DNA from: Spirogloea muscicola | Taxonomy: Eukaryota; Streptophyta; Zygnematophyceae; Spirogloeales; Spirogloeaceae | Length of the DNA: 48,019 nucleotides | NCBI GenBank assembly: GCA_009602725.1 | Contig: WELB01000025.1 | Span: forward strand, 911,853-959,871 | Direction: 5' to 3' | Part shown: positions 1 to 48,019 of the stretch, one piece after another | How the letters are laid out: each line of letters starts with the position of its first letter | Numbering within the stretch: position 1 is the stretch's first letter | Made by a program: the position numbers and the translations under genes | The notes under the pieces: model-generated | Told to the model about the DNA's origin: nothing | What the model saw: only the letters and a program-made list of their open reading frames with translations | Database searches by the model: none

Positions 1-92
1 GCGGCGCCGAGGAGCGACCCAGCTGCCGCCGCCTGGCCCAGCCGCGTCAGCCGAGTAGCGCGGCGAGCTCTCAGGAGCTGCCATCGGCCGTC
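1..92 (+). promoter_or_regulatory. 5' UTR / proximal promoter of transportin-1
   Basis: This is GC-rich sequence directly before the ATG at 93, which opens a run of alanine codons. No TATA-like box is visible. The window begins here, so the transcription start cannot be placed. Confidence 0.4.
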
Positions 93-3000
93 ATGGCGGC
101 GGCGGCGGCGGCGGCATCCCCGGAGTCGGCTGCGGCGGCGCCCTGGGCGCTGCGCGAGGAGGTCGTGCGCGAGCTCTGCGGCCTGCTGGCGTCGTACCTG
201 CAGCCGGGCGTGGACCAGGGCGCCATCGTGGCGCAGCTCCAGCGCGCCGCCGCGCTGCCCGACTTCCCCTCCTACCTCGCCTTCGTCCTCACCCGCGCCG
301 AGGTCCGCCGCCATTTATTGCCATTGCCGCCGCCGCCGGCAGCGCCGCTTCAGGGGTGCCGCCTTGCTGCCATGGAGCTAAGACTCGGCGGCCCCAATCG
401 AGCGGCGCAGGGCCAGGCGGTGGAGGTGCGGCAGGCCGCGGGGCTGCTGCTCAAGAACCACCTCAAGTCCGCGGCCGGCCTCGAGCCGGCGGCGCTGGCG
501 CACGTCAAGGCGGAGCTGCTGCCGGCCATCGGCGTGCCCGACCGCCGGCTGCGCGCCACCGTTGGCACCGTCGTGTCCACGCTCCTGGAGCAGGGCGGCG
601 GCGGCGCCGCCTGGCCCCAGGCGCTCGAGGCCTTCGCCGCCTGCCTGGACTCGGGCGACTACAATCACATGGAGGGCGCGCTGGACGCCCTCTCCAAGGT
701 GCCGCTCGCGCCGCTGCCGGCTCAGCGGCAGCCCGGCAGACGTCCTCACGGACCGGCGCTGAGTGGGGGGACGCTCGCACGGCTGCCGCAGGTCTGCGAG
801 GATATGCCCACTCAGCTTGACGCGGACGTCGAGGGCCTACCCGACCGCCCCGTCAACGCCTTCTTCCCGCGCTTCCTCCAGGTCCGGCTCCTGGCGCCGG
901 CCGAGCGCCATGCTCCTGCCATGGCGGGTTTCAAGTGCCAGTTATATGCTGCGAGCCCTCCAACTGTGACATCAAACTAAGTGCTGCTCGAGGATCCTCA
1001 CGGCGAGATTCAAGCTGAGAGAGGGCTGAGCGCTCCACATATCCGCATGGCCATGGCAGATTTTTGGGTCGCCACATGCGACACTGCGGCGGCTTGCCGT
1101 CAAGTGCACCAAGGAGTTCATACCGAGCATGCCCCAGGTCGGTGGCTGCAACCTTCGCGGCACTGAGTCCGTCATGGCAGAAGCCTCTTGTTGTCGTGCC
1201 CATCAAGGGAGTCACATCAATCCATGCTTGACTCCCACGTACAATGCAAGCTGGCAGCATCGTCTGACTGCTGTGGGCGATGCACGTGGTCCTGCACAGG
1301 CGCTCACCGCAAACAAGGACGCCTTCCTCCAGGGCCTCTTCGCACTCGCCAACGATCCCTCTGCAGATGTTCGCAAGCTGGTGAGAGAGACACCCACCTC
1401 TGCTCAGCGACTCTGCCGTTGCTGCAAGTGCATCAGAAGTCTGCTCTTGTGCTGGCTCGTGGATGGAAGTGGTCGGCTGAAGCGCATCAGAGCACGGGGC
1501 TCGCTCGCATTGACTTTGGGAGGTGCCGAGCGCCGCCTGCAGGTGTGCGCGTCGTTGGTGCAGCTGCTTGAGATCCAGGCTAGCCTCCTCGAGGTATGTC
1601 ATGCCAGTTCTTGGCTGTTGCTCCCGAAGGCGAGCAGGTCATACTGCTCTGCCGCCTTAACGGTCCACAAAGGCTTTGCCGGACTGGACTGGAGCGCCAG
1701 TCGTCATTGCGCTGAGCTGCTGACTGACCGGGCCCAGTGCAAAGCCTTTTGCCAGCGGAAACAGTCACTTTCAATCATTGAGGACGGAAATTAGAAGGAG
1801 CTACTGCTGTACATGTGTTGCTGACAATCTTGGTTTGCTGGTCGCAGCCGCACATGAAGAACGTGGCGGAGTACATGCTGCGGGCCTCGCAGGACCCCTC
1901 TTCGGAAGTTGCTCTGGAGGCGAGCGAGTTCTGGTGCGCTTGGGAACTCTGAAGCTTGTCATTAGCACCTGCCACTGCCATCCTCTTGAGACGGAGATCC
2001 TACTCGGCAGTAAAACCCGTCATTGTGAGCCTCGCGGGACATGGTCGACCAAAGTGGTAGGCCGCCAGTAATGTGTAGCCTGCCGCCGAGGCTAAGTGTC
2101 ATGCGGTGGGCAAGCTGCGGCGGGTCTCCAGGGCAGCATACTGCAAGAGCGATCAGCCGCAGGAGCTGCTGCGTGACTTTCTCCCGCGTCTCATTGCGGT
2201 ACGCACGTACGACTCACCAATGCTTTCTCTGTTAACCTCAGGTCCACAGTGGGAGTGCCATACTCTGATGCAGGCTTGCAATATCTCACCTAGTCAGGTT
2301 GTTGTGGTATGCTATCTTGTGTGAGCTTTCAGCAGCTGTTCTGAGATACCCGGTTCATGATAGCCATAACTCACTGGCTGCATGATTTACTGGCTGCCTT
2401 GTCCTCACACTTACATTGATGTGCAGGTGCTGCTGACTAACATGGTCTATGATGAAGATGACGAGGCTGTCCTTGAAGCAGAGGTAAGGCCCATGAGGAT
2501 GATACGTCTCCCCCTGTTGTTGAGGAGGTCTTGCTCTTGCAGGAGTTCTTGCTATCTTGTATGCAGTACACATTCACGCTGTGCTCAAGCAGGCTGAGAG
2601 TTTCTGGGTTAGGGACTACATGTGTTATAGGGGTCTACAGGTCAGGCTTTGCTGGGCCAAGTATGGGGATGTCAACATGTCATCACCGTTGGCTTAGTGT
2701 CCGCGTGCAATTGTTGAGCTCCTTAGCAACTGAGGCGGCCCTTCCTTGATGTTCTGCAGGAGGATGAATCTGCACCTGATCGAGATCAGGTATGCTGCAG
2801 CTTGCAGCGTGTCGCTGATTCGCCGATACAGCTTGCTTTAATTTTTCAGGCCCATTTGCATGGAGGCCTTTACTGCCCAGTCTACTTGCTCCATAAATTG
2901 AATTCCACTTGTATTCTGAAAGGAGCAGTTTGCTACGTTGCTTGGTGCAGGACCTGAAGCCTCGCTTTTACACGCCAAAAGTGCATGGCGCAGATGCAGC

Positions 3001-6000
3001 AGAGGAAGATGAGGTCAGCTATCAACCAGCTCGCAAGCATTTCGAGTTAGAGCCGGCTATAGCCAAAAATCTGCTGAAATGAAGCAGAGTCCCAGACAAA
3101 TGCGTTTTAGCTCGTTGTGCATAGCTGATGCAATGCTCAAAAGCATGGGGTGATTTCGTTAATTTGACTTTGACTGATCAAAGTGGTGTGGTTAGAAGCT
3201 CAGCCATACTTTGTCATTATCCTCCTCGATGCAGGATGATGGCGAGATTATTAGTGCCTGGAACCTGCGCAAGTGCAGTGCCGCGGGTCTGGACATCCTC
3301 TCCCTCGTGCTCAATGATGAGCTCCTACCGCACGTCATGCCCCTTGTGCAGGCATGCCCGCCTGTGCTTGCTCATGCCTTCATCATAGCTGCTGGCTAGC
3401 TTGTTGTGGGACTTGCGTGTTGATGCATGTAGTTTCGAAACCAGAGGATGATCAGCACGATAGGCAGTAAGGTCGCACTTTTCCTACTGGCCTTGGCGAT
3501 CTGGACAAATGAAGGAGAGTGTCTGCTGACAAATAGAGGAGCTGTGGCTCTCGCAGACTCGGTTGACGATCGCAGGCGACAGTGCGTGGAAAGAAAGGGA
3601 AGCGGCGGTCCTGGCACTGGGCGCCATTGCCGAGGGGTGCATCAATGGCCTCCTGCCGGTCTTACCACAGGTCTGGCAGTCTGTCTGAGGAGGCACAAAC
3701 ATAATGTGTTCGCTATTTTTCCACTTTGGCTTGTTGGGTATAATCGACAAGTTTGTCGCCAATTATACTGCACCAATCGCTCCTCTGCTGTCCCTTCTTG
3801 CGGCTTATTGCTCTATTTATCTGTGCTGGAGATTAGTGGCCTGCGTCAGGAGCTTATCTGTATGTTGGTACTGAGCTCATGCAGCTTGTGACATTTCTGC
3901 TGCCATTGTTGGAGGACAAGCACCCTCTCGTGCGGAGTATCACGTGCTGGACATTATCACGATACGCCAAGTTTATCATCCAGGTCGACCCGAGGCCCCG
4001 CCCATATACGTGTATTAACGAAATTGACGTGCCTCCGTTGGTGGTTGAGGACGAGTTAGCACTGTATATAATATGTCCTGACTACAGACCCTATATCTGA
4101 CCCATGAAATTATGATGTGGGTCCAATGGTTTTATTCTCAGCCCCCAGAGCCGTGATAGATTCACTTCCTAAACCCCTACGCATGACTAAGTCTCTCAAG
4201 CCCTGCCCCCTACTGTAGTTGGACCAACTGCAGCCTTCTGATGTGCAGGGAGAGCAGCAAGTTGGCAGTCAGGGACAGTTTGACAGCCTCCTCAGTGGCA
4301 TCCTGAAGCGCATCTTGGATTCCAATAAGTGCGTCCAGGAGGCCGCCTGCTCCGCGTTTGCCACCTTGGAGGAGGTATCTGACACGTTTATCTCAACACC
4401 CTCCTCAAGTTGGACTGTGTGCTTCCACCACGACAAATAGTCAGGATCTGAAAGTGAACAACTACATGAGTGATTGTGAATTCTGACAGTCCAAGTCGGC
4501 TAACTCATGCTCGCTTCCTGAGCATCTTCGCGAGCAGGAGGCAGGAGAGCAGTTGATACCAAGGTTGCAGTTGATCCTGCAGCACCTCATGTACGCGTTT
4601 GGCAAGTATCAGGTACGTGGCCAAGGCTTAGGTGATCGCATGCCTTCACATCTTGCAGGAGCGTGCATGCTGAGCGACCTTGTCAACCCTGATTTGCTGC
4701 AGAGGCGGAACCTTCGAGGTCTGTACGACGCACTTGGCGCACTGGCCGAGTCAGTGGGTGGAGAGCTTGCTGAGGTAGGCATCGGCCGAAATAAAACACT
4801 GTATGTTGCTGTACTAAAAATTTGCTGTCTTTATATCGTATTGCATGAAATCATCGTGATTGGTTACATATGATTGTATGATTGTTCACATCATGTTTCA
4901 ATGTCACTTGTTTATGCTCTGCAGCCCCAGTACATGGAGATTTTGATGCCGCCACTAATTGCCAAGTGGCAGCAGCTGTCAGACACTGACAAGGACCTCC
5001 TCCCGCTCCTTGAGTGCTTCGCCTCCTTGGCCCAGGTGACCTTGGGCTGCGGACGGTGTCAGCTGATCAAATGCACAGTCCCACACTTCTGAATAGTACC
5101 TCTCTTTAAATCCTTATAAAAGCTTCTTCCAAGCTTGAAACCGAGCTGTGTATGCTTCCATCTCTTTTTGTCATTGCATCTGGTACAACGGCAGGTTCTG
5201 ATTGTGAGGGTAGACAACTTTATGTACTGGGTTGATGCAGGCTCTGGGGATGGGTTTCGCACAGTATGCAGAGCCTGTCTTTGTGCGCTGCACTAACATC
5301 ATCCGAACCCAGTCTCTTGCCAAGGTGAGCTGCGGACATACTGCCGCTGCTCCGGTTGGATTGTAAATCCAGCTGTCAGCGCTTGCATGAGCGCAGAACA
5401 AGCACCTACATGGGCACCCCAACTGTTCCATCTTGTCATGTGCTGCTAAGTGGTCCGTAGCTTGACTTACGTCATGCCACTTGCTTGTCAGGTGGACAAC
5501 ACTCGGAGTGGAGTTGTATATGACAAGGACTTTGTGATCTGCTCGCTGGACCTGCTCTCAGGCCTGGCCGAAGGCCTTGGCCCCAGCATAGAAAGCCTGG
5601 TCTGTACCAGGCCCCACATCAGGCACAAGTAGCTGTTTGAGTTATACCTTTCTTTCATCAGCTCCAAGAGCTGAGACTGTCGAACTGACAGCTTACCTCA
5701 TATATACATGCAGGTGGGAAGGAGCGACCTGCGTGACCTGCTCCTGCAATGCTGCTCAGACAAGGACGCTGACATTCGACAATCTTCGCTTGCCCTGCTC
5801 GGCGATCTCGCCAAGGTGGGTTGCTTCAGCGTCACAGAGCTCCCTTTGAAGAGAATTTGGTATCTACTTTTGAGTACAGAGTCTACACTTGGGGTTAGAT
5901 AAAGCTTGGGATTGTCACGTGCAAGGGCACAGCAGCACAGCAGCAATTGACAGCATAATGGAGTTGTGCGTAGGCCTGCATGGTGCACTTGGAGCCGCGC

Positions 6001-7624
6001 TTGGATGACTTCCTGGTCGTGGCTCTTGCACAGCTGGTGTGCAGCGCAACCCTCTCTCTGTCAGCTCTTGTTTCTTGGCTGTCATAGAAGCAATGAGGGC
6101 TTGCCCTCTCTATTCAATTGGGCACAGCACCAGCTACTCTTGGGCTGGTCAACCCCATCTTACGGCTTCTGCCTGTCCACAACTATGTTGACATGAATAA
6201 GAGACCCAAGATTGGCTTTCTTGTCTTGTGTATAGTCAGCCCTTGCTTGTGAGTGACTGTGCAGCAACTTACAGATCCGTCAGCGACCAACACCTCTGTG
6301 ACGAATAATGCTTGCTGGGCCATTGGGGAGATGGCTGTCAAGGTCAGCATATAAGAATTATGGACTCTAAGTGCAAGTCTGGCAGAAGTGTTGTGCATGA
6401 GGCAGTAGCTGAGGCACAGGGTGTGGGGCATGGTGGCAGGTGAAGGAGGCTGTGGCGCCTATAGTCCTGTCCACAATCAGCTTCATTGTGACAATCCTCT
6501 CTCAAACACAGGTGTTGCTGCTACTCAGATAGTCAGGGCTGCATGCATCGCTTGAGGTGCATCTGCCGTTTCTCTGATGTACCAAGTCTGTCCTTGGTCA
6601 CATTTGTTAAGTGGAATGTTGCCATTGCCACTTGGTGCAGGGGATGAACAAGTCGCTCATTGAGAACTGTGCTATCACACTTGGGCGCCTGGGTTGGGTC
6701 TGCTCCCAGCTCGTGGCTCCTCACCTGGAGCACTTTGCGCAGCCTTGGTGCCATGCGCTGAGGACGTATGCTTACCATGACCTCAGTGGACCTCGTTTGT
6801 GTGAATATTGGCCACAAGCCTCATCTGGATGTCATACACGAGCTCTGTCAGACTTCTTACTCGGCCTTACTGCATGATGCAGGATACGGGACGACATCGA
6901 GAAGGAAGATGCTTTCCGAGGTCTTTGTGCAGTGGTGAGCCATGCGCTACCTTGCCTGGCTTTGTCATTCCCAGTTCTTGATGGTGAATCTGAAGAGAGG
7001 TTCTGGAGAATGTGAGTTTACTTGTGGAGTATCCTCACAATGAAAATTTGAGTGACACGTGCTAGGGATCCTCAATGCAGGTGCGGTTGAACCCGAGCGG
7101 AGCAGTGCCATCACTTAAGTCCATATGTGAGGCAATAGGCAGTTGGCATGTAAGAACTCTTTCCTCAGGCATCATATTAAGCAGCAGTGTTCTTTCGAGT
7201 GGCTTTGTCCAAGATGGGGACTCTGGCTTGACATTGATCTATGTCATGCCATATGCTGGTTGCAGGAGATACACAGCGAAGAGCTACGAGCCGAGCTGGC
7301 GCAGGTCTTGCAAGGCTTCAAACAGGTTGGCTTCTTTGGACTTCGACATACTCGTTGGTATCTTGCGCTGCTTGTTGTGTAGTTGATTGCTTTCCAGGAT
7401 AGAGACCACGGCCCAATAGACATACTTGTCGATGTTTTCTGCTGCTTTTTACTTTAATGGAAGCTTTTGGCGGTAAGAGGCATGGCCCTACAACTCTGAG
7501 CCTCAATTGAGTATGGCTTGCTGGGATGCCATTGCAGGCACTGCAGGGTCCTTCATGGGACCAGTGCATGGCCAGCCTGGAGCCAGCTCTGCAGAGCAAG
7601 CTATCTCGCAAGTATGGCATCTGA
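93..7624 (+). CDS. TRN1: Transportin-1 (karyopherin beta-2), multi-exon
   Basis: Nuclear import receptor: it binds PY-NLS cargoes (hnRNP-like RNA-binding proteins) in the cytoplasm and releases them on RanGTP in the nucleus. Exons placed by frame and phase: 93-302, 411-698, 792-881, 1060-1137, 1300-1380, 1543-1593, 1848-1933, 2132-2198, 2427-2483, 2760-2789, 2951-3013, 3235-3351, 3557-3670, 3885-3983, 4219-4374, 4538-4612, 4703-4774, 4925-5035, 5241-5324, 5492-5599, 5714-5815, 5974-6036, 6265-6342, 6440-6511, 6641-6765, 6883-6934, 7081-7149, 7266-7325, 7538-7624. They join in phase to about 914 aa, close to the plant protein (about 890). Visible family signatures include [34 protein letters not shown] in the acidic H8-loop region, [49 protein letters not shown] and [15 protein letters not shown]. 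The first two introns (108 and 93 nt) are multiples of three without stops, so the frame reads through them. The intron after 3351 starts with GC. The 4219 exon start could instead be 4249. Confidence 0.93.
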
Positions 7625-8705
7625 CTAATCGGAGCCTCTGCTTTGGAATCCAAAAGTCAGTGGAGGCAACTTGTGGTGATTTCTTCAAGTGATGACTGCG
7701 TCCTCCTCCTCCTCCCTCCTCAATGCCTGGGGGCGGAGCCTGCACCGCTGTGGCACGTTGGTTCACAAGAGGCATTGTGCCTGCCGGTGCCACTTGCTGA
7801 CTCTGCTGCCTTCAGAGCCAATCGGTTCTGCTCATGTTGCCACACTACCATTGCCCTCTTGGACCCAACAAGCCTTTTTGAAGCAGCTTAGCGCACCATC
7901 CTCAGCCATTTGATCACGTGCCTTAGCTTTCTGTGGGTAATCATGGCGAGTGCACGGTCGAGGTCCTCACTCCCGCCGGCTCTTAGTTGCCACCGGGCAG
8001 ACGAGCATCTGGCTGCCCCTGCAGCCTCTCCAGGATAGCCTGCCCCCTCCCTACCCCAATTATTGCTGGCCCCAGCTGACTCCCCGTCAACAACTTGGGC
8101 CCCACAGCTCGCACACGCATTCGTGTCACTGTGGCATAGTCTTTAGCAAACCCATTGTAAACCCATTGTTAGCAAGCACTCTGCTAGCATGTTATTCAGC
8201 GCATCTGCAAACTCACGGCGGGCCCATTAAGGTGACTTGACCATGTCGGCCATCTTTCATCACAGATCAAAGGGCTTTCATGCTCAGAGTTTGGCTCATT
8301 GCCAATCAGGTTCATGCTCGTGCCTTGGATAGAAAAATTTCTGTTAGAAGCTCTGGCTGGGCGGCAGCAGGGAAGCTATTTGATTAGCCAGTACTACATG
8401 CATTTTTTCAGGAGATTCCTTGACCTGCACCAGCTTGCAGAAAGACTATCAGATATGTTAAAGACTGGTGAAACTGTGTCACTGCATTCGGCACCCAAGA
8501 TGACATACTAAGTTACGTAACATTGCTGTGCTCAGAGAGTAAGGTGGTGTCAGAGGGGAACACAGGCCATGACAAGGGCAAGCGACTGCGGCCTGAAATG
8601 AATGCTATACCAAGAGCTGCGCTGGCAGAGGTCTGACGCCGTTACGGGGCTGCGCTTGCCACCATAATGGATAACCCAGGCGGGCATGGCTCCGTCATGA
8701 TCACG
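7625..8705. other. Intergenic region between convergent genes
   Basis: This stretch lies between the transportin stop at 7622-7624 (+) and the SNF4-like stop at 8706-8708 (-). It must hold both 3' UTRs. A TGTAA, the usual green-algal polyadenylation signal, occurs near 8155, but one 5-mer is weak evidence. I see no protein family, RNA gene or repeat here. Confidence 0.5.
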
Positions 8706-11700
8706 CTAAGCTAGGAGGAAGTTGAAGATGTCTGTCAAGGAGACAATACCCTCCACGCGCCGGCTGCCAGCTTCCACACATATTAATCGTCGAACACCTG
8801 CGCATCATTGATAAAATATTATGGCTTAGGGTGTGTTCAATATACTGTTATAATTCGAAGCCTTGGGCCAGCCTGCAGTAGCCAGGGATAATGGCTGCGC
8901 CTTGCACCAGGGGTCGCTAGATGATCGATGATGGACCGCAGCGTGTCTGATCGCAGGCACATGTGGCAGCGCGTGCCCAGCTGGCCGGTTGCCCCGCCAA
9001 TCGCATCCTGCCTTATGTGCAGTGCCTGCGTGACGGCCATTGCGGCACCAATCAGTCAACGTGCCTGGGCCCTACTTGCCTAGGCACAGTGGCAGCCACT
9101 ATCCACCAGAGATGACCTCCCAAGGCAACAACTCGTAAAGCACGCATTGAGCACTTTACAACCTGAGCGACGGTGATGTCTTCTAGTTGTAGGCGAGCAT
9201 AGGTCCTATCTCTGGCTAATGCTGTGATGTCACTGGAAATACAACCAAAGCACAATGTTAGTCATTGCCGCAGACTCTTGGTGAAAGAGAGCATGGGAAA
9301 TCCAAAAATGACAGAGACAGCTCTGATGTGCATCTGTCAGTGCACAAGTACCGATGGAGCATGCAAGGACTTGAGCATAAACCATAGAGAGGAGACAGCT
9401 GGTCACCTGCGAGCATAAACATCAGTCAAGGCTCCATTTTCGTCCACCACCGGCAAGGAGCTCACACCAACTGCACCAAGGCCAACACTCCACATTTGAC
9501 TTTGTCGACCAGACAAAGGAGACATCGTCCTGAAGGTACAAGGCAAGTTCGCATCTCTAACCGAGGCACTATCCAGGGCTAAGCTATCCCGCTTGCTGTC
9601 CCAAGAAGGGCATACAGTTGCATGCTAGTCGTTGGTGCCAGTAACTATGTGGGTCCTGCAGGAGGGAGTACTTGCCCTGCAGAAGGAGGGTCAGGGCAGT
9701 GGAGAGAGGGGCGGAGGCTCGCAGAGTGGTGAGCGGCCGCCGGCCCGGCCGGCCCGTGTCGGTGGCCCAGGAGCCGACCGGCAGGGCGCCGAGCGGCTGC
9801 GCCAGCAGGGGCAGAGATCCTGCCACGTGCCGAAAGTGTCTCGCTACGCCTGCAGATGGCGCATGTCCATGACCAAATGAGCAACCGCAGATCCCAGCAG
9901 AAGCTGCATAGCCGAGTCCTGCCAAGGGTCTACAAATGGGCAGTGTCGCTGGTGGTGGTCATTGCATCACATTTTAGAATCCCTGATAGGGAGGCCAGAT
10001 GTAGCAGCTGCGGAGCTCCGCCGTCTGCCGAAGAACGGTGCAGCACGGGCACGGTCGCTACAGCTGCTTGCAGCAGGGCCATGGCCACGTGCCGGAGCGA
10101 GTCGTCTGGCGTCACCTGACAGTCACATAGTCACACACAACATGAAGGCCTCAGCAGTGCAGAAGCAGCATCTACAGGAGCATGCAGATGAATAAGCACA
10201 ATCTGGAGTGATGGCTGTCATCTTACAGAGACGAGCGGCCGGCGGCTTGGCGTGTGGGGTGCATCGTCCTGCCTTGATATGGCAAGCTTCTCCTCTTTCC
10301 ACGCCGCAATAGTGTGTGTCTCCAGCTCCTCCTCGCTCAATGATTGCCCGTTGCTTCTCAGCTGCGAGCATGAAGCCAGGCAGCTCACAACAGATGAACA
10401 GCTGTTACATCCAACAAAGTATACAGTATCAAACGCCGCTTCAGGCCTCCATCCTTTGCATGCTGCATCGTCTGGACAGGGCAACTATTGGTACTGCAGA
10501 CCTGCCGTAGGATGGCAATGAAGTCCGAGGCGCTGAGCATGCCCACAAAGTCCTGCTGTTGCGAGTCCCACAATGGAGCCGCCGGCACTCCCTGCCATGT
10601 CACAGAAAGATAGCCGTCGAAGAGGCGTCGAGGTTGGAGTGCAATTGTGGCCTGCTGTTGGCCTACCTTACTTCAACTGCATCTCCTGCCTTCTTGCATT
10701 TTGCAGCCGGCCTGGTCGGCTTACCTGCTCGTACAATGCGTGGAAGGCCTGCTTCACTGGGAGGTTGACGTCCAGAGCCACAACCTGCGTGAGACATGCG
10801 TTTCCCACCATGAAAGCTAGTTCACGAAAGCCAGCAAATAGAACGATATGTGCTCGTTCAAGCTGGGAAAGTGCACAGGAGCACCTCAAAGGAAATCAAT
10901 GCTGTGAGCTGCACGTTGTTGGCTGCTTGTCACGCAGTACCTTCCCAGACTCCGGAAGCAGCTCGTACGCCGTGTGGCGGTTGAGGTAGTCTGCAATGCG
11001 CTGCTTCGATGCCTCCGCGTCCGCCGCGGAGATCACCTCCGGCATGAGCTGCTGCTGGCCCTGCTGGTGGCCCTGCTGATGTCGAGCAAATGCAGGTCAG
11101 CAGACCTGACAAGCTGTCAGCCCTGATTATGAAATGTGACCAAGCTTGAGTACAGCATGAGTAATGACTACTCAGCGGCTGTACATTGCCACACGGGCAT
11201 GGATGCATGTGAATTTATGAGCGGATTGGAAGAAAGGAAGGGGGCTCGGTCAAGCGTGCCTGGTAGTCCTCATGGCCCGGTGGGCCTGTGGGGTGCGGCT
11301 GGCTGTGGAGCGAGACGTCCATGGGGTCCAGGTCCATGCTGCCGCCGTGCGCGTCGTGCGGGCCACCGCCTGGCGGCCGCCAGGCAAAGCAAATGCGCCG
11401 CCAAGTTCGTCAGCGCAGGTGTAATGGGCTTCTGACTAACCAAAATGGACACTGTGAGCAGCTCATATGGGTCTATCTAATCATGACTTTTGCGGGTCAC
11501 TTAGCAGTGGGTAAAGTACATCATTACATGTGTTTGCAAGGTGGGAAGCTGCATTTAGAGGCCACGGACCATGGGAATGACCGGCCGACGCGACGTCCGG
11601 CGGCGGCGGCGGCAGCAGCAGCGCGGGCTCGGGCTCCTTGACGAGGAGCCAGTTGTTGACGTTGCTCAGCGGGTCGGGCATGAACGACTGGCTCTCGTCG

Positions 11701-11952
11701 TGCCGCCACTCCTGGTCCACGATGAACTTGAACTGCAGGCAGATGATGGCGGTTATGAGCTGCAGTATGGAGCTAATGGGCCGCCAGCAACTCAATGGCA
11801 GCTCAACAATGGCGGCAGAAGTGAAGCCTCTTTCAAGATAGTTATCCTAATTGAGACCTGTTACCTGGTGGTAGCCCGGGGCGAGGTTGCAGACGACGGA
11901 GAAGACGCCCGGGGAGCCCTCCACCTGCGCCATGGGGATGGGCTCCTGCCAC
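8706..11952 (-). CDS. SNF4: SNF4-like / KIN-beta-gamma subunit of SnRK1 (AMPK), 5' end missing
   Basis: Regulatory subunit of the SnRK1/AMPK energy-sensing kinase: an N-terminal carbohydrate-binding (AMPK1-CBM) domain followed by four CBS repeats. Exons on the minus strand (high to low): 11952-11865, 11732-11582, 11369-11260, 11075-10941, 10784-10725, 10591-10502, 10361-10227, 10115-9971, 9849-9676, 9470-9407, 9232-9163, 9025-8908, 8797-8706. All phases agree and give about 477 residues. CBM signatures: [25 protein letters not shown], then [17 protein letters not shown] signatures: [112 protein letters not shown] and [13 protein letters not shown]. The glycine-rich linker (11369-11260) is family-typical. 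Introns after 11260 and 9676 begin with GC. The exon for the first CBM strands (usually ending ..GSF.R before the WQEP motif) is absent and should lie in the gap at 12074-12244 or upstream. Confidence 0.92.
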
Positions 11953-12027
11953 CTGGCCATGGCCGTGCCGGCGGGGAGTCAGCGCCGGCCGAGAGCCAAG
12001 GCAGAGCTGGCCGCCGCCAGCATTTGC

Positions 12028-12068
<41 letters not shown>

Positions 12069-12073
12069 AGCCG
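11953..12073 (-). repeat. GCC/GGC triplet-repeat tract at the edge of the assembly gap
   Basis: This runs from the intron acceptor of the first visible SNF4 exon into a (GCC)n tract at 12028-12070 that touches the gap. It reads as polyalanine, polyarginine or polyglycine depending on frame, so no coding call is made. Confidence 0.6.
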
Positions 12074-14640
<2,567 letters not shown>

Positions 14641-17600
14641 TCATGCCCGTTGAGTAGCCAATGAAAACAAAATGTCACCAGGCAAATAAATGTATTGCTC
14701 GAGGACACACAGCTGACCGTCGTGATACTGCATGTAAAGCTCAGCTGCAGCAATGCACTGATGCTTTGTGGGTGCTTGGAGGTGCTACATGATGAAGAGC
14801 CGATTGCAGAGGAGATACATGCTGACCTCCTGTTGTGTAAGACCAGTCGCCAAACTGTACGTGTCCGCGAGATCCTCATCTTGACTGCAGTCAATCTCGG
14901 CTATTCCGCCTGGTTGATCTGTCCAGTGTGGTGACGCAACATGCTGGTCCTGTATACAAATAGGATATTCAGTGATGGGTGCATATACAGCAGAATGTAA
15001 GTACGACTTGCATGTGTTGGGTCCTAGTACAAATGTTGGGCCAGCATGAATTCGACATGGTAAGATACTAAGCACCTGAATAACTCCACGACAGAATACC
15101 AACATCACATGCAAGTTGCTGTGGCACGCTGAGTAACCTACGCGGAGGGAGTGTACCCTTCTTTCATTTGTCCCATGCATGAAGACGTCAGATGGACTGC
15201 TGCCAGCAGGTCGTGATGCAGACTCGCCTCCAGTAATTTGGCCTGATGTTTGTCCTGCATCGATATTTGTCCAAAGTAGAGCTCCACTTGCCTGAAGAAC
15301 AAGATTTCTGCTGGCGTCAGTCATCCTAAACCTCATTGACTGCAAGGGTGCTAATAGCTACATATGGCTGTTGGCATGCCTTGCAATGACAACACGTCGC
15401 AGCGTACGATGGCCATGTGCCAGAGAAGGCTGTTTGTGAAGGCAGTGATGTATGATAGCAGCAATTACGGACAGCTGAGCATGGAACTGGAAGGGCACGT
15501 GCTGTTGTCGTTGAAGACAATCATCTTTGGTGCTTACAGAGCACTCAGCTCCTTCCAGAACACATGTATGCTTCACGCTGGCTACACTACTGTCATGTGC
15601 CTTCACTTTCAGAGAGATGCAGAAGTTGCTCACACATATGCCGGTGCTGGAGAAGTCTTCCGAAAATTGGACATCATCGATGATTGCCAAGCGAGCATTG
15701 GACACCAGTGCTGCAATGGCATTGTTCATGTCGTGTAGATTGCAGATTTTGCAAGTTTCTGAGCCTGACAATGATGCCCCCCCTTGTCTATTTTCTACAA
15801 ATGGTGGAAAGGTGTCAGGTGATACAAGCTCCGCGTCTGCATCTGTGGCTGAATGTGGAGACGTGCTGCACATTTGGTCCTCAACCTTTAAGACTTTGTA
15901 CAACAGTATCCTGTCCTGCAAGCCAAGAAAAAAAGATTGACGGAGCATGCAGCTAGTCCGTACTTGGCCAAAGGCAGACTTCTAATGCTTGTCTTCCATT
16001 GTAGTGTTTGTTTGTTGGTCGCCATCTCGTAGATATAGACACAGTAGAGGGTTGGTGGTAGTAAGATAAAGGGTGAATGAAGCAGCATAAGACATCTCGA
16101 CAGCCTGTTCCGATTGAAACAAACAAAATTTGCAATGAGGTGTCCAAGAATGTACTGCTGCAACTTCAAAAGTTTGAGGAACTTGTTATTGACTGCTAGC
16201 ATCACATTCAGCTCACCTGCTTTAGGTGGTCCTTCCCGTCAACCGTCAGAATCTCGTATTCGTACATCTTCGGTTGAAGTTGTCGTGAACTCCCCTGCGT
16301 TTCTTGATACTTACACAATCTCTTCCGACCTTCTACCTTACAACCCTCATATTCACATACAATCTTGGTCGCTGGATCTGCCTTCCAACTGCCTGTATAA
16401 CCCTGAACTTTCCGGCAGATGTCTCTTCCTCGACATGTATCAGTTCTATAAGCTTGTCCCAGCCCAGACGCGTGAAAGTAGAACGAGTCATGCCATCCTC
16501 TGCAGGATCTCGCTGCCAGCAGTACAGGTTGTCAAAGAACTTCGTGAGCAGCAAAAACAACTGGAAGGGGCGATTCTTGCATATTAGTCTTTTCAGCACT
16601 ACATCCTCGGATAATGGTTCCATACAAAATCAGTTCGAAGGAGCAACAGGCTGCAAAGAGGCTCTTGCATGCTGTGGACCTTTGCAACACACTTATTGAG
16701 CTTCAACCATAGTAGTTGCCTTCACAAGCCATTGCAACGGCCATACACGCGATAGGCTTGGGCAACTTCGTGTACCTTGTAGCTCATAAGGGTTGCTTTT
16801 GTATATGTTCAGGTCTGAAATGAGGGCCTTCTCCTGGGGAGTAAGAGTGCCTGCATGCTTCTTCAGCAGATAGTAGCCCACAAGCTCTTTATCACTGGGA
16901 TCGAAGTACCGAATCCCTACAATGCCCTCGCTGCCACGACCCTTCCTTGATACTTGCGCAAAAGTCCTGCAGCTGCTGGCAGTAGCTTCAGTATGGGTCG
17001 GTGCTGGCTCGTGGATCTGCACATGCTCAAGCCCATAATAGGATGACTATGCTGGGGCCCACAAAATCTCTTACTACACTGAGTACGAATGGATGCCAGG
17101 CTTAGGCCTCAATCAAGCAACGTGGGTAAGTCTGATGCTGCCACTGAGCTACGATGTTAAGCATGAGGTGCAGGACATGAGCAAAGCAGGAGAAGCTGTG
17201 CCAATGCACTGCCAAGATGCTTGCTAGCAGCAGGGGGCCACAGCACGCAACGAGGCTGGCGAGGTCACTCACTGTCAATTGCGTCGGCGTAGAGCTTGTG
17301 TATGAGGCTCCAAGGGGCAGCATCCTTGGCTCGTACATGGGCTGCTTCTGTTGGGGCTGCTTCTCGTTGGGCTCTGACTGCCAAGTCATCGGTGCCACCT
17401 GACTGGCACGGCAGCGAGGGCTTCTGCGGCTGGCGGTGACCATCCAGTGTTCTCCCGCCTGGGCCCTCTCCTTTGGGCTGCTGGAGACATCTTCCATATT
17501 GCTGGACTCGCTCTTGTGGGCGTGGCGCTGTGCACGCGGCTGTGCTCCTGCGGGTCTGCAGCCGCACAAGTTGGAAGCACGCCCAATTGGGCTATCAGGA

Positions 17601-17686
17601 TGTCCGCGATTCGTCTCAAGGGCGGCAGTAAAGCGAGCAGAGGCGCCCGAAGCAGCACGGGAAGCGCCATGCTCGACGGGGCGCAA
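14641..17686 (-). CDS. NAC-domain transcription factor
   Basis: Sequence-specific nuclear transcription factor of the NAC family. Exons (high to low): 17686-17273, 17016-16776, 16512-16217, 15915-15634, 15291-15157, 14949-14827, 14739-14641. Phases agree throughout and give about 529 aa. NAC subdomains in order: A/B in exon 2, GIRYFDPSDKELVGYYLLKK followed by DLNIYKSNPYEL; C in exon 3, FYFHASG then GYTGSWKADPATK (the WKATG site); D, GRKRLCKYQ; E across the exon 3/4 junction, MYEYEIL then DRILLYKVLK (matching the usual DDWVLCRVFK end). The exon 2/3 join uses donor 16775 and acceptor 16513. The domain follows a 138-residue N-terminal extension, whereas most NAC domains are near the N-terminus. 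A later start at the ATG of MEDVSSSPKE in exon 1 is possible. The C-terminal half is acidic/serine-rich, typical of an activation region. The last three exons rest on splice and phase logic only. Exon 4 could instead read on to the stop at 15358. Confidence 0.8.
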
Positions 17687-17929
17687 CTGGGTGGCGGCGG
17701 CTCACGGTAGGTGGGAGGGAGAGCCACCTGAGGACCCCGGTGGCGAAGGATCGCTGTGGCGCCGCGCCGGAGCGATCACTCTGTCACCGCCCGCGGGTGC
17801 CGCGCCGCTGCAACAAGGTGATGACGGCGGCGGCGCTGGCTGGCGGCCGAGCTCCGGTGTTGCAGCTTGTGACTAGTAGTAGCCTCCCGCCAGCCCAAGT
17901 ACCTCACTTGGCGCCTCGCTCGCTTCCCC

Positions 17930-18027
<98 letters not shown>

Positions 18028-18335
18028 CTCTCTCTCTCACTTCCCCGCTCTCCCTCCCCCTCTCTCCTCCCCCCCACCCCCCAAACCGGGGCGAACTGCC
18101 CGGCGGAGGCATCCCGCAGGAGGCATCTGGGGTGTGGCGGGGTGCTCCTGCCCCGCCACCTCGGCCGGGCGGCAACTGGGGCGCGTGTATGAGAGCCCCG
18201 GGCTCCCGCCGGGGATTCGGGGGGGGTAGCCGAGCCGTCGGGCCGGCCAGGGGAATGAGTGTCTATCACGTGATGGAGGACCTCTGTGGCCAAGTACACA
18301 GGCATGCACGTTGCGGCCAGGGGGGCGCGCAGAAA
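17687..18335. promoter_or_regulatory. Upstream region of the NAC gene
   Basis: GC-rich sequence upstream of the NAC start on the minus strand. It contains the CA/CT microsatellite listed separately and C-rich tracts. No core promoter element can be named with confidence. Confidence 0.3.
17931..18039. repeat. CA dinucleotide microsatellite flanked by CT repeats
   Basis: A nearly perfect (CA)n run of about 80 bp (17944-18024) is bounded on both sides by short (CT)n runs. ORFs reading His-Thr or Cys-Val here are translation artefacts. Confidence 0.97.
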
Positions 18336-18600
18336 GAGAAGTGGCTCTCGTAATGGGGGCAAGGCCTGTGAAAAGCCAGCCCGGACAGAATGGACAAGGT
18401 GCGGAGTGCAAAAGAGGCTCTGTCGGTGGGGGCAAGGGCTGCGAAGTGCCAGCCCGAAAAGAAGTGACAGGGTCGAAGGTGGCCAAACGGCGGAGGAACC
18501 TAAACGATAGAAGAGAAGTGAGTTTCCCAATGGGGGCAAGGGCTGTGAGAAGCCAGCCCAAAAAGAATTGACAAAGCTTCGAAGGGGCCAAATGGCGGAG
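18336..18600 (+). repeat. Tandem array of three hairpin repeats (subfamily C)
   Basis: Three diverged units (about 18336-18410, 18411-18490, 18511-18600) share the pattern AATGGGGGCAAGGGCTG, a short loop, CCAGCCC, an A-rich stretch, GA(A)TTGACAA, then a GGGGCCAAA-like end. Each can fold as GGCTG...CAGCC. The same unit recurs inverted near 19000, 19220 and 39941, and direct at 40734. Confidence 0.75.
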
Positions 18601-18999
18601 GCGCCTAAAAGCGCTGTCAGAACGGGTGTAGGATGTGCGAAGGGGCCAAGCTACGAATTGGCCAGAGGCGCAGAAAGAGAGGGGGGCCATTGCCCAACAC
18701 GCATCCGCACGGGCAGGCGGCCTCGGCCTCCGTGGCAGCGACACCCCCTTGACCTGGCGGTCAAAACGATTCTGGCCGATCGACCCAATGTGACCCGGCC
18801 CAGAGAAGCTGGGCTCTGAGCTGGCCGGCCCCGCGCCCTAAACGCTACAAACACTACACGACGCTCCAACGCCCGCGCCCCTTGGTTCCCGCCCCTCCCT
18901 ACTAATAAGAGGGGAAGTTAGTTCCAGTAGAGGGCGGTCGCTGTGAGCGGCCAGCCCAGATGAAGATGATGAACAAAAGACTCCGCCTCTTTCCAGGAA

Positions 19000-19060
19000 T
19001 TCAATTCCTTTCGGCCTGGCTTCTCAGAGCCCTTGCCCCATTAGGAGAGCCACTTCTTTC
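19000..19060 (-). repeat. Hairpin repeat, subfamily C
   Basis: Inverted copy of the unit at 18511-18600. The TCAATTC, GGCCTGGCTTCTCAGAGCCC and GCCACTTCTTTC blocks are recognisable. Confidence 0.7.
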
Positions 19061-19074
19061 CAGGGATGCTTCTA

Positions 19075-19290
19075 ACCTCCACTGCCCTCATCCGGCTTTC
19101 GTCAAGGGGACCGCTTTCCGGCGGCTAGTCTTCATGACTTGCGGCTGCTAACTACAGGTGACTAAGTGATAGTTCTACATGGTCCTTGCTTGATTGTCTT
19201 TCAGCGCTTGTCGACCCATTCGGACCCCGTCAATTCTCTTCGGGCTGGCTTCTTACAGCCCTCGCTCCCTTCTGAAGAGCCACTTTTTCA
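19075..19290 (+). mobile_element. Non-LTR retrotransposon 3'-end fragment plus hairpin tail
   Basis: The stretch 19075-19160 resembles at DNA level the terminal coding block at 30920-30972 (TTTCCGGCGGCTAG against TTTTCGCCGGCTAG, then the leucine-rich LLTRGY-stop region), but its frame is broken. It is followed at 19220-19290 by a subfamily C hairpin (GGGCTGGCTTCTTACAGCCC), the same order seen at intact 3' ends elsewhere. Confidence 0.5.
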
Positions 19291-20071
19291 TCTCCACGCC
19301 CTGCGGTCTAAATACTCCTTCGTATCCGGACGTCCCGTGGGCTTATGTTGGGGTGACTCTTCTTTCCCAGCTGCACCTTACTGCAACTTGCAGCTACTGA
19401 CCTGGGACTGATAAGCTCCTACTTGCTGTAGCCAAATTGCACAGCTGCGTGACTCAAGCGCCTTTCGGCCCTCCAAGCAAGTCGTGCAAGTCGTGGGCTT
19501 CAAGACCCACTTCTTCCAGCTGAAGCTGAAAAATGTAACCGAATATGCATGTTGTCATGCCCGGGCGCAGAGCGGCGTTGTAGCGTCGGCCGGAAATCAA
19601 TCCCCTTGGCGACAGCCAGAAGAAGTGGCACTCCCAATGGGGGCAAGAGGGTGGTTGGGCGGAACCGACCATGGCTAACCCTGGTTAAGATATCTCAGGT
19701 AGGAAGGTAGTATGGGGAACCTCAGCAGGGGTAACCCATGGGGTGACTCGCTGAGTAGGGCGCAACCCGTATGGGCGGGCTGGAGAGCCCCGGGGCGCCG
19801 AGTACCAAGTCCCTGTACCTACTGCCTTTCTCCGTATTATGTAGCATTATTTAGTCTGCACTCGACTCTGCCTGAACAATGTATTGGCTTGAATTGGCCT
19901 CCCTTTCAATTCATGCGCCCCGCGCGCCTTCTCTCTTGACCCAAACTCGCGGGGTGGGCTCTCAAGAGATCGGAGGGCGGAGAGGTGTTCTTTTTCCGCG
20001 GAAAAATAATTTCAGTGGAGAAGTCCCTCAGTGGAGAAAGAACCTAGCGCGCCGCCGCAGCCCGGCAAGGG
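19291..20071. other. Spacer and probable 5' flank of the Ty3-type element
   Basis: Contains the palindrome at 19484, a partial subfamily C hairpin (19618-19650) and AT-richer sequence around 19800-19920 before the Gag ORF. A 5' LTR would be expected here, but I found no sequence matching the 3' flank (27600-27960), so none is called. Confidence 0.4.
19484..19545 (+). repeat. Dispersed imperfect palindrome (GCAAGTCGTGGG element), copy 1
   Basis: Arms around AAGTCGTGGG and CCCACTTCTT are followed by CAGCTGAAGCTGAAAAATGT. Copies at 35043 and 46309 share the palindrome and the CAGCTG...GAAAATTGT flank. Confidence 0.65.
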
Positions 20072-21204
20072 TTGGCAGGGTTTGGCGCAGCGCAGGTTGA
20101 AGCTCCGGGCCAGGTTGGTCGGGGGGCCGAAGCGGCGAGTGATCCCCCGGCGGGGGTGACGACGCAAGCGAGAGGGAGGCAAGGTGTGAATATTTACTTG
20201 CGGAGAGATGGCCTCACCGGAGATCCAGATTTAGATCCAGATCTAGATATGCGGAGGGCGGGCGACGCGGCGGCAGCGGGAGCGGCGCATTGGGCTACCG
20301 GGGTTGGGATCTGGGTGCCCACCAGGAGCGGCGCGCACTACTCGCTACCGCCCGCGGATCGGCAGTGGGACGAGGCAGATCTGCCGCCGGAGTCGTCGGA
20401 CGACGGTGCTGCGGCCAGCGACAACGAGGGCAGCGCACCGTCCGACGACAGCATGGAGGAGACGGCCGTGAGACCGGGGAGGAAGAACACCGGAATGGCG
20501 GATGGGATCTCGCTCTTGGAACTGGAGATGAAGGTCGAAGCGTCTATGGCATGGATGGAACTCAACCACCGCTTCATGCGGTGGGTGGGTTTCAAGACTC
20601 TGCCGAAATTCTTGGACGGGCCGGCGCTATGGTACTACTGTTCAATCATGAAGGAGATTCTGGCCACCAAGGAGGAGGTGCCGGCTGGCGGGAGGCCAGC
20701 CAGCGGTGAGGATCATGGTGCTGCGGCAGAGGAGCTCATTGCGGGTCCGTCAGCGGCGGCGGAGGGGGCCCTGGGGGCGGGGACGCCGGCCCAGCGGGAG
20801 CATTTGCTGGCAGACCCTATCCAGCACTTCCTGCATCTGCTCAGCCTTCAATTCAAGACAGGCTCCGCGGGCAAGGTGGCGGAGCTGGTTAACTTTATCA
20901 CCTGCCAGGCGAGGACGTCATGGTCATGGCACAGCGCCTCAAGCAGCTGCGCCGTGACACGGGCAGGTTGACAGAGGTCGATGCGGCTCACAAGTTCCTA
21001 GAGGCCCTTGGAGGAGGCAAACAGGGGGCTTGGCTTGAGCAACAGGTCTTCGTAGCCTACCACCATACCTTCACCATTGACCAGGTGGCGGATCTCGCCG
21101 ATGACGTCGAGCGTCACTTCGCAGGGAAAGCGGTGGAGGTAGCGGCTTCAGTCAAGAGCAAAGGGAGGCCGGCTGCTCAGCCGCGGCCGTGGTCAGGGAC
21201 TTAG
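20072..21204 (+). pseudogene. Gag-like capsid region
   Basis: The first ORF (20072-20971) begins with an acidic, low-complexity segment (DSMEET, DEADLPPESSDD) and continues into a capsid-like helical region (DPIQHFLHLLSLQF, GKVAELVNFITCQ). A frameshift near 20905 moves the reading to the ORF ending at 21204, where MAQRLKQLRRDTGRLTE, AHKFLEALGG and ADLADDVERHF continue the retrotransposon Gag fold. The stop at 21202-21204 is in the same frame as the zinc knuckle that follows, so it is probably a nonsense mutation or a Gag terminus. The family is assigned by position and general character, not by a decisive motif. Confidence 0.65.
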
Positions 21205-21219
21205 CCGAGACAGTGGCGG

Positions 21220-21315
21220 GTGCCCAGCAAGCAGGGCATGGCGGCGGCGTCGTTAGTACTAGCCGGGCCGGCTGGGGCCGGTCTCTGCTACACGTGCAAC
21301 CAGCCTGATCACATG
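21220..21315 (+). pseudogene. Interrupted Gag zinc knuckle (CCHC)
   Basis: The residues [10 protein letters not shown] begin a CX2CX4HX4C knuckle, the nucleic-acid-binding motif at the end of Gag. The final Cys is missing because the sequence switches at about 21316 to mitochondrial nad1. This dates the insertion after the Gag sequence was already in place. Confidence 0.65.
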
Positions 21316-21448
21316 CTGTTCCGATTATTACAACCTCTAGCAGATGGTTTTAAATTAAGGATAAAAGAACCTATTTGGCCTAGTAGTGCAAACCTCTTGA
21401 TCTTTGTAATGGCTCCTGTTCTTACTTTTATGTTAAGTTTGGTAGCAC
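21316..21448 (+). pseudogene. nad1: NUMT: internal fragment of mitochondrial nad1
   Basis: AT-rich insert of about 130 bp within GC-rich sequence. It translates in frame to [25 protein letters not shown] and [13 protein letters not shown], which is the conserved NADH dehydrogenase subunit 1 (complex I) segment that binds near quinone. The downstream AWAVVPFDYG stretch of nad1 is absent: after LSLVA the sequence returns abruptly to GC-rich element DNA. Roughly 43 codons, no stop. Codon use (TTA, AGG/ATA) is organelle-like and unlike the surroundings. Confidence 0.85.
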
Positions 21449-21699
21449 GGCCGCCTGGAGGAGCAGGGCGCGCGGTACCCCTTGTCGTTTGCGCGCTTTA
21501 CGGAGGTGGCTGCAGACGGGCCAGCGGCGTCTGGAGAGGGCGCGGGCAAGTCTCCGTGCGGCAGCTAGCGGCCGCACTCATGAGCACGCCCTTGCTGTGG
21601 TTGGCAAGCACGGGCTGCTCTGAGTTGGCGCTGAGGGAGGCGCTGCAGCAGCACCTGCCGGGCCCGCTGGAGGGCAACGTGGCGGGGTCGAGCGAATCA

Positions 21700-21895
21700 C
21701 CCAAGGCCGCCCAGGGGGGGGACGCCCCGACCGCCTGCAGTGACAACTCAGGGGCTTCCGAAAGGGGCCCCTGCAGGTCGATTCTACCCCTTTTGCCTGC
21801 TTCTGCAGCCGTGGGCGAGGAATCGGTGGCATTGGAGCGGCCACCAAGCACTTGTGCCGTTGGGGGGCTGCCCATGCAGAAGGGAGCCAGGCGCT
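21700..21895 (+). repeat. Intra-element module, copy A
   Basis: It starts CCAAGGCCGCCCAG, then GGACGCCCCGACCGCCTGCAG, a hairpin CAGGGGC...GCCCCTG, then GGTCGATT, a C/T-rich stretch, GGGCGAGGAAT, GGAGCGGCCACCAAGCAC and a CCATGCAG end. Tandem with copy B at a spacing of about 194 bp. Confidence 0.85.
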
Positions 21896-22085
21896 CAAGG
21901 TCGCGCGGGGGGCGGACACCCCGACCGCCTGCAGCGAGCGTTCAGGGGCTTCTGGAAGGGGCCCCTGCAGGTCGATTCAACTCCTTCTGCCTGCGCCGGC
22001 AGCGGGCGAGGAATTGGTGACCTTGGAGCGGCCACCAAGCACTCGTGCCGTTGGGGCCCATGCAGGGGAGAGCCGGTCGCTTCCT
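21896..22085 (+). repeat. Intra-element module, copy B
   Basis: Second tandem copy, immediately before the protease. Same order of blocks as copy A: ACACCCCGACCGCCTGCAG, the CAGGGGC...GCCCCTG stem with a different loop, GGTCGATTCAACTCC, GCCACCAAGCACTCGTGCCG. Confidence 0.85.
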
Positions 22086-22129
22086 AAGCGGCGGGTGGCG
22101 GAACGAGTGGGGATCACCCCCAACGTGGC

Positions 22130-22450
22130 GCTGGTAGTACAACAAGACGGCTTTGTAAAAGTCAACGGCAAAGCTCCTGCCCGTGTCATGCTGGACACGG
22201 GTGCGCAGCCGGTGCTGCTTGGCCGCAGCATGGTGCCGCTGCTGAGGCTGCGCCCACAGGATCTGCAGCCGTCACCAGTGGCCATCAAGACGGCGACGGG
22301 CGGCGTCACGACGGGGCTGCGGCAGACACGCGAGCCTATTTGCATCACCCTCAACCAGGGCGGCGCAGACGAGGTCAGCCGGCGCCTCCACTGCTTAGTA
22401 ACGGAGGCCACAACATTAGATGTGCTGTTAGGCACGGAGTTCTTGTATCC
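22130..22450 (+). pseudogene. Retropepsin-like aspartic protease domain
   Basis: The residues PARVMLDTGAQPVLLG carry the DTGA catalytic motif of retroviral-type aspartic proteases. The later TLDVLLGTEFLYPCGV matches the conserved hydrophobic-glycine segment (..ILG.dfL...) near the domain end. It would process the Gag-Pol polyprotein. The domain itself is unbroken, in the same frame as the methyltransferase start. Confidence 0.82.
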
Positions 22451-22839
22451 ATGTGGGGTGAGTGAAGACCTGTGGGAGGAGGTGGGGAGTTACCAGCCCG
22501 GGTACGCATGTGAAAAGGGACGCAAGGTAGAGTTCCCACTGCAGCTGGTTGCCGCAGTGGAGGAAAGGGCTGCATTCGCGTGCCACAGGGAGGCTGCGTG
22601 GGTGGGCAGCGACCTGCTGTCCATGCTGCCGGAGGAAGCGGCCTCCACGACATTGGCGGCAGTGCGCTCAGGAGTGGCTTTTGCAGGCCACGGGGCTGCT
22701 GCGCATGCGGTGCAGGTGGAAGAGCTGGTGGATCGCGTGTGGAAGCAGCTGTTACTGGTGGCGCAGGAGCTGCCAGCGTGTCCGCCGGCAGTTGTGCAGC
22801 TGCATGGAGAGCCGTTGGTGGACAGCACAACTATTGAGT

Positions 22840-23869
22840 GGACGATCCTGCACGGCGGGGTTGTCCTTTTGGAGCTCTTTGGCGGCATCGCCACCGGGCT
22901 GGCGGCGGTGTCGGCCAACGGTGTGCGGGTCTGACGGTACGTGTACGTCGACCCGGATCCGGTGGCGCAGGCCGCAGCAGCGCATCACATTCGGCGGCTG
23001 ATGGACGAGTACCCGGAGCTGCTGACCACGGAGGCCATCAAGGGGTACCTCACCACCCTGCCGGCTGACGTCCAGCTGGTGGGCCCACATCACCTCAGGG
23101 GGTTGGGACAGGTGGTTCTGGTGATTGCAGGTTGGGAGTGCCAAGGCCATTCCAGCGCTGGTGCAGGTCGAGGGTTAGCTGACGCCCGCTCACGGCTCTT
23201 TTGGGAGGTGGAGCGTGTTTTGGCACTGCTGCAGGGGGGGCAGGAGGCCCCCATAGCATACGTGTTGGAGAACGTGCCGGCAGGCAACGATCACTGCGAG
23301 AATGTGCAGCGTGACTTCCAGGTGGTGGAGAGCCGCATTGGGCGCGGCGTGCCTCTGGACGCAGCTGCTCTGGGCAGCCGCGCGCATCGGTTGCGAACGA
23401 AGTGGACCAACCTGGCTCAGCCAGAGTTGGTGGCAGCTGCGGTCGCATTAGTCAAGCGCCCAGCCGGGCTATGAGTGGCAGACAGATTGGACCCGGGGAG
23501 GGTGCCTCAGCCAGTGAAGCGGGACGACATGCCTCCGTACGCGCTGTGCAACAAGGTGGGGCAGCCACGGGCGGCGTTGCCCACGCTGGTTAGCTACCGG
23601 GCGTCTTACGCGTTCAGGAATGGAGGCCAGGGTATGGTGTGGGACAATACCAGCGCCTGGAGGAGCCCCGTGCCGACGAGCGGGAGCGGGCGTTGGGCTT
23701 CCAGACCGGCACAACAGCGGCTCCTGGGCTCACCGAGCGGCAGCCTCGGAAGCTGTTGGGGCAGGCTATGGATCTGAGGGCTCTCACGTGGGTGCTGTCG
23801 GTAGGCTTTGCCGCGCAGTGGAGCCAGCAGGCAGCGTGGCAGCTGGCGCAGGGGCTCTCCATACAGTGA
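22840..23869 (+). pseudogene. Cytosine-5 DNA methyltransferase domain embedded in Pol
   Basis: SAM-dependent C5 cytosine methyltransferase. Motif I (SAM binding): VVLLELFGGIATGLAA. Motif II-like: YVYVDPDPVAQ. Motif IV with the catalytic cysteine: LVIAGWECQGHSSAG (TGC at 23139-23141), where the usual Pro-Cys is Glu-Cys. Motif VI: YVLENV. Motif VIII-like: PLDAAALGSRAHRLRTKWTN. Later segments LDPGRVPQPVKRDD, LVSYRASYAF and ADERERALGFQTGTTA, then KLLGQAMDLRALTWVL (motifs IX/X), complete the fold. The overall plan resembles DNMT3-like enzymes. In-frame TGA codons at 22932 and 23472 and a frameshift near 23640 break it. No separate target-recognition or chromatin domain is seen inside it. It lies between protease and RT, so it was presumably made as part of Pol. 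Methyltransferase capture by LTR elements is known from Klebsormidium and Symbiodinium. Confidence 0.88.
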
Positions 23870-23935
23870 GCGGCGCGCGCAGGCGCTGGCGGCTTTCCAC
23901 TGGGGGGGGGGAGTAGAGCCGCAGCTTGAAGAGGT

Positions 23936-24130
23936 GGCACCCAAGGCCGCGCAGGGGGCGGACACCCCGACCGCCTGCAGTGAGAATTCAGGGGTCCCGA
24001 AAGGGGCCCCTGCAGGTCGATTCAACTCTTTCTGCCTGTGCCGGTATCCTTGGGCGAGGGATCGGAATTTGTGGAGCAGCTACCAAGCACTCGTACCATT
24101 GTGGCGGTCCCTGCAGGGAGGAACCCATCG
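23936..24130 (+). repeat. Intra-element module, copy C
   Basis: Between methyltransferase and RT. Shares CCAAGGCCGCGCAG, GACACCCCGACCGCCTGCAG, the CAGGGG...CCCCTG stem, GGTCGATTCAACTC, ACCAAGCACTCGTACC and a CCTGCAGGGAG end with copies A and B. Confidence 0.85.
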
Positions 24131-24277
24131 CTATACGTGGCCCAGCAGCAGGAGGCTGGGGGGGGGCCCGCATAGCAACCACAGCAGGAGAAATTGGGAT
24201 CAGGGAAGGAGAAGCTGCCCCACGAGTGGGATGTGGGCGAGGAGTTGTCCAACCAGGAGTAGACGTTTGCCTTCTCC

Positions 24278-25590
24278 ATGGCGGAAGTTGGCACCTGCCA
24301 GTTAGGGGAAATGACGATTGTGCTGACCACAGCAGAGCCGGTACACCAGCGGAGGCATCGGCTCAGCCCGGTGGAGTGGGCGCTGGTGCAGGTGCGCTGT
24401 GAGGAGCTAATGCAGGTGGGGCTCATCGAGGAGTCGGAGTCGCAATACGCGGCGCCGACGGTGATGCCAGCGAAGAAGGACCTTTTTGGCCAAAGGACGG
24501 AGAAGAGGATGTGCGGGGAACACCGCGCCCTGAATGAGGTGACTCAGCCTGATCACTATCCCATGCCCACCCGAGAGGAGATATTTGATGAGCTGGGTGC
24601 AGCGTGCGTCTTCAGCATCTTGGACCTGCGCCAGGATTTCGATCAGATTGGAATCGAGATGGAGGACAGGCCAAAGACAGCCTTCTGGGGAGCGGAGCGG
24701 CTCTACCGGTGGACGCGCATGCCATTTGGGTTGCGCAACGCCCCGGCCAGATTTCAACGCGTGATGGATCAGGTCTTGGCGGGGTTGCGCTTTGCCAGAT
24801 GCTACATTGACGGCGTGTTGGTGTTTAGCACAACGGTGGCAGAGCACGTGGCGCACGTGGAGGCGGTGCTGGGGAGGATTGGGACATCCGGAATGAAGTG
24901 TCACCCAGGCAAGTGCTGGTTTGGGGTGGGCACGGTATCGTATATGGGACATGAGGTAACACCAGGAGGGTTGGGCATGCAATGGGCGAAGGTGGACGCG
25001 TTGATGTGCGTGCCAGTGCCTACAAACATCAGCAGGCTGCGAGCCTTCCTGGGCCTGGCAAGCTTTTATCGGCAATTTGTGAAGGGCTTCCCCGCTGTCG
25101 TGAAGCCGCTGAATGAGCTGCCGAAGAAGGGGGAGCCGTGGGTGTGGACAGCGCCGCGGCAGCAGGCGTTCGAGGAGGTGAAGGAGCGCCTGTCTTCTGC
25201 GCCGGTGCTGAGGCGGCCGGACTACTCCAAGCCTTTCCACTTGCATACAGATTGGAGCCAACTGGAGCTGGGAGCAGTTTTGGTGCAGGAGGAGAAGGAG
25301 GGACAGGAGTATGTAGTAGCGTATGCGAGCCGTTCCAACAACGCCGCGGAGGCCAACTACAGCTCTTATGAGGGCGAGTGCCTTCGCGTCTTGTGGGCGG
25401 TGGTGCACTTCCGTCCATACTTGTATTGCAGAACATTTGTGCTGGTCACCGATCATCAGCCGTTGAAATGGCTTATGACGAACCAGAAGCTTACCGGCAA
25501 ACACGCAAGATGGGCGCTTACCCTGCAGGAGTACAACTTCGAGATCCGCCATTTGCGGGGGAGACACACTTGGACGCTGACGGCCTCAGC
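24278..25590 (+). pseudogene. Reverse transcriptase and RNase H domains
   Basis: A single open frame carries both. RT: QVGLIEESESQYAAPTVM, then SILDLRQDFDQIGIE (first catalytic Asp), then RMPFGLRNAPARFQRVMD, then CYIDGVLVF, where the catalytic YxDD motif has become YIDG, a loss expected to inactivate polymerisation. The LRAFLGLASFYRQFVKGF connection follows. RNase H (Ty3 type): HTDWSQLELGAVLVQ, VVAYASRS, SSYEGECLRVLWAV and LVTDHQPLKWL keep the D, E and D residues. The family end HLDADGLSRNP is reached only after a frameshift near 25560. Confidence 0.92.
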
Positions 25591-25711
25591 CGCAACCCCA
25601 AACCGAGCACTCAAGACAGGATTGAGGCACGGGCGGACCACAACAGTGCGGAGGTGGAGCTGCCCGCGTGGTCGGCTTCGGCGATGCTGCTGCAGCTGCT
25701 TGACACGACCG

Positions 25712-25815
25712 AAGGCCGCGCGGAAAGCGGACACCCTGACCACCTGCAGCGAGAATTCATGGGCTTCCGAAAGGGGCCCCTCCAGGTCGATCTACTCCTT
25801 CTGCCGGCCTGTTGG
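25712..25815 (+). repeat. Intra-element module, copy D (most diverged)
   Basis: Between RNase H and integrase: AAGGCCGCGCGGAAAGCG, GGACACCCTGACCACCTGCAG, CATGGGC...GGGGCCCCTCC, GGTCGATCTACTCC. One arm of the conserved stem has decayed. Only the first half of the module is recognisable. Confidence 0.75.
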
Positions 25816-26156
25816 ATTGGCGCAATGCGGTTTGAAGTCATCTCCGGCGTGGCGGCACAGTCCGACCACCGTGGCGTCTCAAATGAGCGGCGGCGCGGCG
25901 GGAGCAAGAGCGTTGGGAGGGTCGGGAGTGTGGAGCGGGAGCAGGCGATTGAAATACGCGGGGGTAACGAATAGCCTGGCCGCCGTTATGGAAGAGACCT
26001 CCAGGTGGTACTGTCGCCGTGGAGCCATGCCGCAGCTGCTAGGCTTTGCCACTAGCGATGTTGTATGTGAGGACAGGGGCGTGGCAGGAGGCAGATTGAC
26101 CACATATACTGCTCCGAGGCTCGTGCCAGGGGAGACCTCCCAGCAGGCGGCTGGGG

Positions 26157-27456
26157 GTGCTCCGGACGTGTGGAGCGACCTGGAGGCTGGAGTACCTCCA
26201 ATGGCCTGAACATCCGTCGGGGAGGAGCAAGGCGAGCAAGGACCGTGAGCAGCAGCGGGCGCAACGGTACCGGTGGCGCAAGGGCCACCTGCTGCTGTTG
26301 AAGAAGGATGGTGGGGAGAGAGTGGTGCCCAGGCCAGCAGAGCGGACGCCGTTGGTGCTGCAGCAGCATGAGCTGCTTGGGCACTTCGGGGTGAAGAGGA
26401 CCCACAGCCTGGTTGCGTGTGGTCACTGGTGGAAGGGGATGGCCAGGGATGTGGCTGCGGTGGTGGCGCGGTGCGAGGCCTGCGACCGCGTCCGAGCCAA
26501 CCTCATGGTGCGCAGCGTACAGCTGCATCCACTCCCATCAACGGACTCTTCTACAGGTGGAGTCTTGATTTGCAGGCGAGCTGCCACTGTCGAAGCGTGG
26601 GCTGTGCTAAATCTTGATTATGGTGGAGCACGCAAGCAAGTGGGTAGAAGTGGTTGCCATCACGGACAAGTCCAGCTCGCTGATCGCAGCTTGCTTCCTG
26701 CATCGGGTGTTGTGCCGCTTTGGGGCCTGCGCTGAGGTGCTCACCGATGGCGGTACCGAGTACCGCGGCGCGTACGACAAGTTGTTGGAGGACGCCTTGA
26801 TCGACCACAGGACGACCTCGCGCAACAACTTGCAGGCAGACGGGCTGGCGGAGCGGATGGTTCAGACAGTGAAGAGGGGACTGCAAAAGTTCTGCCTGGA
26901 GAGGGACACCAGGGATTGGGATCTATTCCTCCCCTGGTTGCTGCTGGGGTACCGCATGAGTAAGCAGGCGGCGCTGGCGAGCTACTCGCCGTACTTCTTG
27001 CTCTTTGGCAGGCATCCTCTGCTGCCAGCTGCCATCCGACCGCGGGTGGAGCCAGTGGTGCACATGAACAGCCCAGGGCGCTGGGTGGCGATCTGCGAGG
27101 AGTGCGGGAGGCTCTTCTGCAGGGTCATGCCGATGGCGATGGGCAACTTGGCAGTGGCGCAGCATCGCGACAAGCTGCGCTACTCGCAGGTGCGGTCAGG
27201 CAAGTACCAGCCACGGGTGATGAAGTTTGAGAGGGGTGACTACGTGTATGTGCAGCGCCAGCAGCGCAGCACCTTGGACGCGGGTGTCCGGCGGGTCGTC
27301 CTGCAAGTGAAGGAGGTGAGGCCCAGCGGCGTGCTGCTGCTGCAGGGCCGGTGCGGATGCACTGTTGCAGAGCACCAGCGCAACTGTGAGCCGTGCCATC
27401 TTCCCGACCTGGACTGCACTGTCGACTACACCTTGGTGTGGACGAGGAGGGGATGA
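26157..27456 (+). pseudogene. Integrase (zinc-binding, core and C-terminal regions)
   Basis: HHCC zinc finger: QQHELLGHFGVKRT followed by CEACDRV. Core D,D-35-E: first Asp in GLFYRWSLDLQ (in a different frame), second in VLTDGGTEYRG, Glu in LQADGLAERMVQTVKRGL, followed by WLLLGYRMSKQAAL and SPYFLLFGRHPLLP. The C-terminal part has YVYVQRQQRSTLDAGV and the basic barrel region. It would insert element cDNA into the chromosome. Frameshifts near 26540 and 26610 separate finger, first Asp and rest of the core. Confidence 0.9.
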
Positions 27457-27599
27457 GGTGTGAAGTGTGTGGCGGCTTGAACACTGAGCCGCCCATGCTG
27501 CTATGCGACCGCTGTAACGAAGGGTGGCACACTGGCTGCTTGCAGCCACCTCTTGCTGAGGTGCCGGCCGGGCAGTGGTTCTGTCCGCGCTGCGCATAG
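27452..27599 (+). CDS. PHD finger at the end of Pol
   Basis: A complete C4HC3 PHD finger: MRCEVCGG, PMLLCDRCNEGWHTGC, VPAGQWFCPRCA, stop at 27597-27599. All eight zinc ligands are present. PHD fingers of this type often read the histone H3 N-terminus, so it could guide integration as chromodomains do in other Ty3 elements. It is in a different frame from the integrase, which ends at 27456. The two overlap by a few codons, so one indel separates them. The open frame begins at 27393. Confidence 0.85.
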
Positions 27600-27600
27600 T

Positions 27601-27989
27601 GCTGTCATAGTTAGGGTGCTTAGCCGTCAGAGGATGCAGCTGCCTCTCGGGTCCAGGCAGCTGGGAAGGGGGTGTGGCGACTCTTCTGCCACATTCTTTG
27701 CAGGTCTGCTCATCTGGTAGTGAGGCTATGCAGGGCACGCTGCTGCCAGCCAAGCAGAGTTCCTGGCCTGTAGGCGGGGCTTCAGGTGTGGCAATTTGAC
27801 GTATTGTGAGCGCTGAACGGGCAGGCACGACAATGTAAATGTCACGCTTCAAGAGGTCAACAGTGCAGGCAGGTCATGTGACCTGTCCTCACCAATCTGT
27901 ACACTATCTACACAGGGAGCTGGTGGAGTCTCTCCCAAGTAGAATGCTAGTGAACCGAAAAGTAAATGTGCAGGTAGATATATACATAA
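27601..27989. other. 3' flank of the Ty3-type element
   Basis: Contains a purine-rich GGGAAGGGGGTGTGG stretch (about 27661-27675) that could be a polypurine tract just before an LTR beginning with TG, but no matching 5' LTR was found. Nothing else is recognised. Confidence 0.35.
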
Positions 27990-28001
27990 GAGCTGCTGGG
28001 G

Positions 28002-28054
28002 GGATGATACATGACACCCTCATGGAGGTATTTGGGGGGTGTCGTGCATCATCC
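28002..28054 (-). repeat. Conserved stem-loop in the 3' region of paralog copy 1
   Basis: The arms GGATGATACATGACACCC and GGGTGTCGTGCATCATCC pair over 18 positions around a CCCTCATGGAGGT-type loop. It lies about 100 bp past the stop codon of the minus-strand gene, so it would sit in the 3' UTR. Copy 2 has the same structure with changed bases. Confidence 0.75.
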
Positions 28055-28106
28055 ATCAATGTACATGGTATAATGTACATGTATCTACATCCTTAGCAGC
28101 GGTGGT

Positions 28107-28182
28107 CCTCGCTTTCACCTAGCGATCCGGTCCCAGAGCTCTATCCTCGCTTTCACCTAGCGATCCGGTCCCAGAGCTCTAT
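28107..28182. repeat. Perfect 38-bp tandem duplication across the stop codon of copy 1
   Basis: Two identical 38-bp units (28107-28144 and 28145-28182) that start CCTCGCTTTCACC and end CCAGAGCTCTAT. The second carries the codons for ELWDRIAR and the stop. The first is an exact extra copy downstream. Identity implies a very recent event. Confidence 0.9.
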
Positions 28183-29440
28183 CAATCTGTGAAGGCCCAA
28201 GTGTTCGACCAACAGTTGGTCTGCTTCAGATAGTACCACTGTTGGCGCCTGCACAAGGCACTGGGCCCACTTTTGGAGGTCAAAAGACCCGACTTGTCTC
28301 AGAGAGTCAGGATGATGAATTACAGCTGGAGTGTGGAAATTGGATTCTTTCAGAGCATCGTGTCTGCCAAGCACTCATTGATGGCTAGGAGCACTCTCGG
28401 AGCAATACTTGATGTGAAGCACATCTTCCGGCCTTCAAGAGCTTGTAGCATTCCTACGAACACAAAGTCGCACCTCAACAACATCAGAAAAACACTGGGT
28501 GGTGTCCAATGAGGATTCGCAGCACCAAATGGCAACAGGACAACCAGAGCAGACAAGTGCATCAGCGGCATTGTATATGAAGGCATGAAGGCTTGAGCTC
28601 ATTCTCTGCACCAGCAGCCACGGGAAGGACCTCCGTAACACAGAGTTGCACCTCAAGGACACCAGGTGAAAGCTGGTTGGTCCCCACCAGGGGTGCCAGA
28701 TGCTTGACTACCTACAGGAGAAAGGGAGCAGACGAATGCATCAGCCGCACTGGTATGCAGGCATCACGGCTTGAGCATGGCCTCTGCACCCTCAATCACT
28801 CCCGGTGGCACCAGTGTGGCCCACTCTTTGGGGGCCGCACTGCCGCACCTCAACGACACCAGGAATGGTGTGGATGGTCTCCATCGACGCTCGTGCAAAA
28901 CTGTTGAGACAGACAGACAGAGAGAGCAAACAACTAGATTAGCAGCTGTTGATACGCAGGCAGTAAGGCTTGAGCACAGACTCTGCACCTGCCAAGTGGT
29001 GGCAGTGTGGCGCTACTTCAGTGCACAGAGTCGTACCTCAACGGCAGCAGGAGACTTCAGATGTGCAGCACAGCACCACCTCTGTGCAGAATCCTCTCGT
29101 CTGAGTACTTTGCTGGGACCAACAAGGTCGAACCGATCTGCGCAGACAGCTGCGCGTGTCACCGCCAGGTGGGGTGACAGAGCCCGCAAGGAGTCAGCGG
29201 AGGCCCATGGACGGCCGCGGCGAGTGGCCGCGGCTCCTCTGCTGGTGACTGCACGCGTGCTAGCGCGGCGCCGGGGCCGGCGATCGACCGGCCGCAGATG
29301 TCTGCGGATGGCGGCGAGGCAGGCCTCGGGCCCCGGCGGGCGTCAGGGCGACTGCTGGCGGGGCCTCCCGGAGGAGCGGCGGGAGGCGGGCGGCGGCTCG
29401 GCGGCGGCGGCGGCGCGGGCGTGGGCGGGGCGGACATGGT

Positions 29441-30138
29441 GCGAGTATGGGGCTATATTAGCGCGGGAGGGAGGGAGGAGGGAGGGACTCGGCGCGGCCC
29501 CGGGCCGACCGAGCGGCAGCGGGCCCGCCGTGCCGGTGGGTATGGGCGTCACACCAGCGCGCGTGACACTTGTGCGGCGCGGTTGTCCGCCGCATGGCAG
29601 TGGGGATCGCAGGGCGCGCCACCGGCCCGGGCGGGGGGGAGGGCGGCGGCCGAGGGACCATCTTCCCGACGCGGCGGCGGCGACGGGGGCGGCGGAAGCG
29701 GAAGAGCCAGACCCCCCGGAGGAAGGTGCTGTGAGCAAGGAGTGGCACAGTTTCGATGCGGCCATGAAGGCGCCTGAGTGGCTGAGGGGCAGAACCTCGC
29801 GAATCTCCTGCGGGATCTCCCGCAGAACCTCCACACCCTCCACAGTGCGGCGGGCCGCGCACAGGGTGGCGGGAGACCCCCGTGGCTGGTGGCGGTACAC
29901 CACCGCCACCCTGCCCCTTCTCGCTCAGCATCTTGTGGTTCCACATCTGAATTTGGGTCCAATTCAGAGCTTTCTTCTCTAAGTGCCGCCATCTTCTTTC
30001 GCAGCCCTCGTCGCCATTTCGTATGCACTTCTATACAGGCATGTCCATCTATTTCTTCCTTCCGCTCAAAGGGGGCGAGAGGCAGCCCCTGAGCTCCGCA
30101 GCCCCGTCCACTTGCAAGAAAGAGCGCGCCCATAGAAG
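29441..30138. other. GC-rich region without a recognised gene
   Basis: The 29.4-29.9 kb part is GC-rich with long overlapping ORFs on both strands of low-complexity composition. A minus-strand stretch (29909-29770) reads like ordinary protein but matches nothing I know. It may be the promoter side of copy 1. Confidence 0.3.
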
Positions 30139-30296
30139 ATGAGCTCGCCCATAGAAGAGAGGAGCTGGCAGAAGCCAGCCAAAAAAGAATGGACAAAATC
30201 CAAAAGAAGGGAAACACACTAGCTAGGCATCGAGACAACTAGACATGACGGAACCACACGAAGTTCAAAACCCGCGGGTGAGCAACATCAGGTCAG
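30139..30296 (+). repeat. Hairpin repeat, subfamily A, with extended 3' flank
   Basis: GAGCTCGCCCATAGAAGAG, then GGAGCTGGCAGAAGCCAGCC, then AAAAAAGAATGGACAAAATC, followed by about 95 bp (ACACACTAGCTAGGCATC...CACACGAAGTTCAAAACC) also present at 40352-40470 and 42335-42419. The shared flank shows the repeat unit is about 155 bp. Confidence 0.85.
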
Positions 30297-30401
30297 AGTA
30301 GCTCGAAGCTGGAAAAGATGCAGCCGGACGAGACCCGGAAGCAGCAACAAGAGCACGGCCCGCGCGCGAGCTATCGTTCTGGCATAGAGGATAGTAACCT
30401 G

Positions 30402-30530
30402 CAAAAGCCAGCCCAAAATAGAATCACAAAGGACGAGAAGGGGGCCAGGGGAAGTGCTCGCCCATTGAGAATAGGGGCTGGAACAACCAGCCCGAAAAAG
30501 AATGAACAGAGTAGGGGAAGCGCTGACAAG
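30402..30530 (+). repeat. Hairpin repeat, subfamily B, two units in tandem
   Basis: AAAGCCAGCCCAAAATAGAATC...GGGGCCAGGGGAAGTG is followed directly by GCTCGCCCATTGAGAATAG, GGGGCTGG...CCAGCCC and AAAAAGAATGAACAG. The first unit lacks its 5' arm. Confidence 0.75.
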
Positions 30531-30732
30531 CACACCTTCGGCCCCGGAGACGCCACGCGCCGACCACATCTATCCGACCTATTATGTACCTGCTACAACA
30601 GCGCTCACGTCGAGTTTCGGTTGGTTGTTGCCGTACCATTCATCTCCGACGATTGCTTTTGTCGGGGCCCGTCAAGGATGCGGAGGTGGCTGCACACGTG
30701 GAGTCTTTGGCACGTCATTTATCTAGCACGGT

Positions 30733-30972
30733 GTGAAAGGGTCTCCAGCTCTGCTGCGGTCAGCAACCGTACGTAATGTCTGCCTGTGCCACGATTGGCA
30801 GCAGTGCATCACTCCTTTTGCTGATTTCTTTCCAGCAGGTCATGTCTACTTCTTTGTTAGTTGTTCCTATGATTTGGTCTATTCCACATCTGTCTATGTG
30901 CTTCTTGCCTTTTACGACATCTTTTCGCCGGCTAGCTATTCAGAGCTGCATCTCTTGACGAGAGGTTACTGA
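30733..30972 (+). mobile_element. Non-LTR retrotransposon C-terminal fragment
   Basis: Only the last part of an ORF survives: DIFSPASYSELHLLTRGY then TGA (30970-30972). The same ending (SDLHLLTRG, SDLWLLSRGY, YMLTRGY) marks the other copies in this window. Directly followed by a subfamily D hairpin (30973-31022). Confidence 0.65.
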
Positions 30973-31022
30973 TCCTTTTTTGGGCTGGCCTCTCCCAGCC
31001 ACCAGTCAATCTGGCCGCGCTT
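30973..31022 (-). repeat. Hairpin repeat, subfamily D, as the tail of the preceding fragment
   Basis: TTTTTGGGCTGGCCTCTCCC, AGCCACCAGTCAATCTGG, CCGCGC. It begins right after the stop codon of the retrotransposon fragment. Given as minus because copies at 38036 and 41983 are in the opposite direction. Confidence 0.8.
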
Positions 31023-31039
31023 GCTTTTTACTTGGCCAC

Positions 31040-34000
31040 TCAACCCTTCCATCATTCAATGCGCACTCCTTTTCCCCCCGCCGATCCTACCGCGCCACCC
31101 GCAGCAGAATGCGTGTGTATTAAGACATCGGGAGGCCATGTGATCACCCGCAGCGTGATCGCCTCCACTTTTGCAGCAGCTACTCCGTCCTCTCATCAGC
31201 AGCCGCGTTTCTCTCCGTCTCCACACTCCACTCTCTCGTCTCTCCGCCACCGCCGCCACCGCCGCTGGCCTTTACTCCGCCGTGGCCGCCGCATCCTCCA
31301 TTGCCGCCCTCGCCAGCACCATCACCGCCGCCATCGCCAACCCCTTTGACGTCGCCCTCTTTCACACCGCCGCCATTCCGTCCGCTGTCACGCCCACCAC
31401 CGCCGCCACCGCCACGGCCACCGGCACCGCCACCGGCACCGCCACCACCATCACCGCCGCTTTCCCAGCCTACTCCACTACCTACCCACAGCCGCCATAG
31501 CCTCCGCCACCTTTTTAATCACCGGGTCCCTCTGCCACCATCGTCATGCCTCTGTCTCGACTGCCTCCGCTAACGACTTCAACATACCCACCTTCACTGA
31601 AAGCCCCGCCATCACCGCCGCCCTCCCCCCCTGTCATCCCCACTGTTCACTTCAACTTATGACTGCCTCCGCTATGCCCCCATCATTGCTCTTTTCCACC
31701 ATTATTATTGCCGCTGTACCAACTGCCTTTGCCACCGCCCTTGTCTCCACCTCCACGGTCTGAGCCTCTGCCGTGAAAGCACTGCCAGCGGCCCTGCAAA
31801 GGCGGGCGCGGTCTGATCCAGCACGAGCGCACCTGCACACGGCGTGGACTGTGCTGAGCACACACCGATTGCAGCTGCAGCGGGTGGCAGCTGAGGTTGC
31901 CCAGGATGGCAGGTCTCTAGCAGGGCCTGCGCCACCCAGTCCTCACTGCTGGCAGTGGGCTGCAGACCTTGACCTTGCTGTGGTCCACGGTTGGAAGGCC
32001 CTCCTTCTCCTCCGACATGTTCCCCGCTGGGCATGCCGGCACTACAGTCAAGCCCTCCATCCTGTGATGCAGCGTACTGTGGTTGACCACCGTGCCGAGG
32101 CAGCATAGACATCGTCGTCCTTTTTCTTTGGGTTGCTGCTCGGGAGTGCACCTCACGAGGGCCACAGTCAGGTTCTCCAGCCCCTCTTGAAACGCATCTT
32201 CCTGTCTGACAGTGGGAAGTGAGAGGAGCTTCTGGCGCATCATGATGCCTCGGTGGCTGCAGCGGCAGCCCAATGCCGTGCCTCGCAGGTGGCGCCACTG
32301 CCAGACAGGGCAGCAGGCGTCTGCCGCGCTCCCCGCTTTGGCCACGCAGGCAAACTGTAGTGGGCTGTGCAGGTGCTGGACACTTTGGTGCTGGCGCCCG
32401 TGAATGTGTTCATATGCATGCCCTCAGGACCCTCCACACCCCCAACGAGCCTTCCCCTGCCCTCGTGGCTGGCCTCCTGTGCACTGCAGGAGAACGTGGT
32501 CTTGGATGCTGCCCTCCGCAAGGCCCTGCAGAGCAGCCAGCGTGCAGCTGCGGGGAGCACCTCGCACTAGCTCACGGAGAACCTGCAGGAGCTCTTTCTG
32601 AAGGAGGACAAGGTAGACTTCTGGGTGTTGCAGCAGGTGTGACAGCACCTCACACTGGACAATGTCCCCGCCAGCATCTGTGACGCGCTCTGCTCTAGCA
32701 CCTTGCTTGCACTCAGCAAGGCAAATAGGAGGGTCCGGCCAAGTCCTGTGGCAACAGCACACAGAGCAGGCCCAAACCAATCTGGCGCCTTACTAGTACG
32801 GCGGCCGCCTGTGAAGCGGCAACGAAGCCGTGTTCACGGAGTGCAGGCAACTCTGGATATTCACTCCGAGTGGAATTTCTTATGGTGGCTGTCCGCAGTG
32901 CTTTCTACTACGTGGAGAGTTGTACCGCCGAGGAGCTGCCGGAGGTCGTCCCATCCCTCCTGCCCTTCTTCAAGCTTGGCTGTGGCCAGCCTAGCGACTT
33001 CCTCTGGAGGACAGCAAGCGACAAGGTGGAGACCCTTGATTCCACCTTGGGCTATCCTGGGCTGCTGCACCACGTTGCTTCCCTGCTTTCAATCCTTTTT
33101 TGGCTTCACTGGCCCCATAGCTGACGTGGAGGAAGGCTTCCAATGTCATCGCAACTGAGGAGCATTTGCAACTCGGCAGGCTGCTCCTTTCCCTCCCTAC
33201 AACTCCTGCTCACCCCCGTCTCCTCCCTTGCCCAAGCACCAGAGAAAGGCACTCAGGCTAGACTCACGACGCAGTTAAAGATGAGCGTTGCAGGATGTTG
33301 AGGACGATGCCGGAACTTGAGAACACTCACAGATGCTTAGCAAGACTCACCTCCCTTTGCCACACCTTATACTACTGACTGGGTCAGCACGCACGCCATA
33401 TCCAATGCCGTTATGTCAGCCCTGGAGCCTCTCAGACGCTCCGGCTCTTCCTTGGCTTCACCCCCACGTCTTTGATAGGAGTTCGCCAGTGTGAGTGCAG
33501 CTTCGTGCGGAGGGGATGATTTCCGTGCACATGTTGTGATGCCCTGATTGCCCTGAGATAGTGGACATTCAGAACTTCCTTTGGGATGCCTTGGCGGGCT
33601 TGGTGGACGACGCCGGCTACCACGCAGTCATGGAGGTGAACAGAATCTCGCAATCACCACAGACAACCAGGGACGTCATCACCGTTGTACCCTAGACATT
33701 GTGGGTGTACGACCTGGAGGAGAGGACCACAAGCCTTGGTCAATGTTGTTGTCAGATGGATGCATATGAAGGTTGGGCGTCGAACTACAGTGCTGGCCAC
33801 GCAGTAGATAGTGCAGAGCAGACGAAGATGCAGCCCTACTCCGACTACCCCCGCTGCGATCACCTTGTACTAGCCGCCGTCGATATCTTTGGCTGCATAG
33901 GCCTCGCTTCCACACTCTATTCGACAATGATGCTAGTCTAGGATATGCATGACTTGAGGATGTGCGTCCGGCTGAGATGGGCTTGCCGGCAGCATATCTG

Positions 34001-34196
34001 TTGGTTTTGCATTGTCGTGTATCAGCCTGTTTGCTCATGCTCTGCACCTGAAAGCTGGGCAGGCTTTTGTTGGTAGCAGAAAGGGCTTTTGTTGGTCGCA
34101 GAAGAGCTTCAGAAGGGCCGTCTGTTATTTGGACATTTATCAGTATGCTTATATGCTGACCCGTGGTTACCGAGCGGGTCAGCTGAGCAGCACATG
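31040..34196 (+). mobile_element. Non-LTR (LINE-type) retrotransposon copy 1, heavily decayed
   Basis: Pieces of one LINE ORF appear in order in shifting frames: a Pro/Ala/Thr-rich low-complexity start (31170-31500), ICDALCSSTLLALSKANRRV (the RT segment before the fingers, 32670-32740), VHGVQATLDIHSEWNFLMVA (RT motif A region, 32835-32890), VPSLLPFFKLGCGQPSDFLW, then WDALAGLVDDAGYHAVMEVN (33575-33640), HLVLAAVDIFGCIGL (33860-33905), and a C-terminal SLFAHALHLKAGQAFVG...YMLTRGY (34020-34175). RT motif C (Y/F-A-D-D) is not recognisable. Many stops and frameshifts make it inactive. Assignment rests on the parallel order in copy 2. Confidence 0.6.
31200..31470 (+). repeat. CCG/CCA triplet-rich low-complexity tract
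   Basis: CACCGCCGCCACCGCC-type triplets give Pro-, Ala/Thr- or His-Arg-rich readings in the three frames. No frame is convincing as a domain. Confidence 0.8.
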
Positions 34197-35042
34197 ATGC
34201 ACATCTGTAGATTTGCCTGATCTTTGTACTTGGCCACTCAAGCGCTCCAACAATCATACCTAATTTCCACCTCTCAACCTGTACTAAAAAGCAGGAGCAG
34301 CTCTGTATGGCCTCGTTCAGATTGTCTTCATACTCTGAGCATACGAAGGCAAGGCCAGCACACATATGGCAGCCGCGTCATGTTTGCAGGCACTGTGGCA
34401 CTGTCTTAGCCACAGGTAGTTGGCAAGGTGATGACCTGCTTTTGTGCACTGTCACGTAGGCAAGGACTCTCAGCCTGCCGCCGCTGTTTCTGTAGCTAGT
34501 TGTGATGACATGACAAAGTACATACTCTGCTATGTTGTCCGCTTTGTCTTGCCTTCGTGATGAAGTGGTATGCTCAGAGAGAGGTATGCTCCTCAGTGGT
34601 ATGCTCCTTTTTGAAGACACGAACCACCTTGGCAGAGAACCGGGTGACAGGACCAGTCCTTTGTTCTAATTTTAGGACATGCACTGCAACCATCGTCGAC
34701 TATTGAAACTGCAAAAAACTCCAGCACAATAGGAGCAGTGACAGTCCATGATTGAGACATTGCACGTCTGGTGCTGGTTTTCGAAGCAACAGTTGTTAAC
34801 CGTTGAAAGTGCAAGAAGATCCAGCACTTCAGGAGCAATGACAATTTATAAGTGAAACACTGCACGTCTGGTGGTCTGTTTTGATAAATAAAGTCGAAGC
34901 CACCTACGTGCTTCTCTGTGGCGATTTGTAGAGGAGTACTTTGTGACGTCGCAATGACACTCGTGATGTGTCAGTATGCCTATTTCTGTCTGCAAGAGAC
35001 TGAGATAATTGACCTGTCTTTTTGGGAGAAAAATGAACAGCC
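34197..35042. other. Spacer with an imperfect tandem duplication
   Basis: Two diverged units of about 85 bp (34690-34770 and 34790-34872) share a TTGAAA.TGCAA.AA core, TCCAGCAC, AGGAGCA.TGACA and ACTGCACGTCTGGTG-like ends. No gene is recognised. Confidence 0.6.
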
Positions 35043-35105
35043 ATGCAAGTCATGGGGTTGCAAACCCACATCTTGCAGCTGCAGCTGAAAATTGTAGCTG
35101 AAAAT
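35043..35105 (+). repeat. Dispersed imperfect palindrome (GCAAGTCGTGGG element), copy 2
   Basis: TGCAAGTCATGGG and CCCACATCTTGCA arms, then GCTGCAGCTGAAAATTGT. It lies about 250 bp before the conserved stem-loop of paralog copy 2. Confidence 0.7.
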
Positions 35106-35279
35106 GCAGCTCACTGTGTCGCAGTTCAAATCATCATCACGCAGGCAGGTAAATAGTCTGCCCTGACTACTCTGTACAAGTTTGTGTACGCAGGCGGCTG
35201 GTAGAAGTCCCAACCATAAAGTGAAGTTAGCACAGCACAAGGTACAGAAGCTAGCGTCCAGACAGGAATATATAAGAAG

Positions 35280-36640
35280 AGCTGCTGGAGGGATGATGCA
35301 GAATACCCTCATAGAGGTGTTGTGAATGTGTTCTGCATCATCCAGGATTGTACACGTATTCACGTACTTAGCAGCGGTAGATCATTGCTAACTTTTGATG
35401 GTGGGCCCGTGTATACTATACACCCTTGCTTCACCTGGGAAACTGGTCCCAGAGCTCTACCAAATGGTCAGGGCCTAAGTCGTTGACCAACCGCTGGTCT
35501 GCCTCGGTCAGTACCGCTGTTGGTGGCTGCACAAGGGACCGAGCTCACATGAGAAGTTCAGCAGACCCATATTGTCTCAGATGGTCAGGATGACGACGTC
35601 TAACTGTATTGAGCGCTGTAGATAGTTTCGGTGCACGTTATGTCTACCAGCACTGATTGATGGCTAGGATGACCTTGAGAGCACTATGAGATATGTTGAC
35701 CTTGAGAGCATTATGAGATATGTTGGGCCTTCAATAGCTTTTAGCACTTCTATGAAGACATAGAGCTGCACCTCAAAGAAACCAGGAGATGTCTGGGCGG
35801 TGTGCAATGACGGCTTTGTGGAATTGGTTGCCTTCAGAACAACCACAACAGATGAGTGCATTAGCGGCACTATATTTTCAGGCATGAGGGCTTGAACTCA
35901 TCCTCTGCAACTGCCAAGTAATACCGGCGGCCACGGTAAGGGCCTTCTCCGTGACAAACGACGCACCTCACCAACACCAGCAAGACTCTGGTTCTGCGCC
36001 ACCAAAGGTATCTTGACGTTCTTCTCTGTCTTAAATTCGACACTAAGTACCTACAGAACGAAGAGAAAGCAGAGAAATACATCAGCCGCATCGTTATGCA
36101 GGCAATACGGCTTGAGCGTATTATCTGCACCAGTCAAGTAATTCCAGTGGCAGCAATGTTGCCCTTCTGCGTGAGACAGTGCCACACCTCGATGATACCA
36201 GGAAGTCTTTCTCCGCCCATCAAAGAAGCTCCAGGACTGAGTGCCTACAGGAAAAGTAGAGCATACGACTGCATTAGTCAGTTGCAGCAGTACAGCTTGA
36301 GCACAGACTCTGCACCTGCCAAGTGGGTGGCCTTCCTTTGGGACGCAGGGTCGTACCTTGACAACACCCACACGCAGTCTGGCCGGACTCCAACAAGAGA
36401 TTCGCTGGAGTGACTGCCTGCGGGACAGAGAGAAGGCGAAAAGCATATCAGCGGCACATGATGTGAAGTACTACACGGCCTCTCTGCCAATACTTCGACT
36501 TTGCGGACTTCTTGTGCCGGCTAGACTGCGCAGAGACCCGCGCGCGTCATAGCGAGGTCAGGGGTTCGAGCCCGCCAGAGATCAGCGACGCCATGGACGG
36601 CCTCGGCGAGCTCCCACCCCGCCTGCAATCCCGCTCGTGC
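35280..36640 (-). pseudogene. Paralogous locus copy 2 with tandemly duplicated exons
   Basis: Minus-strand relative of copy 1. Its end reads LVQPPTAVLTEADQRLV and ELWDQFPR then TGA. Upstream exon-like blocks start after TGTAG or CGCAG acceptors at 36417 (AVTPANLLLESGQTACG), 36251 (ALSPGASLMGGERLPGIIEV) and 36049 (PLVAQNQSLAGVGEVRRL), spaced about 165-200 bp, plus one near 35822 (HTAQTSPGFFEVQLYVFIEV). The shared pattern is (A/V)V.P..LL...QTSPG(V/I)(V/I)EV. A TGA lies at the end of the 36251 block in the same place as in copy 1 (just before a GGTGCAGA donor-like site), so either the true donor lies upstream or these are pseudoexons. Function unknown. Confidence 0.45.
35291..35343 (-). repeat. 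Conserved stem-loop in the 3' region of paralog copy 2
   Basis: The arms GGATGATGCAGAATAC and GTGTTCTGCATCATCC pair over 16 positions with a single wobble. The total length, 53 nt, equals that in copy 1, and the loop CCCTCATAGAGGT is nearly identical while the stem bases differ. Confidence 0.75.
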
Positions 36641-37568
36641 CATGAGTTCGCCCGAAGCGCATCCGCGCGGGAGGAAAGCCTCACGGGATTTGCGAATGCG
36701 GGGCCGCCGAAGGGGACGCGCAACAAGGGGCCTCGGGCGCCTTTCGGCCGTCGCCTGTCAGTACGCGATCGGGCGGTCCGCATTGGCTGGCGAAGTCGTC
36801 ACCTTCTGGCGGGCGCCCCTGGCTTTTTGGCGGATGCTGCTTAGGTGGCGTTACCACGTGACGCCAAAAGGTGGCCACCGCACGAGCAGCGCCCACAGGT
36901 GACATTCTGCAGCTGCTCCTCTGCTTCTACAGGCTGCCAGGCGCCGGCTCAGGCCCGCTCCGCTTAACAGAGAGATGGGTCGCCAACAGAAATCACCGCA
37001 AAAGCTGCAGCCAGGTAACACATGCCAACCTTCTGTGGTCTTGTCAGGCTGGGCTGCTTCGGCGTGCCATACAATGAAAGCCGTGGCCGACAAAGCACGT
37101 CATAATGCGCGCTTGATCCAAGCCGTGGCCGTCGATAGGACGTCATCCGCCTCTTCGGCAGCTGCCTCCTTGTTTTGGCCCGTCCAGCCGCCACGGCATT
37201 GGCCCGGGGCGCCACGTGATGGTTGTCTCGGCCAGTGCTGGTGGCAGCTGTGCCACGTGTTTTTCACACTAGGTGCACCTGCCGCGGACGGCTGTTTCCT
37301 TGTGCTCACAGCCGTTGCTGTCAATTTGGAAGAAGTTGTTTTTCTTTTCGTGCCCTGGCCCTTTTCTCCAGCCCCTTTTCTTTAGGCTGGTGCCCACTAC
37401 TACTGGAGACGCCATTCTCATGCTCATGATGCCTCGCCCCCTTAGCTTCTCTAGTTCTTCATGCGTTTATATGTGACAGGTTATCGACGGCTCACTTGGC
37501 AAGCCCCCTTGCTGTGTTGTTGGATGCTTTGCCCCAGCCCCAGCGGCATCCTCCCTACAGAAGAAAGT
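36641..37568. other. Region without a recognised gene
   Basis: GC-rich 36.6-36.9 kb, then mixed sequence. Several CACGTG palindromes (near 36856, 37212, 37255) and an imperfect 40-bp direct repeat (AAGCCGTGGCCG...ACGTCAT, 37078 and 37120) are visible. These could be bZIP/bHLH-type sites but are too short to claim. Confidence 0.3.
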
Positions 37569-37655
37569 GCTCGCCCATTGAGAATAGGGGCTGGAAAAGC
37601 CAGCCCAAAAAAGAATGAACAGAGTACGAGAAGGGGGCCAGGGGAAGCGCTAAGA
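37569..37655 (+). repeat. Hairpin repeat, subfamily B
   Basis: GCTCGCCCATTGAGAATAG, GGGCTGGAAAAGCCAGCCC, AAAAAAGAATGAACAGAG, GAAGGGGGCCAGGGGAAGCG. Near-identical to the inverted copies at 39789 and 42721. Confidence 0.88.
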
Positions 37656-38035
37656 AAAACAAGCACACAGAGAAACAAAGCAGCTACGAATCACTCAGTA
37701 ACCTCCATACAGGACGCACAAAGTCTCTGCAAACCCTCATGAAGCCCATTATTACATACCGCATTCTCGGCTGAGCCTGGTGCTTACGCCCACTTTTGCT
37801 TCTTGCAGTCTATCCACCCTAGTTAGCACTCAATTTTTGGGGCTAAATAAGACATATGTCAAGCTCAACCAAAGTGGGGCGATGGTAATCACACAGACGG
37901 TCAGAACAGAAAGAAATAGACAAGTCAAGTCCTCATATCGAACCCAGCGAATAGAGCATTTTCCAAAAGCAGGGCGATGGCTGTGAATGGCCTGCCCGAA
38001 GAAGAATGGAAAATGTTCGCCGGGGCGGAAAGAAA
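37656..38035. other. Spacer with a partial hairpin repeat
   Basis: Contains a diverged hairpin unit at about 37970-38020 (GGCTGTGAATGGCCTGCCCG followed by AAGAAGAATGG). No gene is recognised. Confidence 0.4.
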
Positions 38036-38098
38036 GCGCGGCCAGATTGACTGGTGGCTGGGAAAGGCCAGCCCAAAGGAATGGACAATGTCTGACGA
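38036..38098 (+). repeat. Hairpin repeat, subfamily D
   Basis: GCGCGGCCAGATTGACTGG, TGGCTGGGAAAGGCCAGCCC, AAAGGAATGGACAATGTCTG. In the reverse direction it lies just after the LINE 3' end at 38148-38519. Confidence 0.88.
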
Positions 38099-38147
38099 AA
38101 CCGGAGTGCGAAGGACTAGGAAAGAGACATCAGCCAGGGGACACTCA

Positions 38148-38519
38148 TTAACCTCTAGTCAGGAGATGCAAGTCTGAGTAGCTAGCCGGCGGAAAGACGT
38201 CGCCCTGATGGAAGCCGAAGGCCGCCGCCAAAGCTCGGCCTGCGCGCAAGTGAACCACGAAGGCAAGGGACCGCTGCATCGAGACGGCCAAACGCATGCG
38301 GAAAACTTGAGCGAGGGACCCGGCGACGTTGAAGCCGGGCTGCTCGCCCCGCTGCCCGAGGCGGCGGGCCGCTGCACGCCGTGCGAGGCGGTGGAGCAAG
38401 TCAAGCCATTTCGAGCCAAATGCTCCGTGCACGTCGACTGCCAGTGGAACGAATTCGTCCCCCGCCGGGTGATCCGAGCCCAAAGCAGAGGACAAGGTCA
38501 GAAGGGCCGGATGACGCAA
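38148..38519 (-). mobile_element. Non-LTR retrotransposon C-terminal fragment
   Basis: An open stretch of about 120 codons: FVPLAVDVHGAFGSKWLDLL, HRLARRAAARRLG, GSLAQVFRMRLAVSMQRSL, HLRAGRALAAAFG, YSDLHLLTRG-stop. The pattern VPLA(V/I)D(V/T)HGA(F/L)G..WL(D/E)LL recurs at 41500-41895 and matches the protein part after RT in copies 1 and 2. Its function is unknown. Confidence 0.72.
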
Positions 38520-38930
38520 GGAGCAAGATACTAATAGCTAAGACGTCAGCAAGTAGAAATACAGGAACGAAGAAGTGAAACAGAGAACCAAAGTCCCACA
38601 GGCGGGGAAGCAATGGAATCACACATTCACGGAAAGGTGATGAACAAGCTCGTCCAAGGGGCGAGGGCTGGGAAAATTGTCGAAACACTTTGCCTTCCCG
38701 AAGAGAAAGCGCGGCCAAAAGGGGGTGAATGGCCAGCCCGATGACTAAAGCGCCCATGCATGCGCTGACGATGTGTCTCCTCCCTAACCGTAATAACCTA
38801 TACCTGTAACAAATGCTGTGGATCGCCAAGCCCGGGCTGCCGGCAGCGCAAGGAAGAGCGGGGAGGCATTGGGATGGGGCTGCAACGGTAAAAGTGAGCA
38901 ACGGTTACTGCAGGGGCAAGAAGAATTCCG
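38520..38930. other. Spacer, no recognised gene
   Basis: A diverged hairpin-like remnant (GAAAGCGCGGCCAAAAGG...ATGGCCAGCCCG) lies near 38704-38742. Nothing else can be named. Confidence 0.35.
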
Positions 38931-39313
38931 TCCAGGGGTTCGAGGTTTGGTGAAGAACACACCACCCCGTCTCCCATCTCGGGTGCCGCTGATGTGGCTG
39001 CTTAGCAGGGGTTACTGAGTGATTCGTAGCTGCTTTGTTTCTGTGTGTGCTTGTTATTCACAACCTCCTTCGCGATGCCCTGGCGGGCTTGATGCGCGAC
39101 GCCGGCTACCGTGCGGTCGTGGAAGTCAACAAAGTCATGCCTATTCATATAGCCCGGCGGACTGCAAGCCCGGCGCCCGTGGAAAATTTTGGCACCCAGT
39201 CTTTCGTTGACGTCTACGACCTGTCGACGGCTATCAACGGGCTACCAGCGACAATCTACCCCATCCATCGGCCACTACCGCCATACTTACGGTCCCCCGT
39301 CACTAGCAGCTGA
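38931..39313 (+). mobile_element. Two joined non-LTR retrotransposon fragments
   Basis: 38970-39018 ends PLMWLLSRGY-stop, a bare C-terminus. Within 40 bp a second piece starts (39059-39300): LLRDALAGLMRDAGYRAVVE, VNKVMP, SFVDVYDLS. This matches the middle segment of copy 1 (WDALAGLVDDAGYHAVMEVN). The pieces are in the wrong order for one element, so they come from two insertions or a rearrangement. Confidence 0.6.
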
Positions 39314-39788
39314 CGGTCACTACCCCCAGGCTGTCGTGAGCCCGTCTGACGTTCCCGTCAACACTAATGGCTAACAACGCCGTCAAGGCAGTCTACAGCG
39401 CTGCCGCCTCCCGTCGTCATTCCAGCGCCAGCCAGCACCGTGCTGTCTCGCGCGTCACGACTCCGGGTTGCGCCGCTCTCAGTTCTAGGTTGAACTGACG
39501 CTGCCCAGCTTGGTGAAACTGTCCGTCTCCAGGCATCTGTCAAGCCTTTCCTGCGGCACTGACAGTCAAATTATCCATCAGCCGGATGAGGTGTCTGGTC
39601 AGGCATCTGTCAATACCATACTGCCGTATTGACATTCCAACCATGTTAAATTTGTTACAATACCCGTAAAACTTTTGGTAGGCGCGGCGCTTTGGATTGG
39701 CGGGGTTTTGGCCACGTGCCGGATTTCAATGACCCCACGTTCCCCCTTCGCCCCTGCCGACGGAGCCCTCTTTCTGTGCTTATATATC
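39314..39788. other. Spacer, no recognised gene
   Basis: A short imperfect repeat (GGCATCTGTCAA..C near 39533 and 39602) is visible. No gene is recognised. Confidence 0.35.
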
Positions 39789-39875
39789 TTAGCGCTTCCC
39801 CTGGCCCCTTCTCGTACTTTGTTTTCATTCATTTTTGGGCTGGCTTTTCCAGCCCCTATCCTCAACGGGCGAGCC
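39789..39875 (-). repeat. Hairpin repeat, subfamily B
   Basis: Inverted copy: TTAGCGCTTCCCCTGGCCCC, TTTTGGGCTGGCTTTTCCAG, CCCCTATCCTCAACGGGCGA. A second partial hairpin (GAGCTGGCTTTGCCAGCCC) follows at 39887-39905. Confidence 0.85.
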
Positions 39876-39940
39876 CTTCTTCTTTCTGAGCTGGCTTTGC
39901 CAGCCCAGAGTGGTTTTGCGATAGCGCTTCTGGCCCCTTC

Positions 39941-40025
39941 GTAGATTTGGCCCCTTTGAACCTTGTCAATTCGTTTGGGGCTGCCTTTTCACCAGCCCTT
40001 GCCCTTATTGGGAGAGCCACTTCGT
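39941..40025 (-). repeat. Hairpin repeat, subfamily C
   Basis: GGCCCCTTTGAACCTTGTCA, GGGGCTGCCTTTTCACCAGC, CCCTTATTGGGAGAGCCACT. It joins directly to a LINE fragment. Confidence 0.8.
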
Positions 40026-40032
40026 CTGCTCA

Positions 40033-40210
40033 CTAGCGCAGGTATACCGCATGCGGCTGGCGGTCTCGTTTTAGCGCTCCTTGGCTCACGCAGTCCACAC
40101 GCAAGCAGGCCGCGCTATGGCTTGCTGCATCTATGTCTCGGCGGAGTGCCTCTTTCCCAGCTGCGAGTTACTCAGACTTGCTGTTGCTCACTCGTGGGCA
40201 CTGAGCTTCA
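40033..40210 (+). mobile_element. Non-LTR retrotransposon C-terminal fragment
   Basis: QVYRMRLAVSF, a stop, RSLAHAVHTQAGRAMA, then a leucine-rich end (CELLRLAVAHSW). It corresponds to the AQV(Y/F)RMRLAVS.QRS stretch of the better-kept fragments. Confidence 0.6.
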
Positions 40211-40293
40211 ACATGCATCATCTCGTGTCTGCTTGTGTAGTTACTCTTTTTGGCACCTTCTTGGGCCTTTGAATATTGTCCAAAAGAAAGAAT

Positions 40294-40470
40294 GAGCTCG
40301 CCCATAGAAGAGAGGGGCTGGCAGAGGCCAGCCAAAAAAGAATGGACAATATCCAAAGAGCTCCAACAGGTGCCGGAAAGAAGGGAAACACACTAGCTAG
40401 GCATCTAGACAACTAGACATGACGGAACCACACGAAGTTCAATACCCGCGGGTGAACAACATCAGGTCAG
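40294..40470 (+). repeat. Hairpin repeat, subfamily A, with extended flank
   Basis: GAGCTCGCCCATAGAAGAG, GGGGCTGGCAGAGGCCAGCC, AAAAAAGAATGGACAATATC, then the ACACACTAGCTAGGCATC...CGAAGTTCAA flank. Compared with 30139 it has an extra AGCTCCAACAGGTGCCGG segment. The upstream junction (40271-40282) repeats ATTGTCCAAAAGAAAG, suggesting insertion at or beside another copy. Confidence 0.85.
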
Positions 40471-40733
40471 CCAAAAGGGGCTTTGCCAGCCCCTCTTCTC
40501 TCTGAGCGAGCACTTTAGACGAGGATTACCTCGTCTAAAGGGGACGGCCGGTCACGGCCGTTGCCTTACACTTTTTCGTGCACGTTACATCATGTGCACC
40601 CGACGCCATTTGTGGCACGGCTGTCAGGTGTGATCCCCTAACCACAGGGTGACTGCAGATTGCGTAGACTCCGCTAAGCCCGTCAAGTCGACGACGCTCG
40701 CCGGGCACGCGGTCGCGTTGGCGGCTCGGTGTA
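40471..40733. other. Spacer, no recognised gene
   Basis: Begins with a hairpin remnant (GGGGCTTTGCCAGCCCC, 40479-40496) and a small perfect inverted repeat TTTAGACGAGG/CCTCGTCTAAA (40511-40539). No gene is recognised. Confidence 0.5.
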
Positions 40734-40812
40734 AGAAGAAGTGGCACTCCCAATGGGGGCAAGGGCTGCGAAAAGCCAGCCCATTAAATATTGACAAAGG
40801 TTCGGAGGGGCC
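40734..40812 (+). repeat. Hairpin repeat, subfamily C
   Basis: AGAAGAAGTGGCACTCCCAA, GGGGGCAAGGGCTGCGAAAA, GCCAGCCC, ATTGACAAAGGTTCGGAGGG. Its first 30 bp are nearly identical to 19618-19650. Confidence 0.85.
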
Positions 40813-40934
40813 TACATGCGTGCAGCGGCTACGAAGAAAAAATTCCGTGTCTTAGAAAGAAATGTAGGCCAAATGGCCAAGTACGAAGGCAAGCACATCT
40901 GAAGATCTACATAACCTTCAGCAGCTTGACCCGC

Positions 40935-41216
40935 TCAGTAAACACGGGTCAAAACATAAAGGTCACTAATCGATGCATGAATACTAGATGCCAGAAACGG
41001 AGCCCTTCTGCCACCAACTAGAGCTCGCCCAGCTTTCTGGTGCAAGGCATTAGCCTGAGCACGCTGCAAACAGGCCGAAACTCGTCGTCGCAAGAGCGAC
41101 AGATATGCAGCTGGTGAGCCCATCTCAGCCACAAACACATCTGCACAAGGGGCCTGAAGTAAGTAGCGCAAGTACTGTGACCACCCTCCAGGCGACGACT
41201 TCGCGGCCCTGGCCAT
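40935..41216 (-). mobile_element. Non-LTR retrotransposon C-terminal fragment
   Basis: YLSLLRRRVSACLQRAQANA, LHQKAGRALVGG, then SISDLYVLTRVY-stop at the low-coordinate end. The RRRVS..LQRAQA..LH.KAGRALVG pattern is the same block as RMRLAVS.QRS in other fragments, from a different subfamily. Confidence 0.68.
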
Positions 41217-41419
41217 TGACGTTCACGGGGCGTTCAGCAGCGGCTGGTTGGATCTCCTCCACCGGCTTGCCCGGCAGGGCCATCGAGCGGCGGCCGGGTT
41301 CACCAGGCTTCAATGCTGCCGGCTCCCTCGCTCAGGTATTTCGAATGATACTGGCGGTCTCGGTCCAGCGTTCCTTGGCTCATGCGGTCCACACGTGCGC
41401 TGGCCGCGTCATGGCGGAT
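41195..41419 (+). mobile_element. Non-LTR retrotransposon C-terminal fragment, frameshifted
   Basis: DDFAALAIDVHGAFSSGWLD, LLHRLARQ in one frame and FNAAGSLAQVFRMILAVSVQ, RSLAHAVHTCAG in another, with a shift near 41290. It is cut by the subfamily A hairpin at 41420. Confidence 0.65.
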
Positions 41420-41500
41420 GAGCTCGCCCATAGAAGAGAGGGGCTGGCAGAAGCCAGCCAAAAAAAGAATGGACAAAAGCCAAAGAGCTACAGGAGAATT
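41420..41500 (-). repeat. Hairpin repeat, subfamily A, as tail of the fragment at 41503-41895
   Basis: Read on minus: after the stop codon of the LINE fragment comes TGTAGCTCTTTGGCTTTTG, TCCATTC, TTTTTTGGCTGGCTTCTGCC, AGCCCCTCTCTTCTATGGGC, GAGCTC. This is the clearest case of the hairpin lying at the 3' end of a LINE ORF. Confidence 0.85.
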
Positions 41501-41502
41501 AC

Positions 41503-41895
41503 TCAGTAACCCCTGCTAAGCAGCCACAGGTCGGAGATGCTAGGCTCGTGGAAGTGGGTCCCCTGGCCAGAGCCAGAGGCAGCAGCGAGGGCTCTGCCGG
41601 CACGACGGTGCAACGCCCGGGCCATAGACCGCTGCAGCGAGACGGCCAGGCGCATTCGATACACTTGCGCCAGCGACCCGACCGCAAGAAAGTCGACCCG
41701 CTCCCCATGGAAGCGACGGGCGATGGTGTGGCGGGCGAGCTGGGTGAGCAGCTCGAGCCACCGAGCGCCCAGCGCCCCATGGGTATCAATGGCCAACGGG
41801 AAGAACTCGTCTTCCCGCGGGTGGTCAGCGTACTTCAGCTCTTTGGCCCGAGCAGCGCAGGCGACCGCATACCCAGCCTTGGTGGCACATTGAGC
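41503..41895 (-). mobile_element. Best-preserved non-LTR retrotransposon C-terminal fragment
   Basis: Open for about 130 codons: KAGYAVACAARAKELKYADH, DEFFPLAIDTHGALGARWLE, LLTQLARHTIARR, VGSLAQVYRMRLAVSLQRSM, ARALHRRAGRALAAA, SISDLWLLSRGY-stop. The frame is unbroken, implying a fairly recent truncated insertion. Truncation at the 5' side is usual for target-primed reverse transcription. Confidence 0.75.
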
Positions 41896-41982
41896 TGGGT
41901 GTGAGCGGTCGTAGCGGCTATGGCCGCTGCCTCAGGGTCTCTGCAGAGTGCTGCTTTTCCTGCTTCGAGTTATTCGAAGAGA
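41896..41982. other. Short spacer
   Basis: No feature recognised. Confidence 0.3.
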
Positions 41983-42045
41983 AGCGCGGCCAGATTGACT
42001 GGTGGCTGGGAAAGGCCAGCCCAAAGGAATGGACAAGGTCTGAGG
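41983..42045 (+). repeat. Hairpin repeat, subfamily D
   Basis: GCGCGGCCAGATTGACTGG, TGGCTGGGAAAGGCCAGCCC, AAAGGAATGGACAAGGTCTG: almost identical to 38036-38098. Confidence 0.9.
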
Positions 42046-42230
42046 GAGCCTGAGTGCGAACGACTATTCTGATTGGCTGTTGCTTACAGTGGATGCTGAG
42101 CATCCATCTGCATCATTTTGTGTCTTGGTGTGTAGTCTTGTCTTACCGGGCATTGTTTTGTGGCTTTCGAGGCCTGTGGTCATTGTCCATTCTTTTCTGG
42201 GCTGGCTTTGCGCGAGGGCTGTGAAAACAA

Positions 42231-42419
42231 AGCGCGGCCACATGAACTAGTGGCTGGGAGGGGCCAGCTCAAAGGGATGAGCTCGCCCATAGAAGAGAGG
42301 GGCTGGCAGAAGCCAGCCAAAAAAGAATGGACAAAATCCAAAAGAAGGGAAACACACTAGCTAGGCATCGAGACAACTAGACATGATGGAACCACACGAA
42401 GTTCAAAACCCGCGCGCGA
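42231..42419 (+). repeat. Truncated subfamily D hairpin joined to a subfamily A hairpin with flank
   Basis: AAGCGCGGCCACATGAACTA, GTGGCTGGGAGGGGCCAGCT is followed at 42279 by GAGCTCGCCCATAGAAGAG, GGCTGGCAGAAGCCAGCC, AAAAAAGAATGGACAAAATC and the extended flank to 42419. Confidence 0.85.
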
Positions 42420-42608
42420 GCTCATTCTTTGCTGGCCCCTCTTTTTCTATGGGCGAGCCATCTTTGCCCCCGTTGAGAGATCCACTTCTTCTTTCCGACC
42501 TGCGGCTGCTTAGCAGGGGTTTCTGGGTGATTCTCCTGAAGCTCTTTGGATTTTGTCCATTCTTTTTTGGCTGGCTTCTGCCAGCCCCTCTCTTCTATGG
42601 GCGAGCTC
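42420..42608 (-). repeat. LINE C-terminus remnant with subfamily A hairpin tail
   Basis: On + the fragment reads DLRLLSRGF (42497-42523), then the tail GGTGATTCTCCTGAAGCTC, TTTTGTCCATTCTTTTTTGG, CTGGCTTCTGCCAGCCCCTC, TATGGGCGAGCTCAT ending at 42610. The hairpin is the inverted form of 42279-42335. A composite hairpin remnant lies at 42420-42460. Confidence 0.75.
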
Positions 42609-42720
42609 ATTCTCCTTTTCGATTCAGTCTCTTGCTTTTGCGCCATCTGGCCCCTCCAGACCTTGTCCATTTTTTACTGAGTGATTTGTAGCTGCTTTCT
42701 TTCTTTGTCTGCTTTGGTTT

Positions 42721-42870
42721 CTTAGCGCTTCCTCTGGCTTCCTCTGGCCCCCTTCTCGTTCTTTGTTCATTCTTTTTTGGGCTGGCTTGTCCAGCCCCTA
42801 TCCTCAATAGGCGAGCCCTTTCTTCTCTTTTGGGCTGGCCTCTCACAGCCACCAGTCAATCTGGAAACGC
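42721..42870 (-). repeat. Subfamily B and subfamily D hairpins in series
   Basis: 42721-42817: GCGCTTCCTCTGGCTTCC, GGCCCCCTTCTCGTTCTTTG, TTTTTTGGGCTGGCTTGTCC, AGCCCCTATCCTCAATAGG. 42826-42866: TTTTGGGCTGGCCTCTCACA, GCCACCAGTCAATCTGG. A 12-bp duplication (CTTCCTCTGGCT) lies at the start. Confidence 0.85.
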
Positions 42871-42899
42871 TGTTGTTTTCAAAGAGCTCACTCCTTCCA

Positions 42900-45830
42900 C
42901 TTTGTTTCCACTGCTCCATTTAAGTATCAGCAGCCGTATTCTCCCAGCGAATACCCCGCCAAAACCGCGGGCCGCCGCCAGGCCTCTGGGCGCGCGCCTG
43001 GCGGCCAGGGCGGCCGCCGCGGCTGCGTCCTCGCCTCTGCTCCTCTCTCCCCTCCACAACCTCTCTCTCCTCTCCGGCTTCTCACAGCCGCTCTTGTAGC
43101 ACCAGCAGCCGCCTCCTTCTCGGCACCGCCGCCTCCGCTGCCGCCCTTCCGTCCACCGGCCCTCGCCTCCGTTGTCGCGGCCCACCAAGGTCGCCGTGGC
43201 CTGGCCCAGAACGAGAACATAAACCCCTGCGTTGGCTCCATGACGGAGCGGAGCCGGCACGGCATGCAGCTTCAGCGGATATTATCCGCGGCGGCCATGG
43301 GAGGACTGTCCCGCCGAGGCCAGCGTAGACCGGCCGCCATCATTGGCAGTGGGCTGCGGCCTCGAACCGGCCGCGGTCCGCAGGCAGGTGGCGCATCTCC
43401 TCCTGCGCCATGTTCGCCATTGGACGCGCCCTCGCCCGGGGATGATGGAGCTCCTGGCGCACCGTGACGCCGCAGTGGCAGCGGCTGCACCCAGTCGTCA
43501 TGCCTCGCGCATGACGCCGACGCCTTACAGGGCAGCAGCAGCTTTGCCTGCTCTTCGCTTCGGGCACGCCGGCGAGCTCTCACGGGCTGTGCAAGCACTG
43601 GGCGACTCCTCGCTGCTGCCTGCGGTATCTGCAAGAAGACGAGCCCTGGAAGCCCTCCATCGCCATGCACCCCCCTGGCTGCCCTCCTTTGAGATGCAAG
43701 AGGAAGTGGTCCTTGATGCTCCTGCCCTCTGCACGGCACTCCAGAACCACTGGCGCGCAGCCGTAGGCGGCCCCTCCCACATGCCTACGGAGCAATAGCG
43801 TTGCTTAGACGGAGAGGACTCGAACATCCAAGCACTGCTCAATGTGTGTCAAGCTCGTCGCGAACGACAAGGTGCTATCAGCCACGCGCAAGGTGCTCTG
43901 CCCTAACAAAATGCTCGCCATTGACAAGACCAACGGCGGAGTCCATCCTATTGCCGTATGCTGACTGTTGTGCCGCCTGGTGGCGTGCACGCCGTGGCAG
44001 CAACATCTGGGGCAGGCGCAGGCCCACCTTGCACCCCACAAGTATGGCGCCGGGCTGAGAAGCGGCTGTGAAGCTGTGGTCCACGGAGTTCGAGCGAGCT
44101 TGGACCTGCACCCAATCTGGATGGTCTTGGCGGTTGACGTGCGAGACGCTCTTAACAGTGTAGAATGCAGCGCCCCAATCAAGGAGCTGCAGAACACCTT
44201 CCCTTCCCTCCTGCCCCTTTTTCGCCTCGGCTTTGACCAGGCCAGAGCCTCCTTTGGCGGACAGGGAGCAGCAAGGTGGAGATACTGCAGTTTCAGACGG
44301 GCACTCGCAGGGGGATCCTATGGCGGGGTGTTTCTCGCGCTGGCTCACACCCGCGCTTTAAAGGCCACTGCCGCGGGGCACTTGGCCGTCCTTATTTCAG
44401 TGTATGCAGACAATACCACAATGCTGGCAGCCTGGAGAACGTGTTGGCGGCCACCGCCACCCTCCAGCAGCAGCTGGCCGCCCTCAGCTTGTCCTTCCAG
44501 ACTCCTCCGGCTGGCCTCACCGTCTTGGCCCCCCCCCCCCCCCCCCCCCCCCCCCCACGGAACACCATCTTTTGTCGAGGAGCAGCTGCGAGCCCGGCTA
44601 CAGGAGCACCTCCGGCCGGCTCTCCCCATCGCCGAGCTGCAGGACATGCAGCTGGCACTGGCCATGCTCACCAAGGGCATACTGCAGTGTCCCCTCTACC
44701 TCGCGCGGGCTACCCTCTCCCAAGAGGTGATGGCGCCTATGCGACGTTCGACACGCACGTTCTGGAGAGCGTGGCGACCTTTATCCGCCACAAGGGCTTC
44801 CTTACCTCTCCAGCTGCCCCTCGGTCATGGTGGCCTCGACTGCCATTCGCTTGCCCGCGCCTGCAGGCCGGCGTACCTGGGAAGCTGGGCGCAGGTTGCT
44901 GGGTCAGAGTCACAGTGCTTCCTTCTCAATGGGCGGCGTGGGTCGGAGCTGGCGCAGCGGAAGTGGAGACCGGCTCGCTGGCGTTGCAAGTGGCGTTATG
45001 CGCGGCCCACCAAGTGCTGCTTGAAGAGCACCCGACCCTGGCAGGGAGCGCGGTTCTCTCTGCGCATGTTGCGCACGCTGCCGACTTGCGGGCACAAGTG
45101 CGCTGTGTGGCCGATCTTGACAAGGCGGCCTTCGCGACCTCGTTGCCTCTACTCCCAAAGATGGACATTCGCGGGCATGCCCGGCTGCAATCGGCATCCT
45201 CACCTGGCGGGGCAACCTCGCTCGCGGCTCTTTCACTGTACAATGCTCTGCGGATGCCAGACGAGATCTTTAGCACGGCCGTCCAACACCTCCTGGGCCT
45301 TCCTCTGGAATGTCTTTTCATAGTGCTGCAGTGGGAATATGGTTAACAGGCGGTAGATCCATCAGAACTGGGGGCTCACGTCCTCTGTTGCTCACGACCT
45401 CCTCAGGAATGCATTGTCTGGCATTTATATTGGATGCGGGGTACACATTGGCCATTGAAAACACGTCCATCATGTCCATCCTGCAGAGGGCTGACGGACT
45501 TCATGCGCGGAGGGTCGACCTGATGGCCACCATGCGGGGGCGGGGGCCCGCGCATCATTGCTGACGTGGTCACCGCAGATGTGGTTGACCGCTCCAATCT
45601 GGGGCTCTCTGCTTCGAGGCTGGGCATGCAGCAGCAAACGCCGCTCATGGCAAAGCGGCCACGTACACGGACTATCCAGACGGGGACAACTTCGATGTAT
45701 GCATATTGATGTGCACAGGGCTTGTGGGTGTCAGTGGCTAGACCTTGCGCCATGTCGTCCTCTTCTTCCGAGCGATGTAAGGCAAGGCTAGTGCATTTCA
45801 CTTGTAGCAGCATAGGGCATGCGTTGCGTC
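42900..45830 (+). mobile_element. Non-LTR (LINE-type) retrotransposon copy 2, decayed but largest
   Basis: Parallel to copy 1. A low-complexity Ala/Arg-rich start (42960-43100) is followed by a region with EMQEEVVLDAPALCTALQNH (43690-43750), which copy 1 matches with LQENVVLDAALRKALQSS. RT: APHKYGAGLRSGCEAVVHGV (44030-44090), RASLDLHPIWMVLAVDVRDA (motif A), SVECSAPIKELQ, SLLPLFRLGFDQ, AGGSYGGVFLALAHTRALKA (motif B remnant), ISVYADNTTMLAA (44395-44430), where the catalytic YADD has become YADN. After RT: LPLGHGGLDCHSLARACRPA, YLGSWAQV, then RIIADVVTADVVDRSN-like residues (45540-45600) and MHIDVHRACGCQWLDL (45695-45740). Frameshifts near 44250 and 45330 and a C homopolymer at 44529 break it. 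Confidence 0.75.
44529..44556 (+). repeat. Poly-C homopolymer within LINE copy 2
   Basis: About 28 consecutive C between GTCTTGG and ACGGAACACC. It gives Pro-rich readings. The length is probably unstable or mis-called, so frame continuity across it cannot be trusted. Confidence 0.9.
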
Positions 45831-46308
45831 GCCGTTGGACACGGTTAAGCGCATGCTATTGTCAACCTGCTTTGGCGCACACAGTTTGCAAGCGAAGCGT
45901 TTTAGTCCTGCCGCCGCTGATCAACGTGGCGAGACAAACTGGCATACATTGTACATGCCCTTCGTACAAGGCTTCCTTGGTTGCCATGGTATTTTATGAG
46001 GGAGGCTCAAAAGGGACAATGTAAGGTGGCATCCTGAAGAGAATTTTCCACTCTATTCAAGAGGTGGGTGATTGGACCATTGCCTTGTTCCATTGTGAAG
46101 AAATGGGATGGCATCAACCTTCGAGTTCTGCAGATTTAGAAGGGATAGAAGACAAAATTGAAGCCACATTTCAGCCTCTCTGTGGCAGCTCGGCACATGT
46201 ACATCGTGACACCGTTATGACGCTCTGTACTGCGCAAGCATGACTCCCCTGCAAGTTTCTCAGGGTCAAAGACCCGTTTATTAGAGGGAGGTGGAGCTGG
46301 GAAAAATG
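45831..46308. other. Spacer, no recognised gene
   Basis: Mixed sequence after LINE copy 2. A small palindrome GGGTCAAAGACCC occurs at 46263-46275. No gene is recognised. Confidence 0.4.
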
Positions 46309-46360
46309 CTGCAAGTCGTGGGGGTCAAAATGCACGGCTTGCAGCTGAAAATTGTTGCAC
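46309..46360 (+). repeat. Dispersed imperfect palindrome (GCAAGTCGTGGG element), copy 3
   Basis: The arms TGCAAGTCGTGGGG and TGCACGGCTTGCA are followed by GCTGAAAATTGT. It lies about 190 bp before the stem-loop of paralog copy 3, as in copy 2. Confidence 0.7.
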
Positions 46361-46489
46361 AGCAGGGCGCAACCACTCCAGGCAGATGTCTTTGTCTGTC
46401 CTGGCTAATACGTACAGTAAATTCTACAGATGTGGCTGGTCTGTGAGCACAAGGTCCTCAGTGCTCATTTAAAATAAAATACAAGCGAG

Positions 46490-48019
46490 CTGCAAGGATG
46501 AAAGGAACAGCACCCTCATAGAGGTGGTGTTGGGGTGTTGTATCTCAGCCGCATTGCTCAGCCACATTGTATCTCAGCCACATTGCTCAGCCACATGACC
46601 TTCTTTGTTGCATCTTACCATTATTGTACACAGCATGCTACATCCTAGACAGCAGTTGGCCGCTACTTTGAGGTCGGTATGTACACTGTGTACCCTTCTA
46701 AGCCTGTATGTACATCACAGGCTCAGAAGTACCTGGTAGGCCGTCCCAAGCCTGTAACAGACTGGTGAGGCTTAAGCTGTCAAGCAACTGCTTTGTCTCC
46801 GGCAGGACTGCAATTGGCACCTGTTCAAGGCACTGAGCACCTTGTTTGAGAATCAGTAACTCCAATTTGGCTCATGAAGACTAGGAAGACACAGGGCAGC
46901 AGCGGGAGCTGACTAGTGGTTGTGGATGTGATGTGGAGCACAAGATGTCTACCAAACAATCATGGATGGCAAGGATAACCTTAGAGCACTACTTGGTGTG
47001 TAACACAATCCAGCCTTTGAGAGTTTGTAGAATCTCCATGCAGACGAGGACCACACCTTAACGAGACCAGAAGACTCGTGGGCAGTCTCCACCAAGGATT
47101 CAGCATGCCCGACTGCCTGAGAGAAAGAGAGTAGACGAATGCGTCAGCTGCACCTACCTTTTTACGAAGAGCATGTACTCTGCACCTGACAAATGATCCC
47201 AGTGAAAGGAATGTGGCCGTTTTCTGTAAGACCGAGTCGCACCTCGACTACTGGAGAAGAAGTCTGGCCGGTGTCTACCAAGAAGCTTGCAGGATTGACC
47301 GCCTACAGGAGGAAGAGAGCAGACGCACACATCAGCGGCACTAGAAAACGGCAGGCATGAGGGCTTGACCATGCATTTCGCACCTGCCATGTAATCTCAG
47401 CAAAAGCACTGTGGCCCTTCTTTGTGTTCTCGGGTGGCCATCGCTCTATAGAGGTCACACTCACAAACTGAACATCATACTCTCCACATTGCCAGCTGGG
47501 TAGATGCAAGGTGATAACTGCAAAGACGTGCTCAGTGAGCCAACCGCTGGCTCTGACCTCTGGGCTTGCAACCAAGGACAGGAGCCAACCTCGGCCATGC
47601 GCAGCAGTGTCGCCATGAGCTGATCCAGCAGTTCTCCCAGCAGATCTCTGCGAGTTTCTCTACCCTGTGGAATCGTGCTTGCCCTGACCAGACGGATCGA
47701 GCGAGGCTGCGCAGAAGCCTGTGCGTCACCGGCAGGCAACGGACGAGAATTCAGCAGACGCCAGATTGCACGGCCACGGCGGGGTGCGCAGCTCAAGCAT
47801 ACGGTGCATGTGCGTGTGCTGGCGCAATTGAAGGCAGCCGCAGAAGAATATGCGGCTGGATTGACTCGTCCAAGGCAGAATGCTTCACCAGCCTGGGCCG
47901 GCACTCGGAACGCACCGCGTCTGCGGCGAGCAAACCGGCCTCGGGCCCGGCGGGCGTGCCGGGACCGCGGTCCCCGGCGGGCCGCGGCGCGGCCGAGAGC
48001 CGGCGCAGGTTGCGGCCGG
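46490..48019 (-). pseudogene. Paralogous locus copy 3 with tandemly duplicated exons (runs off the window)
   Basis: Minus-strand relative of copies 1 and 2. Its end reads AQCLEQVPIAVLPETKQLL, DSLSLTSLLQAWDGLPG. Exon-like blocks follow acceptors at 47303 (AVNPASFLVDTGQTSSPVVE then VRLGLTENGH) and 47118 (AVGHAESLVETAHESSGLVK then VWSSSAW). Further upstream an open frame (47904-47461) includes RLVRASTIPQGRETRRDLLG, ELLDQLMATLLRMAEV, which could be a genuine 5' exon. The GC-rich end (47926-48019) matches copy 1 at 29290-29350. A degenerate version of the conserved stem-loop lies at 46494-46545. Function unknown. Confidence 0.42.

Follow-up and report, generated by a model that had tools for sequence, protein, structure and literature searches.

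The window, a stretch of 48,019 nucleotides from Spirogloea muscicola (C25:911853-959871), contains a Ty3/Gypsy element with a DNMT3-type cytosine-5 methyltransferase (MT) domain between the protease and the reverse transcriptase (RT). The element is a decayed copy at positions 19642..27832 of the + strand, with limits obtained from similarity to other copies and from terminal sequences. The Pfam domains appear on the + strand in the order protease, C-5 DNA methylase, RVT_1, RT_RNaseH, integrase zinc finger, integrase core, and PHD, and this established order bears out the initial annotation, which had described a Gypsy-type element with an MT between protease and RT. The order of protease, RT, RNase H, and integrase, together with a DDE-type integrase, assigns the element to Ty3/Gypsy.

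All of the features of the element lie on the + strand. A gag-like region of two overlapping frames, with the remnant of a zinc knuckle behind them, was located at 20048..21201 by tblastn matches in copies L021, L032, and L035. No Pfam gag match was obtained for the gag region of the window copy, and zf-CCHC appears only with an E of 0.054. A mitochondrial nad1-like insert within the gag region (21306..21440; PF00146 NADHdh, 8.4e-8) interrupts the similarity to other copies. These ~135 bases are a small nuclear insert of organelle DNA, for which a NuoH plasmid match was also obtained. The aspartic protease domain with its DTGA motif appears at 22155..22445 (PF13975, 1.6e-8; PF13650, 1.3e-8). 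The MT domain at 22863..23803, which lies inside the 22,840-23,869 interval of the initial annotation, was identified by PF00145 (8e-8 for the piece 22935-23471) and by its match to the open MT domain of copy L024. The predicted catalytic cysteine codon of motif IV (W-E-C-Q) is found at 23139..23141 and the ENV motif (motif VI) at 23268..23276; both are invariant in 12 aligned copies. A predicted leaky stop, TAG-CAACCA, is located at 24173..24181 in frame with the RT.

The frame at 24263..26206 encodes the RT (~24494-24958; RVT_1, 2.8e-23) and RNase H (~25220-25534; RT_RNaseH, 5.3e-36). It is followed by the integrase zinc-binding domain at 26334..26498 (PF17921, 7.5e-14) and by the integrase core frame at 26611..27453 (PF00665, 1.6e-6), for which the score of 28.8 bits is below the cut-off of 32.6; the core is above the cut-off in L024. 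A PHD finger was identified at 27453..27599 (PF00628, 5.3e-13), and in the window copy the start codon (ATG) of the finger overlaps with the TGA that ends the integrase frame. The right-end repeat at 27672..27832 is the positional counterpart of repeat B of the copy on contig C341, and terminal sequence comparison places the right terminus, GGCACGACA, at 27824-27832. The left terminus is missing.

The MT motifs are readable in the order reported in the initial annotation (LELFGGIATG, AGWECQGHS, ENV, HRLRTKWTN, ERERALGF, and LLGQAMDL), as is the DTGA of the protease. The MT frame of the window copy is broken by in-frame TGA codons at 22932 and 23472 and by a frame change near 23,650. Further damage consists of an in-frame TGA at 23867, frame changes in gag and pol, and the loss of the left end. 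The window copy is a dead fossil of its family, a state that the initial annotation had not emphasized.

The genome searched was the window's own (153 Mb, 471 contigs). With the MT piece, at least 130 matches were obtained at E<=1e-3 (150 of the 169 candidates were scored), and integrase-PHD gave 136 matches. An MT followed by an RT on the same strand was found in 14 of the 21 regions examined, which comprise the window and 20 regions fetched for a high score or long open frames, a choice that favors better copies; seven regions are without such a junction. In copy L024, Gag, CCHC, protease, and MT are encoded in one frame of 1411 amino acids, followed by one stop and by 1037 amino acids of RT, RNase H, integrase, and PHD in the same frame. 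The gene models SM000026S08863, SM000129S26163, and SM000077S21602, whose SM identifiers are those of the zygnematophycean streptophyte Spirogloea muscicola, coincide in scaffold number and coordinates with MT matches on contigs C26, C129, and C77, respectively; SM000012S25399 has no counterpart among the listed MT-piece matches.

The damaged and mosaic state of the window copy might suggest that the fusion of MT and RT is an assembly error or the one-off capture of a host DNMT gene. Because the MT matches recur on many contigs and the MT-RT junction recurs in 14 of the 21 regions, the fusion is not a misjoin. Public proteins also join the MT to Gypsy domains, and the MT is without significant similarity to the host DNMT loci on C256 and C10, two of the five candidate contigs (best tblastn E of 0.027). 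Misassembly or one-off capture was thus rejected, and its probability is considered negligible. The findings that would have overturned the initial annotation, a domain belonging to the host's DNMT genes and absent from other element copies, or a misjoin of the domain and the pol genes, were thus not observed.

The profile PF00145 gave 78 matches in the genome. Eight of these, on C256, C168, C234, C10, and C23, are outside the MT-piece matches and resemble host genes, and a few additional matches outside the MT-piece list lie on C254, C94, C95, and C49, with one on C40. The same pair of DNMT-type exon matches is found on C256, C168, and C234, which fits a triplicated genome, as is reportedly the case for Spirogloea muscicola. 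A second host DNMT-type locus, represented by L125 (C10:1144900-1147900) and C23:433369, differs from the DNMT1-like locus on C256.

The best profile and fold matches of the MT are to the catalytic domain of the animal DNMT3A/3B/3C enzymes, which favors the DNMT3 family and is in keeping with the DNMT3-like ending noted in the initial annotation; a Gypsy element with such a domain resembles those published from streptophytes. The identity to the animal enzymes is 20-24% over the aligned fold, and in contrast to them the domain is part of a Gypsy polyprotein and has no ADD or PWWP. In a single-sequence PDB search with the MT, HhaI appears first and no DNMT3 is among the matches listed. DNMT1 is not among the matches listed (57 PDB sequences; 50 rows), which is not evidence of its absence. 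No close viral relative of the MT was found among the relatives kept from IMG/VR (80 of 85), where the best segments cover at most MT residues 2-189 of 325 at 30% identity; such a relative may nevertheless exist.

Substitution patterns demonstrate purifying selection on the MT, and the residues predicted to be key for catalysis are kept in the family, with the window copy itself broken. Some dN/dS values for the MT are near 1, up to 0.93, in pairs that include decayed copies. In the window group, the usual proline before the catalytic cysteine of motif IV is replaced by glutamate or glycine; the motif reads W-P-C-Q in the copies from liverworts and moss and F-P-C in the other Spirogloea clade. 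The Glu-Cys-Gln version of motif IV, which the initial annotation took to set the domain apart from ordinary host enzymes, is not special to the window insertion; it recurs in Closterium, in P0095 and P0103, and in several other elements. The replacement of the proline would be compatible with a domain that is retained for nucleic-acid binding or polyprotein folding instead of catalysis, at any rate in the W-E-C-Q group. The invariant or nearly invariant cysteine, ENV, motif VIII, and cofactor motifs in the 12 aligned rows argue against such a role, as does the Pro-Cys retained in the other clade, and it is regarded as improbable.

The observed/expected ratio of CpG is 0.79 for the window element versus 0.66 and 0.75 for the rest of the window. 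For ten elements of the other clade the ratios are 0.50-0.71 versus 0.70-0.89 in the nine flanks measured, and two members of the window group gave 0.81 (C326; flank, 0.90) and 0.84 (C361; flank, 0.76). As a possible footprint of methylation, CpG sites were also compared with the remaining G/C positions: transitions are in excess at CpG in 14 of 15 pairs (ratios of 0.9 to 2.4), but CpG transversions are elevated too, so that the excess is an ambiguous sign.

In the better copies, a single stop codon appears at the same place between the MT and RT and is followed by CARYYA. This hexamer is important for readthrough in tobacco mosaic virus, where UGA is comparable to UAG in the presence of CARYYA and both are much better than UAA (PMC4132726); readthrough reaches ~10% in vivo (PMC2754532). 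A stop with CARYYA was found in 11 of the 14 MT-RT junctions versus 0.49 expected in the 5,774 bases searched, given a background rate of 8.54e-5 per base that includes the junction sites themselves. The 11 junctions are not independent events because the copies are related. The 11 sites consist of six TAG, five TGA, and zero TAA codons, and eight of them are in frame with the RT. Most pairs of copies are, however, saturated at synonymous sites, and the stop occurs as both TAG and TGA; the stop and its context are conserved in these copies. Of the three junctions without this signal, that of L031 has TAG-CAACGA instead, that of L026 has tyrosine-Gln-Leu in place of the stop-Gln-Leu of its relative C351 (L028), and in L034 the MT and RT almost abut (gap of 5). 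None of the decay stops of the window copy (22,932, 23,472, and 23,867) has CARYYA behind it.

The conserved stop with CARYYA and the precedent of tobacco mosaic virus make it most likely that the MT is part of the major product, together with Gag and protease, and readthrough into the RT is predicted. The arrangement is like that of the tobamovirus replicase (UAG-CARYYA), in which a stop and CARYYA also precede the polymerase; it differs in that the element is a retrotransposon, uses UGA besides UAG, and has a readthrough that is a prediction. In Tca2-type gag-pol readthrough (PMC2194720) a stop likewise sets the ratio of two products, but here the stop comes after the protease and the MT, both of which are on the Gag side. 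Outside Spirogloea, frames with protease and MT end ~100 residues past the MT with no RT in P0089, P0090, P0091, P0093, and P0095, at either a candidate stop or a contig edge. In P0097, the Closterium models P0108, P0112, and P0113, and the Sphagnum model P0115, the MT runs on toward the RT without a stop.

A second order of domains, RT, RNase H, MT, integrase, and PHD (type II), was found in proteins outside the window subfamily. In P0001, P0098, P0100, P0102, P0109, and P0110 the MT follows RNase H and precedes the integrase where the protein reaches it; the order in P0109 was read from the sequence and the listed domains. Because the MT follows RNase H in type II, and because stopless MT-RT proteins exist, an MT made at the level of Gag is not universal. 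The PHD finger is kept in P0001, P0098, and P0110. These three proteins also have a common tail after the PHD, in which a motif resembling FWGRLHF...R..YF...Y.DG may mark a Tudor-like domain.

The MT trees include no canonical DNMT3. In the tree of 55 rows, the six type II proteins cluster together (100/100), three unassigned rows falling within their cluster, and four liverwort and moss rows form a second one (100/100). The Spirogloea rows do not make up a single group: some constitute the C2/C341 clade (100/100), and the window subfamily is placed elsewhere, beside Closterium with weak support (82/75). The RT tree of 18 rows, with a single DNMT-free Gypsy RT among them, again contains the type II group (100/98), as well as the C2/C341 clade (100/99) and the window pair (100/99). 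The MT and RT distances correlate with an r of 0.795 over 16 rows, a value reached in 0 of 2000 permutations, and the histories of the two domains, as reconstructed from these alignments, are congruent. Related MTs were found in Closterium, liverworts, and moss, and P0096 is one from the model liverwort Marchantia.

The ends of the element were resolved on both sides in one copy, C341 (C341:16766-26297; L031 with L041), where repeat A1 is at 467-767, B1 at 8727-8960, A2 at 8963-9262 behind a GC dinucleotide, and B2 at 9765-9998. The repeats are 97-98% alike, and the outer ends are TGTC...GACA. The copy is flanked on both sides by ACGT, a likely 4-bp target duplication. Two ordinary direct U3-R-U5 LTRs were not encountered; this sole copy resolved at both ends has split repeats in the order A...B-A...B. 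No terminal repeat pair was found around the window copy, which shows the right end only. These split repeats depart from ordinary LTRs as in KnitGypsy, and the assignment to the Gypsy type is retained because of the pol order.

A junction of B, two nucleotides, and A appears at 12 places (11 GC and one AC) versus 0 for the reversed control. The A...B pairs at C95, C242, C39, and C299, which are 1.4-1.7 kb from end to end, look like recombination remnants. The B-GC-A junction looks like joined circle ends, in an element with a DDE-type integrase. The terminal sequences of the window subfamily are TGTCATG (L023, L035, and L036) and GGCACGACA. In the C2 copy, flanking repeats of ~80% identity lie beside tandem units, which fits badly with its long open frames.

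A linker peptide of 49-66 amino acids recurs in nearly identical copies in the window subfamily. Two copies lie between gag and protease in the window element (21697-21843 and 21891-22067, + strand), a third lies between MT and RT (23937..24079, + strand), and a fourth, partial copy lies between RNase H and integrase (25709..25792, + strand). Three linker copies share the MT reading frame in L021 (3264-3635 and 5508-5705). The peptide was not found at E<=1e-4 in L024, L026, L031, L032, and L040. It may hold a cleavage site for the protease.

The best solved-structure matches of the PHD finger include those of ATXR5, KDM5, KMT2D, CHD4, WSTF, UHRF1/2, and PHF21A. Several of these PHD fingers bind histone H3 that is unmethylated at lysine 4. 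By analogy, we infer that the PHD finger of the element would likewise bind H3.

The preferred reading, to which we assign a probability of about 0.55, is that the window holds a decayed copy of an old, diversified streptophyte DNMT3-Gypsy family whose Gag-protease-MT product ends at a leaky stop and whose MT would methylate the element's own cDNA. In the better-preserved relatives, the first frame encodes Gag, protease, and MT and ends at a predicted leaky UAG/UGA-CARYYA, and readthrough would add RT, RNase H, integrase, and PHD. The MT would be made at nearly the level of Gag and incorporated into the particle, and the protease may cleave it free. The enzyme may then methylate the double-stranded DNA copy of the element before or at integration, and new copies would arrive already marked. 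The initial annotation had likewise suggested that the element might methylate its own or other DNA, perhaps to escape silencing; it had not covered the leaky stop, the PHD finger, or the split repeats. The PHD finger may help to steer integration by reading histone H3. Put more boldly, and more tentatively, the MT could be a particle protein at the dose of Gag, with perhaps ten MT per RT, so that each particle would be equipped to methylate the DNA copy inside it; the split repeats with their B-GC-A junction could allow unusual reconstruction of the ends despite a DDE-type integrase; and the lineage could be ancient, extending from the Zygnematophyceae to liverworts and moss.

The nearest solved relatives of the integrase-borne PHD are readers of histone H3, and this could also mean that the MT targets the host genome in trans and not the element's cDNA, for example to disturb or dilute silencing or to alter the chromatin at the docking sites of the integrase. 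Effects on host methylation have been discussed for Symbiodinium (PMC5890265), but the methylome of Klebsormidium is not strongly divergent (PMC5890265), and the protease and MT in the Gag frame are better explained by packaging into the particle. Action on the host genome is therefore a minority possibility. A role in defending the host and the element from DNA viruses or from foreign DNA of other kinds, an idea put forward for retrotransposon methylases at large (PMC6338049), is far less probable; the anatomy of the element holds no pointer to foreign targets, and PMC6338049 ties the loss of the methylases to land plants, yet liverwort and moss records carry related MTs.

The larger question is what a transposon gains from the very type of enzyme that is used to silence transposons. 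The position of the MT on the Gag side of a conserved leaky stop is a concrete indication of where the enzyme is needed and in what amount. The orders protease-MT-RT and RNase H-MT-integrase, which are separate in the MT and RT trees, provide a natural comparison of MT dose, and the Marchantia MT (P0096) brings the question into a tractable plant.

Elements of this kind are already known. Gypsy elements that carry a DNMT have been described from streptophytes (PMC5890265 and PMC12344493), including DNMT3-carrying elements from Klebsormidium (PMC5890265); neither Spirogloea nor Zygnema is mentioned in the available text of PMC12344493. KnitGypsy-Dnmt3 of Klebsormidium nitens (de Mendoza et al. 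2018, PMC5890265) likewise comes from a streptophyte alga, is a Gypsy element whose coding region includes a DNMT3-type domain, is under purifying selection, and has A-coding-B-A-B repeats, as in the C341 copy. That order of repeats is given for SymbioDIRS and, in the legend of Figure 4, for KnitGypsy-Dnmt3 (PMC5890265). Compared with the main text of PMC5890265, the elements described here differ in having a leaky stop after the MT, which thereby falls into the Gag-protease frame, and in the PHD behind the integrase; PHD, readthrough, and protease do not occur in that main text. No Klebsormidium sequence is among the named matches of the public protein searches with the element. SymbioDIRS-Dnmt3 and SymbioLINE-Dnmt of Symbiodinium (PMC5890265) are also retrotransposons with a DNMT, and two domain orders coexist in SymbioDIRS as well, but these are DIRS (tyrosine recombinase) and LINE elements rather than Gypsy elements with a DDE-type integrase. 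The SymbioDIRS MTs methylate CG in yeast; for the Klebsormidium MT, the yeast assay was negative, a result that its authors call inconclusive (PMC5890265).

In the open-licence PMC literature searched, no paper was found on DNMT-Gypsy elements of Spirogloea, Closterium, or bryophytes, and no description was found of a leaky stop in DNMT-Gypsy elements, of a PHD with an MT, of two Gypsy domain orders, or of a spread to Zygnematophyceae, liverworts, and moss. None of the leaky stop, the PHD with MT, the two orders, or the wider spread is described in the available text of PMC6453930, PMC9516144, and PMC6338049. The leaky stop, the PHD, the second order, and the wider spread are thus the features not found in that literature, for an element whose kind is known.

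Two further observations were made on the surroundings of the elements. At C91:239487-242185, four MT matches, two of which have identical scores, are spread over both strands of a 2.7-kb stretch and constitute a cluster of rearranged element pieces. Short dispersed repeats appear in the window at 18300-19300, 37556-37703, 39769-39891, 41481-41914, and 42674-42827, and recur near many of the fetched element copies.
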